Part shown: positions 1-64,000 of the stretch, in pieces | Position numbering within the stretch: position 1 is the stretch's first letter | Layout: each line of letters starts with the position of its first letter | Origin: an uncultured Bacteroidota bacterium | GTDB lineage: Bacteria > Bacteroidota > Bacteroidia > 2-12-FULL-35-15 | Direction of reading: 5' to 3' | Assembly: GCA_903926385.1 (NCBI GenBank) | Contig: CAIYIS010000008.1 | Location: 1 to 64,000, forward strand | Length of the DNA stretch: 64,000 bases | Program-made: the position numbers and the translations under genes | Notes under the pieces: generated by a model | Seen by the model: the letters and a program-made list of their open reading frames with translations, nothing else | Told to the model about the DNA's origin: nothing | Database searches by the model: none

Positions 1-128
1 CAAAAGCCTATGTGATTTACATACGCACTTCTTTTTTTTATCCTTTTTTGAATAACCATTTTTTATCAATTATAGCCTCTCCAAAGGTAAACACAGCCTT
101 TCCCATCTTCCAAATAAAAATGCCGTTA

Positions 129-155
129 TTTCTCTACTGGAATCCAGTAGAGAAA
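129..155. repeat. 27-nt near-perfect palindrome
   Basis: Two perfectly complementary 13-nt arms (TTTCTCTACTGGA and TCCAGTAGAGAAA) are separated by a single A. The arms are too close for an ordinary RNA hairpin and there is no following T-run, so it is not a terminator. It could be a cruciform-forming site or a dimeric protein binding site. Function unknown. Confidence 0.7.
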
Positions 156-210
156 ATTGTTAATAACTCACCTAAACGCCCATTAATAAAGGAAACCATT
201 TTTCAAGAAA

Positions 211-244
211 AAAACACAAATCATCTTCTCACTTGTGTTTTTTT
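211..244 (+). terminator. Rho-independent terminator candidate
   Basis: The arm AAAACACAA at 211-219 pairs with TTGTGTTTT at 233-241 and runs directly into more T residues. It would end plus-strand transcription entering from the left edge of the window. Confidence 0.55.
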
Positions 245-331
245 GTGCACTTCATTTTGGAAGGGTCTCCAAAAAACGTCAGATTTTACAGAAAAGTAAA
301 GCCAATAAAAGCAAAGTAATTTAAAACAAAA

Positions 332-363
332 AAAAATCCCACCCTTTTCAGAGCAGGATTTTT
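332..363. terminator. Bidirectional terminator-like hairpin
   Basis: AAAAATCC (332-339) pairs with GGATTTTT (356-363) around a loop of about 16 nt. It is flanked by A on the left and T on the right, so it could work in either direction. Confidence 0.4.
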
Positions 364-395
364 TCCCTCATTCGTACTATTCGTATTTCGTAAAG

Positions 396-441
396 CTCCT
401 CTCCCACTCTCTTGTGGAGAGGGGCAGGGGAGAGGTGACAC
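396..441. repeat. REP-like inverted repeat, copy 1
   Basis: CTCCTCTCCCACTCTCTTG is followed by GGAGAGGGGCAGGGGAGAGG. The CCTCTCC/GGAGAGG arms can fold on themselves. The same pattern recurs at 521-565, 588-625, 5476-5525 and 5571-5604, so it is a dispersed intergenic element rather than a local accident. No transposase lies near any copy. Confidence 0.6.
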
Positions 442-474
442 AAAAAAAGCCCCGAACATTTCTGCCCGGAGCTT
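442..474 (-). terminator. Rho-independent terminator candidate (minus strand)
   Basis: On the minus strand AAGCTCCG pairs with CGGGGCTT (one G-T pair) around a loop containing CAGAAATGTT, and a T-run follows. The loop word is shared with the plus-strand hairpin at 1271-1298, suggesting a common origin. Confidence 0.5.
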
Positions 475-520
475 CATTAATTCATAATTTATAACTTATA
501 ATTTATAATTCCCTCCCTCC

Positions 521-565
521 CACCTCCCCCTCCCCTTGCCAAGGGGAGAGGCCGGGGGTGAGGTC
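521..565. repeat. REP-like inverted repeat, copy 2
   Basis: CACCTCCCCCTCCCCTTGCC faces AAGGGGAGAGGCCGGGGGTG. It shares the architecture of copy 1: a tight CCCCTTG/CAAGGGG hairpin followed by a second purine-rich arm. It lies 80 bp from copy 1 and 22 bp from copy 3. Confidence 0.6.
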
Positions 566-587
566 TTACCCCATTCGTCACCATTTT

Positions 588-625
588 CCCCCTCTCTTGT
601 GGAGAGGGGATGCAGGGGAGAGGTG
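588..625. repeat. REP-like inverted repeat, copy 3
   Basis: CCCCCTCTCTTGTGGAGAGG is followed by GGATGCAGGGGAGAGGTG. This is nearly the same as copy 1, with a CCTCTC/GAGAGG stem and the loop TTGTG. It directly abuts the tandem repeat that starts near 626. Confidence 0.6.
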
Positions 626-1131
626 ATTCCTATCATCGGTCATCCGTTTCTTGCTTTTTTTTCTCAATTTCCTATCATCGCGTCTCAGTTTCCTATCAGC
701 GGTCGTCCGTTTTTTCCACTTTTTCTCAATTTCCTATCATCGCGTCTCAGTTTCTTACTTTTTTTTTCAATTTCCTGTCATCGCGTCTCAGTTTCCTATC
801 ATCGGTCGTCCGTTTTTTCCACTTTTTCTCAATTTCCTATCATCGCGTCTCAGTTTCCTATCATCGCTCATCCGTTTTTTCCACTTTTTCTCAATTTCCT
901 ATCAACGGTCATCCGTTTTTTCCACTTTTTCTCAATTTCCTGTCATCGCGTCTCAATTTCCTATCATCGGTCATCCGATTTTTCCACTTTTATTCAATTT
1001 CCTATCACCGCTCATCCGTTTTTTTCACTTTTATCCAATTTCCAATCATCGCGTTTCAATTTCCTATCAACGGTCAGCCCTATTTTCTGTTTTTTTTCAA
1101 TTTCCAACCCTCGCTCATCCATTTCTTGCCC
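626..1131. repeat. Modular pyrimidine-rich tandem repeat
   Basis: About nine imperfect units are built from two modules. A 21-bp module begins CAATTTCCTATCATCGCG. A 41-bp module contains CCTATCATCGGTCGTCCG followed by a T-rich TTTTTTCCACTTTTTCT tail. The commonest order is 21+41 = 62 bp, but some copies have one module dropped or shortened (for example near 727-766 and 899-939). Adjacent copies differ by a few bases and have no unique spacers. One strand is almost all pyrimidine outside the TCATCG cores, which is why all three frames stay open. Copies decay toward the right end. Confidence 0.85.
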
Positions 1132-1270
1132 TACTTTCCGTTTCCCCCTCTCTCATTTTATCATTTCCTCCCTTCCCCTCCCCTCTTCCCCCATTTTCCC
1201 ATCCCATACATATATATATAGTATAGTTCCCGCCACCTCACATCACTTTTCAAATAAATTAAGAACAATA

Positions 1271-1301
1271 AAACTCCGTTCAGAAATGTTCGGAGTTTTT
1301 T
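1271..1301 (+). terminator. Rho-independent terminator candidate
   Basis: AAACTCCG (1271-1278) pairs with CGGAGTTT (1291-1298) and is followed by more T. Its loop contains CAGAAATGTT, as in the hairpin at 442-474. Confidence 0.5.
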
Positions 1302-1439
1302 TATTTCACTGTGAAACTCATTTTACTCTGCGGCCTCTGTGTTGAAAAGAAAATAATTATCCGCCTCTCTATCCAAAATTTGAAATCTGAAATCTGAAAT
1401 CCCATCCCAAAACTCGCAAGAGAATGGGAGTTGCGTTAA

Positions 1440-1600
1440 GGTTGGAGTATTTTTAAGAATATACTTAAAGGTAACAAAGAGAGAGGCGCTTACTAACTGC
1501 ACCCGATAGCAAAGGAAAGCCCGAAGTGTGTTAGGCATAAGGGTGGGCGGACTTGCAACGGATAGCGGGAGAGAGGACTACGAAAAGAGATAAGGATGGT
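1440..1600. repeat. Possible dispersed structured element
   Basis: This G-rich segment stands out from its AT-rich surroundings. GCCC near 1529 can pair with GGGC near 1552, and CCCG near 1502 with CGGG near 1567. From memory it resembles a repeated intergenic element whose spurious translations (PNTLRAF-type peptides) are common in Bacteroidota. That recollection is the main support, so the call is tentative. An open frame at 1323-1538 (minus) falls inside it and is not credited as a gene. Confidence 0.35.
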
Positions 1601-1680
1601 GCCCTAATGATTGTTGATTCGCGATTGTTGATTGATTAATGATTATTGACCAATTCAACTTTAATCCCAAAACCAAAACC

Positions 1681-2307
1681 TTAGTTCATCGGCAGGTAAA
1701 CCACTTTTTTTGTATCAAAAAATTCTTCCTTAAAGTAGTCCTTAAGGTCGTAAAACACCACCCTTTTCTTAAAACCCTCAAACTCCTTTTCCAGGTCTCC
1801 GCCCTTTAGGTAAAGAATTCCGTTAGGCAAAGCGTTAAACTGCTTGTGGCTAATTTTATTTTGCACCCAGCGGTAAAAAGTAGGAAACTCCGTAACCGCC
1901 CGGCTAATGATAAACTCAAACTTCTGTTTTACCTCTTCAGCCCGCTTATGCTCCGCTTTTACGTTAGTAAGCCCCAAAGCCGAAGCCACCTCGTTCACCA
2001 CCTTAATCTTTTTCCCAATCGAATCTACCAGCAAAAACTCCGTTTCCGGAAACAAAATAGCCAGCGGAATACCCGGAAATCCCCCTCCGCATCCCACATC
2101 CATTACATGAGTACCCGGTTCAAACTCCATAACCTTGGCTATACCCAACGAGTGCAACACATGCCGCTCGTAAAGCAAGTCAATATCCTTTCGCGAAATA
2201 ACATTTATTTGAGCATTCCAGTGCTCATACAGGTGCTGCAGTTCGCCCATTTGTCTCTGCTGAGTAGGCGTTAGGTTAGGGAAATAATGATTAATGAGGG
2301 AGACCAA
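1681..2307 (-). CDS. rsmG: 16S rRNA (guanine(527)-N7)-methyltransferase RsmG
   Basis: RsmG (GidB) uses S-adenosylmethionine to methylate N7 of G527 in 16S rRNA in the cytoplasm. The 208-residue length is normal for the family. The SAM-binding glycine-rich loop MDVGCGGGFPGIP is at about residues 69-81, preceded by the conserved N-terminal helix with NVISRKD and ERHVLHSLG, and followed by the second acidic strand (FLLVDS). The start codon lies inside the 3' end of the upstream sigma factor gene (17-bp overlap), implying one transcript and translational coupling. A gene-free repeat region follows. Confidence 0.95.
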   Translation of the reverse strand: MVSLINHYFPNLTPTQQRQMGELQHLYEHWNAQINVISRKDIDLLYERHVLHSLGIAKVMEFEPGTHVMDVGCGGGFPGIPLAILFPETEFLLVDSIGKKIKVVNEVASALGLTNVKAEHKRAEEVKQKFEFIISRAVTEFPTFYRWVQNKISHKQFNALPNGILYLKGGDLEKEFEGFKKRVVFYDLKDYFKEEFFDTKKVVYLPMN

Positions 2308-2929
2308 AATCCGATTTACGTTTCGATTTTCTTAAAATATTTGCCAACAACTCCCGAGCCTTAAAAAGCTGTGCTTTTACAGTACCCTGAGGCAATTTCA
2401 TTTTTGCAGCTATCTCTTCAGTCGATTTATCCTGAAAATACTTTTGCTCTATCAATTTTCGATAATGAGGAGTAAGTTTGAGTACTATCACTCGCATCAT
2501 TTCTATCATTTGCTCTCTCTCCATTTCCTGCTCCGCAGTAAGGCTTTCGCAGGGCACATCAATGATGAGTTCTACCCCGTCTTCGAACACCACCGGCTCG
2601 TGAATCGAAAAAAACTGCACATTCTTTTTACGACTCATAAACGAGATGCAGGCATTAGTAGCTATTTTGAACAGCCATGTGCTGAACCCGTAATTACTTT
2701 TATAGTTCGGTAGTTGTTTAAACGCTTTGGTAAACGATTCTATGGTCAAGTCGTCAGCATCATCAGGGTCGCCCACCATTTTGAGTACAAGTGCATACAG
2801 CGAGTCGCGGTATCTGTCCAGTAGTTCGGTGTATGCTTTTTGGTCGCCCTGCTCAAGCGCCAGCTCTATCAGCGCTATATCGTAAAGCGATTTTTCGGTA
2901 AGCTTGGGCTCTGCAGTATCTTCTTTCAT
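2291..2929 (-). CDS. RNA polymerase sigma factor, ECF subfamily
   Basis: This 212-residue sigma-70 family protein has only regions 2 and 4, as in ECF factors. Region 2 spans about residues 30-100, with DDLTIESFTKAFKQLPNY and FSTWLFKIATNACISF. The region 4 helix-turn-helix is near 150-195 (KYFQDKSTEEIAAKMKLP followed by GTVKAQLFKARELL). No anti-sigma factor gene is adjacent; the neighbours are rsmG (17-bp overlap downstream) and a glycosyltransferase (14-bp gap upstream), so regulation by a linked anti-sigma is not evident. In Bacteroidota this type often sits next to housekeeping genes. The regulon cannot be inferred here. Confidence 0.92.
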   Translation of the reverse strand: MKEDTAEPKLTEKSLYDIALIELALEQGDQKAYTELLDRYRDSLYALVLKMVGDPDDADDLTIESFTKAFKQLPNYKSNYGFSTWLFKIATNACISFMSRKKNVQFFSIHEPVVFEDGVELIIDVPCESLTAEQEMEREQMIEMMRVIVLKLTPHYRKLIEQKYFQDKSTEEIAAKMKLPQGTVKAQLFKARELLANILRKSKRKSDFGLPH

Positions 2930-2943
2930 GATGCACTCGGTTT

Positions 2944-4077
2944 TTATTTCCAGTTGCTTTTCTTAAAAAACATATTCGACAAAGTAACCACCGGATACAA
3001 TACCAGTAAGCACAACTCTATCAGAGGCGAAAATACTAATAAATCTTTTTCCATCAGCAGTTTCATCGATTTATTATAAATCAATAGCTGAATAATCAAA
3101 CGAAGTAAAAATGCCGAAAGCACCACTATAGGCTGAAATTGCACAATGAGCAACACCACAAAACAAAAATAAAAGGCATATAAACTTGCACTCAGCATCG
3201 TTAATCTGAATTTACTTCCAAAATTATATTGCTCAAAAGTGGTTACATGCCTGCGTTTTTGGCGTATCCACGAGTTCAATGTAGTTTTCACTTTCGAAAC
3301 AGTGGGCGTATCCACACATATTTCTGTTTTCGATTTCATTTTGGTGATGGCCTCGTTAATAAACAAATCATCATCTCCCGACTCGATATGATAATGCGAA
3401 GCAAATCCTTTGAGACTAAAAAACAATGACTTTTTATACGCCAGATTACGGCCTGTACCCATATACGTTTTGCGTGCAAGCGAAAACGAGAGGTATTGCA
3501 AGGCAATCATAAACGTATCGAAGCGGATAACTTTGTTCAGAAAACCTTTTCGTTTTTCGTACGCTCCATAACCCAGCACTATGTCTGTTTCGGGTGTAAA
3601 CTGCTGCATCATATTCTTGAGCCAGTCTTTTCCGGTAGGGTAACAATCGGCATCCGTAAGCAACAAATGTTCGTGAGTAGCACCCTTAATACCCATCATT
3701 AGTGCCACCTTTTTACCATGTGCATGATGTTCGTTTTCTATTATGGTTACCACTTTCAGGTTGGTGTGCTTCTTAGCCATTTCGTTTAATATATCGCCTG
3801 TATTATCAAACGAACAATCGTTAACCACCACCACTTCAAACTCCGGATACTCTTGCTCAAAAACCAAAGGAAGAAAATTAACAATATTGTGGTCTTCGTT
3901 TTTGGCACATATCACTATGGATGCAGGAGGGGTGAAAGGAGCCAGTTCTTTCTTTTTATAAAAAGCAAAACCGCTGAAATAACGCAGATAATACCACAAC
4001 TGCACAAGCAACGCCAACGCAAATAAATAAAATATAATTAATCCTGCCGAAGGAATAATAAAATCAGACCAATCCAT
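2944..4077 (-). CDS. Membrane-anchored family 2 glycosyltransferase
   Basis: 377 residues. An N-terminal membrane helix (about 10-30) precedes a GT-A catalytic domain. The domain shows the nucleotide-binding start (SIVICAKNED, about 49-58), VVVNDCSFDNT, the DAD metal-binding motif in LLLTDADCYPTGKDW, and a QKRRH stretch near residue 270 at the position of the Q/RxxRW motif of processive enzymes. Two or three hydrophobic helices close the protein (about 295-370). The product is probably a glycan or glycolipid made at the inner face of the cytoplasmic membrane; donor and acceptor are not deducible. It is the first gene of the minus-strand trio with the sigma factor and rsmG. Confidence 0.88.
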   Translation of the reverse strand: MDWSDFIIPSAGLIIFYLFALALLVQLWYYLRYFSGFAFYKKKELAPFTPPASIVICAKNEDHNIVNFLPLVFEQEYPEFEVVVVNDCSFDNTGDILNEMAKKHTNLKVVTIIENEHHAHGKKVALMMGIKGATHEHLLLTDADCYPTGKDWLKNMMQQFTPETDIVLGYGAYEKRKGFLNKVIRFDTFMIALQYLSFSLARKTYMGTGRNLAYKKSLFFSLKGFASHYHIESGDDDLFINEAITKMKSKTEICVDTPTVSKVKTTLNSWIRQKRRHVTTFEQYNFGSKFRLTMLSASLYAFYFCFVVLLIVQFQPIVVLSAFLLRLIIQLLIYNKSMKLLMEKDLLVFSPLIELCLLVLYPVVTLSNMFFKKSNWK

Positions 4078-4189
4078 AAAAGGTTAAGAATAACGAAAAA
4101 CTAATAAATTAAAAACATCTTGATAAATAAGAGCCCTCATTTTATGCGCCTCATTTAATATGTTTCTTAATAAGATTGCAAAAATAGAT

Positions 4190-4218
4190 TTTGTGTACTA
4201 TGTATTGTATTATCTTTG
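4190..4218 (+). promoter_or_regulatory. Bacteroidota-type promoter upstream of tgt
   Basis: TTTG (4190-4193), a 17-nt spacer and TATCTTTG (4211-4218) match the TTTG / TAnnTTTG consensus of the Bacteroidota primary sigma factor. It lies about 120 nt before the tgt start codon. Confidence 0.5.
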
Positions 4219-4341
4219 GCAGGTTTTATACAAAGTAATTAACAATTGAAATCAACGCATAGCGAATTTTCATTTTTATCGAATAAGCAATCATTACAAA
4301 CCAAGGCCATTCGTTAACATTCAATATTCGTTGAAACCTAT

Positions 4342-5472
4342 ATGAAGTTTACCATTTCGCATTCCGACAAAGGAAGCAAAGCACGTGCAGGAGAATTAAT
4401 AACCGATCACGGAACCATTCAAACACCCATATTTATGCCCGTGGGTACGGCAGGAACAGTAAAAGCCGTTCATCAGCGCGAGTTGAAAGACGATATCAAA
4501 GCTCAGATTATTCTGGGCAATACCTATCATTTGTATCTTCGTCCGGGCCTCGACATTATTGAACAAGCCGGAGGACTGCATAAGTTCAACGGCTGGGACA
4601 TGCCCTTGCTTACCGATAGCGGAGGTTATCAGGTGTACTCGCTTTCCAATAGTCGTAAGCTAACCGAAGAAGGAGCCAAGTTTACTTCTCACATTGACGG
4701 AAGTAAACATTTCTTTACTCCCGAAAATGTAATGGATATTCAGCGCGTCATTGGTGCCGATATCATCATGGCTTTTGACGAGTGTACCCCCTACCCTTGC
4801 GAATACAATTACGCTCGAAAGTCGCTCGATATGACACATCGGTGGTTAAAGAGATGCTGCGTTCGATTTGATGAAACAGAAGGCAAATACGGATATACTC
4901 AAACTCTTTTCCCAATAGTTCAGGGAAGTGTTTACAAAGACCTGAGAGAAAAGTCGGCTGAGTTTATTGCCAATCAAAATCGCGAAGGAAATGCCATAGG
5001 TGGTTTATCTGTTGGCGAACCTGCCGAGGATATGTATGCCATGACCGAAGTGGTTTGTAATATCCTTCCGGCCGATAAGCCCCGTTATCTCATGGGTGTA
5101 GGCACTCCTATTAATATTCTGGAAAGTATAGCACTCGGCATTGATATGTTCGACTGTGTAATGCCTACTCGCAATGCCCGACATGGATTTTTGTTCACTC
5201 AGCAAGGTATTATTAATATTAAAAACGAAAAGTGGAAAAACGATTTCTCTCCGCTGGATGCTGATGGCACCTCGTATGTGGATAAAGTGTACACTAAGGC
5301 TTATCTCCGACATTTGGTACATTCGCAGGAATTACTTGGCGCGCAAATTGCAAGTATTCACAACCTCGCTTTTTATTTATGGCTGGTTACCGAAGCCCGC
5401 AATCAAATAATAGCAGGCACTTTCAGAGATTGGAAAGATAAAATGGTAAAACAATTAGGCAATAGATTATAG
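4342..5472 (+). CDS. tgt: Queuine tRNA-ribosyltransferase (tRNA-guanine transglycosylase)
   Basis: Tgt exchanges G34 of GUN-anticodon tRNAs for the queuosine precursor preQ1. The 376-residue length is typical. Signature segments are IFMPVGTAGTVKAV, ILGNTYHLYLRPG, LLTDSGGYQVYSL (first catalytic Asp), IGGLSVGEP and YLMGVGTP, followed by DMFDCVMPTRNARHG (second catalytic Asp). Where the zinc site normally reads CxCxxC, this protein has GTSYVD just before KVYTKAYLRHL, so all three cysteines are missing. The fourth ligand, the His 26 residues further on (ASIHNLAFY), is kept. My recollection is that Bacteroidota enzymes commonly look like this. lptG follows on the same strand, as often seen in this phylum. 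Confidence 0.95.
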   Translation: MKFTISHSDKGSKARAGELITDHGTIQTPIFMPVGTAGTVKAVHQRELKDDIKAQIILGNTYHLYLRPGLDIIEQAGGLHKFNGWDMPLLTDSGGYQVYSLSNSRKLTEEGAKFTSHIDGSKHFFTPENVMDIQRVIGADIIMAFDECTPYPCEYNYARKSLDMTHRWLKRCCVRFDETEGKYGYTQTLFPIVQGSVYKDLREKSAEFIANQNREGNAIGGLSVGEPAEDMYAMTEVVCNILPADKPRYLMGVGTPINILESIALGIDMFDCVMPTRNARHGFLFTQQGIINIKNEKWKNDFSPLDADGTSYVDKVYTKAYLRHLVHSQELLGAQIASIHNLAFYLWLVTEARNQIIAGTFRDWKDKMVKQLGNRL

Positions 5473-5475
5473 TAA

Positions 5476-5525
5476 CCTCTCCCCTTAATCCCATCTCCGC
5501 AAGAGAGGGGGCGATAGGTGAAGAG
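5476..5525. repeat. REP-like inverted repeat, copy 4
   Basis: It begins CCTCTCCCCTTAATCCCATC and continues through TCCGCAAGAGAGGGGGCGAT. It belongs to the same family as the copies at 396-625 and starts 3 bp after the tgt stop codon. Confidence 0.55.
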
Positions 5526-5570
5526 TTTATTAAAAATGAAAGATAAATTAATAAATCGTTATGAGTGCAT

Positions 5571-5604
5571 CCTCTCCCCTTATGGGAGAGATTAAGAGAG
5601 GGGC
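5571..5604. repeat. REP-like inverted repeat, copy 5, abutting the lptG start
   Basis: CTCTCCC and GGGAGAG flank the loop CTTAT, and a second GAGAGG arm follows. The element ends 4 bp before the ATG at 5609, so the lptG ribosome-binding region is essentially repeat sequence (AGAGAGGGG). Confidence 0.65.
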
Positions 5605-5608
5605 TTTT

Positions 5609-6685
5609 ATGAAAATTTTAGACTGGTATATAATAAAGAAGTTTCTGGGAACGTTTGTGCTCTCCATGGTGCTTATTATTCTTATCGTGGTGGTGTTTGA
5701 TATTTCTGAAAAGATAGACGACTTCTTACAAAAAGAAGCTCCCCTCAAAGCCATCATTGTGGACTACTATTTTAATTTTATTCCTTATATTATAAATCTG
5801 TTCAGCCCTCTGTTTACATTTATAGCCTTAATTTTATTTACTTCTAAAATGGCTTCACGTACCGAAATTGTTGCCATTCTAAGCAGCGGAGTTAGTTACA
5901 CTCGTTTGCTTTATCCTTATCTTCTTTCGGCCACCGTTATTGCAGGGCTTTCGCTTTATCTCAATAATTATGTAATTCCGCGAGCTACCAAAAAACGCAT
6001 TGCTTTTGAAGACATTTATATTCGCGATGCATTCAGAAATCTGGACCGTAATATTCATAAACAAGAATCGCCAGGAAACTATATCTATCTGGAAAGATAC
6101 AGTGTGGAAGAAAATACAGGATACAAATTCTCTATCGAAAAGTTTAAAGAGGGTAAATTGTATTATAAACTAATGGCCGAAACCATTAAATGGGATAGCA
6201 TTCGCAGCCGATGGACAATTAATAATTATTTTACCCGAACCATAAACGGGATGAAAGAAACCATCAAAAAGGGCATGAAGCTAGACACAACACTTGCTTT
6301 TACTCCCGAAGAATTTGGCCGAAAAGACAATACCATGGAAACCATGGATACTCCCGAACTTACTCGCTACATAGCAGCAGAACAGCTAAAAGGCTCCGAC
6401 CATATAGAAGTGTTGCTGATAGAAAAATACAGACGTAACTCCTTCCCTTTTGCAACTTTTATTCTCACACTTATTGGTGTTTCGATAGCCAGCCGAAAAA
6501 TAAGAGGAGGAATAGGAATGCATATCGGAATCGGAATATTTATCAGTTTTACCTTTATTATGTTTATGCAGGTAAGCACCACTTTTGCAGCCGGAGGTTT
6601 GCTTTCTCCATTGGTTGCCGTATGGATTCCCAATGTTATTTTTAGTTTTCTGGCCTGGTTTTTACTCAAAAAGGCACAGAAGTAA
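5609..6685 (+). CDS. lptG: LptF/LptG-family lipopolysaccharide export permease
   Basis: Inner-membrane permease of the LptBFG ABC transporter that extracts lipopolysaccharide for transport to the outer membrane. From the ATG at 5609 it has 358 residues: an N-terminal amphipathic start (MKILDWYIIKKFLGTFV), three membrane helices, a periplasmic beta-rich (jellyroll) region at roughly 120-265, and three C-terminal helices ending in ANVIF-like and WFLLKKAQK segments. An in-frame ATG exists upstream at 5561, but the 16 extra codons are REP-element sequence, and family proteins start at the MKxLD..I motif, so 5609 is preferred. No RBS-like sequence other than the element's own AGAGAGGGG lies upstream. 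Confidence 0.9.
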   Translation: MKILDWYIIKKFLGTFVLSMVLIILIVVVFDISEKIDDFLQKEAPLKAIIVDYYFNFIPYIINLFSPLFTFIALILFTSKMASRTEIVAILSSGVSYTRLLYPYLLSATVIAGLSLYLNNYVIPRATKKRIAFEDIYIRDAFRNLDRNIHKQESPGNYIYLERYSVEENTGYKFSIEKFKEGKLYYKLMAETIKWDSIRSRWTINNYFTRTINGMKETIKKGMKLDTTLAFTPEEFGRKDNTMETMDTPELTRYIAAEQLKGSDHIEVLLIEKYRRNSFPFATFILTLIGVSIASRKIRGGIGMHIGIGIFISFTFIMFMQVSTTFAAGGLLSPLVAVWIPNVIFSFLAWFLLKKAQK

Positions 6686-6714
6686 AATGAGGATACCTTA
6701 TATATTAAGTGTAT

Positions 6715-7236
6715 TTACCATTTCGAAAACTCTTCAATTTGTCTGTTCAACACTTTAAGAGTATTGGCATCGGTTAATGCACCCGATTCGTCCATTTGCT
6801 GAAGAACGGATGATATGGGAATTTGCATGGGATGAACAAACAAACCGCAAAAATTAAGTACGCTAGATAGATGATCCATCCCTCTCAGATTGCCTGCTCT
6901 GCCAGTTGAAACGCCTATGAGTGCAGCTTTTTTATTTCTATTTAAATTATAAGGCATTGCATCAAGAAAAACCTTGAGAATTCCCGGAAAACTGCCATTG
7001 TATTCGGGAGAGATGAAAACAAATTTTTGTGCTGGAATAATGAATTCGTTCAGTATTTTTTCGAAAGATTCTGGCTTTTTAGTATAAATTTCGGGAGAAT
7101 AAATCTCCATAGGTAATGTTTCAAGTGAAAGTAATAAAGGATGTACACCGTGCTTTTCCATCAGCGAAGCATAGTTTTTGGCTACTTTTAGAGTATTACA
7201 GTCCGGACGATTGGTAGCTGAAATGATTGTAATCAT
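6715..7236 (-). CDS. NADPH-dependent FMN reductase family protein
   Basis: Flavodoxin-fold oxidoreductase of the NAD(P)H:FMN/quinone reductase group. The 173-residue form starts MITIISATNRPDC, where the conserved phosphate-binding loop normally sits. The FMN-contacting segment ISPEYNGSFPGILKVFLDAM and the STGRAGNLRG loop are present. The frame is open for 47 codons upstream, but these give a composition unlike the family and would push the start into the divergent gene, so the ATG at 7236 is chosen. It is divergent from the metal-dependent hydrolase at 7354. The physiological electron acceptor is unknown. Confidence 0.88.
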   Translation of the reverse strand: MITIISATNRPDCNTLKVAKNYASLMEKHGVHPLLLSLETLPMEIYSPEIYTKKPESFEKILNEFIIPAQKFVFISPEYNGSFPGILKVFLDAMPYNLNRNKKAALIGVSTGRAGNLRGMDHLSSVLNFCGLFVHPMQIPISSVLQQMDESGALTDANTLKVLNRQIEEFSKW

Positions 7237-7353
7237 TGCGTTTAGAGGATGTTTAATTAAATTGTTTAAAATTTTATATAAGTTTTGATAACTTAAACAT
7301 TCAAAAAATGTACTTTCGTACGATATTTTAAAGGCACAAAGTAAAACAATATT

Positions 7354-8034
7354 ATGAACATAACATATTACGGGCATTCATGTTTTGGGGTTGAAGTAAA
7401 TGGAAAACATATTTTGTTCGACCCATATATAACTCCAAATGAGCTGGCAAAGAATATAAATGTTGGCAAAATAAAGGCTGATTATATTTTAATTTCGCAT
7501 GGGCATTACGACCATATTGCAGATGCAATAAGTATTGCCAAACGCACAGGAGCAAAAGTGGTAAGTAATTTCGAAATTGTTACCTGGGTGAATAACCAAG
7601 GTGAGGAAAACACACATCCTATGAATATAGGAGGAACCTGGAAATTTGACTTTGGAAGTGTAAAATGTGTTCTAGCAGTACATTCGAGTACTTTGCCTGA
7701 TGGAAGTACAGGGGGGAACCCAATGGGATTTGTAATTGAATCATCTGAAGGAAGTTTTTATTATGCCGGAGACACTGCATTAACTTATGATATGAAGCTA
7801 ATCGGAGATTATAACAAAGTAGATTTTTCGTTTTTGCCGATTGGAGATAATTTTACCATGGTGGTGGAAAGTGCCATAAATGCCACAGGTTTTATAAAAT
7901 GCAATAAAGTTATCGGGATGCATTACGATACATTCGGATATATAAAAATAAACAAAGAAGACGCAGTAAAGAAGTTTAAAGATGCAGGATGCGAATTAAT
8001 TTTGTTGGAAATAGGAGAAACAAAATCAATTTAA
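7354..8034 (+). CDS. Metal-dependent hydrolase, metallo-beta-lactamase fold (UPF0173-like)
   Basis: 226 residues with the UlaG/UPF0173 architecture: MNITYYGHSCFGVEVNGKHI start, ILFDPYI, then the metal motif HGHYDH at 49-54, and further ligands in VHSS, YYAGDTALTYDM and GMHYDTFG. Family members are cytosolic zinc or manganese hydrolases of mostly unknown substrate; L-ascorbate-6-phosphate lactonase is the best known relative. The 117-bp divergent spacer with the flavin reductase contains TTTG (7284) and TACTTTCG (7311-7318), a weak promoter match for this gene. Confidence 0.87.
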   Translation: MNITYYGHSCFGVEVNGKHILFDPYITPNELAKNINVGKIKADYILISHGHYDHIADAISIAKRTGAKVVSNFEIVTWVNNQGEENTHPMNIGGTWKFDFGSVKCVLAVHSSTLPDGSTGGNPMGFVIESSEGSFYYAGDTALTYDMKLIGDYNKVDFSFLPIGDNFTMVVESAINATGFIKCNKVIGMHYDTFGYIKINKEDAVKKFKDAGCELILLEIGETKSI

Positions 8035-8108
8035 ATAAATCGAAAAGAATTATTAAAGTCAGCATCGAACTAAATTATCAATATCAAAAAATCAAATATC
8101 TATAGTAA

Positions 8109-8924
8109 ATGGGAAAAATAATAGCAATAGCGAATCAAAAAGGAGGGGTAGGAAAAACTACAACAGCTATTAATCTTGCAGCTAGTCTGGCTGTACTCGA
8201 GTTTAAAACGTTATTAATAGATGCCGATCCACAAGCCAATTCCACATCGGGTGTTGGATTTGATCCACGCAATATAAAGACCGGTATATATGAATGTATA
8301 ATTGATGGAGTGGAGCCTAAAGACATTATTTTGGCTACCGAAACTCCCAATTTGTTTCTTCTGCCTGCCCATATTGATTTGGTGGGTGCAGAGATAGAAA
8401 TGATAAACCTGCCCAACAGGGAAAAGATGATGAAGCTGGCAACTGATAAAATCAAAAATGATTATGATTTTATTATTATCGATTGTTCACCATCATTAGG
8501 TTTGGTTACCGTAAACGCGCTTTCAGCTGCCGACTCTGTATTAATTCCGGTGCAATGCGAGTATTTTGCCTTGGAAGGGTTAGGGAAATTACTGAATACC
8601 ATCAAAATTGTTCAAACCCGCATGAATCCTGAATTATCTATTGAAGGAATATTGCTAACCATGTACGATATGCGTTTGCGATTAAGCAATCAGGTGGTGG
8701 AAGAAGTGAAAACACATTTTCAGACCCTTGTATTCGACACCATTATTCAGCGAAACACAAAACTTGGTGAAGCTCCAAGCTTTGGTCAAAGCATTATAAT
8801 GCACGATGCAAGCGGTAAGGCGGCAGTAAATTATTTGAATCTGGCAAGAGAAATATTGCAGAAAAATAAACTTACACGAATGGATGATTCTGAAAAATTT
8901 ATTAATATTGTTGACGAAAATTAA
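8109..8924 (+). CDS. parA: Chromosome-partitioning ATPase ParA (Soj)
   Basis: Deviant Walker A ATPase that, with ParB, segregates newly replicated origin regions. The Walker A signature KGGVGKTT is at residues 11-18, Walker A' is in LLIDADPQANST, and Walker B in FIIIDCSPSLGLVT. The short N-terminus before the P-loop and the 271-residue length are those of chromosomal Soj-type proteins rather than long plasmid ParA. parB starts 12 bp downstream, so the two form one operon. No parS palindrome was found nearby. Confidence 0.95.
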   Translation: MGKIIAIANQKGGVGKTTTAINLAASLAVLEFKTLLIDADPQANSTSGVGFDPRNIKTGIYECIIDGVEPKDIILATETPNLFLLPAHIDLVGAEIEMINLPNREKMMKLATDKIKNDYDFIIIDCSPSLGLVTVNALSAADSVLIPVQCEYFALEGLGKLLNTIKIVQTRMNPELSIEGILLTMYDMRLRLSNQVVEEVKTHFQTLVFDTIIQRNTKLGEAPSFGQSIIMHDASGKAAVNYLNLAREILQKNKLTRMDDSEKFINIVDEN

Positions 8925-8936
8925 AGAAAAGATAGA

Positions 8937-9845
8937 ATGAATGTTAAAAAAAACGTTTTAGGAAGGGGATTAAGTGCATTGCTTGAAAACGCAAATACCG
9001 ACATTACCAGTAACAAATTAGAAGGAGAAGGAAAAGTGGTTGGCGCGGTGGCCAACATCGAGATATCGCAAATTGAAACCAACCCGTTTCAGCCACGAAC
9101 CAATTTTGAAGAAGATGCGCTAAACGAACTGGCCGCTTCCATCAAAGAACACGGAATTATTCAGCCCATCACCGTTCGTAAACTTGGATATGATAAATAC
9201 CAACTTATTTCAGGAGAAAGACGTTTCCGTGCTTCTCAGTTAGCCGGGCTTACCAATGTTCCTGCTTATATTCGTATAGCCAACGATCAGGCTATGCTGG
9301 AAATGGCCCTTGTTGAAAATATTCAGAGAGAAGAACTGGATGCCATAGAAGTTGCTATCAGTTACAAAAGACTGATAGACGAATGCGACCTTACTCAGGA
9401 GCAGTTATCTCAGAAAGTGAGTAAACAACGTTCTACCATTACTAATTATTTGCGTTTATTAAAACTTCCTGTTGAAATACAATTGGCTATTCGAAATGGT
9501 GATGTTTCGATGGGACATGCTCGTGCTCTTATCAGTATTGAAAACGAGGACACGCAACTTGACATTTACAATCAGATTGTATTAAATAGTTTGTCGGTTC
9601 GTGAAGTAGAAGATTTGGCCCGCGGTGTTAAAGCAGAGATTGCCGGAGGGGCGAAATCTACAAAGGAACCTAAAGCAGCAAAAGCAACTTTGACAGTAGA
9701 ACAAACTAATTTTGTAAACGATTTAAGAGCGGTTTTTAATACCAAAGTTCAGATAAATAAAGAAACTAGCGGGAAAGGAAAAATAGTTATTCCATTCAAA
9801 TCTGATAGTGACCTTAAACGTATTCTTGACTTATTAGATGTATAA
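8937..9845 (+). CDS. parB: Chromosome-partitioning protein ParB (Spo0J)
   Basis: 302 residues. The N-terminal CTPase/ParB domain carries the family motifs NPFQPR, HGIIQPITVRK and SGERRFRASQLAG. A helix-turn-helix domain for parS binding follows (LTQEQLSQKVSKQRSTITNY), and a C-terminal dimerisation region ends in DLKRILDLLDV. The N-terminus MNVKKNVLGRGLSALL matches the ParA-contacting peptide of Spo0J. The last 8 bp overlap the start of the DUF5683 gene, suggesting translational coupling. Confidence 0.95.
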   Translation: MNVKKNVLGRGLSALLENANTDITSNKLEGEGKVVGAVANIEISQIETNPFQPRTNFEEDALNELAASIKEHGIIQPITVRKLGYDKYQLISGERRFRASQLAGLTNVPAYIRIANDQAMLEMALVENIQREELDAIEVAISYKRLIDECDLTQEQLSQKVSKQRSTITNYLRLLKLPVEIQLAIRNGDVSMGHARALISIENEDTQLDIYNQIVLNSLSVREVEDLARGVKAEIAGGAKSTKEPKAAKATLTVEQTNFVNDLRAVFNTKVQINKETSGKGKIVIPFKSDSDLKRILDLLDV

Positions 9846-10422
9846 CTTGTCGCAAGGACGTATACCAAAAAAGTTATTACACTATATATGTGTAATAACT
9901 TTTTTGTTTTTCTTATCCTCCGAAAGTTTCGCGCAGTTAACAGATACTGCTAAAACCGCAACCTCTGCCATTCCGCTTGTTCAAAAAAAACATTCTCCTA
10001 AGAAAGCAGCGTTGTTATCAGCCGCATGCCCCGGTCTTGGTCAGATTTATAATAAGAAATATTGGAAGCTACCTATTATATATGTTGGTTTCGGAGCCCT
10101 CGCCTACTCCATCAACTTAAATCAAGTTAAATATAAGAAATACCTTTATGATTTAAAAGATAGCTATAACAGCACTTATACGGGTGTTTACACCACCGAT
10201 CAGTTAAGTTCGCTTCAGCATTATTACCACCGTTATCGAGACCTTTCGGTTATAGGGGCGGCAGCGTTGTATCTTTTCAATATTGTAGATGCTAGTGTGG
10301 ATGCACATTTATTTACGTTTGATGTGAGCGATAACTTATCGTTTCAACTCCATCCAACACTAATAAATACCGCTTATGTAAATCAGTACTCCACGGGATT
10401 AGCTTTGACAATTAAATTGTAA
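9838..10422 (+). CDS. DUF5683 family exported protein
   Basis: 194 residues of the Bacteroidota-specific DUF5683 family, usually encoded between parB and dapB as here. A signal-peptide-like segment LLHYICVITFLFFLSSESFAQ is followed by a variable Ser/Thr/Lys linker, then the conserved core SAACPGLGQIYNKKYWKLP and a hydrophobic IIYVGFGALAYSI, and a second hydrophobic stretch (LSVIGAAALYLFNIVDASVDA). It is probably an envelope protein of unknown function. The start ATG overlaps the parB stop. A perfect 16-bp terminator-like hairpin lies within its signal-peptide codons (9867-9905). Confidence 0.85.
   Translation: MYNLSQGRIPKKLLHYICVITFLFFLSSESFAQLTDTAKTATSAIPLVQKKHSPKKAALLSAACPGLGQIYNKKYWKLPIIYVGFGALAYSINLNQVKYKKYLYDLKDSYNSTYTGVYTTDQLSSLQHYYHRYRDLSVIGAAALYLFNIVDASVDAHLFTFDVSDNLSFQLHPTLINTAYVNQYSTGLALTIKL
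9867..9914 (+). terminator. Perfect terminator-like hairpin inside the DUF5683 coding sequence
   Basis: AAAAAAGTTATTACAC (9867-9882) is exactly complementary to GTGTAATAACTTTTTT (9890-9905), with the 7-nt loop TATATAT, and is followed by GTTTTTCTT. It has the form of a strong intrinsic terminator 21 bp after the parB stop, but it lies in codons 11-23 of the next gene. It may trim parAB transcripts or act as an attenuator controlled by translation. Confidence 0.7.
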
Positions 10423-10480
10423 TTTTGCCAAAAATAATTTTTAAAGCATACATCACCACAGCAATTCAACTATCAGAAAA

Positions 10481-11197
10481 ATGAAAATAGCAATATTGGG
10501 ATATGGAAAAATGGGGAAAGTGATTGAACAAATTGCTGAATCCAGAGGGCATTCCATAGTCCTTACTATTGATGAGGATAATGCGGCTTCGTTAAAAACA
10601 GAAGATTTGAAGCAGGCAGATGTGGCGATTGAATTTAGTGTTCCTGCCTCAGCAGTAAATAATATATATAAATGTTTTGAGGCAAATGTGCCTGTGGTGG
10701 TAGGTACCACAGGATGGCTTGATAAACTGGAAGAAGTAAAATCTAACTGTACTGAAAAAAAACAAAGTCTGTTCTATTCGTCCAATTACAGTATTGGAGT
10801 TAATCTGTTTTTTAAACTGAATGAATATTTGGCTAAACTGATGAACGGGCATAGAGAGTATAATCCGGAAATAGAAGAAATACACCACGTCCATAAACTG
10901 GATGCCCCGAGCGGCACTGCACTATCAATAGCTGAGCAGATTTTGAACCAGCTGGAAGCAAAACAAAAATGGGTAAATACAAGTACCGATAATCCGAACG
11001 AATTAGGGATAATTTCGAAACGCATTGGTGAAGTGCCGGGAACACATACTGTAACTTACCGCTCCGAAGCAGATGAGATAAGCATCACTCATTTTGCTCA
11101 CAATCGAAAAGGGTTTGCTACAGGGGCTGTAATAGCTGCCGAATGGCTCATCGGTAAAAAAGGGGTGTATGGCATGAACGACCTGTTAAAAGATTAA
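10481..11197 (+). CDS. dapB: 4-hydroxy-tetrahydrodipicolinate reductase
   Basis: DapB reduces the dihydrodipicolinate-type intermediate in the diaminopimelate/lysine pathway, using NAD(P)H. The Rossmann start MKIAILGYGKMGKVIEQIA has the GxGxMG dinucleotide motif. VVVGTTGWL and the substrate-binding, catalytic EIHHVHKLDAPSGTA are present. 238 residues is on the short side but normal for Bacteroidota. It follows DUF5683 by 58 bp, where a TAATTTTG box (10420-10427) may supply an extra promoter, and precedes lepB. Confidence 0.94.
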   Translation: MKIAILGYGKMGKVIEQIAESRGHSIVLTIDEDNAASLKTEDLKQADVAIEFSVPASAVNNIYKCFEANVPVVVGTTGWLDKLEEVKSNCTEKKQSLFYSSNYSIGVNLFFKLNEYLAKLMNGHREYNPEIEEIHHVHKLDAPSGTALSIAEQILNQLEAKQKWVNTSTDNPNELGIISKRIGEVPGTHTVTYRSEADEISITHFAHNRKGFATGAVIAAEWLIGKKGVYGMNDLLKD

Positions 11198-11314
11198 TCA
11201 GAAAGTATAATTCGTTTCTTTGCTAAAATCACTTGAAATAAATATCAGTTAACACTTAATAATACAAACAACAAAACTTAATCATTCTTAATTTAATTTC
11301 TTAATTCCTCACTT

Positions 11315-13021
11315 ATGGACATGTCGTATTTGTTTCTAATTATTTTTTCGATAACCACTATCATCGGGCTGTGGAAGCTATTTGCTCTTGCCGGTGAGGC
11401 GAGTTGGAAAGCGTTTGTTCCGGTGTACAATTTTATTGTATGGCTAAAAATAATTAAGAAACCTTGGTGGTGGATTTTCCTTATCATCACTCCTGGTGTA
11501 AACTTTTTGATGTATGTCATCATGTGTTTATTGATGGCAAAAGCATTCAACAAAAGAAGTTTTACAGAAAAAGCACTGGCAGCTGTGTTCGGATTTGTGT
11601 ATTTATTCTACATAGGATTTCAGAAAGACACCAAATATGTAGGTCCGGAGGACAGAAATAAAATGAAACCTTCAATGGCACGCGAATGGACCGAAGCTAT
11701 TGTATTTGCTGTGGTGGCAGCCACTGTTATTCGTACTTTCTTTTTCGAAGCATTTACCATACCTACATCTTCTCTCGAAAAATCGATGATGGTAGGCGAC
11801 TATCTTTTTGTTAGCAAAATAAGTTACGGTGCTAAAATTCCGAACACACCCCTCTCCTTCCCTTTTGCGCATCATACATTGCCTTTAACAGAGACTACTA
11901 AATCCTATCTCGAATGGTTTAAACTTCCATATTTCCGATTGCCGGGTTTTGGTTCTGTAAAAAACAATGATATTGTTGTGTTCAATTATCCTGATGGGGA
12001 TACTGTAGCACTCAACGCCCAGGACCAAAGTTATTACCAGCTTTGCCGCACCTATGGCAGAAATGTGGTATGGACAAACACAGATATCAATCAAGAAACG
12101 GGTAAAACTTATTTCGGAGATATCGTTGCTCGCCCTGCCGACAAACGTGAAAACTATGTTAAACGTTGTGTGGCTATTCCGGGAGATACTTTATTTATTA
12201 AAAACAAACAATTATTTATTAATAGCAAACCTTCGTATGTTGCGCCCACCATGCAATACACCTATCGTGTAAAAACGGATGGTACCACTTTCAGTCCACA
12301 GGTGCTTACAAAATTTGATATTACCGACCCGATTCAGCAAGAGCAGGACAGCACGGGAATTACATACATTGTTAATCTTCCAAATAACAAAGTGGATAAT
12401 TTCAAACAACTCGAAAACATAAAATCTTTTGAACCTGTGGTGGAACCAATGGGAAAATATTCTCCTCAGATATTTCCTCATCATCCTGCTTATGCATGGA
12501 ACAACGACAACTTCGGGCCATTGTTCATTCCTAAAAAAGGTGTTACAGTTAATCTCGACACCACTAATATTGCCCTATACAGCCGCATTATTATTAATTA
12601 CGAATTGAACACGATGGAAGTAAAAGGAGATAAAATTTTCATCAATGGAAAAGAAAGCAAAACCTACACCTTTAAGTTGGATTACTATTTTATGATGGGT
12701 GACAATCGCCACAACTCTGCCGATTCGCGCTACTGGGGCTTTGTTCCGGAAGACCATATTGTGGGCAAGCCGGTATTTGTATGGATGAGTATTAAAGAAG
12801 ACAACAAGAACATAACTCGTGATAGAGACCCAAAATCGGGCTTTATCAAAAAATTAAAAACTTCTTTGTTTGATGACCCAGCTCGTAGAGCTCGTTTCTT
12901 CTGTTTTGTGGGCGAAGACGGACTTTCGCGTTCATACCTTGTTCATTTTATTGTTATCATAGCAGCCATTTCGGGTTTCTTTTATTTCAAAAGAAAAATA
13001 GCAGAGCGTAAAGAGAAATAA
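11315..13021 (+). CDS. lepB: Signal peptidase I, long Bacteroidota form
   Basis: Membrane Ser/Lys protease that removes signal peptides from exported proteins. At 568 residues it is much longer than the 324-residue E. coli enzyme. An extra N-terminal module of about three hydrophobic helices (residues 5-105, DUF5684-like) precedes the usual anchor helix (about 125-142). The catalytic Ser is in PTSSLEKSMMVGD (Ser153 by alignment with the SxM/L motif) and the general-base Lys in YVKRCVAIPGD (near 282). Box E, MGDNRHNSADSRYWGFVP, is near 462, with a long insertion between boxes D and E. A final membrane helix is at about 548-563. An ATG two codons in is an alternative start. Confidence 0.93.
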   Translation: MDMSYLFLIIFSITTIIGLWKLFALAGEASWKAFVPVYNFIVWLKIIKKPWWWIFLIITPGVNFLMYVIMCLLMAKAFNKRSFTEKALAAVFGFVYLFYIGFQKDTKYVGPEDRNKMKPSMAREWTEAIVFAVVAATVIRTFFFEAFTIPTSSLEKSMMVGDYLFVSKISYGAKIPNTPLSFPFAHHTLPLTETTKSYLEWFKLPYFRLPGFGSVKNNDIVVFNYPDGDTVALNAQDQSYYQLCRTYGRNVVWTNTDINQETGKTYFGDIVARPADKRENYVKRCVAIPGDTLFIKNKQLFINSKPSYVAPTMQYTYRVKTDGTTFSPQVLTKFDITDPIQQEQDSTGITYIVNLPNNKVDNFKQLENIKSFEPVVEPMGKYSPQIFPHHPAYAWNNDNFGPLFIPKKGVTVNLDTTNIALYSRIIINYELNTMEVKGDKIFINGKESKTYTFKLDYYFMMGDNRHNSADSRYWGFVPEDHIVGKPVFVWMSIKEDNKNITRDRDPKSGFIKKLKTSLFDDPARRARFFCFVGEDGLSRSYLVHFIVIIAAISGFFYFKRKIAERKEK

Positions 13022-13043
13022 ATTTAGAATAGTAAAGTTTTAG

Positions 13044-13087
13044 AAATAAAGAGAGCCTGCTTAAAACCAGGCACTCTTTATTTTTTA
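13044..13087. terminator. Bidirectional terminator between lepB and nth
   Basis: AAATAAAGAG (13044-13053) pairs with CTCTTTATTT (13074-13083), with an inner GCCTG/CAGGC stem, flanked by A-rich and T-rich tails. It overlaps the nth stop codon and serves the two convergent genes. Confidence 0.75.
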
Positions 13088-13722
13088 TTCAATTTCTCGA
13101 AATATTTGCAAAACACTTTCAGTTCGCATTCCTTGCACTTGGGCGAGCGGGCCAGGCAGACATATCTTCCATGCAATATCAGCCAATGGTGTGCTATTGC
13201 CACTTTATTTTCAGGAATATATTTCATGAGTTGTTTCTCCGTTTCGAGGGGTGTTTTGGCAAGGGTAGTTAATCCCAGTCGTGCCGAAACCCGAAACACA
13301 TGAGTATCTACAGCCATTGCAGGTTTTTCGTACACCACCGAAGCTATCACATTAGCCGTTTTGCGCCCTACTCCCGGTAGTTTTTGTAATTCGTTTACAT
13401 CCGATGGCACCACTCCCTTAAAGTCGTTCACCAGCATTTTGGCCATTCCCACCAAATGTTTAGCCTTATTATTCGGATAACTGATGCTTCGGATATATGC
13501 AAATACCTCATCGCTGCTGGCTTCGGCCATCACATCTGCCACCGGAAATGCTTTAAACAAGGCTGGTGTTACCATGTTTACACGCTTGTCTGTGCATTGT
13601 GCCGACAAAATAACAGCCACCAATAGTTCATACGGACTGCCATAATGCAATTCTGTTTCGGCCACCGGCTGGTGTTCGCTAAAATAGGCAATTACTTTTT
13701 CAAATCTTTCCTTTTTTGTCAT
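13078..13722 (-). CDS. nth: Endonuclease III
   Basis: DNA glycosylase/AP lyase that removes oxidised pyrimidines in base excision repair. 214 residues. LLVAVILSAQCTDKRVN and the helix-hairpin-helix LPGVGRKTANVIASV supply the catalytic Lys (RKTAN), and the catalytic Asp is in VDTHVFRVSARLGL. The [4Fe-4S] ligands are complete as C-x6-C-x2-C-x5-C at the C-terminus (CLARSPKCKECELKVFC). It is a single gene convergent with lepB. Confidence 0.95.
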   Translation of the reverse strand: MTKKERFEKVIAYFSEHQPVAETELHYGSPYELLVAVILSAQCTDKRVNMVTPALFKAFPVADVMAEASSDEVFAYIRSISYPNNKAKHLVGMAKMLVNDFKGVVPSDVNELQKLPGVGRKTANVIASVVYEKPAMAVDTHVFRVSARLGLTTLAKTPLETEKQLMKYIPENKVAIAHHWLILHGRYVCLARSPKCKECELKVFCKYFEKLNKK

Positions 13723-14091
13723 GCGGCAAAGATAAGGGGTTTGGAGTTGGAAAGTTTAAAAGTTTCAGGTTTCAGATTTCAAGAATCGGGTTTGGAAAGC
13801 CCAAACTGATATTCAATATGGTTTTAGTAAGTACATTTAACACATTTCTCATGTGAAATATGGTAATCATAAGTCCGTTACCACATTTCTCGGGTGAAAT
13901 ATGACAATCATAATACGTTTAACGCATTTTAGGTGAGCATGGATATAAGAGCAAGCTACTAATATATAGAATACTTAGATCTTGTTTTACTTATGCAAAC
14001 ACTGTAAAGGAAGAACTTAAAGCAACGAAAGAAAATAGGAATGAAGAGAATTCTTAATTGGAGATTGGCGGTTGGGCTGGAAAACGAATGG
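13723..14091. other. Intergenic region with a 41-bp repeat
   Basis: No gene was found in these 369 bp. They contain simple TTTCAG-like direct repeats near 13760, the 41-bp tandem repeat at 13841-13940, and AT-rich sequence. The open frame starting at 14041 on the plus strand is the antisense of the DUF4834 gene. Confidence 0.6.
13841..13940. repeat. Two and a half copies of a 41-bp repeat with internal dyad
   Basis: Copy 1 (13841-13881) and copy 2 (13882-13922) share CACATTTCTC, TGTGAAATATG or GGTGAAATATG, and CAATCATAA/TAATCATAA words. A degraded third copy begins CGCATTTTAGGTGAGCATGG. Each full copy has the dyad ATTTCTC..GTGAAAT with a variable centre (AT or GG). This could be a tandem binding site or an RNA hairpin array. 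Confidence 0.7.
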
Positions 14092-14310
14092 TTACTTAAT
14101 TTCTTCGTAATCTACATACTCACCTGCATCATCTTTTATCCCTTTCGATTTGGGCGGAACGTAATCCACAGTTGTTTCGCCTTCCTTTTTTGTGTAAGGA
14201 CGGGACGAAGGAGAGCGTGTGTTGTTTGGTTTGGATTTGTCGGAACTAAAGGCATTCATAACGCGCCAAATAACCCACACTACTAATAGGGTATAAAATA
14301 CATCTCTCAT
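14092..14310 (-). CDS. DUF4834 family small membrane protein
   Basis: 72 residues. One N-terminal membrane helix (FYTLLVVWVIWRVMNAF) is followed by a polar, Ser/Lys-rich linker and the conserved tail VDYVPPKSKGIKDDAGEYVD plus YEEIK. The tail pattern matches DUF4834, a small Bacteroidota family of unknown function. It is the last gene of the long minus-strand block, 25 bp after the carboxypeptidase-regulatory-like gene. The spurious plus-strand frame over it is ignored. Confidence 0.75.
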   Translation of the reverse strand: MRDVFYTLLVVWVIWRVMNAFSSDKSKPNNTRSPSSRPYTKKEGETTVDYVPPKSKGIKDDAGEYVDYEEIK

Positions 14311-14335
14311 GATGTCGCAAAGGTAAACTATTTAT

Positions 14336-15073
14336 TTATTTCCATCTGTTTTTAAAACTTTCATATTTGCCCTTAATGGCCATGGTGAGTTCGAACTGAC
14401 TTGCATTTTGAATATATTCGTCACTAAAATTAAGGTACTTAATAAAGGCATCGAATTCGGAATCCGAAAGGTCTATAATTTCATGTTTTACATAAAGGCG
14501 AAACAAATCCTTCAAAATATCGCGTCTCATGTCTTCGTTTTCGAGCTCCTGAACTTTTAATTTGGAACGCCCTCTTTTACTATATCGTTCGTAGAGATAC
14601 GTAATGGGGCTTTCAAAACCATCGAGACCAGTAATCGAATAATCTTTTTTCACTCCAAGTCTGTCAATGTCTTTTTGAATTTCATTCAAGTCGCGTGTGG
14701 CAAAAACAGAGATTTCCTTCAGGGTATATTGCAATTTTTGCATCTGAACTTCGATATGATATTGTTTTTTGGACACAGAATCTCTAACACATACTTTTTT
14801 TAACAAAAATCCGATGGCAGAAAACAATATAGTATCCGATTGTTTGGCTACAATTGAAAACTTGCCTTCAGCATCCGCAAACGAGCCGTTATTGCTGCGT
14901 TTATTTATTATCATTAATTTGGGCAATGGCATGTTATTATTATCACTGTCGAACGCTCTACCGGTAATAATAATGTCGGTTTGTGCAAACGAATGAGAAC
15001 AGAACAAAATCAACAAAAAAATTAATGATTTAGGTAGGGAAATAAAAAAGATATTTTTCAATGCAATGGTCAA
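14336..15073 (-). CDS. Exported carboxypeptidase-regulatory-like domain protein
   Basis: 245 residues with a signal peptide ending SHSFAQ (about residue 30). A single beta-sandwich domain of the CarboxypepD_reg-like type follows (ITGRAFDSDNNNMPLPKLMI and SNNGSFADAEGKFSIVAKQS, then DTILFSAIGF). The rest (about 120-245) is helical and charged and shows no domain I know. It resembles small periplasmic proteins of Bacteroidota that carry the N-terminal plug-associated domain of SusC proteins but lack the barrel. It lies 6 bp after plsY, so it is probably co-transcribed. Confidence 0.75.
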   Translation of the reverse strand: MTIALKNIFFISLPKSLIFLLILFCSHSFAQTDIIITGRAFDSDNNNMPLPKLMIINKRSNNGSFADAEGKFSIVAKQSDTILFSAIGFLLKKVCVRDSVSKKQYHIEVQMQKLQYTLKEISVFATRDLNEIQKDIDRLGVKKDYSITGLDGFESPITYLYERYSKRGRSKLKVQELENEDMRRDILKDLFRLYVKHEIIDLSDSEFDAFIKYLNFSDEYIQNASQFELTMAIKGKYESFKNRWK

Positions 15074-15079
15074 ATATAA

Positions 15080-15784
15080 TTAATCGAGTTCAATTTCTGC
15101 GGGCTCATTTTTCTTAACTTTTTTCTTTATCAGTTTCGATTTCGATTCTTCTTTTCGTAACAATCTTTCAATATTTTTTTGATGAGTGATGATTACCATT
15201 ATTGGGATTAATATCGAGAAAATAAGTAATGGTTTTGTAAATGCAGGAATCATAGACAGGTGAGTAGCTGTAGGAGTTACAATCTTTCCGATGATGAGAA
15301 CAATAATTGGAAAAAATATGGATGAAAGTATAGATGCCAGCGATACGTAATTAGAAATGAGCAATACCGTGGTAAAAACAGCAATTGAAATAAGACCGGC
15401 AAATAAATGAACACCCATTATAATACCCAAAAGAGTTGCTATTCCTTTTCCTCCACGAAATTGCGCAAAAATTGGGAAGATGTGACCCACCAAAGCTGCC
15501 ATACCTAACACTAGTTCCAGATTAGTAAATTGAGTACTTCCTCTGGAATAGCTGCTAAATACGGCCAAACAAACCCCTCCGAAACCTTTTAATACATCAA
15601 GCAAAAGTACAGGTATTCCAGCCTTTTTGCCGAGCACTCTAAACACATTGGTGGCACCTGCATTTCCGCTTCCATACTCGCGGACATCTGTTTTATAAAA
15701 ATACTTTCCTATCCAAACAGCCGATGGTATTGAACCCATCAGATAAGCAAAAATTAATAAATATATATTAGTAGGCGTTATCAC
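15080..15784 (-). CDS. plsY: Glycerol-3-phosphate acyltransferase PlsY
   Basis: Integral membrane enzyme that transfers the acyl group of acyl-phosphate to glycerol-3-phosphate, the first step of phospholipid synthesis. Family motifs are present in order: MGSIPSAVWIGK, GSGNAGATNVFRVLGKKAG with LLDVLKGF, and GHIFPIFAQFRGGKGIAT. About five to six membrane helices are visible. A Lys/Glu-rich cytoplasmic tail of about 30 residues (after residue 200) extends beyond the usual end. The start overlaps the 3' end of the 1491-residue gene by 4 bp. Confidence 0.95.
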   Translation of the reverse strand: MITPTNIYLLIFAYLMGSIPSAVWIGKYFYKTDVREYGSGNAGATNVFRVLGKKAGIPVLLLDVLKGFGGVCLAVFSSYSRGSTQFTNLELVLGMAALVGHIFPIFAQFRGGKGIATLLGIIMGVHLFAGLISIAVFTTVLLISNYVSLASILSSIFFPIIVLIIGKIVTPTATHLSMIPAFTKPLLIFSILIPIMVIITHQKNIERLLRKEESKSKLIKKKVKKNEPAEIELD

Positions 15785-18700
15785 TGATCAACTTGATTTT
15801 TTCTCAAAAACTGAATCTTTTTAGTCGGAGGACAAATATTAAAATAATAGTTAGGTTCCTTTTTATCCTTATCTCCGGCCTTTTCACGTTTGTCTGGTTT
15901 CATGTCTTTTATAGCAGTATTAAATGCTTCGTTGGATGAAACTGCCAACATAGTTCCTCTAGTGTAATTAAAGAAGTACCAGTTGTTAGCATCCAACTCT
16001 AGATAAATATTGAGAATGTCTCCCCCACGTTTCTTAACAATTTCAATTTTTCCTGTCACATATTTATTAAGTTGTATTTTATTTATGTTACTGATTCCAA
16101 TTTTTCCAATTGAAGTATATGAACGAGTGTCTTTATTCCACTTCATTTTTAAATCATTTATAAAAAATGTTTTCCTCAGTTCTTCAGGTACTTTTTTCAA
16201 CGAACCATAAAGGTTAAGTTGTGAAATCATTTTATCGGCTTGCTCTTTACCTAATAATTCATGCATTCCTTTTTCGAAAACCGACCTCGAGAAGTCGGTA
16301 GGTTTAAGGTCGGCATTGCTGTTTATCTCATCAGCCATCTTATCAATAGCATTATCATTAAAGAAAAAGTCAATCGACATCAACATGTCAAAAATAGTTG
16401 TGTCAGGTATCAAAAAGTGAGAAGCATTTCCAAAAGATTCAATTTTGAGTTGGCCGAAATCACCACCCAAATTAATTTTACCCTCACCGTACACTTTACA
16501 GTTCGATTTATTCAAACTTAAATAATTTCCAGGTAAGGAATGCTCAATGAGCTTTTCTTTATTCGAAATCTGATATTCGTGTGCATTCTTATCATAGTAT
16601 AAGAATCCATCTGCCGGTAATACCGATGCATCAGCATTCGATATTTTCGGAGAAAGAAAAGCAGAATAAAAATGTGTCGAATCTGTAGTTACCATCATTG
16701 AGGCGGCTATTGGCTTTCCTGCTATATTCAGCGGTTCCTTTGGAATAGGAATATAAATATTGTTTGGATTTATTTCTGATTCAAATTTAATCCACGTTTT
16801 AGGAATCAAAGCGCAATCATGGTATATACTCGTAGCTCCATCAAACACCAAAAACTGGTTGGTTGCTTTCAATTTTACTTTACCTTTAAATTCAAAATTA
16901 GGACTCAGCTTGAATCTAGAAGAATCCTTTATTTCAGTTTCTGCATACGTCTGATATGTCGTGTCCACGCTTACGTCACTAAAGTAAAAAGTTTGTTTCG
17001 CTTTTAACTCATCTATGTAATCATAAAACCCAGAGCCGGCATAATTTTTACGAGCATAAATGTTGACCGTGCAATTATACAAATGGTGATACTGAGTAAC
17101 TGCATTGGCCACAATTTTTGCACTGGTAAATGGTTTCATAACAGCATCTCGGCCAATAATTACATCACCATCATCGGGAAAAATACGAGCATCTGCAACA
17201 TTTATGTATTTAACATCCATAGCAGAAATTACGAATTTCCTCAAATCGTACCGCGCCCTGGGCGATTGAAACCGCAGGGAATCTTGTTTAGGGTGGACGG
17301 ATATAAATTCAGGCCCTTCCAAATCCAAGTCGTTACCAGAGTTTTGTGCTGCCGAGGCTTTATCTGCTCCTAATTCGATTATGCTGGCATCCATGAACCA
17401 TTTGAATTTATCCATGTAGCAAATGTATTGATTGATTGGGAACTTCACAATAGACCCCTTACCATTCGATTTAAATTCACCCAAACGTTTGTCAAAATCA
17501 ATATGAGCATTTACATTGAGTGTCGAAAAGGCCATTGCAGCAATGTCTGCCGCCTTCAAGTTGAAATTGGCCGTATCCGAATCAAAAGAATTTTGCTTAA
17601 ACTTTATCCATTTGGCTTCTGTTTTTGCATTTACAAAATCTGCATAACCTGTTCCGTACAGCTGATTTGGCCTCAAGGTAAGGTGCCCTGTAAATTGAGC
17701 CTGCCCGTTAAATTGCTGAAACTTTTTCTCCCTGTTGTTGTATGCGTACATTACATCCTTCAAAGGCATCCAGTGAATGCGCGCATCTTCACCATGAACC
17801 TGAGGAAACTGAGGATTTATTTTCTGCTCCTTGACATCAAAACTTTGGGCTATGGCATTAGTTGAATCGGGGTAAAAAATAAAATCGTTCGATTTGGAGG
17901 TAGAAGTAACATATTCGATACTTCCATCCCCCCTCAACCCCTGATTACTTAATTTAATTGCACTGTTATAGGTTCCTTTCCCACCATACATGGCATAGCC
18001 GCCAGGAGGGGTTTGTGTAATAAAACCTAATGAATAATCAGGCTGTAATGTTAATGTTTCCTTTATAGTAGGAAATATATTAGCTGACACGAGCTCTCCT
18101 TTAAAATTTAAACCTTCATTCGAAAAGTTGTCCAAACTATCAATCTGGAATGGTTCTAAGTGGAAGTAAAACTTATCCTTTGTGTACTTACCACTTTGAA
18201 TCTGTTTCTTATTATAGAACGCATAAGAGTCTTTAAAACTATTAAATACCGGATACTTTGGGAAATTCTTTCGCCCTGACTTATTGGCAGGATTATCTAT
18301 CTCCAAATCTCCGTTAATATTTTCGATTACTGTTTTCAATTTCACTAGAGGGTAATCTCCATATGCATCTTTCTCTCTCGATTTAACCATCATTCGAAGG
18401 GAGTCTACGTTCTTCAAATTAATGATAAATTTATCATAATCAAACGCAAATTCTTTTCCAAAAAAATCAAAACGACCTGCATGTACTATTCCTGCAAAAG
18501 TAAAATCTCTGTTCTTTTTTAGAATTATTTTTTGCTCTGCCGGATAAATTACCACATTTTGTGAATCACTCATTCCAATTGATTTTACACCATAAATAGA
18601 CATGTCATAATTCAACAGGTTGATAGAAGCATTTATTCCGTTACGAACCACTGAAGGAAATTGGATTACGTCATAATCGATACGCCCTGCTCTGTCTGCA

Positions 18701-20256
18701 ATATAATCAAACAGCTTATCAGTTACGTGAATTTTGTCTGTTTCTGCATCAAATGTGATGAATCCCAAAGTCGATAAACGGACTAGCCCTGGTCTCACAT
18801 CATACGCTGCTAACTTTACATACTTGGCATAATTCTCCGCAGTAAAATCTCGGCTGTCATTATTTTTTTTGACATAATCTCTCATCATAATTAAAGGATT
18901 GATGGGGTCGACACCTTGTAGCATATCATATCGGTCCGTTCGAAAATAGGCTCGAGATTCAAAGTAGGCATCTTCCATAGTATTCCCTACCAGCATTTTC
19001 AAATCTATTTTAGGGTCGTCAATTACCCATTCCAATTCCTCAAAATACATATCCACCTTATGAAATGAGTTAATAAAAGGCGATTTGGAGATACCAGCAT
19101 TTGTCCTGTTCAAAGACAAAAGTCTTGTTTTTGTAATAAACTTAAAACTCAAACTCGGATGTGTAATCGAATCTTTATCGAAATAGAATTTTATGTTTGC
19201 CTGTTCCGCAAAAAGTTTCTCGGTAGTAATCCCCATTAACTGGGCTCCTACAACTAGGAATTTCTTCCCGTCTTTATAGAAAATAATCTTAGCATCCTCT
19301 TCTTTATTACCCGAACCCAAAAACTTTTCTCCCCGTTGGCTAAAACCGCCTTCATAGTCTACACCCTTTGCAATATTTTTAATTCCCATTCGCTTACTAT
19401 ATGATTCGAACCGGGGATAAGAAATATTACTTCCTTTTTCCGACACGACTTTTTCTTCAAGTTTTCCCATCAACGCATTGGTGAAATAGTTTTTATTATA
19501 AAACATAACTGAATCGGCTGTGAAACCAGAAGTTTTTAATGAAACTTGATATTTCTTTAATTCTGCCCAAACTTTTTCAGTCGGAAATCCAACTCTTGTC
19601 CAGAACACTGTTCCTCCTTCTCCAACAAATATTCCTTTGTAGGGATAGTACACACCACGCGTGTCGTAAACCACACCACTATCGTTTTGATTATTGATGC
19701 AACGCAGATTTAAACTCTTGAAAATTACTTTTGGTACACTGTCGTATTCAAAAATGTATTTGTTATTGCTGGATGAATAAGAGATAACCGTTGATTTATA
19801 GAAGGTATTCGATGCGAATAGGTTTTCACTCATCTGCAAATAGTCGGAAAAGAATTTCAGACTTTTTCCATTCAAAATTTTATTGATGCATTCCTGCCAC
19901 ATAATAAAATTCAGTTCCGATTGATTGGAATTCACAAAATTCATAATTGAAGCCAGATAACTTTTGTATTCCGGCAAGATGCGAAGCTTTTTCTTCAGCA
20001 TCAAATTACACGAACTATAGGTAGATTGTTTCAGATTTTCGCTGTATTTAGGAGAATTCCATACCGCCGTAAATTGGTCCATAAATTCCTTCACCTCCTT
20101 TTTATCCATACCCGATACTTCGAACATTGTATGTACTTCTTCCAAAAACTTAATCGGGTCAGCGGTAAACTGCTTTATGGGATTTACCTGTGCAAACGAA
20201 TTCTGAGCACCAGCGATTACAACAAGCAAAAGAAGAAGATAAAATAGTCTTTTCAT
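15781..20256 (-). CDS. Very large exported protein of unknown function (1491 aa)
   Basis: It starts with a clear signal peptide (MKRLFYLLLLLVVIAGAQNS, cleaved near FAQ). No repeats, membrane helices or T9SS sorting domain are visible; the end is polar and Lys/Glu-rich (KEPNYYFNICPPTKKIQFLR). The body is rich in aromatic and beta-forming segments (for example YPRFESYSKR, KNRDFTFAGIVHAGRFDFFG), which fits a periplasmic or outer-membrane-associated beta-rich protein. Scattered FAGIVHAGRF-like and VVGAQLMGITTEK segments suggest repeated beta-sheet layers, and the OstA/LptD-like or AsmA-like style of 'Kxxxx.D' strands is only an impression. It is coupled to plsY (4-bp overlap) and sits 10 bp after prmA. 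It appears widely conserved in this phylum as an unnamed protein, from memory. Confidence 0.8.
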   Translation of the reverse strand: MKRLFYLLLLLVVIAGAQNSFAQVNPIKQFTADPIKFLEEVHTMFEVSGMDKKEVKEFMDQFTAVWNSPKYSENLKQSTYSSCNLMLKKKLRILPEYKSYLASIMNFVNSNQSELNFIMWQECINKILNGKSLKFFSDYLQMSENLFASNTFYKSTVISYSSSNNKYIFEYDSVPKVIFKSLNLRCINNQNDSGVVYDTRGVYYPYKGIFVGEGGTVFWTRVGFPTEKVWAELKKYQVSLKTSGFTADSVMFYNKNYFTNALMGKLEEKVVSEKGSNISYPRFESYSKRMGIKNIAKGVDYEGGFSQRGEKFLGSGNKEEDAKIIFYKDGKKFLVVGAQLMGITTEKLFAEQANIKFYFDKDSITHPSLSFKFITKTRLLSLNRTNAGISKSPFINSFHKVDMYFEELEWVIDDPKIDLKMLVGNTMEDAYFESRAYFRTDRYDMLQGVDPINPLIMMRDYVKKNNDSRDFTAENYAKYVKLAAYDVRPGLVRLSTLGFITFDAETDKIHVTDKLFDYIADRAGRIDYDVIQFPSVVRNGINASINLLNYDMSIYGVKSIGMSDSQNVVIYPAEQKIILKKNRDFTFAGIVHAGRFDFFGKEFAFDYDKFIINLKNVDSLRMMVKSREKDAYGDYPLVKLKTVIENINGDLEIDNPANKSGRKNFPKYPVFNSFKDSYAFYNKKQIQSGKYTKDKFYFHLEPFQIDSLDNFSNEGLNFKGELVSANIFPTIKETLTLQPDYSLGFITQTPPGGYAMYGGKGTYNSAIKLSNQGLRGDGSIEYVTSTSKSNDFIFYPDSTNAIAQSFDVKEQKINPQFPQVHGEDARIHWMPLKDVMYAYNNREKKFQQFNGQAQFTGHLTLRPNQLYGTGYADFVNAKTEAKWIKFKQNSFDSDTANFNLKAADIAAMAFSTLNVNAHIDFDKRLGEFKSNGKGSIVKFPINQYICYMDKFKWFMDASIIELGADKASAAQNSGNDLDLEGPEFISVHPKQDSLRFQSPRARYDLRKFVISAMDVKYINVADARIFPDDGDVIIGRDAVMKPFTSAKIVANAVTQYHHLYNCTVNIYARKNYAGSGFYDYIDELKAKQTFYFSDVSVDTTYQTYAETEIKDSSRFKLSPNFEFKGKVKLKATNQFLVFDGATSIYHDCALIPKTWIKFESEINPNNIYIPIPKEPLNIAGKPIAASMMVTTDSTHFYSAFLSPKISNADASVLPADGFLYYDKNAHEYQISNKEKLIEHSLPGNYLSLNKSNCKVYGEGKINLGGDFGQLKIESFGNASHFLIPDTTIFDMLMSIDFFFNDNAIDKMADEINSNADLKPTDFSRSVFEKGMHELLGKEQADKMISQLNLYGSLKKVPEELRKTFFINDLKMKWNKDTRSYTSIGKIGISNINKIQLNKYVTGKIEIVKKRGGDILNIYLELDANNWYFFNYTRGTMLAVSSNEAFNTAIKDMKPDKREKAGDKDKKEPNYYFNICPPTKKIQFLRKNQVDQ

Positions 20257-20266
20257 AATTTAAATT

Positions 20267-21100
20267 CTAGTTAACAAAATGCAACATGGTCCACTGATTG
20301 CAAGTGGCTTTATCCATTAGTTTTAATCCCAGTTCGCTGGCTTTGGCTGTTATTTCAGGAATGTCTGTTTCAAAAAAACCACTCATTACCAGATGTCCGT
20401 TTTTCTGTAAACATCCTTTGTAAACTACCATATCTTTCAACAAAACATTCTTATTAATATTGGCTAAAATAGTATGAAATTCTTTTCCCACCAAAATTTC
20501 TGCGTTTCCTTTTTGAACATCTACTTTAACAATGGAATTCTTTTCTAGATTTTCTATCGTGTTTTCATAACTCCAGTCGTCTATATCTATTGCTGTAATT
20601 GGAGTCGCACCCATCATAGATGCAACAATAGCCAACACACCGGTTCCGCAACCCATATCAAGCAGCGATGTGTTTTTCACATCCAGCTTCATCAGTTTAC
20701 CAATCATCAGCTGAGTGGTTTCGTGGTGACCGGTACCAAACGACATTTTAGGCTCGATGATAACATTGAATTCAAAATTCGATTTAGCTTCGTGAAAAGG
20801 TGCATGTATATAACATCTGCCATCTACTTCGATGGGCTGAAAATTACTTTCCCATTCTTTATTCCAATTTTGCTGAGGAATATTTTTTGTTTCGTACTTA
20901 AACGAAAAAGCTTCGGTATAAGCCGAAAGAGCTAAATCCAGTTGTGTTTTATCAAAGTTGCTTTCTGCAATGTAAGCACTGAAGCCAGCACTGTTTTCAA
21001 CAAAACTTTCAAAACCAATTTCCGAAAGTTGTGCTATCAGCACATCGCTACCCTGCTCTTTTGGTTCTACACTAAAGGTAAGTTCTATATAATCAGCCAA
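20267..21100 (-). CDS. prmA: Ribosomal protein L11 methyltransferase
   Basis: PrmA trimethylates ribosomal protein L11 using S-adenosylmethionine. 277 residues: an N-terminal substrate-recognition domain (ELTFSVEPKEQGSDVLIAQL onward), a linker with NWNKEWESNFQPI, the pre-SAM motif IEPKMSFGTGHHETTQLM, and the SAM loop LLDMGCGTGVLAIVA near 145-158, followed by the acidic AIDIDDWSYENT and the NPPY-like NILANINKNVL. It is encoded 29 bp after tpiA and 10 bp before the 1491-residue gene. Confidence 0.94.
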   Translation of the reverse strand: MADYIELTFSVEPKEQGSDVLIAQLSEIGFESFVENSAGFSAYIAESNFDKTQLDLALSAYTEAFSFKYETKNIPQQNWNKEWESNFQPIEVDGRCYIHAPFHEAKSNFEFNVIIEPKMSFGTGHHETTQLMIGKLMKLDVKNTSLLDMGCGTGVLAIVASMMGATPITAIDIDDWSYENTIENLEKNSIVKVDVQKGNAEILVGKEFHTILANINKNVLLKDMVVYKGCLQKNGHLVMSGFFETDIPEITAKASELGLKLMDKATCNQWTMLHFVN

Positions 21101-21129
21101 TGTATTTTATTTTTATTTCGGTGTTTTTA

Positions 21130-21885
21130 TTAAAACGAATTTGCTATTGCAACAAAGTCGCTAGCTTTAAGCGATGCTCCTCCAACCAAACCTCCGTCAA
21201 CATCGAGGCAGGAAAATAATTCTTTCGCATTCTCCGCATTGCAACTTCCTCCATATAGTATTGTAGTGTTTTCCGAAATTACTTTTCCATACTTCTTATT
21301 TATTTCCGAACGAATAAAATTATGCATTCCCTGTGCCTGATGTGTCGTAGCAGTTACTCCTGTGCCTATGGCCCAAACCGGTTCATACGCAACAATCACT
21401 TTGGTGAAATCTGCCGGAAGCAGGCTAAACAGCCCATCTTTTAATTGTTGTTTCACTGTTTCCAGATGCACATTTGCATTTCTGTCCTCCATACTTTCGC
21501 CTAAACAAAAAATTGGAATAAGATTATTTGCCAAGGCAGAAGCTACTTTCTGAGCAAGTAATTTACTATTTTCTCCAAAATAGGTTCTTCTCTCCGAATG
21601 ACCAATGATAACATATCGCGTTCCTGTTGATGCCACCATTTCGGCCGAAACCTCACCTGTAAAAGCTCCTTTTGCCATCTGATGACAATCTTGAGCAGCC
21701 ACTTCAAACCCTTTAACAGATTTTACCCTTTCAGCAACACTAGCCAAATGAATAAAAGGAGGAGCAATTATTTTAATTACCTCATCATTCTCGTTCGATA
21801 ATTTTAAAATATCATCCACCAGTTGCAAACCTTCGGCAAGGGTCTTGTTCATTTTCCAGTTGCCTGCCACTATCTTTTTTCTCAT
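21130..21885 (-). CDS. tpiA: Triosephosphate isomerase
   Basis: Glycolytic enzyme interconverting dihydroxyacetone phosphate and glyceraldehyde 3-phosphate. 251 residues of TIM barrel with the full catalytic set: Lys in GNWKMNKT, His in [13 protein letters not shown] and Glu in [12 protein letters not shown]. The phosphate loops [11 protein letters not shown] and [12 protein letters not shown] are also intact. It is in the minus-strand housekeeping block between the ABC permease and prmA. Confidence 0.97.
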
Positions 21886-21922
21886 GTTTAATATATTTAT
21901 TGTTATCGTCCGATGTCTCTTT

Positions 21923-22999
21923 TTACTGCACTCTTACCCTTGGGTCGAGCACTCCGTAGGTAATATCCACCAGAATATTTATTACCACAAACACTACTGC
22001 AAAAATTAATGTAGCACCCATCACCACAGGCAAATCGTTATTATTAAGGGCATCCACCACTTCAAACCCAATTCCTCTCCAGTTGAATATTATTTCAACA
22101 AATACTGCCCCCGCCATGAGTCCTGCAAACCAACCCGAAACGGCAGTTACCACCGGATTGAGCGCGTTTTTTAAAGCATGTTTAGTAACCACCACATAGT
22201 AACTCAGTCCTTTTGCCGTTGCAGTGCGTATATAATCCTGAGCCATTACATCCAACAGCGAACTGCGCATTAGTTGAATGATAAGCGCAAGCGGACGCAA
22301 CCCAAGAGTTATAGCAGGTAATATCAGGTTTTTTAAAACCAAGTGCTTTTCCCCGAAATCGTCAAAATAATACAACGAACCTTCGTTGTTAAGTCCTGTA
22401 TATTTAAAAAGCAAAAATCCGAATACCCATGCTATCACCAGCCCTACAATGTAAGATGGGAGAGACATGCCAAAAATAGCAAACACTAGTGAAAACTTAT
22501 CGACCCATGTGTTCTTCTTAATAGCCGAAACGATTCCCAAAATAATTCCAAAGAACGCTCCGAATGCAATAGCAGCCAATGCCAGCAAAGCTGTTGCGGG
22601 TAATGTTTTGCCTATGATGTCAGACACTTTACGTTTGGTGATATAAGACCTGCGCAAATAAGGAAACTTTAGCACGAGCGCTTTAGATGATGAAAACGCC
22701 AAGAGTGTAACGAAAGAATATTTTTTTTCATCCAGAAAAACACTGCTGTTCTTATCCGTTGGGTTGTTTACCGAAAGCGGAGACAAATCGTTAATATACA
22801 TCAGGAATTGTGTGCTCAGAGGTCGGTCTCTACCCAAATCTTTATTGATAATTTCCACCGAAGCTTTGTCAGCTCTCTGTCCAAGCATCATGCGCGCAGG
22901 GTCTCCGGGCAATACATTGAACAATAAAAAAACAACTGTGATAACACCCAGCAAAACAAGGAATCCGTAAAACAGTCGTTTGATTATAAATTTTATCAC
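21923..22999 (-). CDS. ABC transporter permease, DppB/OppB type
   Basis: 358 residues. The N-terminal [20 protein letters not shown] and [20 protein letters not shown] segments are hallmarks of the dipeptide/oligopeptide/nickel permease B family, and six membrane helices follow. The EAA-type loop contacting the ATPase is near [20 protein letters not shown]. The C-terminus [16 protein letters not shown] is typical. No partner permease C, ATPase or binding protein lies in the window, so the other subunits must be elsewhere. The substrate could be peptides or another small solute. A Bacteroidota-style insertion lies between the first helix and the core (about 60-125). Confidence 0.9.
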
Positions 23000-23084
23000 A
23001 AATTAATTCAAATTATTCTTTGTATGTATAGTTGAAAATATCCCTATCTGTGTTCCGAACACTGACTGAGAAAATACCAATTAC

Positions 23085-24212
23085 TTACTTTTTAAAATAC
23101 TTTTGTTTCACATCCGTATATGACGGAAATCTGTGAAAATGCCACATGTCCTGAACTGTACCTGCTTTCAGTAACATCAGCCCCGGATTAGAACGTATCA
23201 TTGTTTTCAAAACGGTACCATCAGTATTGTAAAAATCTGCAGTAGTCCCGGTTTCCTGTTTAAATTTATCTATCGTTGTCTTTGGCGATGACGTAAGCAA
23301 TGAAAACGAAACATTATCCTGTTTACACAATGCCACAAAATCATTTATTTTTCCAAACACTCCTTTGTTTGTTTTTTCAAGGTCGTAACAAATCAGTAAA
23401 AAGTTGTATTCCGGATTCTCTATCACATCCTGAGTATAATCTCCACCTTCGGGTTTGGTAATCGTAAAATCTTTTATTTTCGGGTCTATTCCTTTCTTGG
23501 TTATCTCCTGACGACTGCTTACGTAATCATACTTTTGGTCCCATGCATCAGGCCATCCGGCAAACTCTTTGCTTTCTCCCGTTGCTTTATCTTTTAACAA
23601 ATAGTAAAACTTCACCTCATCAGGCACCCCTTTCATTTGTTCTGGAATATTTTTCCCGATAGCATAAGCACGGAAATCTATTACCGGCAAATAATTATAG
23701 GTATAAAGCGGAAATGCCGTGGAAATAGCTATAAAAAATACCAGCAAAATATTTTCAACTTTAGGCCCGAATAAAGGAGTTATATGCTTTTTGCCGATAA
23801 ACAAAATGATGATACAAACCAGCAAAATCAAATCTTTAGAGAACGACTGCCAAGGAGTAAGGTGCCAGAAATCGCCAAAACAACCGCATTCTCTCACCTT
23901 GTCGAAATAGGCCGAATAAAAAGTAAGGAAGGTAAAGAACACAATCATCAATAAAAGCAACCATAACGTAAGTTTTACTCGCGCTCCCATTAATAAGGTA
24001 AAGCCAAGCGCTATTTCAAAAACACAGATAAAAATAGCAAGAGGAGTAGTAATGTTTACAAAGTATTCGAAAAAATGAATGCTCTTGGCAAATATTTCGA
24101 AATACTCTACCAGTTTATACGAAAAACCTAAAGTGTCGTTGGCTTTTATAAAGCCTGAAAAAATGAATAAACATCCCGTAAATATGCGGAATATGGCGGT
24201 AATTATTTTCAT
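23085..24212 (-). CDS. BT_3928-like membrane protein: DoxX/MauE-type domain plus thioredoxin-like domain
   Basis: 375 residues. The N-terminal half has four membrane helices in the DoxX/MauE arrangement (RIFTGCLFIFSGFIKANDTL, ICVFEIALGFTLLMGARVKL) with a CGCFGD motif after the third helix. A further helix precedes a soluble C-terminal domain with the thioredoxin-like strand YNFLLICYDLEKTN, but the redox CxxC is missing there. Family members may take part in membrane redox chemistry; the function is not established. It sits between DUF1599 and the ABC permease, an arrangement I recall as conserved in the phylum. Confidence 0.82.
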   Translation of the reverse strand: MKIITAIFRIFTGCLFIFSGFIKANDTLGFSYKLVEYFEIFAKSIHFFEYFVNITTPLAIFICVFEIALGFTLLMGARVKLTLWLLLLMIVFFTFLTFYSAYFDKVRECGCFGDFWHLTPWQSFSKDLILLVCIIILFIGKKHITPLFGPKVENILLVFFIAISTAFPLYTYNYLPVIDFRAYAIGKNIPEQMKGVPDEVKFYYLLKDKATGESKEFAGWPDAWDQKYDYVSSRQEITKKGIDPKIKDFTITKPEGGDYTQDVIENPEYNFLLICYDLEKTNKGVFGKINDFVALCKQDNVSFSLLTSSPKTTIDKFKQETGTTADFYNTDGTVLKTMIRSNPGLMLLKAGTVQDMWHFHRFPSYTDVKQKYFKK

Positions 24213-24264
24213 ATTAATTTTTAATGTTTGTGAGTTGAATAATTAAAAAGTTCTTTTCCTGCAA

Positions 24265-24810
24265 TTATTGTTCCTTCAATTTTATTAATGCAAAAACACC
24301 GTAATTAATCATATCATGAAAATTGGCATCCACCCCTTCCGATATCAGTGTTTCGCCTTTGTTATCCTCAATTTGTTTTATACGCAACAGTTTCATTAAT
24401 ATCAAATCCGTAAGCGAACTGATACGCATATCTCTCCAGGCTTCGCCATAATCGTGGTTTTTATTTTCCATCAAACTTTTGGCTTCTTTCGAGTATTTGT
24501 CAAACAATTTACTCACCTCATCCGGGGGCAACTCCATCCTCTCATCGTTTTTAAGTCCCAGCTGTATGAGTCCTATTATCGAATAATTTATTATCCCGAT
24601 ATATTCCGACCGAATATCTTCATTAATTTTCTGGGTTCCTTTGTCTTCTATGTTGCGTATACGCTGCGCTTTTATAAACAATTGGTCTGTTATCGAACTC
24701 GTGCGTAATATCCGCCACGCAGTTCCGTAGTCCTTCATTTTCTTTAAAAATATATCTTTGCACACCGAAACAGCTGAATCGTATTGAGCAGAAGTTTTTT
24801 GAATTGTCAT
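24265..24810 (-). CDS. DUF1599 domain-containing protein
   Basis: 181 residues built from two related copies of a helical module: KKMKDYGTAWRILRTSSITD then QRIRNIEDKGTQKI in the first half, and KNHDYGEAWRDMRISSLTD then LRIKQIEDNKGETLI in the second. The internal duplication with paired DYGxAWR..R.SS.TD and RI.xIED motifs is the DUF1599 pattern. It is a predicted cytosolic all-alpha protein resembling nucleotide pyrophosphohydrolase-type folds, with no proven role. It is divergent from folP, sharing a 92-bp promoter spacer. Confidence 0.88.
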   Translation of the reverse strand: MTIQKTSAQYDSAVSVCKDIFLKKMKDYGTAWRILRTSSITDQLFIKAQRIRNIEDKGTQKINEDIRSEYIGIINYSIIGLIQLGLKNDERMELPPDEVSKLFDKYSKEAKSLMENKNHDYGEAWRDMRISSLTDLILMKLLRIKQIEDNKGETLISEGVDANFHDMINYGVFALIKLKEQ

Positions 24811-24902
24811 TGTTATCAGTTAAAACTTAATAGTTAATTAAAATATCTTCGGTAAATAGTCAATTATAAATCTCAAATTAACCAAATCCCTAATTAAAAA
24901 AG

Positions 24903-25748
24903 ATGGCACAAGATACGGCTTTTTATGAAAAAATTGACCAGATTTTTAACCCTAACGGTGACGCACTGGTTATGGGAATTTTAAACATTACCCCCGATTC
25001 TTTTTCGGATGGAGGTAGCTATCTTTCGGAGGCGGAATGGATGGCTCAATGCACCACCATGGTTAATCAGGGGGCCGACATTATTGATATCGGTGGTTTC
25101 TCCACCCGTCCGGGCTTTACCGAAGTTTCTCCTCAAGACGAAGAAAATAGAGTAATTCCTGTTATTCTCTCCATCCGCAAACAGTTTCCCAACCTGCTTA
25201 TTTCTATTGATACATTTCGTGCCCCGCTTGCCGAAAAAGCCGTTCGGGCAGGAGCCAATATTATTAACGATATTTCGGGAGGGCAGTTCGATGCTCAGAT
25301 GTTTGCCACTGTGGCCCGCCTGCAGGTTCCATACGTTTTAATGCACAATGGCCCCGCACTGCAAACTATGCATGCCAATCGAACCGTAAATCCTAATATA
25401 GTTCAAGAAGTTTTCGATTTTTTACAAACTCAATCCCAAAAACTCGAAGCCCTTGGAACAAATAAAATTATTATCGACCCCGGTTTTGGATTTGCCAAAA
25501 CTCTTGAGGACAACTTTGCCCTCCACCAGCATCTCCAAACCTTTCAATCTCTGCCTTACCCTTTGCTCATTGGCATTTCACGCAAATCGATGATTAAAGC
25601 CTCCTCAACCACCGACCCAGAATCTCGTCAAACCCGAACCACCGATTTACATCGCTCCGCCCTTGCCAACGGAGCTCGTATTCTCAGAGTTCACGATGTG
25701 GCGCATGCAAAACAATTAACTTCCATTCATAACCAACAAATCAACTAA
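24903..25748 (+). CDS. folP: Dihydropteroate synthase
   Basis: FolP condenses 6-hydroxymethyl-7,8-dihydropterin pyrophosphate with p-aminobenzoate in folate synthesis; it is the target of sulfonamides. 281 residues of TIM-barrel sequence contain the pterin-phosphate loop VMGILNITPDSFSDGG, the DIGGFSTRPG loop, ISIDTFRAPLAEKAV, NDISGG, and KIIIDPGFGFAKTLEDN. ISRKSMIK and the C-terminal RVHDV complete the active site. It is transcribed away from the long minus-strand block. Confidence 0.96.
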   Translation: MAQDTAFYEKIDQIFNPNGDALVMGILNITPDSFSDGGSYLSEAEWMAQCTTMVNQGADIIDIGGFSTRPGFTEVSPQDEENRVIPVILSIRKQFPNLLISIDTFRAPLAEKAVRAGANIINDISGGQFDAQMFATVARLQVPYVLMHNGPALQTMHANRTVNPNIVQEVFDFLQTQSQKLEALGTNKIIIDPGFGFAKTLEDNFALHQHLQTFQSLPYPLLIGISRKSMIKASSTTDPESRQTRTTDLHRSALANGARILRVHDVAHAKQLTSIHNQQIN

Positions 25749-25819
25749 TTATCTTCTGAGCAGTCAGTTTTTTGATTTGTTTGGCTTTCTCCTTTTAACA
25801 TTATTTCAAGAGTTTCGTT

Positions 25820-25861
25820 AAGTCGAGTCCGACTTATCGCAACTCGAGTCCGACTTGTTGA
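25820..25861. repeat. Two tandem 21-bp repeats containing a dyad
   Basis: Copy 1 carries AAGTCGAGTCCGACTT, whose AAGTCG and CGACTT arms are perfectly complementary. Copy 2, exactly 21 bp later, carries AACTCGAGTCCGACTT. A weaker third segment starts AAGTCTTGTG at 25862. They could be two binding sites on the same face of the helix, 72 bp or more after folP. Confidence 0.65.
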
Positions 25862-26048
25862 AAGTCTTGTGTATTGAGTAATCCAATGGTTCTATTTATT
25901 AAACAGAGTCAAAAATCGAGGGGTAATTTTGTATTAAACACAGAAAAAATCACCACTATTAATTAAGACATTTTTTCCTAACCTCAATATAGTCCTTTTT
26001 TATATTTCAATTTTAGTATCTTCAGCCCTCAACTTTTTCCTCCTAATA

Positions 26049-26092
26049 AAAAATCCCTGTCCGGAAGTATTTTCCAAACAGAGATTTTCTAT
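26049..26092 (-). terminator. Terminator of the collagen-like gene
   Basis: AAATCCCTGT (26051-26060) pairs with ACAGAGATTT (26078-26087) with one mismatch, and an inner GGAA/TTCC stem. On the minus strand it ends in GATTTTTTATT. It lies about 20 bp after the stop codon at 26113. Confidence 0.65.
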
Positions 26093-26112
26093 CCTTCACT
26101 TAAGTTCTTAAC

Positions 26113-27903
26113 CTACTTTTTAGGAACAATAGGTTTAAAAATGGCTTTTTCTTTACTTTCACCATAATACTCCGGTTTTAAATATTTACCTTTATCTCTT
26201 CCCGTTTTCAGTGGTTCCACAGCTTTTGCATCAGGGTTATGTTGTAGGTAAGCATCATTTCGTTCGGCATACAGTTGCCACGAAAACTCCATTCCCGGTG
26301 TTCCTCCTCCCACTTTAAATTTTCCATTATTCACTTTTTCTTTTACAAACAATATAGCCGGAGCTCCAATAGGAGTGAGGTTATACGAAAAGTTAACATT
26401 AATAGCTGTAAAATAATCTGGCAAAGTAATCACCGCTTCTCCCTGTGCATCGCAGGTAGCATTTCCTCTGTACATATTCAGTACTTCAGGCGATTCTACT
26501 GTATAATGTTTCAAGTATTTGTTCGAAGGGTCTAATGGATGATCAATAGTAAATGCCTTAGTTCCATTGGCCGTAAAGTTACCAATAGCAATCATATTAT
26601 CTAGCGATGCCACACCATAACCTGTTCCTCCTGCCGATTCTCCTTCCACACCTACAAATCCACCACTTCCTGCCACACCTGCTTCATCTCCCGAAACCCC
26701 GCCTGTGTGAGAATTACTACCGAACACACCAAATCCTAATTCATAAGCCGACTGACCGGACACACCGTTAAATCCAACTCCTTCAACTCCCATTCCTCCT
26801 GTCGTTCTCAAATTATTTCCAAAAACACCGGCATCCGCAGTAGCTGTCGAAGCTATTTCGCCCGTAACCCCTCTTGCTGCACCGGTCGATTGTCCGTAAA
26901 CAGCAGAGTTATTAGCAGTACTACTATTGGTAGTTGCTTGTATGGTAGAAGTAGTGTTAGCAGCATTAGAAGAAACCGCATTAATAGCATTTCCTGTTCC
27001 ACTCAACGAGGCTCCTATGGCAGATGTTCCTGTTCCGGTTTGCTGAGCAAGTAAAGCAATACCAAATGCTCCGGTTCCCGAACTGTTAATGGTAACAGGC
27101 CCTGCATTGGCAGTTATGGTTCTTCCTGCACCTGCACCTCCAAAATTATAATCCGAATTTAATGTAGCTCCAGATGAACCTGTAGGACCTGTAGCTCCCG
27201 CAACTCCATTTGTTCCGGTTGCTCCCGTAACTCCGGTTGCTCCCGTAACTCCGGTAAGCCCTATAATTCCTGTTGGGCCTGTTGCACCTGTCGTTCCTGC
27301 CACTCCGTTGGTTCCATTATTTCCGGTTGCTCCTGTGGCTCCCGGAGTCCCGTTGGTACCGTTATTTCCTGTGGCTCCGGTTGCTCCCGCAACTCCATTA
27401 TTACCATTCAGCCCGTTAGTTCCGGTAGCGCCTGTAGCTCCCGGTGTTCCGTTAATACCATTCGTTCCGGTTGCACCTGTGGCTCCTGTTGCCCCTGCCG
27501 GTGAATTTTGAGCAAACAAAGCGTAAGGCACACTCATCAATTGCTGAGTTCCCATCACCACATATGCTGTTCCTCCGGTTATGTCCATACTTACTTCAAT
27601 AAAATAAGGTCCGTTAGCCCAGTTAATAGAATTAAAGGTTCCGAAACTAGCCGTTCCGTTCCCTACCACTAAATTCAGCAAACCGATATTGTTAGAAGTA
27701 GCCACATGTGTTTCGGTATAAACAATCGCCCCTCCCGAACTTCCCTGTCTTATACTTATTTCCAAACCAATTGGCTGACTGATTATAGCCACTCCTGCTG
27801 ATGTTCTGGCCACAGCCTGATAATTGAAACCCTGCGGGGCTTGTGCTTTCATTGCAAAGCTGAGTGCTAAACAAAATGTAATAAAAGTTGTAATTTTTTT
27901 CAT
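26113..27903 (-). CDS. Collagen-like exported surface protein (596 aa)
   Basis: A signal peptide (ending MKAQA, about residue 22) is followed by a beta-rich domain common to Bacteroidota surface proteins ([15 protein letters not shown] to [14 protein letters not shown], residues 23-136). Next come about 36 uninterrupted Gly-X-Y triplets (residues 137-246), mainly GAT, GTN, GVA and GNN. A long Asn/Thr/Ser/Gly-rich region of tail-fibre style follows, and then a C-terminal domain starting [19 protein letters not shown] that includes [20 protein letters not shown], a module I recognise from many bacterial surface proteins. The triplets should form a triple helix stalk. No T9SS sorting domain is visible. 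GAT triplets imply Thr-based (possibly glycosylated) stabilisation, not hydroxyproline. Confidence 0.9.
27166..27495 (-). repeat. Collagen-like Gly-X-Y coding repeat
   Basis: This is an internally repetitive segment encoding about 36 Gly-X-Y triplets within the collagen-like gene. Near-identical blocks such as [16 protein letters not shown] and [16 protein letters not shown] recur, so length change by slippage or unequal recombination is likely. Confidence 0.85.
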
Positions 27904-27972
27904 AGTGATATAAATTTAGAAATTAGAAACTCAAATGAAAACAACCTGCAATAAACAGCTGGGAAGCGGTGC

Positions 27973-28449
27973 TTACTTGGTTTTGATAATTCGGAAGGAT
28001 TTTGAAGAAAGCTTGTTTTTTACTTTCAGCAAATAAGTGCCACTGCTGTATTTACCCATATCCAACTTTGAAAGGGCTGATGAACTTACCGTTTGAGAGG
28101 AAAGCAATTTGCCTTCCACAGTAAATAATTCTATACTATTCGTTTCTTCCGGATTGGTAAATGAAATATTCAAAACATCCACCACTGGATTTGGAAACAA
28201 ACTAATAGTACTCACCCCTTGTTCTTCCACAGTAGTTATCAGTAAATCGTTTTGATGAAACCCTTGTGATGTACTATTGGTTCCGTTGTTAAGAGTAGCC
28301 GTTACGGGTTCTCCTAATGTCCAGTCAATAACATTGGAGCCGTTACTAAAACTTGTACCTGCTGAAGATAATACCTGAGGAGTTAATTCTTGCGAAAAGC
28401 CGAAAGAAGTAATAGAACAAACAACGGCCGAAAGGAGTAATTTTTTCAT
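27973..28449 (-). CDS. T9SS type A sorting domain protein, short
   Basis: 158 residues with a signal peptide (MKKLLLSAVVCSITSFGFSQ). A short body, SSAGTSFSNGSNVIDWTLGE and PVTATLNNGTNSTSQGFHQND, is a motif often found at the start of small Bacteroidota outer-surface proteins. A C-terminal sorting domain of about 75 residues follows, SLFPNPVVDVLNISFTNPEE to SSGTYLLKVKNKLSSKSFRI. It is probably exported across the outer membrane by T9SS and anchored to the surface. It has its own start, 69 bp upstream of the collagen-like gene, which may share its transcript. Confidence 0.88.
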   Translation of the reverse strand: MKKLLLSAVVCSITSFGFSQELTPQVLSSAGTSFSNGSNVIDWTLGEPVTATLNNGTNSTSQGFHQNDLLITTVEEQGVSTISLFPNPVVDVLNISFTNPEETNSIELFTVEGKLLSSQTVSSSALSKLDMGKYSSGTYLLKVKNKLSSKSFRIIKTK

Positions 28450-28542
28450 AAGTAGTTAATTTTAAAATTGAATAATTTTTGAATTACGGCACTAAAGTAT
28501 ACTATCAAAATGGAATGTCAAAATAAAAACGGTATTAAATTA

Positions 28543-28570
28543 TAAACTCCGGGTATAGAGCCGGAGTTTA
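28543..28570. terminator. Perfect 10-bp stem terminator
   Basis: TAAACTCCGG (28543-28552) pairs perfectly with CCGGAGTTTA (28561-28570) around GTATAGAG. It lies 48 bp past the stop of the 697-residue T9SS gene and most likely ends its transcript; AT-rich on both sides. Confidence 0.7.
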
Positions 28571-28617
28571 TTTTATATGTTATGTAAAAGGTAATCCTTT
28601 TGAAAGATTTATAAATG

Positions 28618-30711
28618 TTACTGTACAGCTATTTTCTTTCTCACAATTTTAGAGTCTCCTACAGCTTCTATATAATAGATGCCCGATTTCATTTCACCCT
28701 TTTCAATCACCACCTGATTGCTACCAGTAACCATCACCGACCTGATTTCTTTTCCGAGGATATCAATAATTCTCACTGTAGTGTTAGTTTGTACTTCATC
28801 AAATCGAAGCGTAGTTTCGTAGGTAAAAGGATTAGGAGCTACATTGAAACCATTATTTGCTATCGATTCTGTTATTCCAACTGAGAACACCGACATACAA
28901 ACGGAAGTATCAGTGCAGTTACCATTTGAAATAATTACAGCATAATTTCCGTTAGATGAAGCCACAAATGTTTGGTTGGTTTCTCCACCAATAGGGGCAT
29001 AATTGTTTGCACAATCTACCCATTGATAACTTGCCCCGTTTTGGATTGCATTTAAGTTTACTCCATTTTGAGTTACACTTGGGTCAATCAAGTTAATTGT
29101 TAATTGCAAAGTGATAATACTATCGCAAGTGTGTCCATTTACGAATTGTTGGTAATAAGTTCCTGATGAAGTATACGTTTGTGAATTCAAAGTATAACTG
29201 CAGTATCCCGAAGCTGTGATAGTAGTAGAATCAGGTGTGTTGATGGTTAAGTTCAGAGTTAATATACTATCACAACCATGAAAATTAGTGAAGTTTTGTG
29301 TGTATGTTCCACTGCTGGTATAGGTTTGTGCATTAAATGTAAATGAACTACAGGAAGTATTGTTCACTACATAGGTACTGGTAGAGCAAGGATGCAGTTT
29401 CACAATCCAGTAATCGAGCATTCCTTGATTAAGGGTAACATCGCCATTAGCCGAAGCGGCATCACCTGCTATCAAGTAACCTCCATCCGATGATTGTATA
29501 AGTGAATATCCTTGTTCATTACCTGTTCCTCCCATTGCTTTTTGCCATTCCAACACACCTGCCGAATCCATTTTCACCACCCAAAAATCGCTGGCACCAT
29601 GCACACCACTCACATCTCCATCAGCAGAACTAGAATAGCCGCCAAAGGCATAACCACCATCAGCTGTTTTTATGAGTGATGAAGTAAGTTCAATTCCCGA
29701 ACCTCCGTAAGAATGTTCCCATTCTTTTATTCCAAGCGAATCTATTTTAATCATCCAATAATCCGAACTGCCATGATTTAAAGTGATATCATGGTCTCCA
29801 CTTACCGATGCGGTATGACCTCCTATTACATATCCTTTATCACTCGAAGGAAGCAATGTCCATGCATCATCGTAACCAAGCCCTCCGAATAATTTACTCC
29901 ATAGTATAGAACCTAATGCATCAATTTTTACAACCCAATAATCAGAACTTCCAATCAATGCTCCAACATCTCCGCTATAATTCGAATTGGTAATTCCTGC
30001 TATTGTATAACCTCCATCAGCATTTTGAATAATCGAATGAGCTTCTTCGTTAAGCACACCTCCCAAACATTTCTGCCATTGCATAGTTCCTGTTGAATCT
30101 AATTTCAGTATCCAGTAATCATCAAATGTGGTGCTGCCGTTTAAGTGCAATCCGGTTACATCTCCATCATTCGAAAATGTATAACCCGCCACAGCATACC
30201 CATGGTCTGTTGTTTGTATAATAGAAAAGGCCTGGTCGTTTTTAGTCCCTCCAAAAGAATGTTGCCATTCAATAGTACCTGCTGTATCTAGTTTAACTAT
30301 CCAATAATCTTGTGTAGTAAGCAAACCATGATGCGCTGTTACATCTCCATCATTCGACTGAGAATAACCTGCAACTGCAAACCCTCCATCAGCCGTTTGA
30401 ATGATAGACCTTGCTTCATCGTTGCCCGTTCCTCCTAACGATTTTTGCCACTGCATTGTTCCTGCAGCATTAATTTTCATTACCCAAAAATCGGAATACA
30501 CATTGGTTCCGTGATGTCCGGTTACATCTCCACTCACCGATTTGGAAGTACCTGCCACAGCATAACCTCCGTCAGTAGTTTGAATAATAGAATAAGCTGT
30601 TTCGTTATCGGCACCGCCAAACGATTTTTGCCATTGAATATAAGGTTGCGCTGTTAATGATACGCAAAGCAACAACGAAAAAATAAATGAGGATAGTAGA
30701 ATTTTTTTCAT
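28618..30711 (-). CDS. T9SS type A sorting domain protein with seven propeller-like repeats (697 aa)
   Basis: After a signal peptide (SFIFSLLLCVSLTAQ) there are seven repeats of about 57 residues (about 22-430). Each contains a W(Q/E)xx(L/F)GG pattern, a SIIQTxDGGYAVAG-type strand, GDVTxxHG and DYWIVKLD. The arrangement would suit a seven-bladed beta-propeller. Two copies of a CDS..TLNLTIN module (TYTSSGTYTQNFTNFHGCDS and TYTSSGTYYQQFVNGHTCDS) follow, then a T9SS type A sorting domain, NGFNVAPNPFTYETTLRFDE to SKIVRKKIAVQ. Predicted as a secreted, surface-attached protein; ligand unknown. A -7-like TAGATTTG lies on the minus strand at 30732-30739. Confidence 0.88.
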   Translation of the reverse strand: MKKILLSSFIFSLLLCVSLTAQPYIQWQKSFGGADNETAYSIIQTTDGGYAVAGTSKSVSGDVTGHHGTNVYSDFWVMKINAAGTMQWQKSLGGTGNDEARSIIQTADGGFAVAGYSQSNDGDVTAHHGLLTTQDYWIVKLDTAGTIEWQHSFGGTKNDQAFSIIQTTDHGYAVAGYTFSNDGDVTGLHLNGSTTFDDYWILKLDSTGTMQWQKCLGGVLNEEAHSIIQNADGGYTIAGITNSNYSGDVGALIGSSDYWVVKIDALGSILWSKLFGGLGYDDAWTLLPSSDKGYVIGGHTASVSGDHDITLNHGSSDYWMIKIDSLGIKEWEHSYGGSGIELTSSLIKTADGGYAFGGYSSSADGDVSGVHGASDFWVVKMDSAGVLEWQKAMGGTGNEQGYSLIQSSDGGYLIAGDAASANGDVTLNQGMLDYWIVKLHPCSTSTYVVNNTSCSSFTFNAQTYTSSGTYTQNFTNFHGCDSILTLNLTINTPDSTTITASGYCSYTLNSQTYTSSGTYYQQFVNGHTCDSIITLQLTINLIDPSVTQNGVNLNAIQNGASYQWVDCANNYAPIGGETNQTFVASSNGNYAVIISNGNCTDTSVCMSVFSVGITESIANNGFNVAPNPFTYETTLRFDEVQTNTTVRIIDILGKEIRSVMVTGSNQVVIEKGEMKSGIYYIEAVGDSKIVRKKIAVQ

Positions 30712-31051
30712 AGCTATTTAGTTTTAGAAAGCAAATCTACAACTAAAAAGAATAACTTGTTGAAAACAAAAAGTCACATTCCTTTAAATCATCAAAAAGA
30801 GGCGTGAAACAATAATAATATAAGCGTTTTTGGTAATTTTATTTTTTTACAAAAAAAGAAGGATTTTGAGTCAAAATAGTATGATTTTAGTTTTAGCCAG
30901 GCAACCTTTTACGAGATTTACGTCTGCTTATTAAAATAGCAATTAATTGAAAACAAGGAGAACCGATCCAACTATTTTACTATATTTGTATCGTATTAAC
31001 TGATTCATTTGCAGTTTTCAATTCAGCGGATGATGGATAAAACAAAAGTCA
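30712..31051. other. Divergent intergenic region between two surface-protein genes
   Basis: 340 bp, AT-rich, no gene. On the minus strand TAGATTTG (30732-30739) is a -7-type element for the 697-residue gene; on the plus strand TATATTTG (30981-30988) serves the PKD gene. No TTTG partner stands at the normal distance in either case. CGTGAAACA at 30803-30811 is only a parS half-site. Confidence 0.5.
30981..30988 (+). promoter_or_regulatory. -7 promoter element candidate for the PKD-repeat gene
   Basis: TATATTTG matches TAnnTTTG and lies 63 bp before the start codon at 31052. No clear -33 TTTG accompanies it. Confidence 0.35.
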
Positions 31052-34000
31052 ATGAAGAAAAAACTTACTCGGTTATCTTTACTTATTGTACTGTTTCATT
31101 TTATCTCTCCTTTGCAACTTATTGCGCAAACCGCTGGTTTTACAGCCTCTCCGCTTTCCGGTTGTGCGCCTCTTAATGTTACTTTTACTAACACATCATC
31201 TGGTGCTACTAGTTACTCTTGGAATTTTGGAAACGGTAATACTTCTACACAAACTAATCCCAGTGCCATTTATTCTTTAGCCGGAACATATACCGTTACA
31301 TTGGTGGCATCTAACGGCAGCAACACAAATACTCATACCGCCACTATCACTGTTTATGCAAATCCTATCGCCAGTTTCACAACAAGCAGTATGCCTGCAT
31401 GTGCCGGCACACTCGTAACATTTACCAGTACTTCCACAATCGGAAGTGGCCCTATCAATAGCTTTGCATGGGATTTTGGTGATGGGAACGGGATTACTAC
31501 TATTACAGGAACCACCACACACAGCTATGCAAACGGAGGTACATTTCCGGTTAACCTAATTGTTACCGACATTCATGGTTGCACCAGCAGTGTAATTATT
31601 CAGGTTAGTGTATTATCTGCCCCGGTAGCCTCTTTTACAGCGTCTCCGCTTTCTAGTTGCACTCCACCGCTTACCGTTAACTTTACCAACACATCTACTT
31701 CAACTGGTACCACTACCTATTCCTGGAATTTTGGTGACGGAGGAAGTGCTACAACTCAAAGCCCTTCGCATACATACACTGCAAACGGTAATTATACAAT
31801 TACATTAGTGGTAACTCAGGGAGGTTGCAGCGATACCATCACGATGAACAACTACATTCATATTCATCCTATGGTAGCTAATTTTACTTCAAATGTAATT
31901 ACAGCTTGTGTGGGTGCTTACATTAATTTTACTGACCTTTCATCGCCTCTCTCTGTTTCCCGCACATGGGACTTTGGAGATGGAAACACATCTACTGCAG
32001 CTAATCCTTCGCATGCTTATTTCAATCCAGGCACTTATACTGTTTCTCTCCTCAATGCAACTGACCCGATCGGTTGCACCGACAGTAAAGTGGTGAATAA
32101 TTATATAACCATAAACCCACTGCCAAATGTAAACTTTACAGCAACTCCTACCACAGGCTGCAGTGCACCAATGGTGGTAACTTTTAACAATACATCGGGA
32201 GCAGGAAATTATAGCTGGAGTTTTGGAGACGGTGGCTCTTCTTTGTTGCAGAATCCGGTGTATACTTATAATTATTACGGCACCTATTATGTTACTCTCT
32301 GGATGATGGATGCAAACGGTTGTATGAATAGTTTTACACGTCCTAATTATATAAGAGTGCTTCATCCGGAAACAAACTACAGCGCTCAGCCTCTAGGAGG
32401 TTGTATTCCTCTTCAGGTAACATTTACAGACACTACCCATTCTCCGGGTGACCCAGTAGTAAGTTTTCAGTGGAATTTTGGAGATGGCAGTCCTTTACTG
32501 ACTACCTCTACATCGGTTACTTCGCATACGTATACTACTTATGGTAATTTCACAACCACGCTAATTGTCACCACGGCTGCAGGATGCCGAGACACGGTTA
32601 CATTTGTTAATTATATTCACACTGGCCCTCATCCTACAGCAGGATTTACAATATCTGACTCAGTAATCTGCTACGGAACGTCCACTATATTTAATGATCT
32701 CTCCACAAATTCCGATTCTGTTTTGTTTTTGTTTAATGATGGGGGAGTATTTTTTCATTCATTACCATATAGCCCTATATCGCATACGTTCACTGATACC
32801 GGCTATTTTAATGTAACACAAATTGTTTATAACAATGGATGTTCGGATACACTAACTCATAATAATATTGTGCAGGTGCTTCCTCCCTTACCTCTTTTTT
32901 TGGCACACGGTAACTGTATAACACCTTACAATTTTATGTTCACAAATGCTTCCGGTGGTGCAGATTCAGTTTATATTGACTTTGGAGATGGAACTCCTTT
33001 GGTCAGTAACTTTGATAGTATTCTTCATGTATTTACTACCCCTGGAAGTCATTTAGTCACAATAACAGCCTTTAACTTTACAACAGGATGCTCTGATTCG
33101 TATAGTTCAGGCGTCAATGTCGTTATTCCTGTTGCTAGTTTCACAGTAACACCTCCTTCAGGATGTTCGGCTTTGCATGTGTTTTTGCAAAACACTTCTC
33201 CTAATGCAAGTTCATTTGTATGGGATTTTGGCGATGGAACCGTTATTGGCTGGACCGATACCATATCGCATACCTATGCATTACCCGGTATTTACAATGC
33301 ACAACTCACCATTACTAATTTTCAGGGCTGTTCAGGAACAGTAACTATTCCCATACATGTTGAAGGACCAACCGCTAATTTTACAGCAAATGCCACAGCT
33401 GCTTGCACTCCCTCAACTATTACTTTTTCTGACTTTACAACAGACGATACTACTCTGGTTTCGTGGCATTGGATATTTGGAGATGGAAATCAAACTACTG
33501 TGAGTACCCCTACGGTTTCGCATACCTATATGAACTCCGGCAATTACTCGGTAACCATGATAGTTACTGATATTCATGGTTGCAAGGATACATTGTACAA
33601 ACCTAACTATATACAATCTACATTTCCTTTGCCAGTAATGGTGGCCGATAGTTTCGCCTGCAGAGGAGATACGATAATATTTAATGCTTCAGGCACAAGT
33701 GTGGCAGGTCCGGCCACGTATTATTGGAATTATGGAGATTTGTCGCCTACCGACACCACCACGAGCAACATCATGAATCATATTTACCCTAATGATGGAA
33801 TATATACGGTGTCTTTTACAGTGGTCGATGTAAACGGATGTTCGCAAACCATCACTCATTTGCTCTATGTGCAGACACCTGTGGCCATGTATACGGATAG
33901 TGTAATTGCCGAAGGATGCGGATTTACTACTGTTCAGTTTATCAATCATTCCACTGGATTAGGAATAACGCAGTGGCATTGGCTGTTTGGTGATGGGGCT

Positions 34001-34918
34001 TCGTCCACTCAGCCGAACCCAACACATACCTATAGTGTACCAGGTTATTATACCGTTTCGCTTACCGTAACCAATGCAGGAATGTGCAGCACAACCGCCA
34101 TCAGCGATAGTTTGGTGTTGGTACAAGGTCCTCTTGGTACATTTACATTTTCGCCTGCAACAGGCTGCAATCCGCTTACCGTATATTTTACGGCTTCGAG
34201 CAATAATACATCCACTTATACATGGGACTTTGGCGATGGAACAGTAATCACCACCACTTCGCCAACCATTCAGCATACCTACACGCAAGACATTGTAGCC
34301 ACTCCTATTTTGCTGCTTACCGATACTCTTGCTAATGGCACAATTTGCCAGTTGCCAGCGCCAACTGCAGGACAGGTTACGGTAATAACCACTGTTCATG
34401 TAGATATAGATTCTACAGTTATTGTTTTGGAGGAAGGCGAAACCGAACCTCTTAATGCAACAGTCACCGGTGTTTCAGGCGACCCTGTTTTTATGTGGAG
34501 TCCTGCCGCACAGCTTGGCTGTTCCAACTGTCAGAATACAACGGTTACAGGAGATGACAGTGGACAAACCATAGTATATGTATTGACAGTTACCGACTCG
34601 AGTGGTTGCATCGGTCGAGATACGGTGCGAATCGTTTATTTGAAATGTGATGATTCTCGCTTATTAATTCCGAATGTGTTTTCACCAAATAACGACCGTA
34701 CCAACGACTTCTTTGAGATAAAAGGTCTGTGTTTAAAATCCACTTTTCTCATCCAAATTTTTAATAGATGGGGAATAAAAGTTTTCGAAACCACCGACAG
34801 AAATAATTCATGGGATGGAAAAGAAAACGGTGGACCCGATGCTGCCGAAGGTGTTTATTATTATATTATAACTCTCGATAAAGCCACGTATACAGGGTTT
34901 GTACAGGTACTAAGATAA
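31052..34918 (+). CDS. Multi-PKD surface protein with gliding-motility-type C-terminus (1288 aa)
   Basis: The signal peptide is MKKKLTRLSLLIVLFHFISP, cleaved near IAQ. Thirteen PKD-type beta-sandwich repeats follow; their WxFGDG signatures include YSWNFGNGN, FAWDFGDGN, RTWDFGDGN, FQWNFGDGS, WHWIFGDGN and YTWDFGDGT, plus divergent copies such as VLFLFNDGG and YYWNYGDLS. Most carry one Cys at the repeat start (GCAPLNVTFT, ACVGAYINFT) and another in the second half, suggesting disulfides. The last 90 residues are a CHU_C / T9SS type B sorting domain: PNVFSPNNDRTNDFFEIKGL, then FNRWGIKVFET, SWDGKENGG and EGVYYYII. The length and stalk of PKD domains suggest an adhesin-like fibre. The ligand is unknown. 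Confidence 0.92.
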   Translation: MKKKLTRLSLLIVLFHFISPLQLIAQTAGFTASPLSGCAPLNVTFTNTSSGATSYSWNFGNGNTSTQTNPSAIYSLAGTYTVTLVASNGSNTNTHTATITVYANPIASFTTSSMPACAGTLVTFTSTSTIGSGPINSFAWDFGDGNGITTITGTTTHSYANGGTFPVNLIVTDIHGCTSSVIIQVSVLSAPVASFTASPLSSCTPPLTVNFTNTSTSTGTTTYSWNFGDGGSATTQSPSHTYTANGNYTITLVVTQGGCSDTITMNNYIHIHPMVANFTSNVITACVGAYINFTDLSSPLSVSRTWDFGDGNTSTAANPSHAYFNPGTYTVSLLNATDPIGCTDSKVVNNYITINPLPNVNFTATPTTGCSAPMVVTFNNTSGAGNYSWSFGDGGSSLLQNPVYTYNYYGTYYVTLWMMDANGCMNSFTRPNYIRVLHPETNYSAQPLGGCIPLQVTFTDTTHSPGDPVVSFQWNFGDGSPLLTTSTSVTSHTYTTYGNFTTTLIVTTAAGCRDTVTFVNYIHTGPHPTAGFTISDSVICYGTSTIFNDLSTNSDSVLFLFNDGGVFFHSLPYSPISHTFTDTGYFNVTQIVYNNGCSDTLTHNNIVQVLPPLPLFLAHGNCITPYNFMFTNASGGADSVYIDFGDGTPLVSNFDSILHVFTTPGSHLVTITAFNFTTGCSDSYSSGVNVVIPVASFTVTPPSGCSALHVFLQNTSPNASSFVWDFGDGTVIGWTDTISHTYALPGIYNAQLTITNFQGCSGTVTIPIHVEGPTANFTANATAACTPSTITFSDFTTDDTTLVSWHWIFGDGNQTTVSTPTVSHTYMNSGNYSVTMIVTDIHGCKDTLYKPNYIQSTFPLPVMVADSFACRGDTIIFNASGTSVAGPATYYWNYGDLSPTDTTTSNIMNHIYPNDGIYTVSFTVVDVNGCSQTITHLLYVQTPVAMYTDSVIAEGCGFTTVQFINHSTGLGITQWHWLFGDGASSTQPNPTHTYSVPGYYTVSLTVTNAGMCSTTAISDSLVLVQGPLGTFTFSPATGCNPLTVYFTASSNNTSTYTWDFGDGTVITTTSPTIQHTYTQDIVATPILLLTDTLANGTICQLPAPTAGQVTVITTVHVDIDSTVIVLEEGETEPLNATVTGVSGDPVFMWSPAAQLGCSNCQNTTVTGDDSGQTIVYVLTVTDSSGCIGRDTVRIVYLKCDDSRLLIPNVFSPNNDRTNDFFEIKGLCLKSTFLIQIFNRWGIKVFETTDRNNSWDGKENGGPDAAEGVYYYIITLDKATYTGFVQVLR

Positions 34919-35010
34919 AAATAATTTATCGAATAACTAGACTCCTTGGCGAAAGTCGATTTATCAAAAAGTAACAATCCTCTAGTTGCCTTAAGACAAC
35001 TTCTTTCAAA

Positions 35011-35679
35011 TTACACATAATGCCTCTCTCCGAAAACCGAACTGCCCACACGAATCATGTTACTGCCCTGCTCAATGGCCAAAGCATAATCAGAACTCAT
35101 ACCCATGGAAATGGTTTGTAATTGAAAGTTAGCGGTTGAATGTGTTTTAATTTTATCAAAGAAAATGGTCAATGAATGGAATTCGTTTTTGATTTGTTCC
35201 TTATTATCTGTGTTGGTAGCCATTCCCATCACTCCTGTGATGCAAATGTTTTTGAGGTCAGCGAATTCTTTGGAATGCATTAATTGTTCAGCTTCTTCCC
35301 TGCTCAATCCGAATTTAGTTTCTTCGTTAGCAATGTAAATTTGCAGCAAACATTTGATGATTCGGTTATTCTTTAATGCTTGTTTGTTTATTTCCTGCAG
35401 TAGTTTTAGGCTATCAACCGAGTGAATGAGGTGAACAAAGGGAGCAATAAACTTTACTTTGTTTGTTTGTAAATGACCAATCAGATGCCATTGAATATCC
35501 TTTGGCATCTGATAGTATTTTTCTTCCATCTCCTGAACTTTATTTTCTCCGAAAATGCGATGCCCAGTATTGTACACCTCCATTATCTTTTCAACAGTAT
35601 GTGTTTTTGAAACCACCACCAAGGTTACTTCCTTCGGAAGAGACGATTGAATAGCAAGATAATTCTCAGCGATACTCAT
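35011..35679 (-). CDS. YggS-family pyridoxal-phosphate homeostasis protein
   Basis: 222 residues of the YggS/PROSC (PLPBP) family, a TIM-barrel protein that binds pyridoxal 5'-phosphate and buffers vitamin B6 without known catalysis. The PLP lysine lies in LVVVSKTH, and other conserved segments are FGENKVQEMEEKY, WHLIGHLQTNKVKFI, HSVDSLKLLQEIN, and TISMGMSSDYALAIEQGSNM with IRVGSSVFGER. It is the last gene of a minus-strand group with DUF1015 and serA, which is a recurrent Bacteroidota arrangement in my recollection. Confidence 0.95.
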   Translation of the reverse strand: MSIAENYLAIQSSLPKEVTLVVVSKTHTVEKIMEVYNTGHRIFGENKVQEMEEKYYQMPKDIQWHLIGHLQTNKVKFIAPFVHLIHSVDSLKLLQEINKQALKNNRIIKCLLQIYIANEETKFGLSREEAEQLMHSKEFADLKNICITGVMGMATNTDNKEQIKNEFHSLTIFFDKIKTHSTANFQLQTISMGMSSDYALAIEQGSNMIRVGSSVFGERHYV

Positions 35680-35727
35680 TGTTTCAGGATATTAAAATAC
35701 ATTGGAACTCGCGCACCAATGAAGCAT

Positions 35728-36972
35728 CTATAATTTATGAATCACCAATCCGCTTCTTAGTTTTGGCTCAAACCAAGTGGTTTTAGGCGGCATGATGTTA
35801 CCTGTATCGGCAATGTCAAACAATTGTTGCATCGACACCGGATAAAGTGCAAATGCCACTTTCATTTCGCCACTGTCCACACGTTTTTTCAATTCTCCCA
35901 GTCCTCGTATTCCTCCAACAAAATCAATACGTTTGTCGGTTCTTAAATCTTTAATGCCTAATAAACTTTCAAGAATAAGATTAGAAAGGATGGTTACATC
36001 TAACACTCCGATAGGGTCGTTATCATTATAAGTTCCTGGCTTTGCAGTCATCGAATACCATTTACCGTCAATGTACATGCTGAAATTATGCAGTTTCACA
36101 GGCTTGTAGATTTCGCTGCCTTTATCTTCTACATCAAAAACAAGTTTTAGTTTGGCAAGTAATTCTTCGGAACTAAGGTTATTCAAATCTTTCACCACAC
36201 GGTTGTAATCAATAATGCTTAATTGATTTCCTGGAAAATGTACAGCCAAAAAGTAATTGTACTCTTCAGTGCCATTATGATTTGGATTTTTTAATTTCTT
36301 TTCGTTTCCTACCAAAGCTGCTGCTGCAGTACGGTGATGACCATCAGCAACGTAAGTATAAGGTACTTTAGCAAACAAATCAATCAATTGTTTGATGACA
36401 GCATCGTCATTCACTAACCAGAAATGGTGACCAAATCCATCATCAGCCGTGAAATCGTAATCTGCTTTCTTTGATTTTACAATGTTCTCAACAATATCGT
36501 CAATGGCTTTAACAGCAGGATAGGTAAAGAATACTGGCTCAATATTAGCATCGGTGGCACGAACATGTTTCATGCGGTCTTCTTCCTTATCAGGACGAGT
36601 AAGTTCGTGCTTTTTGATAATGCCATTCATGTAATCACTTACACCTGCTGCACCCACCAAACCGTACTGTGTGCGCCCATTCATGGTTTGAGCATAAATG
36701 TATAGACATTCTTTATCTTCTTCTATCAACCAATCGTTTTTCTGAAATTTATCAAAATTCTGTTTTGCTTTTATATACACTTGCTCATCGTGTTCGTCCA
36801 TTGTTTCGGGCAAATCGATTTCGGGTTTGGTGATGTGAAGCAACGAAACCTCATTACCCTTTGCCTCTTCGCGAGCTTCTTTCGAATTTAATACATCGTA
36901 TGGGCGTGATGCCAGTGCCTTTACAATTTCCTTTGGAGGACGGATACCTTTGAATGCTTTTAGAATTGCCAT
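35728..36972 (-). CDS. DUF1015 family protein
   Basis: 414 residues that match DUF1015 end to end: N-terminal FKGIRPPKEIVKALASRPYD and NSKEAREEAKGNEVSLLHIT, the central YVADGHHRTAAA signature, HFPGNQLSIIDYNRVVKDL, and C-terminal RIDFVGGIRGLGELKKRVDS with a final PPKTTWFEPKLRSGL. Its function is not established; in many genomes it accompanies serA and serC and it has been suggested to act in phosphoserine metabolism. A simple TTAGTTGTTAGTTATTAG repeat lies just upstream at 36974-37030. Confidence 0.9.
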   Translation of the reverse strand: MAILKAFKGIRPPKEIVKALASRPYDVLNSKEAREEAKGNEVSLLHITKPEIDLPETMDEHDEQVYIKAKQNFDKFQKNDWLIEEDKECLYIYAQTMNGRTQYGLVGAAGVSDYMNGIIKKHELTRPDKEEDRMKHVRATDANIEPVFFTYPAVKAIDDIVENIVKSKKADYDFTADDGFGHHFWLVNDDAVIKQLIDLFAKVPYTYVADGHHRTAAAALVGNEKKLKNPNHNGTEEYNYFLAVHFPGNQLSIIDYNRVVKDLNNLSSEELLAKLKLVFDVEDKGSEIYKPVKLHNFSMYIDGKWYSMTAKPGTYNDNDPIGVLDVTILSNLILESLLGIKDLRTDKRIDFVGGIRGLGELKKRVDSGEMKVAFALYPVSMQQLFDIADTGNIMPPKTTWFEPKLRSGLVIHKL

Positions 36973-36973
36973 T

Positions 36974-37030
36974 TTGTGTTAGTTGTTAGTTATTAGTTGT
37001 TAGTTATTAGTTGATAGTTGTTAGTCACTC
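36974..37030. repeat. Short AT-rich direct repeats between serA and DUF1015
   Basis: About five copies of TTAGTTGTTAG/TTAGTTATTAG-like words fill the spacer between serA and the DUF1015 gene. No promoter-like element was seen. Slippage-prone. Confidence 0.55.
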
Positions 37031-37031
37031 G

Positions 37032-37952
37032 TTATTTATTTACTTGAAATGTTTTATCACCAGTGGTGATAAATTTTACAATTTGATTAGCTGCTGCCAA
37101 ACCTGCATTGATATTTGCTTCCGATGTTTCTGCTCCTTGTTTTTTAGGGGTGGAAAAATATCTGTTTTCGAATTGCATCAATTCCGCATGATTGTCGGGA
37201 AGTATATCCGATACATATTTAAAATCGGGACGAGCTTCGAAAAATTGTTTTAGCCCTACTTCGTCAATCACTTCTTTTCTGGCAGTATTGATAACGGTTG
37301 CACCTTTCGGCATTTTAGAAAGCAAATCGAAATTGATTGATTTTTTTGTTTTCTCCGTTGCCGGAATATTTAATGAAATGTATTGACAAGTGGAGTAAAG
37401 TTGCTCGATGCTATCGGCAGCAATAATGCCATCCTTTTCGATGGTTTCTTTTGTAAAAAATGGGTCGAACGCATATACCTCCATTCCAAAGCCACGAGCT
37501 ATGCGGGCCACATTTCTGCCAACATTACCGTAGGCATGAATGCCTAGTTTTTTACCTTTCAATTCGGTGCCCGAGCCTCCTTTGAAATTGGCTCTTGCCA
37601 TGAACACCAATAAACCGAATGTAAGTTCGGCAACAGCATTGGAGTTCTGACCAGGTGTATTCATTGTCACAATTCCTTTTTCGGTGCAAGCAGCTAAATC
37701 GATATTATCAAAACCTGCCCCGGCACGAACAATGATTTTAAGTTTAGGTGCTGCTTCAATTACTGCTCGCGTAGCTTTGTCGCTGCGAATAATCATTGCA
37801 TCAGCATCCGCTACTGCTTTTAAAAGTTCATTAGGGTCGGTATAGTTTTCGAGGAATACAGATTCGAAACCTGCTTCAGCAAATATTTTCCTTATTCCAT
37901 CAGTAGCGGCAGCTGCAAATGGTTTTTCGGTAGCAATCAAAACTTTTGTCAT
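37032..37952 (-). CDS. serA: 3-phosphoglycerate dehydrogenase, short Lys-type form
   Basis: Catalyses the first step of serine synthesis, 3-phosphoglycerate to 3-phosphohydroxypyruvate. 306 residues, without the C-terminal ACT or ASB regulatory domains of long forms. The NAD-binding loop is KKLGIHAYGNVGRNVARIAR, and the catalytic Arg is in VINTARKEVIDE. The usual catalytic histidine (TPHxxG) is replaced by lysine here (STPKKQGAETSEA). Such Lys-type enzymes have been described in Entamoeba and Bacteroidota-like groups. Substrate segments VRAGAGFDNIDL and NTPGQNSNAVAEL are intact. serC is not adjacent in this window. Confidence 0.9.
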   Translation of the reverse strand: MTKVLIATEKPFAAAATDGIRKIFAEAGFESVFLENYTDPNELLKAVADADAMIIRSDKATRAVIEAAPKLKIIVRAGAGFDNIDLAACTEKGIVTMNTPGQNSNAVAELTFGLLVFMARANFKGGSGTELKGKKLGIHAYGNVGRNVARIARGFGMEVYAFDPFFTKETIEKDGIIAADSIEQLYSTCQYISLNIPATEKTKKSINFDLLSKMPKGATVINTARKEVIDEVGLKQFFEARPDFKYVSDILPDNHAELMQFENRYFSTPKKQGAETSEANINAGLAAANQIVKFITTGDKTFQVNK

Positions 37953-38036
37953 TGTATAATTATTTGGTTAGACGGATGCTTTTTAAAAGTTTGCAATTTT
38001 AATTAAAATCTAAATGCAAAGGGGGGCAACTGTCTC

Positions 38037-39431
38037 TTATTTTTCAACATATACATGAAACTTCAAATCATAACCTGCCCTCAGTTGCTGGTTGGTAAAA
38101 TGGGCCGTATCCGCTGTTATCTCAGCAGAATATAGCATCCCACAGGGAGGGAGAGGAGCTAGTTTAATCAAGCTATCGTGTTGAATTGTTCTACTCATTT
38201 CTATTAAAGATGCATTTCTTTTATCAACAGCGGATGAATATGCTGAAACTATGGAATATTGCTGAAAAATGTAAAAACTGGTAAATCCAATACCAATTAA
38301 GATGCTCGTTATTTGCAAGTATCCCAAAAACTTCTCAGGAACATTGGAATATTTTCCAATTAAAAAAGAAACAATCACTAAATACACCGTTGTAATAAAT
38401 GAGGCAAGTAACCATACACGGGCAGGCCCCATTTCCTGCATTAAATATGCAACCACAAAAGAAAACACAAAAAGAAGAGCAAGGTAAAAAGTAGTGATTC
38501 GCATAAAAAGTTGCTTAAACGAAACAGCTGATTTCATTTCGTTTACTGTTTTATTTCTTTTACCTAACAGAATAAATGGAACAGAAAAAGCTATGATATA
38601 TGGAATTTGAAGAGGTATGAATAAAATTAAAAACTTTACCATTGATTTGGATGCAATGAAAAAAGAATAAAAAAAATGACTTTTAGGCAGTAACCCCGCT
38701 CTGTAATAATTGCCGGGAGCAATAATAACGATTAGAAAAGAAATACAAAGTGAAATAAAAAACACCAATAGTTTAATATTAAAGGTAGAATTAAAGAACT
38801 CCCTTATTCCAATCTTGCTTTTATATCTGAACAAAATAAAAAGACTTGTAAGTAGAGAAAATATGGAAGAATATACCTCAGATCCTCCCCCTACATATAT
38901 CATACAGATAATAATGCAAAAATTGGCGAAGATGGATTTTGATTTATCAAACAACAATACAAGCCCCCAAACAAACACTGCTATACTCAGCACGTAATCA
39001 TGAATAGCATTATACCAGAACCAGCTTTCTCCTTTATCTAATGAAAGAAAAAAAAGAAGTGCACAAATTGATATGCTTGAAAGTATGATTAGTGAGGCTG
39101 AGATACTGTAATTAAAATAAGCAGAAAAGTTTTTTAATAAGTGATAGACTCCTGTGAGCAACAAAACAAATGTTAGAAATGGAATGATCCGATAATATAT
39201 TTCATGTAGTTGGAAACAATGATACATTACATCCCTTGCCAATTCTGAAACATATCGTCCACACCAACCCAAGTATTGATTTTTGACCGAAATCAAAATA
39301 CCATTGGTGTTTACGTTATGTATGTACCAGTAATCATCAGTTGCTAAGCGGCTATGCCAGCAAAGCAAAGTAAAGAGAGATATAAAAAGCAGTAAAACAA
39401 AAGAAATAAGAAATGTGTAGCGTTTTACCAT
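38037..39431 (-). CDS. Polytopic membrane protein, DUF6056/GT-C-like
   Basis: 464 residues, with an N-terminal membrane helix followed by a DDYWY loop (residues about 33-37) and eight to ten further hydrophobic helices. The acidic pair just after the first helix, the multi-spanning body and a final extracytoplasmic segment of about 60 residues (KLAPLPPCGMLYSAEITADT onward) recall GT-C glycosyltransferases and DUF6056. An acidic-motif lipid-linked sugar transferase is a reasonable guess. It is upstream of serA by 84 bp; no clear pathway link. Confidence 0.6.
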   Translation of the reverse strand: MVKRYTFLISFVLLLFISLFTLLCWHSRLATDDYWYIHNVNTNGILISVKNQYLGWCGRYVSELARDVMYHCFQLHEIYYRIIPFLTFVLLLTGVYHLLKNFSAYFNYSISASLIILSSISICALLFFLSLDKGESWFWYNAIHDYVLSIAVFVWGLVLLFDKSKSIFANFCIIICMIYVGGGSEVYSSIFSLLTSLFILFRYKSKIGIREFFNSTFNIKLLVFFISLCISFLIVIIAPGNYYRAGLLPKSHFFYSFFIASKSMVKFLILFIPLQIPYIIAFSVPFILLGKRNKTVNEMKSAVSFKQLFMRITTFYLALLFVFSFVVAYLMQEMGPARVWLLASFITTVYLVIVSFLIGKYSNVPEKFLGYLQITSILIGIGFTSFYIFQQYSIVSAYSSAVDKRNASLIEMSRTIQHDSLIKLAPLPPCGMLYSAEITADTAHFTNQQLRAGYDLKFHVYVEK

Positions 39432-39446
39432 TTTAGTTTTCGAAAT

Positions 39447-39959
39447 CTACACAAAGCCCTCTAAAGTATTTGCCAAATCATTCAGCAATACCTGTCGTTC
39501 CGATTCAAGTTTTTTCTTTTCATCTTTTACTTTTAAGATAACTTGTTTAACCTCGTCTGTGTTAAATGGCCCTTCCATAGTGCTAATTACAGTTATAGCT
39601 TCGAGTGATACTAGGTAATCTTTATCCAATGCCAAGGTAATAAAGAAAGGCAAATGGTTACTGAAGTTAATCTCCGATTCCCAGCAGGCTGCAACCAGAA
39701 TAGCTTTGTCTTTTTTCGCCTTTTTTATCGCTGTGATAAGTAATTCACCGGCCTTTTCTTTTTTTAATATAATAAGAGTTTCCTCTTTGAAATCTCTGTT
39801 TTCGGGTTTTGTCAACAATGAAATTAAAGATGATATTTTATCATTATCCAAATCGGAAATGGAAGCATCATCTGTGTTGCCTACTATTTTAGTAACGTAC
39901 TCTTTGTTGTCGAAATATTTTTGAAAATCATTCATTGTGTTCATCTTTTTAGACGACAA
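39447..39959 (-). CDS. HEAT-like helical protein of unknown function
   Basis: 170 residues from the first ATG; an ATG eight codons in (39935, MNDFQKYF) is equally plausible and would skip a lysine-rich tip. No signal peptide. The sequence is helical and leucine-rich, and SSLISLLTKPENRDFKEETL, then KAILVAACWESEINFSNHLP and KDYLVSLEAITVISTMEGPF, read like degenerate HEAT repeats, so a protein-binding scaffold is possible. It sits 15 bp before the membrane protein gene and 24 bp after the SulP gene. Not otherwise recognised. Confidence 0.6.
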   Translation of the reverse strand: MSSKKMNTMNDFQKYFDNKEYVTKIVGNTDDASISDLDNDKISSLISLLTKPENRDFKEETLIILKKEKAGELLITAIKKAKKDKAILVAACWESEINFSNHLPFFITLALDKDYLVSLEAITVISTMEGPFNTDEVKQVILKVKDEKKKLESERQVLLNDLANTLEGFV

Positions 39960-39983
39960 ATATCTGCAAATTATTTAAAATTA

Positions 39984-41534
39984 CTAGTGAACAGCCGAAA
40001 CATCTACTTTTTGAATATTCAGGGTGTTTAAGTCAATGCGTCTGATACGCGCTTTTCTACGGTATTCGCTGATTATTTCTAATATGTCGTAGTCGATAAA
40101 ATTACATTCGCTTCCGTCAATGGTTAGTGTGCTATATTCTGGAACTTCATCCAAAACTTTTCTGAGTTTTACTTTGTTGAGAAATGAAACATTACTATTA
40201 AGTTTGATATAATATACAGGTGCGTTATTTTCCATTGTTTTAGTGATTTTATATTCTGCTTTGAAATTATTTCTGACAATATAATAGATAGAAATAAGTA
40301 ACCCTATACAAACACCAATAAGTAAGTCGGAAAGCAAGATAACTATGATGGTAATGACAAACGGAATAAATTGTTTCCAGCCAAGACTCCACATGTTTTG
40401 ATATAATTTCGGCTTTGTAAGATTATAACCTGTAACGAGCAGTATTGCCGCCAATGAAGCATAGGGGATTTTGTTCAGTAAAAATGGAACTAGCAAAACT
40501 GCAAGCAATAGAAAAAGACCATGTGTAAAAGCTGAAAGTTTAGTTCTGCCACCGGCATCAACATTGGCTGCACCTCTTACCACAACTGCGGTCATTGGAA
40601 TCGCTCCTAACAATCCGCAAGTAATATTGCCAACACCCTGAGCGATCAGTTCACGATTAACAGGAGTGATTCGGTTTCTTTTGTCCAATTTGTCAATGGC
40701 TTCTATACAAAGTAATGTTTCCAATGTGGCAAGTAAACCAATAATAAGTCCATCTTTCCAGATTTCAGAAGATGAAAAAAACTTGGAGAAATCGGGAAAT
40801 GTGATACTGGCAAATATGTTCGAAGGAATATTAACAAGTTGAGTTTCCTTAAGTGAAAACCCAGAAACGGCATTAGTGAAAATGCAATTAGTAAGTATGC
40901 CAAATACAACCACAAGCAACGGTGCCGGAATTACCCTTAGTTTTTTGGTAAAAGGATGTTGCAGCACCAGCATTAGTATAATAGATACAAAAGTAATTAG
41001 TATAGCTCCTCTGGTAATGTGGAGATTGAAGTTCTCGATACTGTCGAAAAAGTGTTGTGAAGAAAACAAATTAAGGAAACCACTTGTCCAGAAATCAGGC
41101 TGGTCATAGCCAAGCGAGAGAGGAATCTGTTTGGAGATAAGAATAATTCCAATGGCGGCTAGCATCCCTTTGATAACGGCTGATGGGAAATAATTTGCAA
41201 TTCCGCCAAGCTTGAAAACACCTAAAGCAATCTGAAATAAACCTGCCACCATCACTGCTAACAGAAACACATGATAATCTCCAAGAGAAATTATAGAGGC
41301 TGCCACAAGAGTTGTTAGTCCGGCTGCAGGGCCAGAAACAGCCAATGAGGAGCCACTTACCACTGCAACTACCAATCCTCCAATTATGCCTGAAAGTAGA
41401 CCTGCATAAAGCGGTGCTCCTGATGCAAGCGCAATTCCCAAGCATAAAGGCAATGCTACCAAAAATACGGAAAGTCCCGCAGATAAATCGTGTTTTAGCC
41501 AAACAATGCGGTAATACTTTAGTTTACGTCTCAT
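39984..41534 (-). CDS. SulP-family anion transporter with STAS domain
   Basis: 516 residues. The N-terminal transporter domain has about 12-14 helices: KHDLSAGLSVFLVALPLCLG, ASGAPLYAGLLSGIIGGLVV, GSSLAVSGPAAGL and AVIKGMLAAIGIILISKQIP are the SulP signature region. A cytoplasmic STAS domain is at the C-terminus (about 430-516), with YYIKLNSNVSFLNKVKLRKV and STLTIDGSECNFIDYDILEI. Substrates in this family include sulfate and bicarbonate; no carbonic anhydrase, sulfate-assimilation or Na-coupled gene is adjacent to decide. The gene for the 524-residue T9SS protein ends 2 bp upstream, so the two may be co-transcribed. Confidence 0.92.
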   Translation of the reverse strand: MRRKLKYYRIVWLKHDLSAGLSVFLVALPLCLGIALASGAPLYAGLLSGIIGGLVVAVVSGSSLAVSGPAAGLTTLVAASIISLGDYHVFLLAVMVAGLFQIALGVFKLGGIANYFPSAVIKGMLAAIGIILISKQIPLSLGYDQPDFWTSGFLNLFSSQHFFDSIENFNLHITRGAILITFVSIILMLVLQHPFTKKLRVIPAPLLVVVFGILTNCIFTNAVSGFSLKETQLVNIPSNIFASITFPDFSKFFSSSEIWKDGLIIGLLATLETLLCIEAIDKLDKRNRITPVNRELIAQGVGNITCGLLGAIPMTAVVVRGAANVDAGGRTKLSAFTHGLFLLLAVLLVPFLLNKIPYASLAAILLVTGYNLTKPKLYQNMWSLGWKQFIPFVITIIVILLSDLLIGVCIGLLISIYYIVRNNFKAEYKITKTMENNAPVYYIKLNSNVSFLNKVKLRKVLDEVPEYSTLTIDGSECNFIDYDILEIISEYRRKARIRRIDLNTLNIQKVDVSAVH

Positions 41535-41536
41535 TT

Positions 41537-43111
41537 TTATTCTGTCTTAATTATTTTTCTTGTTATAGTTCCTTCAGTCGTTCTCAATAAAATCAAATAC
41601 AAACCATTTTTCAGTTCCGTTAAATCTAATTGGTAATTGTACATCCCTTTTGGTTTTTGACGAAGGTCAATTGTTTTTAAAAGAACACCTGATGTGTTGT
41701 ACAAACTAAGAGTCAAAACATCAGCAGCAGGAAGTTGTAGGTTAATATTTGTAACATTGCTGGTTGGATTGGGATTAACTTGCATTTGCGTTTCCTGTGA
41801 AAAAATATTTTTTTTTACATCCAGCAATACATCTAACAATTCCATGTATTCACCTATGGTTGGCACATCGAGATATTTTCCATTAATAGCAGATTGATTG
41901 ACGTATTGACCTAACAGAGCAGTGATGGAATCTTTTAATGTAGTATTAATGACTGAAGCATTCAAAGTGTAGGCTTTTATAAGCCATCTATAGCCTGTTG
42001 CCGAACTGCAGGTGTAGGAATAATCAACAAGATTTTTAACTGCACGGTACATCATGCTGTCGATTGTGGTTGCAAAAATATTATTCAGAGGTAAATGTTG
42101 AATGGTATTCGTGATGTTCTGAATAATCAAGTTGTGATATCTGGAATTTGCATTGTGTCCATCTACCCAACGTCCATTTAATAATTGCCCAGGATACGCG
42201 GCATATCGGATGTTGTTTATGGCTGTTGTTAAATAAGAACTGTCAGCGGTGAATTCAAAGGCTCGTGTTACTCCAAGTGAAACAAAGGTATTGTAGTTAT
42301 AATTGACATTAAACTTCAATGGTTTCAGATAATCGGCAATAGAAATAGCAATATTTTTGTAATTCAGATTTCCTGTGTATGTATATGCATCGGCATAAGT
42401 ATTTGCAATTACTCCGGCATCAAACTTAAACTCTCCGCTTCCTTTATCATCTGTTATCCATCCGTTCTGGAGAACATTTACAGAGTCTGTACCACATGAA
42501 TTAAGGAAATTCTGAATAATAGTTGTAAAGAAAGGGTCTCCGTATGTGCGCAAATCAGGGAACGGAAACGCACCATTTGGCAATTGCATAGTTGCCAAAC
42601 TATCGAGGGCACTTGTGGCCCAATTTTCATATAACGCTTTACGAACTAGGTCGCTTTCTCGACTGGCAATCTTTAACAGTCCCGCTGCAGTTTCTGCACT
42701 TGTTCTTAAAAAGATAGAATGAGGCTGATAAAGTGGAGGGTTAAGGCCTTTTGCGGTCCTCCATAGATTTGCATACACAGAGCTATCGGCTGCTATCAGT
42801 GCTCTTTCAAGTAAAATTGAATTCTGTAACGAGAGCCAGTTAGTATTACTCACCAATGTATAATAAGTTTCTGATGCATCAGGAAGTCCACCTTGATTTG
42901 AATAAACAGATTTGAGTACCTCGCTTAAGGAATCGATATGATACAAATCCTGATGGTGGAGTGCTGTGTCTATTGCCACCTGAATTGCCCCAATCTGACT
43001 TTGCTGACCCCCTGTCAAATTCTGCACAGCTCCGCAATTCTGAGCTTCTGCACGAGAAATAGAAATCGTTGCAATTGCAGCAATAATCAATAAATGTGTA
43101 ATAAATTTCAT
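41537..43111 (-). CDS. T9SS type A sorting domain protein with alpha-toroid-like body
   Basis: 524 residues. The signal peptide ends SRAEAQ (about residue 23). The body (about 100-420) is a chain of amphipathic helices with W, Y and F at turns (YENWATSALDSLATMQLPNG, AFPFPDLRTYGDPFFTTIIQ, LNGRWVDGHNANSRYHNLII, GYRWLIKAYTLNASV), reminiscent of (alpha/alpha)6 glycoside hydrolases or polysaccharide lyases. No catalytic pair can be assigned. The last 75 residues are a T9SS type A sorting domain (VNPNPTSNVTNINLQLPAAD, then NGLYLILLRTTEGTITRKII). An extracellular carbohydrate-related role is a guess. A -7-like TAATTTTG is on the minus strand at 43175-43182. Confidence 0.8.
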   Translation of the reverse strand: MKFITHLLIIAAIATISISRAEAQNCGAVQNLTGGQQSQIGAIQVAIDTALHHQDLYHIDSLSEVLKSVYSNQGGLPDASETYYTLVSNTNWLSLQNSILLERALIAADSSVYANLWRTAKGLNPPLYQPHSIFLRTSAETAAGLLKIASRESDLVRKALYENWATSALDSLATMQLPNGAFPFPDLRTYGDPFFTTIIQNFLNSCGTDSVNVLQNGWITDDKGSGEFKFDAGVIANTYADAYTYTGNLNYKNIAISIADYLKPLKFNVNYNYNTFVSLGVTRAFEFTADSSYLTTAINNIRYAAYPGQLLNGRWVDGHNANSRYHNLIIQNITNTIQHLPLNNIFATTIDSMMYRAVKNLVDYSYTCSSATGYRWLIKAYTLNASVINTTLKDSITALLGQYVNQSAINGKYLDVPTIGEYMELLDVLLDVKKNIFSQETQMQVNPNPTSNVTNINLQLPAADVLTLSLYNTSGVLLKTIDLRQKPKGMYNYQLDLTELKNGLYLILLRTTEGTITRKIIKTE

Positions 43112-43395
43112 TAAGTAAAGGAAAGGAATTTAGGTAAATGCAGTTTCATTTGTGCATTCTATTAAATTGAATGGCAAAATTAAACAATTTTAAACTAATA
43201 GAGCCATGTTTTGTACTTGAAAGAATCTCTTTTTTTATTCTACAAGCTACTAGGCGGATGTTAACACTTAATAAAAATATTTTACCCTTTTTTCAGTAAA
43301 CTAAAACAGATTTATTTGCGCTAATTACAATTAAGCATTTTTACTACCTTCTCAGAATGCTGATATTTTAAAATTCGATTTTAGCTTCCGAGTAT

Positions 43396-44115
43396 TTAAA
43401 TCCAGCCTTTGATTTTATAATATGCAATGGCGCAATATTCGCGCATTACAATAATCTCGTATTGTAAATAACTCCAAAGATTATAACGCAGAGAAAGCGT
43501 TTTAACTCTTGTGTCGTTGGAATTTTGTACGTCTTTTATTTTTTCTTCGTCAATAGGTATTTCGAATGCCGGCATTCCTTCGGTATGTGTAAAGCCTGCC
43601 TTCATAAAAGTTTTTACAGCACGATACATGTGTTCGGGTGAAGTGACAAGAAGTACTGACAATTTATCTTTATTACTCCCTTCTATTTCGGCCAAATTGA
43701 GCGCCTGAGAACGGGTATTAAAACCAAGCGGGGCGAACTGAATTCGAGAAGAATCAATGCCATTCACCACCAGCTGATGTGCAGTAAGAGCAAGCTGATT
43801 CAAACTATCAGTTTGTCCATAAGGATGAGCAATAATTATTCTGGCTGATTGAAAGCGTTTTCCTGCCTTAGCAGTGTACCAAGTTCTAATCAATCCATCA
43901 GGACTTGGCATTCCACTACCGCCCATCAACACGATAACGTCAGGCTTACGAGTTATTTCTGAATTAGAGGTTCCAAGCCAATGATAAGCGTTATAAGGCA
44001 AATCAGTAAATGCAATGATAAGAAGTATGAAAGAAAAAATCCCCAGTGAATAAATCAACTGCCAAAAAAATCTCAGCAAATGTTTTTTCACTTTAAAAAA
44101 AAACTCCTTGTTCAT
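43396..44115 (-). CDS. DUF218 (YdcF/SanA-like) membrane protein
   Basis: 239 residues from MNKEFFFKVKKH. An N-terminal membrane helix (FFWQLIYSLGIFSFILLIIA) is followed by the DUF218 core DVIVLMGGSGMPSPDGLIRT, SARIIIAHPYGQ, GFNTRSQALNLAEIEGSN and SVLLVTSPEHMYRAV. A second start 11 codons upstream (44148) would overlap the previous gene; 44115 leaves 1 bp between them and is preferred. The E. coli relative SanA influences envelope permeability; the enzymatic role of the family is unsettled. It is co-directional with the NTR-like gene. Confidence 0.82.
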   Translation of the reverse strand: MNKEFFFKVKKHLLRFFWQLIYSLGIFSFILLIIAFTDLPYNAYHWLGTSNSEITRKPDVIVLMGGSGMPSPDGLIRTWYTAKAGKRFQSARIIIAHPYGQTDSLNQLALTAHQLVVNGIDSSRIQFAPLGFNTRSQALNLAEIEGSNKDKLSVLLVTSPEHMYRAVKTFMKAGFTHTEGMPAFEIPIDEEKIKDVQNSNDTRVKTLSLRYNLWSYLQYEIIVMREYCAIAYYKIKGWI

Positions 44116-44116
44116 T

Positions 44117-44707
44117 TTATTTCTTTTTTCGACTAAAAAAGTAAACAACTGTCATGGTGACTATAGAAACAAGTACTAACACTAACTTATTAATGTTGCT
44201 GGGCTGGTCGTTATGAGGCTTTAGTTCTTTTTGTTGGTCGTTGAGTTGATTGTTAATCGCAAATGTTTTTATGCCTAATGTTGTTTTCAGAAATTGTTTT
44301 TCCTGTTCGAATGTTCTTGCGGCCACTGCAGCATAATAATCCTGCATGGCATCAGCAAAAAATTTACGACTGTGAGTACACAAAGTAACAGTAAGCATAT
44401 CAAATTTCTGAAAAGTTGTGTACATAAGCCATTGCTCTCCTTTTTCAAAACTCATCAGACAGGAAGAAGCACAATCAAAATCTACACGCACATGCTGAGA
44501 AACACTTCCCTTATAAAGTTCCTGAATAGTGAAATAAGCTGTACTTATTCCTTCCTTTCCGCAAGGCCCAACAGAGTCAACATTGCCAATGAAAATAACA
44601 TCGTAGCCTTTCGTTAGCTCAGCGGTAATAGGTGATAAAGATTCACACTTACATCCGAAAGAATAAAATGAAATAAAAAAAAAGAAATTGGCTAAAAAAA
44701 AACGCAT
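44117..44707 (-). CDS. NTR/TIMP-like cysteine-rich exported protein with C-terminal anchor
   Basis: 196 residues. The hydrophobic N-terminus (MRFFLANFFFFISFYSFG) is followed by CKCESLSPITAELTKGYDVI and FIGNV, the pattern of netrin/TIMP-like domains, whose mature N-terminus begins at a CxC. Further cysteines are DFDCASSC and TLCTHSR, fitting disulfides. The Cys after SFG could also be lipidated (FGC), in which case it would be a lipoprotein. A C-terminal helix followed by FFSRKKK suggests a membrane anchor with a basic stop. It is unusual to have both ends hydrophobic. It lies between a T9SS protein gene and the DUF218 gene (12-bp and 1-bp gaps). Confidence 0.65.
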   Translation of the reverse strand: MRFFLANFFFFISFYSFGCKCESLSPITAELTKGYDVIFIGNVDSVGPCGKEGISTAYFTIQELYKGSVSQHVRVDFDCASSCLMSFEKGEQWLMYTTFQKFDMLTVTLCTHSRKFFADAMQDYYAAVAARTFEQEKQFLKTTLGIKTFAINNQLNDQQKELKPHNDQPSNINKLVLVLVSIVTMTVVYFFSRKKK

Positions 44708-44719
44708 GAATAGAATTTA

Positions 44720-45385
44720 CTATTTCGCAATAATAAATTTCCCATGGATACTTTCTTTCGAATCAAACTGTATCAAATAAGTGTATACCCCGGAATTCAA
44801 CATAGAAAGATCAAATCTATTCTCTTGATTTCCGTTCACAGTTTCCTTCATCATAAGTTTTCCGGTTATATCGAAAATTTGTAAGGAGGCCCGACTATTA
44901 ATACCACTCACCAAAAGCGATTGCTGAAGCGATTCATAAAAGGCAGTAATCACTGGTTCAGAATTATTCTCAACCAAAACAGAAGAACATGAAGAAGGTG
45001 AAAATGTAATAGAAGGACAAATTGTCATCGGACCAGAATAATTAATAATATTGGCGCCCGCTTCATAAGATAAGCCAAAAACGTTAGCTGTTGGTGAGCC
45101 TATAAATGTAGCTCCGTTTTGAAGCATTACAAAAGCATAAGCCGACCCTCCCATTTGATAAGTACCTCCTGAAAGCACATGTACAAAACGAGTACAACAT
45201 GTAGAACTATCAATCAAAACCCCACCGGAACAGACAACAGCTGAGAGAAAAGAATTGGTAGTAGGATGTTGAACCGTGGTTCCTGACACTGTTAAATCGT
45301 ATGTAGTCTGACCTGTACATTGAGCTTTGCCAGATGTTAGAACGAATAATAAACAGACAACAATTAACGTAATGTTTTTTTTCAT
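44720..45385 (-). CDS. T9SS type A sorting domain protein (221 aa)
   Basis: A signal peptide (MKKNITLIVVCLLFVLTSGK, cleaved before AQC) precedes a short Cys-containing beta-rich body (CTGQTTYDLTVSGTTVQHPT, VCSGGVLIDSSTCCTRFVHV, FVMLQNGATFIG) and a T9SS type A sorting domain from about residue 145, ITAFYESLQQSLLVSGINSR, then LQIFDITGKLMM and LNSGVYTYLIQFDSKESIHG. CCTRFVHVLSGGTYQMGGSA resembles short beta-helix-like strands. Ligand and function are unknown. It is placed 35 bp downstream of hutH on the same strand, so readthrough is possible. Confidence 0.85.
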   Translation of the reverse strand: MKKNITLIVVCLLFVLTSGKAQCTGQTTYDLTVSGTTVQHPTTNSFLSAVVCSGGVLIDSSTCCTRFVHVLSGGTYQMGGSAYAFVMLQNGATFIGSPTANVFGLSYEAGANIINYSGPMTICPSITFSPSSCSSVLVENNSEPVITAFYESLQQSLLVSGINSRASLQIFDITGKLMMKETVNGNQENRFDLSMLNSGVYTYLIQFDSKESIHGKFIIAK

Positions 45386-45420
45386 GGTTATAAAGTTTAA
45401 ATTTTTGATTAAAATAATAT

Positions 45421-46908
45421 TTAGATTTCACTTTTCATACTCTTCACAAAGGAAACACTTTTTTCTATCTCAGTATACATTACTTTATCCGAATAAATAA
45501 AAGAAACTTCCTTTCTATAGGTATCAACAATTTGTTCCAATGCAGGTGAAGATTTTAGTGGCCGTCTGAATTCCAGTGCTTGTGTTGCATTCATCAACTC
45601 GATAGCCAATATTCGTTGTAGATTCTCCACTACCTTATAACATTTAGTAGCAGCATTAGCTCCCATCGACACATGATCTTCCTGCCCGTTTGAGCTAACA
45701 ATGGAATCAATAGAAGCTGGAGAACACAATTGTTTGTTTTGACTAACAATACTTGCAGCTGTATATTGCGGAATCATGAATCCTGAATTTAATCCTGGTT
45801 TAGCAACCAGAAAAGCAGGCAATCCACGTAAGCCGGCAATCAACTGATAGGTTCTTCTTTCAGAAATATTTCCAAGCTCGGCAAGTGCAATAGCTAAAAA
45901 ATCTAACGCTAAAGCCAGTGGTTGACCATGAAAATTACCTCCCGAAATTATTTCATCTTCCTCCGGAAAGATAGTAGGATTATCAGTTACCGAATTAATC
46001 TCCGTTAAAATCACAGAAGTGGCATAATCTATTGCATCTTTTGAAGCCCCATGTACCTGAGGAATGCAGCGGAATGAATAGGGATCCTGTACATGTTTTT
46101 TAGGTTGAGAAATTAGTTGGCTACCTTCTAATATATTTGAAATAAATTCTGCTGTTTTCATCTGCCCTTTATGAGGACGAATGGTATGAAGATGTTTTTT
46201 GAAAGGCTCTATCCTTCCATCAAATGCTTCAAGCGAAATGGCTGCAATGGTGTCAGCGCAATTACTGAGTCGTTGACTTTGCATTATATTCCAAACTCCG
46301 TAAGCACTCATAAACTGTGTACCATTCAGTAAAGCCAGCCCTTCTTTCGATTTTAATTGAACCGGCTCCATTTTCAACTCTCTCAAAACTTCAACCGCCA
46401 ATCTTTTTTTGCCCTCATAATAAACTTCTCCCATACCTATTAAAGGTAGGGATAAATGCGCCAATGGAGAAAGATCGCCCGATGCTCCTAACGAACCTTG
46501 TTGATACACCACCGGCAAAATATCATTATTGTAAAAATCTACAAGGCGTTGCACCGTTTGCAACTGCACTCCCGACTTGCCATATGACAAGGACTGAACC
46601 TTGAGCAACAACATAAGCTTTACTACCGGAGCGGGCACTTCGTCACCAGTTCCGCAAGCGTGCGACATAACCAGATTGGTTTGTAATTGTTCCAAATCTT
46701 TGTCGGGTATCAACACATCACATAAAGAGCCAAAACCAGTATTGATACCATATATAGCACCTCCGTGCTGAGCAATTTTTTTCTCCAGAAAAGTTCTGCA
46801 ATCAGTTATATTGGCTTTTACTTCTTCCGACAATGCCAACGTTTTTTTTGACAAAACAATTTCAGAAATGGTTTTAATATCCAGTGTTTTTGTTGTGATG
46901 TAATGCAT
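45421..46908 (-). CDS. hutH: Histidine ammonia-lyase (aromatic amino acid lyase family)
   Basis: Removes ammonia from histidine to give urocanate. 495 residues. The methylidene-imidazolone cofactor forms from Ala-Ser-Gly, found in GSLGASGDLSPLAHL (about 142-156). The substrate-selectivity loop reads NLVMSHACGTG; the Ser-His pair is what histidine enzymes carry, not the HL or FL of tyrosine or phenylalanine lyases. Also present are YGINTGFGSLCDV, ALLNGTQFMSAYG and QDPYSFRCIPQVHGA. No hutU, hutI or hutG lies nearby; the downstream gene is a T9SS protein. A Tyr- or Phe-lyase role for pigment synthesis is less likely from the loop. Confidence 0.88.
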   Translation of the reverse strand: MHYITTKTLDIKTISEIVLSKKTLALSEEVKANITDCRTFLEKKIAQHGGAIYGINTGFGSLCDVLIPDKDLEQLQTNLVMSHACGTGDEVPAPVVKLMLLLKVQSLSYGKSGVQLQTVQRLVDFYNNDILPVVYQQGSLGASGDLSPLAHLSLPLIGMGEVYYEGKKRLAVEVLRELKMEPVQLKSKEGLALLNGTQFMSAYGVWNIMQSQRLSNCADTIAAISLEAFDGRIEPFKKHLHTIRPHKGQMKTAEFISNILEGSQLISQPKKHVQDPYSFRCIPQVHGASKDAIDYATSVILTEINSVTDNPTIFPEEDEIISGGNFHGQPLALALDFLAIALAELGNISERRTYQLIAGLRGLPAFLVAKPGLNSGFMIPQYTAASIVSQNKQLCSPASIDSIVSSNGQEDHVSMGANAATKCYKVVENLQRILAIELMNATQALEFRRPLKSSPALEQIVDTYRKEVSFIYSDKVMYTEIEKSVSFVKSMKSEI

Positions 46909-46953
46909 GATTATATTGTAATAATGCGCAAGTGCGCAATGTTCTTTCTAAAT

Positions 46954-48318
46954 TTATTTAACCGAATTAATTATTGTTTCTATATCTATTTTTGTTTGCT
47001 CGCCTGAGGTCATATTTTTAAAGGTAAGCAAACCGCTGTTCATCTCGTCACTGCCAACAATAACCACATAGGGAATTTTTTTATCATCTGCATAACTCAT
47101 TTGCTTTTTCATTTTGGCTTTGGCATCGGGATACAATTCTGAATTTACTCCAGCTTTGCGAACCTTAGCAAGTAAAGGAAGGCAATAGTTTTGTTCTGCT
47201 TCGCCAAAGGTTACAAACAGTAATTTGGTAGAAGCAGAAACCGATTCAGGAAAAAGATTTAGTTCATTCAACACATCATAAATTCGGTCGGCACCAAACG
47301 AAATACCTACTCCGCTCATATTCGGCAAACCAAATATTCCGGTTAAATCATCATACCGTCCTCCTCCGCATATACTGCTGGACAATGAACCTGCATTGGC
47401 TTTTACCTCAAAAATAGCTCCTGTATAATAGTTCAATCCGCGGGCAAGCGTAATATCAAGTTCGAGTGTTGATTGCTCGCTAATACCAGCTGATGGTTTT
47501 GAAAATATAAATTCTAATTCTTCTATCCCTTTTAATCCAACAGCAGATGTGGATAAAAGTGTTTTTAAAAAATTCAATTTTTCGGTTGTTGTTCCTTTAA
47601 ATTCAATCAAAGGTTGCAGCTTTTTAATTGCCTCCTCCCCTACTCCTTTTTCGGCAAGTTCTTTATTCACTCCTTCAACTCCTATCTTATCCAGCTTATC
47701 GATAGCCACAGTGATATCAATAATTTTGTCGGCTTCACCAATCACTTCGGCAATGCCGCTCAAAATTTTACGATTATTGATTTTAATAATTACCGGTAAA
47801 TTTAATCGTGTAAAAACATCGTCAATCAATTGAACCAACTCCACCTCGTTAAGCAGCGAATTACTACCAATAACATCAGCATCGCATTGATAAAATTCTC
47901 TGTAACGTCCTTTTTGAGGTCGGTCGGCACGCCAAACAGGCTGAATTTGATATCGCTTAAATGGAAACGAAATTTCGTTTTGATGTTGAACCACGTATCG
48001 AGCAAAGGGAACGGTAAGGTCGTAACGTAGTGCTTTTTCAGATATTTTGGAAGTGAGTTGCTTAATATTGGCATTTTGAAGTTCATTCACATCAATACCA
48101 TTTAAAAAATCCCCGCTATTCAGAACCTTAAAAATAAGTCTGTCCCCTTCTTCACCATATTTCCCCATCAAGGTTTCCATGTTTTCCATAGCCGGGGTTT
48201 CTATCGGCAAAAAGCCATACAGCTGAAAAACCTGTTTTACAGTATCAAATATGTAATTTCGTCTCACCATTTCCTGAGGTGAAAAGTCGCGTGTGCCTTT
48301 GGGTATAGATGGTTTCAT
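46954..48318 (-). CDS. hisS: Histidyl-tRNA synthetase
   Basis: Class II aminoacyl-tRNA synthetase that charges tRNA-His. 454 residues. Motif 1 is around [20 protein letters not shown]. Motif 2 is [20 protein letters not shown] and the histidine-specific signature [15 protein letters not shown] lies near 310. Motif 3 is [13 protein letters not shown]. The anticodon-binding domain fills about 370-454 ([20 protein letters not shown], then [16 protein letters not shown]). The length is slightly above the 420-430 usual for bacteria, typical for this phylum. The start is preceded by the tandem-repeat spacer. Confidence 0.95.
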
Positions 48319-48547
48319 TTTGATTTTTTAGAGAAAATTAATCTTTACAAGTAATCTGAAGTATTATATCAGTAAAACAGCATTCTTTTCTCAATTTCTC
48401 ATTTATTTTGGGTACGAATATCGGACTTTTTTTGCATTGGAAATAACAATTAAATTTTCTGCTCTCTTTGTTTTTAGGTAAATGCCCCTTCTGAGCTTTC
48501 CATTAAAGCACTTCAATTAGAATTCTGACAAGTTAGCAAAAACCTTT

Positions 48548-48820
48548 TGCATATGCGAAAGCCCTCTTTGCAGATGCGAAAGCCCTCCTTGCAGATGTGC
48601 AAGCCCTCCTTGCAGATGCGAAAGCCTTCCTTGCAGATGCGAAAGCCCTCCTTGCAGATGTGCAAGCCCCCTTTTCGTATACGCAAGCCCTCATTGCAGA
48701 TGCGAAAGCCCTCTTTTCGTATGCGCAAGCCCTCATTGCAGATGCGAAAGCCCTCTTTTCGTATGCGCAAGCCCTCTTTGCAGATGCGAAAGCCCTCCTT
48801 GCAGATGCGAAAGCCACAAT
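48548..48820. repeat. Tandem repeat of a 21-bp unit, 13 copies
   Basis: Exactly 13 units of 21 bp. The main form starts TGCAGATGCGAAAGCCCTC; a second begins TTCGTATGCGCAAGCCCTC, and three units (1, 3, 6) carry single variations such as GATGTGCAAG. The two forms alternate in the centre (units 7-11), suggesting expansion as a 42-bp pair. All units share the length, so phase is never lost, and frames stay open on both strands (heptapeptide forms GFRICKE or AFASARR on minus, KPSLQMR on plus). With no start-codon context, RBS or homologue known to me, coding is unlikely. Contrast with CRISPR: no spacers. Confidence 0.9.
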
Positions 48821-48900
48821 TCACCATGAAATTTGAACTCCGACATATTAATTCAATAAAAATTAAAAGACTAAATAAATCGTTTTGTCAGATTATTTTA

Positions 48901-48908
48901 TAGTTTTG
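48901..48908 (+). promoter_or_regulatory. -7 promoter element candidate for the WCPELCPK gene pair
   Basis: TAGTTTTG fits TAnnTTTG and lies 45 bp before the ATG at 48953. No TTTG at the normal 17-21-nt distance; the only one near (48884-48887) is 13 nt away. Confidence 0.35.
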
Positions 48909-48952
48909 TAACCGAATAATTCACTTAATCTATAATATATTAAATTAAAATT

Positions 48953-49468
48953 ATGAAAAAACTTACATATTTATTATCGTTAGCTGTTGTTCTGTATTGC
49001 GTTTATGGCTTTGCCATCAAAAAAGAAAAAATCGCACCAGCGCCCACTCAAAAAGAATTAATCTTACAAGACTTATTAAAACTTCAGTATGATTTGAAAG
49101 GCAACCCGGATTACATCCAACCCTTTAGTGCAATTTCTCCGACAGTGTTAAAAGATGGACGAATGAATTTGAATCAAAAACTGGGGTATGCGGCCACTGA
49201 TGCTCAACATTTCGGTGTTATTTGTATCAATGATGTGATAAGTTTGCTACTTGAAAATGATGCAAATGTGATAAACAATTCGATTGTGTATTATCCTATT
49301 CTCGACAAAACAACCAATCAGAACGGAATAGTATGTGTGGGAGCTCAACTTATTCAATATCCAGATAGAAGTTCGGAAGTAAAGGTGTCATCAAATGCCA
49401 AGCATTATACTGCCAATTGGTGTCCTGAACTTTGTCCAAAAAATGCAGATGCCTCTTTAGTGAAATAG
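48953..49468 (+). CDS. Small exported protein with WCPELCPK motif, copy 1
   Basis: 171 residues with an N-terminal hydrophobic segment (LTYLLSLAVVLYCVYGFAI), a signal peptide or anchor, then a Pro/Lys-rich stretch and an alpha/beta-like domain. Conserved with the next gene: KLGYAATDAQHFGVICINDV (compare RLGYLKGTENQHYGIINISD), a YYPILD or IYPVWN strand, and the C-terminal YTANWCPELCPK. The Cys-Pro-Glu-Leu-Cys-Pro pattern could form a disulfide or bind metal. I do not recognise the family. An inverted repeat TTTAGTGAAA / TTTCACTAAA (49456-49496) overlaps the stop codon. Confidence 0.75.
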   Translation: MKKLTYLLSLAVVLYCVYGFAIKKEKIAPAPTQKELILQDLLKLQYDLKGNPDYIQPFSAISPTVLKDGRMNLNQKLGYAATDAQHFGVICINDVISLLLENDANVINNSIVYYPILDKTTNQNGIVCVGAQLIQYPDRSSEVKVSSNAKHYTANWCPELCPKNADASLVK

Positions 49469-49502
49469 ATTAAAAAAAAGTGTTTTTTTCACTAAAAAAA
49501 TA

Positions 49503-49510
49503 TAGATTTG
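49503..49510 (+). promoter_or_regulatory. -7 promoter element candidate for WCPELCPK copy 2
   Basis: TAGATTTG matches TAnnTTTG, 43 bp before the ATG at 49554. No clear -33 TTTG. The mirror position before copy 1 (48901) is also TAGTTTTG, 45 bp from its start, so the two genes may have kept duplicated promoters. Confidence 0.35.
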
Positions 49511-49553
49511 CCAACATAATTATTAATTGATTTATACAACAAACAAAAAAACT

Positions 49554-50024
49554 ATGAAAAATATTATTTTATTAATTTTAGCATTATCAGTTATTCTGAA
49601 TGCGTATTTAGGATATGAATATATTCAATGTAAAGATGGAAACGGGTCTCCATTAGTCCCCCCTCCTGCACTCAATGCAATCTGTGCAGAAAATAACCCC
49701 AACACCACAGACATCGACTTAAAACTCGGAATCGATAGTATTAAAGGAAGGTTGGGATACTTAAAAGGAACAGAAAATCAGCATTACGGAATTATTAATA
49801 TTAGTGATCTCAATAAAATAATTGCTACTAATTCTTTAAATAATGATGTTCTTCTTATCTATCCTGTTTGGAACGCTGTCTCTGCAGGTGGAATAGCTCA
49901 CGAAAGGGTAATTCTACGTTTTGCAAAATCAACAGTTTCAACCACTAATTGTAAGGATTTCTCTTTATCATATTCCAAAACCTTCTATACTCCTAGTTGG
50001 TGTCCAGAATTATGTCCAAAATAA
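49554..50024 (+). CDS. Small exported protein with WCPELCPK motif, copy 2
   Basis: 156 residues from the ATG at 49554; an upstream in-frame ATG (49527) adds nine residues without signal character. A hydrophobic N-terminus (NIILLILALSVILNAYLGY) is followed by a Cys, then a Pro-rich linker and a domain paralogous to the previous gene: shared GYLKGTENQHYGIINISDLN, LLIYPVWN and the C-terminal YTPSWCPELCPK end. Pair identity looks roughly 25-30 percent, so duplication is old. A perfect terminator follows at 50076-50119. The pair is probably one functional unit. No enzyme motif is visible. Confidence 0.75.
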   Translation: MKNIILLILALSVILNAYLGYEYIQCKDGNGSPLVPPPALNAICAENNPNTTDIDLKLGIDSIKGRLGYLKGTENQHYGIINISDLNKIIATNSLNNDVLLIYPVWNAVSAGGIAHERVILRFAKSTVSTTNCKDFSLSYSKTFYTPSWCPELCPK

Positions 50025-50075
50025 ATTCTTTAATGAATAAATCTAGACAACTAAAAAAGAGTTTAAAAAAAAAAG

Positions 50076-50119
50076 CACGAAGTATTCATTCCAACAGAAT
50101 GAATACTTCGTGTTTTTTT
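50076..50119 (+). terminator. Strong terminator after the WCPELCPK pair
   Basis: CACGAAGTATTCATTC (50076-50091) pairs perfectly with GAATGAATACTTCGTG (50097-50112) around CAACA and runs into seven T; an A-run on the left makes it potentially bidirectional. It ends 27 bp before the start codon of the SpoIIE-type gene. Confidence 0.85.
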
Positions 50120-50145
50120 AGATAATTATAAATATCGAATAGGTA

Positions 50146-52146
50146 ATGTCTACATTTCTGAAAATTATTCTTTTTCTGCTTTTTGTAATGATGGTTACTG
50201 GAGCACAAGCTCAGCCAAATTATGTTCGTACATTAGAATCCTTCCTCGACAAAAAAAAAATAGGGAAAACCGAAGTAGATAGCATTAATAAATTTCTTGA
50301 CTCTTCACTTTTGGTTAGCGGCACAAGTGAAAATCTAATTATTCAATTATTCCGAATCGAAAAAATCGCAAGCAATATTCCTTATGCTTCGGGGCTTGCA
50401 GATGTCAAGTTTAATATAGCTCGCCATTATATGATAAAGTCCAAAACAGCTTATGCTATGAAGTACTTTTTGGCTTCTTTATCCATTTCAGATGAAATAA
50501 GAGATACGTTAAGATCCGCTAGTGCCACACAACAGATAGGATTAGTTTATTATCAGCAAAAAAATTACGTTTCAGCATTAAAATACTTTAATAGCGCATC
50601 TCATTTATTCTCTTCCACAACTTTCAAACGAAAACAATCCCAGTGTTTTTATTTACAAGGCATCGTCTATAGGGATCTTTCCAATTATGATTCAGCGAAA
50701 TTTTTTTTCAATAAAGCAGCAAATATCAAGATTGAATTAAAAGATAGTATTGGACTAACTCAAATCTTCATGGAATTTGCGAACTTGTATATTATGGAAC
50801 GACTTTCGGACTCTGCTTTGATAATGCTAAAAAAGAGTACAGCTTTTTCTAATGATTATCAAAACGACCATTCATTTTTGACAAGAAAATATAAAATCGA
50901 AGCGCAAGCTTATTTAATCAAAAATCAAATCCAACCTGCTCTCATTGCTGCCAATTTATGCCTTAAGGAAGCAAAACTGAATGGAAGAGCTGTATCTTTG
51001 AGTGATGCCTATCAAATTTGTTTTCAGGTAAACTCAAAATTAAAGAGATATAAGGAGGCCTTTGAGTTTCAAAGTGATTTTTTAAAACTAAAAGACTCCT
51101 TATTTTCAATCGAAAATTCTCAAGCCTTAGCTAGAATAGAAATGGCAAATGCTGAAGCTAAATCTCAAATTGAAATTAATACTCTTTCGGCAGAAAAACA
51201 ACTGCGCGAAAAACTTAATTACTCTTTCGTTGCCGGTATCCTTTTGCTTGTTCTACTATCAATATTATTATACAATCGTATCAGAACAAAACAGCGCACT
51301 AATAATATTATCACTTTGCAAAAGAATTTGGTTGAGAAGAAGAACAACGAAATAACTCAATCCATCAATTATGCTAAACGAATACAAAATGCCATTCTAC
51401 CTTCAGATTACCTAATCAGGCAAAACCTCCCAAACTCCTTTATTCTTTACAAACCAAAAGACATTGTTGCAGGAGATTTCTATTGGATGGAAGTAACTGG
51501 TGATGCTATTTTATTTGCAGCCTGCGATTGCACGGGCCATGGAGTACCCGGTGCGTTAGTTTCTGTGGTTTGCCATAATGCACTCAACAGAGCTGTTCGT
51601 GAATTTGGACTAACTCAGCCTGCTGCTATTCTTAATAAAACAGCAGATCTGGTAATAGAGAACTTTTCGAAAGGTCAGGAAGAAATAAAGGATGGAATGG
51701 ATATTTCGCTTTGCTCGTATAACACAAAAACCAAACAACTCGAATGGGCCGGGGCTAATAATCCTTTATGGATAGTAAATAAAGCAAATGAAAACAATAT
51801 GGAAAACAATCAAATTTCCATTATTCAAGATAATTACCAGTTAACCGAAATTATTGCCGATAAGCAATCGATAGGCCACGACATTAGCAAACATATTTAC
51901 ACCAATCATTCCATCTCCATCAACAATGGCGATATTATCTATCTGTTCACAGATGGTTTTGCTGACCAATTTGGAGGCCCTACAGGACAGAAAAAACTTA
52001 CCCGAAAAAGATTCAAGAGCTTACTCCTATCCATTCAAAATAATTCCATCCAATCTCAAGGTATAAAACTGGATGAGTTTTTTGCTGAATATCGCAATAA
52101 AGAAGAGCAGATTGACGACATTCTGGTGATGGGAATAAAATTTTAA
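50146..52146 (+). CDS. TPR - transmembrane - SpoIIE-type phosphatase
   Basis: 666 residues. The signal peptide MSTFLKIILFLLFVMMVTGA precedes about six TPR-like repeats in the periplasm (residues 80-330, for example NIARHYMIKSKTAYAMKYFL, QIGLVYYQQKNYVSALKYFN). A membrane helix (about 355-375) and a short coiled coil lead to a cytoplasmic PPM/SpoIIE phosphatase domain with all metal motifs: DIVAGDFYWM, CDCTGHGVPGALVS, DGMDISLC, LFTDGFADQFGG and IDDILVMGIKF. Such proteins dephosphorylate anti-sigma antagonists or act in stress signalling in Bacteroidota. The partner is not in the window. A terminator ends 27 bp upstream, so its promoter must overlap it. Confidence 0.9.
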   Translation: MSTFLKIILFLLFVMMVTGAQAQPNYVRTLESFLDKKKIGKTEVDSINKFLDSSLLVSGTSENLIIQLFRIEKIASNIPYASGLADVKFNIARHYMIKSKTAYAMKYFLASLSISDEIRDTLRSASATQQIGLVYYQQKNYVSALKYFNSASHLFSSTTFKRKQSQCFYLQGIVYRDLSNYDSAKFFFNKAANIKIELKDSIGLTQIFMEFANLYIMERLSDSALIMLKKSTAFSNDYQNDHSFLTRKYKIEAQAYLIKNQIQPALIAANLCLKEAKLNGRAVSLSDAYQICFQVNSKLKRYKEAFEFQSDFLKLKDSLFSIENSQALARIEMANAEAKSQIEINTLSAEKQLREKLNYSFVAGILLLVLLSILLYNRIRTKQRTNNIITLQKNLVEKKNNEITQSINYAKRIQNAILPSDYLIRQNLPNSFILYKPKDIVAGDFYWMEVTGDAILFAACDCTGHGVPGALVSVVCHNALNRAVREFGLTQPAAILNKTADLVIENFSKGQEEIKDGMDISLCSYNTKTKQLEWAGANNPLWIVNKANENNMENNQISIIQDNYQLTEIIADKQSIGHDISKHIYTNHSISINNGDIIYLFTDGFADQFGGPTGQKKLTRKRFKSLLLSIQNNSIQSQGIKLDEFFAEYRNKEEQIDDILVMGIKF

Positions 52147-52190
52147 TCCTCCCAATTTTCTTTAAAATTCCCACTGAATTATCAAACAAG

Positions 52191-52221
52191 TTGGTAGTTC
52201 GGCAAACTCTCCTTATTTTTG
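52191..52221 (+). promoter_or_regulatory. Promoter candidate for the nonulosonate locus
   Basis: TTG at 52191-52193 and TATTTTTG at 52214-52221 with 20 nt between. The -7 element fits TAnnTTTG and lies 22 bp before the pseB start codon. Confidence 0.4.
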
Positions 52222-52243
52222 ACCCTTAATAAAAATTAAAACA

Positions 52244-53260
52244 ATGCTGGATTTAAACGGAAAATCAATTTTAATCACCGGAGGAACGGGTTCGCTGGGA
52301 AAACATCTTACTAAAAATATTTTATCAAAGTTTCCAAATGTAAAACGTTTGGTCATCTATTCTCGTGACGAACAGAAACAGTTTGAAATGGCTCAGGAAT
52401 ACCCGCAGAGCAAATATCCTGCAATTCGGTATTTTATTGGCGATGTCCGCGATGCCGACAGATTGAAAAAAGCATTCAAAGATATTGAATTTGTAATTCA
52501 TACTGCTGCCATGAAACATGTTCCCATTGCAGAATACAATCCGATGGAATGTGTCAAAACCAATGTTCTTGGTGCCGAAAATGTAATTAACGCAGCACTC
52601 GAAACTGAAGTAAAAAATGTTGTTGCTCTCTCAACAGATAAAGCCGCTGCACCCATAAACCTTTATGGAGCAACTAAACTATGTTCTGATAAATTATTTG
52701 TTGCTGCAAACAATATTAGAGGAAAACATGACATCAAATTTTCAGTTGTACGTTACGGAAATGTAATGGGCTCTAATGGTTCAGTAATTCCTTTTTTTAT
52801 GAAGAAAAGAAAAGAAGGTGTTTTGCCAATTACAGATGTCAACATGACTCGATTCAATATTTCTTTGCAGGAAGGTGTAGATTTAGTTTTACATGCGCTC
52901 GAAAGCGCCTGGGGTGGAGAAATATTTGTACCTAAAATTCCTTCTTATAAAATAACTGACGTGGCAACAGCTGTTGGTCCTGACTGTAAACAAGAAGTTG
53001 TAGGAATTCGTCCTGGAGAAAAAGTACACGAAGAAATGATTACTTCTTCCGATTCATTCTCCACATATGATTTAGGAAAATACTATGCTATTCTACCTCA
53101 AGTTCCCAATTTTAAAATTGACGAGTATGTATCACACTTTAAAGCCAAATCCGTGGTACAAGGATTTCAGTACAACTCTGGTGAAAACAAAGAATGGATT
53201 AATGTTGACGATATCCGCAAACTGATTAAAGAAAATCTGGACGCTAACTTTAGCTGGTAA
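52244..53260 (+). CDS. pseB: UDP-GlcNAc 4,6-dehydratase (inverting), PseB
   Basis: First enzyme of pseudaminic acid synthesis: dehydrates and C5-epimerises UDP-N-acetylglucosamine, with bound NADP. 338 residues of extended short-chain dehydrogenase type. The nucleotide loop is SILITGGTGSLGKHL; also present are VIYSRDEQKQFEMAQ, FIGDVRDADRLKKAF, HTAAMKHVPIAEYNPMEC and the catalytic YGATKLCSDKLFV (Tyr-x3-Lys) with VVRYGNVMGSNGSVI. FlaA1/PseB-type rather than retaining-type. It is the promoter-proximal gene of the locus. Confidence 0.95.
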   Translation: MLDLNGKSILITGGTGSLGKHLTKNILSKFPNVKRLVIYSRDEQKQFEMAQEYPQSKYPAIRYFIGDVRDADRLKKAFKDIEFVIHTAAMKHVPIAEYNPMECVKTNVLGAENVINAALETEVKNVVALSTDKAAAPINLYGATKLCSDKLFVAANNIRGKHDIKFSVVRYGNVMGSNGSVIPFFMKKRKEGVLPITDVNMTRFNISLQEGVDLVLHALESAWGGEIFVPKIPSYKITDVATAVGPDCKQEVVGIRPGEKVHEEMITSSDSFSTYDLGKYYAILPQVPNFKIDEYVSHFKAKSVVQGFQYNSGENKEWINVDDIRKLIKENLDANFSW

Positions 53261-53283
53261 GTAATACAAGGATAAAATAACTA

Positions 53284-54459
53284 ATGAGCCAAACAAAAAC
53301 AAAAATAATTCCTTACGGAAAACAAACCATTACAGATGCCGACATCGAAGCAGTCGTTACTGTTCTCAAATCCGATTTTTTAACTCAAGGTCCTACAATT
53401 GCAGAGTTTGAGAAGAAATTTGCAGAGTATGTGGGAGCTAAGTATGCTGTAGCTTTAGCCAACGGAACAGCTGCATTGCATTTATGCGCCATGGCTTTGG
53501 ATGTTGATTCAACCACTAGAGTTATTACCACACCAATCACATTCGCGGCATCTGCCAATTGTGTTAGATATTGTGGTGGCGAAGTTCACTTTGCTGACAT
53601 TGATCCGGAAACTTTTTTACTGGATATTAATAAAGTTCGTGCATTGCTCGAAAAACATCCCAAAGGCTATTTTAAAGGCATCATCCCAGTCGATTTTGCC
53701 GGCAACCCTGTCAACTTAGAAGCTTTCCGCAAATTAGCAGACGAATTTGGTTGCTGGATTATTGAAGATGCTTGCCACGCACCGGGAGGTTACTTTATTG
53801 ATAGCAATAATAACCAACAAAAATGCGGGAATGGCAATTTCGCTGATCTTGCCATTTTTTCATTTCACCCCGTTAAACATATTGCAACAGGCGAAGGTGG
53901 TATGATTACTACCAACAGTAAAGTACTGTATGACAAATTAAATTTATTGCGCACACATGGAATTACTAAAGACGCCAGTAAATTCATTAACAATCCTGAC
54001 GAAATAGCTCAGGGAGGTTGGTACTACGAGATGCAACAACTCGGATATAATTACAGATTAACAGATTTCCAAGCCGCTTTAGGTGTTTCCCAACTGACTC
54101 GGGCAGACGAAAATCTCTCCAGAAGACGCATTCTTGCCGACCGTTATGATGAGGCTTTAAAATCAAAAAACATCACCATCCCTGATTCCTTTGCTGGAAA
54201 TGCATATCATTTGTACGTTATACAGGTTGCTAACAGACTTGAATTATACAATCGTTTAAAAGAAAAAAACATTTTTGCACAAGTACATTATGTTCCTTGC
54301 CATTTAATGCCTTATTACTCACAATTCGGTTATAAAAAAGGCGACTTTCCGCATGCAGAAAATTATTACAACCATTGCCTGAGTATCCCTATGTATCATT
54401 CATTGAGCAATGATGATCAGGATTACGTTATCAGTCAAATCAAAGAATTTATTGGGTAA
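53284..54459 (+). CDS. pseC: UDP-4-keto-6-deoxy-HexNAc aminotransferase, PseC
   Basis: PLP-dependent DegT/DnrJ/EryC1-family transaminase that adds the 4-amino group from glutamate to the PseB product. 391 residues. It starts IPYGKQTITDADIEAVVTVL with FLTQGPTIAEFEKKFAEYVG, and has YAVALANGTAALHLCA. The Schiff-base lysine is in FSFHPVKHIATGEGG. NYRLTDFQAALGVSQL is the family's C-terminal signature. It follows pseB by 23 bp. Confidence 0.94.
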   Translation: MSQTKTKIIPYGKQTITDADIEAVVTVLKSDFLTQGPTIAEFEKKFAEYVGAKYAVALANGTAALHLCAMALDVDSTTRVITTPITFAASANCVRYCGGEVHFADIDPETFLLDINKVRALLEKHPKGYFKGIIPVDFAGNPVNLEAFRKLADEFGCWIIEDACHAPGGYFIDSNNNQQKCGNGNFADLAIFSFHPVKHIATGEGGMITTNSKVLYDKLNLLRTHGITKDASKFINNPDEIAQGGWYYEMQQLGYNYRLTDFQAALGVSQLTRADENLSRRRILADRYDEALKSKNITIPDSFAGNAYHLYVIQVANRLELYNRLKEKNIFAQVHYVPCHLMPYYSQFGYKKGDFPHAENYYNHCLSIPMYHSLSNDDQDYVISQIKEFIG

Positions 54460-54468
54460 GCACACAAA

Positions 54469-55299
54469 ATGAATACAAAAATTGATACACAAATGGAGGC
54501 TATATCCATCAACGAATATTTTAACATCGAAAATCCCTGGACGCTAAGATTACTTGGACTCACACCATTCCAAAAAAATAGAGATATTAACCAGGTTGAA
54601 AACGAATACAATCTCGACAAATACGCTAAACTACTGGAATTCGATTTTAAAACTGCTGCTGAATACAAAGCTAAAGAATTTGAACAAGCGGGGTTACATC
54701 CAACTGAAGGATTAATGTATATTTCCAAAGGTGATAACATTTTTAAAACAACGGTAGAAAATGCACGAGAAATCTATTACAACATTATCAACTCTACATT
54801 AACCAAGTTTTCTTCTTCAAATTTTTGTGAACTTGGATGTGGATACGGTTATAATTTAGAATTTCTTGGAAAAAATTTTTATGGAGGCGACTACTCATCT
54901 AATGCTGTAAAAATTGGTCAAAAAGTAGGCTTGGATGTCAGAGAGTTTAACTATTATGAAGAAAATGATTATAAGTTTATCAAACCTGATTCAACTATTT
55001 TCACCACGCATAGTATTGAGCAGATTCCTGATGCAAATGTGATTATTAATAATCTTGAAAAGCAAAAAAAGAATATTAATTATGTAGTACATTTTGAACC
55101 AACCATTGTTGAAGATCGTTCCTCTTTACTGGGATTACTTCGAAACAAATACCTCGAATTGAATGATTACAATCGTAATTTAATTTCTGTTTTAAAAGGA
55201 AGAACAGACATTGAAATTCTCGAATTAGAAACGGATGTTTTTGGCTTGGTCCCTCTTAACACCACGAACCTTATCGTTTGGAAATTCAAAAACAAATAA
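54469..55299 (+). CDS. SAM-dependent methyltransferase in the nonulosonate locus
   Basis: 276 residues of class I methyltransferase. The glycine loop is FCELGCGYGYNLEFLGK (about 120-136) followed by GGDYSSNAVKIGQKVG and THSIEQIPDANVIINNL. The N-terminal 100 residues form an extra helical region. It is inside the pse operon, so methylation of the nonulosonate or an attached residue is the likely task. It could also act on another glycan. No close family name comes to mind. It is not part of the standard six-step Pse pathway. Confidence 0.78.
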   Translation: MNTKIDTQMEAISINEYFNIENPWTLRLLGLTPFQKNRDINQVENEYNLDKYAKLLEFDFKTAAEYKAKEFEQAGLHPTEGLMYISKGDNIFKTTVENAREIYYNIINSTLTKFSSSNFCELGCGYGYNLEFLGKNFYGGDYSSNAVKIGQKVGLDVREFNYYEENDYKFIKPDSTIFTTHSIEQIPDANVIINNLEKQKKNINYVVHFEPTIVEDRSSLLGLLRNKYLELNDYNRNLISVLKGRTDIEILELETDVFGLVPLNTTNLIVWKFKNK

Positions 55300-55318
55300 A
55301 GACCGCTTGCAAAACACA

Positions 55319-56041
55319 TTGAACATAGGAATCATCACACAGGCACGCATGACAAGCACTCGCTTGCCTGGCAAAGTATTCAAAGAAATAAATTCAAAGT
55401 CGCTCCTACTCTATCATATTCAGCGTTTGCAACAAACCGGATTCGATATTGCCATAGCTACTACTACCAACGATACAGACGATTGCATATGTCAATTTGC
55501 AGAAGCCAACCATTTGAATTACCACCGCGGCAGCGAATCCAACGTGCTCAGCAGGTATTACGAAACAGCAACCAAGTTAAAGTACGATGTCATTGTGCGT
55601 GTAACATCAGATTGCCCGCTTATCGATCCGCACTTGATACGTAACAACGTAGAAAAATATTTGAAACTAAACAATACCAATTTATACATGGCAAATGGTG
55701 TTGAACGTACCTTTGCGCGTGGTTTCGATTTCGAAGTATTTAGTTACGACTTATTGAAAGAAGCTTATAACAAGGCTTCTGACGAAGGCGACCAAGAGCA
55801 TGTAACGCCATATATTTGGAAAAACCGTTCGGGCAAAGTGGAGTTTTATCATGTAAAACAAACCATCGACCATAGCTCTTTCCGAATAACAGTAGACACA
55901 GCAGACGATTTCGAATTGATAAAAACGTTGATTGAAAAATACAAAGCTGATACATTGCCTTATACCGAAATCGAAAGCATACTTGCTCAACACCCTGAAT
56001 TGGTTGCCATCAATGCTCACATCGAACAAAAAAAAGTATAA
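55319..56041 (+). CDS. SpsF-type cytidylyltransferase, PseF candidate
   Basis: Activates the nonulosonate as its CMP derivative, using CTP. 240 residues. It starts LNIGIITQARMTSTRLPGKV when read from the TTG at 55319, aligning with family members that start MKIGIIxQARM; the GSxRLPGK-like loop binds the nucleotide triphosphate. VIVRVTSDCPLIDP is the metal motif, followed by HVTPYIW and RITVDTADDFELIKTL. An ATG at 55235 would add 28 residues overlapping the methyltransferase gene by 65 bp; unlikely. The TTG at 55307 is another option. SpsF-type, not canonical NeuA-type, so PseF assignment is by context. Confidence 0.75.
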   Translation: MNIGIITQARMTSTRLPGKVFKEINSKSLLLYHIQRLQQTGFDIAIATTTNDTDDCICQFAEANHLNYHRGSESNVLSRYYETATKLKYDVIVRVTSDCPLIDPHLIRNNVEKYLKLNNTNLYMANGVERTFARGFDFEVFSYDLLKEAYNKASDEGDQEHVTPYIWKNRSGKVEFYHVKQTIDHSSFRITVDTADDFELIKTLIEKYKADTLPYTEIESILAQHPELVAINAHIEQKKV

Positions 56042-56065
56042 ATCATCAACAGACTATTTATAAAA

Positions 56066-56905
56066 ATGAAAACCACACTCACCATTGACAAAGCCGGATT
56101 CGATAAGGATGGTTATACACTTATCAAATCAGTGTTCACCCCTGAAGAGATTGAAAACATTAGGAAACTAGTGTACGAACAATTCGAATTGGATACAAAA
56201 AATGGACTCACCTTTCAGTTGCCTCACTTGCCTACCAAAGCACGTTATGCCAATGGTGATATCTTGAGTAAAGAAAAACTTCGCCACATCCTGCTTGACG
56301 ACCGCATCTTAGCAATTGTGAAAAAAGTTTTGGGTTCTGATGATATTATCTACTTCGGTGATAGTTCGTACCAAATAGGCAAAGGCCTGCGCGGCTTTCA
56401 TCGCGATGCAATCGACCGTACCGACTTGAACGGCCCCGATTGGCAAGGCGATGATTATTCTCTGTTACGTGTTGGTATTTATTTGCAAGACCACAAAGAC
56501 CACAGCGGTGGAGTGAAAATGAAAAAAGGAACTCATAAAAATGCAGATGGCGAAGTAGTGTTTGTTGATAACGAAATAGGTGATGTTGGCACCTGGAGTT
56601 ATAAAACTATTCATAGCGGCAATGCTGTTCGCTTCAAATGGTTCCCTAAATTATCCATCAACAGAGCAACTCGCGAAGGTTTGATACCAGCCTTTTTACG
56701 CAAGCCCGAGCAAAAAGAACGCATGGCTATCTTCATGGCATTCTCCTTAAAAACAAAACATCTCGATAGATACATCAAAGAATTCTCCTTAACCAGAGAA
56801 GACATGCTGAAACACTTAAAGGCTTCTAAATACAACAATGAAGCACTTGAATTAGCCAAAAAGAAAAATATAACGGTAATGAAACTTGTTCCTGAACAAG
56901 GATAA
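56066..56905 (+). CDS. PhyH-family (phytanoyl-CoA dioxygenase-like) 2-oxoglutarate/Fe(II) oxygenase
   Basis: 279 residues. Double-stranded beta-helix oxygenase with the metal motif GFHRDAIDRTD (His-x-Asp) and a distal His in TIHSGNAVRFK, with Arg at the 2-oxoglutarate position. The N-terminus GFDKDGYTLIKSVFTPEEIE is the PhyH start. LRVGIYLQDHKDHSGGVKMK and KGTHKNADGEVVF complete the core. Because it sits within the nonulosonate operon, it may hydroxylate or oxidise the sugar or its N-acyl group. It is not part of any known Pse or Leg pathway that I can recall. Confidence 0.85.
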   Translation: MKTTLTIDKAGFDKDGYTLIKSVFTPEEIENIRKLVYEQFELDTKNGLTFQLPHLPTKARYANGDILSKEKLRHILLDDRILAIVKKVLGSDDIIYFGDSSYQIGKGLRGFHRDAIDRTDLNGPDWQGDDYSLLRVGIYLQDHKDHSGGVKMKKGTHKNADGEVVFVDNEIGDVGTWSYKTIHSGNAVRFKWFPKLSINRATREGLIPAFLRKPEQKERMAIFMAFSLKTKHLDRYIKEFSLTREDMLKHLKASKYNNEALELAKKKNITVMKLVPEQG

Positions 56906-56908
56906 ACA

Positions 56909-58414
56909 ATGAAACCAACAATTGTCATTCGTGCAGATGGCGGAACATCAATGGGCATGGGACATATCGTCCGTTGTCTTGCTTTAGCAGAAATGCTGAA
57001 AGATGATTTTCTTATTTTCTTCGCCATCCAACAACCGGATGAAAGTACTCGCAAACTAATCGAAGCAGTTACCCTCCAAATTGAGAAAATGCCGTTAACT
57101 ACTGATTATGCAGCAGAATCAATTGCGTTTGCCAACACCTTAACCAAAGATGAAATTGTAATTTTAGATGGTTATCATTTCAATACCGAATATCAGCAAG
57201 CCATCAAAAATAAAGGTTGTACCCTCGTTTGCATTGATGATTTACACGCATGGCATCAATTGGCAGACGTTGTTATCAATCATGCTGAAGGCATTGACAA
57301 ATCAATGTATTCAGCCGAATCCTACACAAAATTTTGTTTTGGTGTCGACTACGTTTTACTCCGTGAACCTTTTCTTCAAATTAAATCAGAGACAAGAAAA
57401 ATCCATTCGGTAAAAAAAGTATTCATCAGCATGGGAGCAGCTGATATCAACAACATCACTCAGAAATTTACCGAAGCTTTAATACAAACAAAAGGCATTA
57501 AAGAAATCCATTTAATGCTCGGAGCCATCAATCCTCATCTAAGCAAATTGGAGCAATTGATTGAAGAGAATAAACAAGTTAAAATTGTAAAACACTTTAA
57601 TATCTCTGCATCCGAATTAGCTGATTTACTTCGCCAATGCGATGCTTCCATTTGTCCTGCTAGTAGCATTTCCTTAGAATCATGTGCGGTTGGAATCGGA
57701 TTGATTTCAGGGCATACAGCCAATAATCAGTTAGGAATTCTTTCAGGATTAATAAAACACAAAGCGGCAATCAACTTTGGTGATTTTAATTCATTAAGCG
57801 TTGATGAAATTAAGGATAAACTACAAGGTGTTGTACAAGAGCCTCAAGTCTTTAATGACTTGGTAAACAATCAATCGAGAATGATTGATGGTAAATCGAA
57901 AGAACGTTTATTAGGTGTATTTCATCAATTAACTCATGCAGTGATGCAAGGTGATTTACATTTTCGTTTTGCAAACGTGATGAACACAGATTTATATTTC
58001 GAATGGGCTAACGATGATGCGGTAAGAGCCAATTCATTCAATCAAGAACCAATTCCATATGAGAACCATGTAAAATGGTTTCATTCAAAATTAGAATCAC
58101 CTGATTGCTTTTTTTACGTATTTTTATCGAAACATAATCTTCCAGTCGGACAAATTCGTATTGATAAAAGCGGGGATGAAATAATTATTGGAATATCGCT
58201 TGATAAGCATTTCAGAGGACTTTCTCTTGGAAGTAAAATGTTAAATATGGCCTGTGATGATTATCTTGAGAAGCACCCGAATAAAGAAATTATGGCGTAT
58301 ATCAAAAAAGAAAACCTTGCATCGTTATCCATTTTTATGAATGCAGGTTTTAACGATAAACAAGAAGTAAAAGCGCATAACATGGATAGTTATAAGCTCA
58401 CAAAAAAGTATTAA
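56909..58414 (+). CDS. PseG-PseH fusion: UDP-sugar hydrolase plus N-acetyltransferase
   Basis: 501 residues covering two consecutive pathway steps. The N-terminal PseG domain (about 1-345) releases UDP from the diacetamido-trideoxy-altrose; RADGGTSMGMGHIVRCLALA contains the catalytic-His loop, KVFISMGAADINNITQKFTE and ASICPASSISLESCAVGIGL the donor-binding region. The C-terminal GNAT domain (about 350-501), LHFRFANVMNTDLYFEWAND, SLDKHFRGLSLGSKML (acetyl-CoA loop) and ENLASLSIFMNAGF, matches PseH, which N-acetylates the 4-amino group. The fused order GH is not the chemical order (H acts before G). It starts 3 bp after the PhyH gene. Confidence 0.9.
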   Translation: MKPTIVIRADGGTSMGMGHIVRCLALAEMLKDDFLIFFAIQQPDESTRKLIEAVTLQIEKMPLTTDYAAESIAFANTLTKDEIVILDGYHFNTEYQQAIKNKGCTLVCIDDLHAWHQLADVVINHAEGIDKSMYSAESYTKFCFGVDYVLLREPFLQIKSETRKIHSVKKVFISMGAADINNITQKFTEALIQTKGIKEIHLMLGAINPHLSKLEQLIEENKQVKIVKHFNISASELADLLRQCDASICPASSISLESCAVGIGLISGHTANNQLGILSGLIKHKAAINFGDFNSLSVDEIKDKLQGVVQEPQVFNDLVNNQSRMIDGKSKERLLGVFHQLTHAVMQGDLHFRFANVMNTDLYFEWANDDAVRANSFNQEPIPYENHVKWFHSKLESPDCFFYVFLSKHNLPVGQIRIDKSGDEIIIGISLDKHFRGLSLGSKMLNMACDDYLEKHPNKEIMAYIKKENLASLSIFMNAGFNDKQEVKAHNMDSYKLTKKY

Positions 58415-58415
58415 A

Positions 58416-59459
58416 ATGAATGATATTAAAATAGGAAATTATACAATAGGGATTAATCACAAGCCCTTCATAATTGCTGAAATGAGTGGCAATCACAACC
58501 AATCATTAGATCGTGCTCTTGAATTAGTAGATGCTGCAGCCCAAGCAGGTGCTCATGCTTTGAAACTTCAAACCTACACCGCTGATACCATTACCATGAA
58601 AGGGGCTTATACCATTGAAGATAAAAATTCGCTGTGGAACGGTCAGGAATTACACAGTCTGTATAGCACAGCTCATACTCCTTGGGAATGGCACAAAGCC
58701 ATATTTGATAGAGCAAAAGAAAAGGGAATGGAAGCATTCAGTTCTCCTTTTGACGAAACTGCTGTAGACTTTTTAGAGTCATTAAATGTACCTGCATATA
58801 AAATCGCTTCCTTCGAAAACACTCATCATCCTTTATTAAAAAAAGTAGCCGCTACAGGCAAACCCGTAATTGTTTCTACTGGTGTAAGCACTTTAGAAGA
58901 TATTATAGAGAGTGTACAAGTATTACGAAATGCAGGTTGTAAAGACATCATCCTTTTAAAATGCACAAGCACTTATCCTGCAACACCTGAAAACACGAAT
59001 CTTTTAACGATTCCTGATATGCAATCGAAACACAATTGCATCATCGGATTGTCCGACCATACCATGGGTACAGGCGTTTCTGTTGGTGCCGTGGCGTTAG
59101 GTGCAAGAGTCATCGAAAAGCACTTCACACTTAGAAGGGCTGATGGTGGTGTCGACAGCGCATTTTCATTAGAGCCTGAAGAACTCAAATCATTGGTGGT
59201 AGAAACGGAAAGAGCATTTCTCGCAATGGGGCAAGTTTTCTACGGAATACAAAAAGCAGAAGAAAAATCTCTCCTATATAAACGCTCCATTTACGTTTCA
59301 AAAGACATTAAAAAAGGAGATACCTTCTCTTCTGAAAATTTAAGAATCATTCGCCCGGCTTTGGGATTAGCTCCAAAATTTTGGAATGATGTTGCCGGAA
59401 AAAAAGCCAAAATTGATTTAAAAGCAGGCACACCGTTAACAACAGGAACTTGGGAATAA
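58416..59459 (+). CDS. pseI: Pseudaminic acid synthase, PseI
   Basis: NeuB-family enzyme that condenses the free trideoxy-diacetamido sugar with phosphoenolpyruvate to give pseudaminic acid. 347 residues. The TIM barrel begins KPFIIAEMSGNHNQSLDRAL, with HALKLQTYTADTITM, and AFSSPFDETAVDFLESL, ILLKCTSTYPATPENTNL, IGLSDHTMGTGVSVGAVALG, ARVIEKHFTLRRADGGVDSA for metal and substrate contacts. The C-terminal SAF domain (about 285-347) is YKRSIYVSKDIKKGDTFSSE and LRIIRPALGL. It starts 1 bp after the pseG-pseH stop and overlaps the flippase start by 10 bp. Confidence 0.94.
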   Translation: MNDIKIGNYTIGINHKPFIIAEMSGNHNQSLDRALELVDAAAQAGAHALKLQTYTADTITMKGAYTIEDKNSLWNGQELHSLYSTAHTPWEWHKAIFDRAKEKGMEAFSSPFDETAVDFLESLNVPAYKIASFENTHHPLLKKVAATGKPVIVSTGVSTLEDIIESVQVLRNAGCKDIILLKCTSTYPATPENTNLLTIPDMQSKHNCIIGLSDHTMGTGVSVGAVALGARVIEKHFTLRRADGGVDSAFSLEPEELKSLVVETERAFLAMGQVFYGIQKAEEKSLLYKRSIYVSKDIKKGDTFSSENLRIIRPALGLAPKFWNDVAGKKAKIDLKAGTPLTTGTWE

Positions 59460-60925
59460 TAGAAAAACAAGCCACTAAAAACGTAATCTTTTCCTACCTT
59501 GGTGCTGGATTAGGATTTTTAATTGTATTGTGGTCGGCTCATTTGCTCACTCCTGCTCAGAATGGGGTAACCAAATTATTAATCTCCTATTCTGCTCTAT
59601 TTTCTCAATTTGCCAATCTCGGCTTCACTGCGGTTACCATTCGACTTTTCCCATATTTTAGGAACAAAGAAAAAGGTCATCATGGATTTTTATTTTATGC
59701 CATCCTGGTTTCCGCCATCGGATTTCTGCTTTGTTGGATAGTTTATCTTTTCATCAAGTCTAATTTAATTGAAACCAATATCGAAAAATCAGCATTGTTT
59801 GTTGATTATCTTATTTACCTAATGCCTCTTACTCTATTCACTGTTTACTTCAACATCTTCGATAGTTACCTCCGAGCCACCTATAGCTCTGTTGCAGGGG
59901 CATTTACTAGAGAACTTCTTCAACGAATATTATTAATAGGTGTTTTGATATTGTTCTTTTTTGATATCATTTCATTTTCAGTATTTGTTTTGCTTTTTGT
60001 TTCTTTCACTTGTTTACCAACATTGATGCTACTCTATTACATAGTCAAACAAAAGGAATGGCATATCAAACCTGTTCGTGGATTTGTGAGTAAAGAGTTG
60101 AGAAAAGAAATGATTAAACTTAGCTTTTACTCTATTCTAGCAGGTGGTGCTGGTGTGATTATTCTAAACATTGATGCTATTATGGTAAATAAATTTCTAG
60201 GTGAAGCCAAGACCGGGGTTTATGGCATTGTATTTAATTTCGGAAGTTTAATGTTAATACCTGCACGGTCCATTTACCGTATAACATCAAGCATCGTTGC
60301 TGAAAACTTCAAACAAAACAAAATCAGCGAAATTCATAAATTGTATATCCAAAGTTGTAACACCCAACTTGCTATTGGCGTTCTGCTCTTCATTGGCATT
60401 TGGGCAAATTTAGATAACATCATGTTGCTGCTGCCTCCTGCTTATGCTTCTGGTAAATATGTTATTTTGATTTTAAGTGCAGGATATTTAGTTGAAATGG
60501 CAACAGGCATCAATCAAGTGATTATTGCCAACTCCGCATATTATCGATACGATGCTTATTTTGTTATCGCTATTGTTGGATTTGTAATTCTCGCTAACTA
60601 CATATTCATTCCTTTATTTGGAATTACCGGTTCTGCCATTGCCACTGCATTAACTGTCTTACTGAGTAATGCGTTTAGGTTTACGTTTCTAATATTAAAA
60701 TTCAAAATGCAGCCTTACAATTTTAATTCTATAAAAATAGTATTAATCGCTGCGGCTTCTTTCCTTCCAAGTTTTTTTATTCCATTTTTAAACAACCTTT
60801 ATTTGGACATAGCGATAAGAAGTTCAATTGTTGGAGGAATATTTATTTTACTTATACTTAAGTCCGAAGCCACTCCTGAATTGAATGGAAAAATCCGAAA
60901 GAATTTAAGAATTCTAAAAGGGTAA
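59450..60925 (+). CDS. Wzx-like polysaccharide flippase (oligosaccharide unit exporter)
   Basis: 491 residues with 12-14 membrane helices in the MATE/MOP arrangement, beginning KQATKNVIFSYLGAGLGFLI, with GVTKLLISYSALFSQFANLG. NIDAIMVNKFLGEAKTGVYG is a diagnostic central segment, and SIYRITSSIVAENFKQNK follows. Closes the operon, overlapping pseI by 10 bp. It may export lipid-linked units containing the nonulosonate, although no glycosyltransferase lies in this operon. Convergent T9SS gene begins 6 bp after the stop, with no clear terminator between. Confidence 0.88.
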   Translation: MGIIEKQATKNVIFSYLGAGLGFLIVLWSAHLLTPAQNGVTKLLISYSALFSQFANLGFTAVTIRLFPYFRNKEKGHHGFLFYAILVSAIGFLLCWIVYLFIKSNLIETNIEKSALFVDYLIYLMPLTLFTVYFNIFDSYLRATYSSVAGAFTRELLQRILLIGVLILFFFDIISFSVFVLLFVSFTCLPTLMLLYYIVKQKEWHIKPVRGFVSKELRKEMIKLSFYSILAGGAGVIILNIDAIMVNKFLGEAKTGVYGIVFNFGSLMLIPARSIYRITSSIVAENFKQNKISEIHKLYIQSCNTQLAIGVLLFIGIWANLDNIMLLLPPAYASGKYVILILSAGYLVEMATGINQVIIANSAYYRYDAYFVIAIVGFVILANYIFIPLFGITGSAIATALTVLLSNAFRFTFLILKFKMQPYNFNSIKIVLIAAASFLPSFFIPFLNNLYLDIAIRSSIVGGIFILLILKSEATPELNGKIRKNLRILKG

Positions 60926-60931
60926 AAAAAA

Positions 60932-62419
60932 CTATTTATTAAGAACGACTCTTTTTAAAATAGATTTCCCTGTTTCTTTTTCACAAAATTTAAAAAAATA
61001 AATTCCATTATCTAGTGCATTCATTTGCAAATCGTTTTTCATTTTAATTAATTCCGAATAATACACCATTTTTCCAACCATATCGAAAACTTGTAATGAA
61101 GTCGAGCTTGTGTGATCTGATATATTTACGGTCATTTGACCCGAACTTGGATTAGGAAAGACAGTTATTGTATTAACATCTAAATATTCATTTATTCCGT
61201 CTTTTGAACAACTTGGTAGCATTGGGGTTTGAAAAATATCAGCATTAAAAAAAGCAGGTTTCGAAAACCGGCTATTACCAGATTGAATTACCCCCAAATC
61301 AAGCACTGCAGGACTCACATTACAAACTACTCCTGCGATATTAGGGTTGTTTATCGCCCCAATTAACCTATCATCATTAGTAGTTGTATTGTAATATATA
61401 AAATAAATTTTCCCATCAGGTCCAGTTTGCATTCCAGTCACTGTTTTATTAATATCAGAAGAAGGATTATTAAATACCACTATAGCTGGGGAAGAAGGCA
61501 AATTTAAATCATACTGGTAAATTCTGCCTGCACCTGCAGGGGAATACATTCTATATTTGGATAAATATAACTTTGTTCCATCAGGTGAAAATTCTACATC
61601 ATGCCAACCATTATAAACATTAAGACATCCACCTACAGGCGTATTTGGAATAATAACAGCATTGGTAATTATACCTAAGGTGGGATTAAAATCCATGAGC
61701 AATGCAGGAGTGTTTTCAACAACACATGTATAGGCAATTTTATGAGACGAATTAGAATATTTTATGGCCATGGAACTGTTAAAAACTATCCCAGTGTTAA
61801 ACGAATTTGAATAACTTATACCTGAAGCACTTATTGTAAAGACCTTTATTCGGGAAGTTCCATTTACTGGTGCAATAAGCCAATAGTTGTGCCCCACCAT
61901 ATTAGGCACAATGGTGTAACATTCGGTGGAAGTATCCATTACTAAAGTATTCTTGCTCGATACTATTACATCTCCTTTAGGCGAAGTTGATGTTCCGTTT
62001 CCAGACAGACGCATATCAACAATACTATATGAAATACTGCCCGAAGAGGGAGAGTTTGCACTATTAGAAAAGATATAATAAGTAAAACACGAGTCGGGCA
62101 TCTGAACTATTGTCCCTTTCTCGGCACACGAAGTGCCTCCATTTAATCCATTACCATTGGGCATTTGCAAATCATTAGCATCATAAACATTTACCGCATC
62201 TGTATAAAAAAGCACAGCACCTGTAACTGGATTTGATGCAATACCACAACCATGTACATTAGTTAAGGGCGCATGGCCTGTTATCACAGATGGAGCGTTG
62301 GTCGAAAAATCAAATTGAATTCCCTTATTTGTCGGGCTAAAATACCAAGTATTATTCTGTAATTGCCCAAAAGACGTGGCACAAATTAAAATAAGATAAA
62401 ACAAAAACTTTCTTTTCAT
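60932..62419 (-). CDS. T9SS type A sorting domain protein with propeller-like body
   Basis: 495 residues from MKRKFLFYLILICATSFGQ, which is a good signal peptide; the frame is open 20 codons further upstream, but those codons lack signal character. The body contains repeated short beta strands (NTWYFSPTNKGIQFDFSTNA, SPDGTKLYLSKYRM, YQYDLNLPSSPAIVVF, TGPDGKIYFIYYNTTTNDDR), typical of WD40-like or seven-bladed propellers. The end is a type A sorting domain, VFPNPSSGQMTVNISDHTSS and DNGIYFFKFCEKETGKSILK. It is secreted across the outer membrane and probably bound there. Ligand unknown. Confidence 0.85.
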   Translation of the reverse strand: MKRKFLFYLILICATSFGQLQNNTWYFSPTNKGIQFDFSTNAPSVITGHAPLTNVHGCGIASNPVTGAVLFYTDAVNVYDANDLQMPNGNGLNGGTSCAEKGTIVQMPDSCFTYYIFSNSANSPSSGSISYSIVDMRLSGNGTSTSPKGDVIVSSKNTLVMDTSTECYTIVPNMVGHNYWLIAPVNGTSRIKVFTISASGISYSNSFNTGIVFNSSMAIKYSNSSHKIAYTCVVENTPALLMDFNPTLGIITNAVIIPNTPVGGCLNVYNGWHDVEFSPDGTKLYLSKYRMYSPAGAGRIYQYDLNLPSSPAIVVFNNPSSDINKTVTGMQTGPDGKIYFIYYNTTTNDDRLIGAINNPNIAGVVCNVSPAVLDLGVIQSGNSRFSKPAFFNADIFQTPMLPSCSKDGINEYLDVNTITVFPNPSSGQMTVNISDHTSSTSLQVFDMVGKMVYYSELIKMKNDLQMNALDNGIYFFKFCEKETGKSILKRVVLNK

Positions 62420-62584
62420 GGCTTTTAAATTTTCCCCAAAATACCATTTTATTATTTTAAGTCCGCCTTTTCCATTCAAATAATTTAATTACATTTGCGT
62501 ATAATTAATTAAAGGCTATGAACCAGCATCCCCATCATTTGGCTTTTGATTAGTAGTATTCCGCTTTATATGTAATTAAACTTT

Positions 62585-63340
62585 ATGATAAAAATAAAAG
62601 CAATAGTAGTAGATGACGAGCAGCACGCTTGCGATTTTCTTAGAAAACTTATCCTATCTAATTGTCCCGATGTAGAGGTGGTGGGCACGGCAAACAGGGT
62701 AGACGATGCGGTACTGCTTATTAATTCCCAAAAGCCGGATTTGGTTTTTCTCGATATCGAAATGCCCGATGGAAACGGATTAAGCCTGTTTGATAAAAAC
62801 ATCACCCACAGATTTGATGTAATTTTCACCACAGCTCATCCCGAATATGCCATGCAGGCTTATCGTGTAGCTGCTCTTCATTACCTTTTAAAACCTATTG
62901 ATGCAGATGAATTAAAAGAAGCCATCCATCGGTTCAATAAAAAAAAAGAAAATTACTTTTTACAGGAACGCATTGGGGTGCTTCAGGAAAATTACAACAA
63001 CCTCGTTAATCATTCCAGGCAAATAGCCCTTAAAGTAAATAACGATTATCAAGTGCTTTCGAGTAATGATATAATTTGTGTTACCGCTTCACAAAGTTAT
63101 ATCGAAATTTACTGCGTTAACAAAGAGCGTCCTTTGGTTATTGTTTATACGTTAAGCAATTTTTGTGAACTATTACCTATCGAAGATTTCCTCAGAATTC
63201 ACCGCTCTCAGGTGATTAATAAAAACTATATTGAATCGTTTGACGAAAAAGCACAAACCTGCAAACTCAAAAATGGTTTGGTGCTTGATATTGCGAAAGC
63301 AAACAAAAAATGGTTTCTCGAAAATTTCACTAAGTGGTAA
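62585..63340 (+). CDS. LytTR-family response regulator
   Basis: 251 residues. Receiver domain (1-120) with the acidic pocket AIVVDDEQHA, the phosphoacceptor Asp57 in LVFLDIEMPDGNGL, and switch residues in VIFTTAHPEYAMQAY and LLKPIDADEL. A linker with a coiled-coil heptad (about 125-150) leads to the DNA-binding LytTR domain (150-251): NDIICVTASQSYIEIYCVNK, FLRIHRSQVINKNYIESFDE. The kinase is not identified; the convergent histidine kinase is a candidate, but LytTR regulators are more often paired with 5TM- or 7TM-type His_kinase genes. A -7-like TACATTTG is at 62490-62497, 88 bp upstream. Confidence 0.92.
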   Translation: MIKIKAIVVDDEQHACDFLRKLILSNCPDVEVVGTANRVDDAVLLINSQKPDLVFLDIEMPDGNGLSLFDKNITHRFDVIFTTAHPEYAMQAYRVAALHYLLKPIDADELKEAIHRFNKKKENYFLQERIGVLQENYNNLVNHSRQIALKVNNDYQVLSSNDIICVTASQSYIEIYCVNKERPLVIVYTLSNFCELLPIEDFLRIHRSQVINKNYIESFDEKAQTCKLKNGLVLDIAKANKKWFLENFTKW

Positions 63341-63395
63341 ATTGACCCCTTAATTTTAACAGAAAGCGCTTATGTATTTAATGGAACAGAACGCC

Positions 63396-64000
63396 TTAGG
63401 ACACTTGATTATTTAGTTGAAAATAAAAAGTTGCTCCTTCATCCACTTTAGATTCGGCCCAAATACGGCCTCCATGAATATTAATAACTCGCTGAACGGT
63501 TGCCAAACCTATTCCGGTTCCTTCAAAGTCAGTTTGAACATGTAGTCGCTGAAAGGCTCCAAACAATTTTGTTGCAGCTTTCATATTAAATCCTGCGCCA
63601 TTATCTTTTACGAAAAAAATATCGAAATCACGATCAAATGTTTTTCCAATTTGGATTTCAGGACACTCAACCTTATTTGAAAATTTAATGGCATTAGAAA
63701 TTAAATTGGTGAGCAAAATTTCGAATAACTTTTTGTCGCAATTCAGATTCAAATTAGGTTCTACAACAAATTTTATATCTCTTCTTAAATTCACTTCCAT
63801 TATTCGTTCTATAATTTCTTCGGACAATTCAGAAATATCGACATCTGTTCTTAAAATATCGGCTCTTCCTACTTTCGACAATTGCAACATACTATCAATT
63901 AGTAACCCCATACGGGCCGTAGAACTACTTATTTTCTTTATCAACGTCTGACCGTCTTCATCAAGAATATGAGAATAATCATCATGCAAAGCCATTGTGT
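63396..64000 (-). CDS. Sensor histidine kinase, 3' part (gene runs off the right edge)
   Basis: Only the C-terminal 201 codons are in the window, since the frame is still open at position 64000. The visible part begins inside the dimerisation helices (GQTLIKKISSSTARMGLLID then SMLQLSKVGR) and contains the HATPase_c domain: N-box LLTNLISNAIKFSNK, G1 KDNGAGFNMKAATKLFGAFQ and G2 GTGIGLATVQRVI, ending ESKVDEGATFYFQL. The H-box itself is beyond the edge. It resembles phytochrome/PAS-type kinases of Bacteroidota. Convergent with the LytTR gene. Confidence 0.9.
   Translation of the reverse strand, partial: TMALHDDYSHILDEDGQTLIKKISSSTARMGLLIDSMLQLSKVGRADILRTDVDISELSEEIIERIMEVNLRRDIKFVVEPNLNLNCDKKLFEILLTNLISNAIKFSNKVECPEIQIGKTFDRDFDIFFVKDNGAGFNMKAATKLFGAFQRLHVQTDFEGTGIGLATVQRVINIHGGRIWAESKVDEGATFYFQLNNQVS

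Follow-up and report, generated by a model that had tools for sequence, protein, structure and literature searches.

Small exported WCPxxCP proteins as probable extracytoplasmic partners of a TPR sensor in Bacteroidota

The RRNPP systems of Bacillota, such as Rap-Phr, PlcR-PapR and Rgg-SHP, are defined by adjacent genes for a propeptide and a TPR receptor (PMC10075063), the latter being cytoplasmic. TPR domains in complex with peptides are also known from the eukaryotic, cytoplasmic LGN/Pins proteins, whose peptide partners come from Inscuteable, NuMA or Frmpd, and the inner groove of LGN binds extended peptides (PMC3438535).

The window analyzed here, a stretch of 64,000 nucleotides from an uncultured Bacteroidota bacterium, contains two tandem genes for small exported proteins, P0001 and P0002, followed directly by the gene of a TPR sensor with a transmembrane (TM) segment and a SpoIIE/PP2C output domain. 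We propose, with a probability of roughly 0.6, that the two small genes encode the extracytoplasmic partner, a ligand or co-sensor, of this TPR receptor. The features of the locus are as follows.

48901..48908, + strand: -7 box TAGTTTTG (TAnnTTTG type) of the first small gene, 52 nt before the start codon
48953..49468, + strand: P0001, first small exported protein, 171 aa (ORF call, BLASTP, family alignment)
49418..49441, + strand: WCPELCPK motif, residues 156-163 of P0001
49503..49510, + strand: -7 box TAGATTTG of the second small gene, 51 nt before the start codon
49554..50024, + strand: P0002, second small exported protein, 156 aa (ORF call, BLASTP, family alignment)
49998..50021, + strand: WCPELCPK motif, residues 149-156, the C-terminus of P0002
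50069..50119, + strand: strong terminator-like hairpin between the small genes and the sensor gene
50146..52146, + strand: TPR-TM-SpoIIE/PP2C sensor, 666 aa, with signal peptide (~1-22), TPR superhelix (~41-320), coiled coil, TM segment (~357-378) and PP2C domain (453-665)

By analogy, the arrangement resembles the known pairs of exported ligand and TPR receptor in that a small exported product is encoded beside a receptor with a superhelix of the peptide-binding type, and Rap proteins are among its fold matches. It fails, however, the defining feature of RRNPP, the cytoplasmic receptor: the sensor begins with a signal peptide, its TPR half, placed before the TM segment and the output domain, would be extracytoplasmic, and the output is a PP2C phosphatase or a cyclase with no DNA-binding domain. 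The exported neighbor is present at all five loci described below, but at 156–194 residues it is much longer than a short propeptide and it has a conserved core, and the cassette is found in Bacteroidota rather than Bacillota.

The output domain of the sensor is similar to that of the SiaA-type phosphatases and passes the gathering score of Pfam SpoIIE (55.5 bits vs. 25). The NCBIfam SiaA equivalog (NF038263) aligns over residues 380-666, but at 171.6 bits it is far below the cut-off of 700. Unlike in SiaA, the sensor half is made of TPRs, and no SiaB-, SiaC- or SiaD-like gene was noticed adjoining it.

P0001 and P0002 were found exactly where the sequence-only reading had placed two tandem open reading frames (48953-49468 and 49554-50024), and their claimed paralogy is borne out by BLASTP (E 8e-13, 30 of 103 residues identical, 29%). 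Both show by inspection a hydrophobic N-terminal export segment. All eight residues of WCPELCPK, which had been claimed to be shared, are the same in the two proteins, while their codons differ by synonymous changes only (CCT/CCA, CTT/TTA), which indicates constraint on the tail at the protein level. The matching tails were judged not to stem from a recent duplication or from gene conversion, because of these synonymous differences and because the two copies, at 32% identity, are no closer than P0001 is to its relatives in other species (32–40%). The description of both proteins as ending in this motif holds for P0002; in P0001 it is followed by NADASLVK. The proposed “TGY” core is absent, both proteins reading LGY..(A/N)QH(F/Y)G, and the view that only the tail and the core are conserved was too narrow, as shown by the residues outside them that are invariant in the family (see below).

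The structure of P0001 was modeled poorly (pLDDT 62, below 50 in the tail), which makes any docking of the tail speculative. A Foldseek search with this model gave a best E of 0.018 with a TM-score of 0.15 and was discarded.

The family was defined here by an N-terminal export segment, a core with the D, NN and YP residues, and WCPxxCP near the C-terminus. All six members fit this definition, the export segment being visible in five and the sixth being truncated by the end of its contig. Nine residues are invariant (P0001 numbering): D94, N108, Y114, P115, W156, C157, P158, C161 and P162. The histidine of the QH pair is kept in five of the six, and the core is 28–40% identical among members. 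The tail occurs as WCPELCP, WCPDICP, WCPDMCP, WCPSICP and WCPESCP. In three members it is followed by a further 8–22 residues, which argues against a strictly C-terminal docking peptide. The member at locus L051 carries a lipobox-like LLSQSC. The small proteins may resemble others from Bacteroidota whose C-termini carry Cys-Pro.

The sequence-only reading did not recognize the family, and this stands. Neither P0001 nor P0002 gave a Pfam family even at E 10, profile searches of Pfam, NCBIfam and PDB with the small family returned nothing credible, and the family is thus undescribed in these libraries. Contrary to the outcome that this reading had named as refuting, homologs were found in other species, and every one keeps WCPxxCP; they belong to three further species of the genus (G004, with two loci, G011 and G026) among the 36 genus genomes searched. 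Outside the genus, no credible member was obtained with profiles on 395 class and 395 phylum genomes, or with a core-only profile on 325 class genomes, these samples overlapping. The weak matches there (E 1e-4 to 0.3) were signal peptides or short pieces, with no exported protein bearing a CPxxCP tail among them. Searches of viral contigs and phages also gave no relatives. Judged from its confinement to related members of the genus and from the low core identity, the family is young and fast-evolving.

The TPR sensor is the gene next downstream of the small gene or genes at all five loci, namely the window, L049 of G026, L050 and L051 of G004, and L052 of G011. It lies outside the stretch 48953-50024 with which the sequence-only reading was concerned. 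That reading took the two paralogs for a functional pair; a single copy precedes the sensor in G026, and the pairing that is constant is that of the small protein with the TPR sensor. As the small proteins always adjoin one kind of sensor, they are probably its partner or signal. Four loci have SpoIIE/PP2C as the output domain. The sensor at L051 (871-2676, G004) has a class III nucleotide cyclase instead, a swap of output domain inside one TPR receptor subfamily. That the linkage to the subfamily holds whatever the output domain supports the partner reading.

In their TPR halves, the four remaining partnered sensors are 39–49% identical to the sensor of the window. With the TPR half of the window sensor as query, five matches were obtained at E 1e-81 or better, all of them partnered, and the rest were at E 1e-26 and worse. 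This sensor subfamily and the small protein occur in the same four of the 36 genus genomes; the probability of such co-occurrence is arithmetically 1 in 58,905 for independent genomes, a figure that overstates the case because the tree shows the carriers to be related. The best sensor from outside the subfamily was checked in 26 genomes and had no small-family gene upstream. Of 395 class genomes, G000 and G026 alone gave a sensor match at E 1e-40 or better. G004, a metagenome-assembled genome with 4% contamination, has two copies of both genes, in each case side by side, and is the source of two of the five loci.

The five loci stem from one subclade and are not independent, and a neighborhood alone can be inherited. 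The small protein may be a lineage-specific envelope protein which stayed beside the sensor gene by chance, with no joint function. In a tree of hisS, a branch with support 93/66, seen in 92% of bootstrap trees, has on one side all the carriers with hisS (G000, G011 and G026), adjoined by G034, which is without both genes; hisS was not found in G004. A terminator also splits the genes in the PP2C loci. We nevertheless consider mere common descent improbable: the four carrier genomes (of 36) all have both genes, the two are present together in two copies in G004, the groove residues described below are changed in exactly the partnered sensors, and the small gene and sensor remain together while other neighbors change. 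The window and G026 share the order hutH-hisS-[small gene(s)-sensor]-pseB-pseC, while in G004 and G011 the outer neighbors differ as far as the contigs reach. In G014 (L105), hisS is divergent from pseB with ~250 bp between them, and neither small genes nor sensor are present there.

Several other features of the region were recorded. The genes directly after the sensor (52244-56041) are probably of the pseudaminic-acid type and comprise pseB, pseC, a methyltransferase and a cytidylyltransferase-like gene. A 21-bp repeat (TTTGCAGATGCGAAAGCCCTC) is present in ~13 copies at 48546-48815, in the stretch that separates hisS from the first small gene; this unit was found only at this site in the genome of the window, and its reading frames stay open on both strands. 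Another tandem array, with periods of 41, 62 and 103 bp (TTCCTATCATCGCG...CCACTTTT), occupies positions 627-1114, and repeats with periods of 18, 27 and 54 bp are present at 27191-27489, where the reverse complement resembles a collagen-like Gly-x-y coding region. The HisS of G026 (L049 9433-10884) is 29 residues longer than that of the window, with the extra sequence located after “LDSGDYLKDAPTEDYFKEIG”, and several further members of the genus likewise match from residue 77–85 on only.

The duplicated -7 elements claimed from the sequence are present, one per small gene, TAGTTTTG at 48901 and TAGATTTG at 49503. A TAGnTTTG box precedes every small gene for which upstream sequence is available, five in all (the two of the window and three others), against a background of 0.71 per kb per strand, while none was found in the 160 nt upstream of the sensor start. 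The strong terminator was likewise correctly called, with 23-nt arms at 50069-50119, -29.9 kcal/mol and z -13.7. A hairpin with a U tract lies ahead of the sensor in all four PP2C loci, ~17–26 nt from its start (guessed in G011), with energies of -29.9, -16.0, -17.4 and -15.5 kcal/mol and z of -13.7 to -4.9; the sequences differ, while the position is kept. The cyclase locus (L051) has no hairpin before the sensor. A hairpin between the two small genes was also considered, and is too weak (z -0.8) to be a terminator comparable to that downstream of P0002. Such a layout of promoters and terminator would yield many partner molecules per receptor, with the small proteins in surplus and expression of the sensor dependent on read-through or on an unrecognized promoter.

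The TPR half of the window sensor was modeled at pLDDT 82. Its closest solved folds are LGN/Pins TPR domains bound to peptides (E 3.6e-9), followed lower by Rap proteins, some with Phr peptides. Unpartnered sensors have mostly Asn at the repeating helix-A positions 90, 130, 170 and 210; in 26 of them, Asn was counted 22 times at position 130, 18 at 170 and 21 at 210. The five partnered sensors keep N90 and have Q/N at 130, L at 170 and E at 210, so that, as a difference from LGN/Pins, most of the groove asparagines are replaced. K248 and E252 are invariant in the partnered sensors, and the 26 unpartnered ones are without them, save one exception with K. The groove side was assigned from the helix order in the TPR model and the difference is correlative; it agrees with a change of groove ligand upon the emergence of the partner, and could instead reflect another ligand.

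The conserved cysteines of the small proteins also allow for a signal that is chemical rather than the protein itself. In that case the small protein would still be the partner of the receptor, but as a metal- or redox-sensing accessory, whose WCPxxCP binds copper or zinc or switches in the periplasm between its dithiol and disulfide forms, and whose state is read by the TPR sensor. SCO copper chaperones contain a CPxxCP string with the CxxxC spacing, as do the proteins described here, where W-C-P-x-x-C-P is invariant among six otherwise divergent members and the histidine is nearly always kept. Moreover, four members have both C90 and C128 (P0001 numbering) and P0002 has neither, as would be expected for a disulfide pair, although the L051 protein has only one of the two. 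Identity with SCO1/SenC was rejected: the family is absent from the Pfam results at E 10 for P0001 and P0002 and from the weak matches of the six members at E 5, and there is no match to any other metal-binding family. Unlike in SCO1/SenC, the motif is near the C-terminus with no thioredoxin-like domain beyond it, and therefore no distal copper-binding His follows. Sensing of metal or redox state is a doubtful explanation, if one with some weight.

The small proteins might also be precursors of peptide pheromones. Processing would then free a WCPxxCP peptide from the C-terminus, and after its release the TPR receptor of the producing cell or of its neighbors would bind it, in an outside-the-cell analog of Rap-Phr signaling. 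As in RRNPP systems (PMC10075063), an exported gene adjoins that of a TPR receptor; the sensor TPR fold resembles Rap-Phr complexes, the motif is at or near the C-terminus, and the partner gene is tandemly duplicated, duplicated pheromones being known within Rap-Phr propeptides (PMC11343458). However, conservation also covers a core of 80 residues, in which D, N and YP are invariant, more than a leader requires, and residues extend past the motif in half of the members. Pheromones usually diversify, while this tail barely varies. A pheromone origin is accordingly quite improbable.

The preferred reading remains that of a protein partner. The small proteins would be exported and then held at or released into the periplasm, where their core would bind in the concave groove of the TPR superhelix. 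Perhaps the WCPxxCP segment, exposed and fixed by a disulfide bond or a bound metal ion, would dock in the groove as well. Binding would be signaled through the coiled coil and the TM segment to the cytoplasmic PP2C phosphatase, or cyclase. Through the tandem duplicate, the single receptor would have two partner variants in the species of the window. More tentatively, the locus may represent a two-gene Bacteroidota signaling cassette made up of an extracytoplasmic TPR receptor, whose PP2C and cyclase outputs are interchangeable, and its dedicated ligand, an exported protein with a Cys tail. Such a cassette would be an outside-the-cell counterpart of RRNPP.

TPR-TM sensors are abundant in genomes of this group, with up to 30 matches in a single genome. 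In the literature on TPR/PP2C sensors in Bacteroidetes, no study of a small-protein/sensor pair was found, nor any paper naming a ligand for the TPR-TM sensors of the group. A subfamily with a dedicated exported neighbor would offer a defined protein-receptor pair for the study of extracytoplasmic TPR recognition, and the same pair would allow the coupling of this recognition to a PP2C or a cyclase output to be studied.
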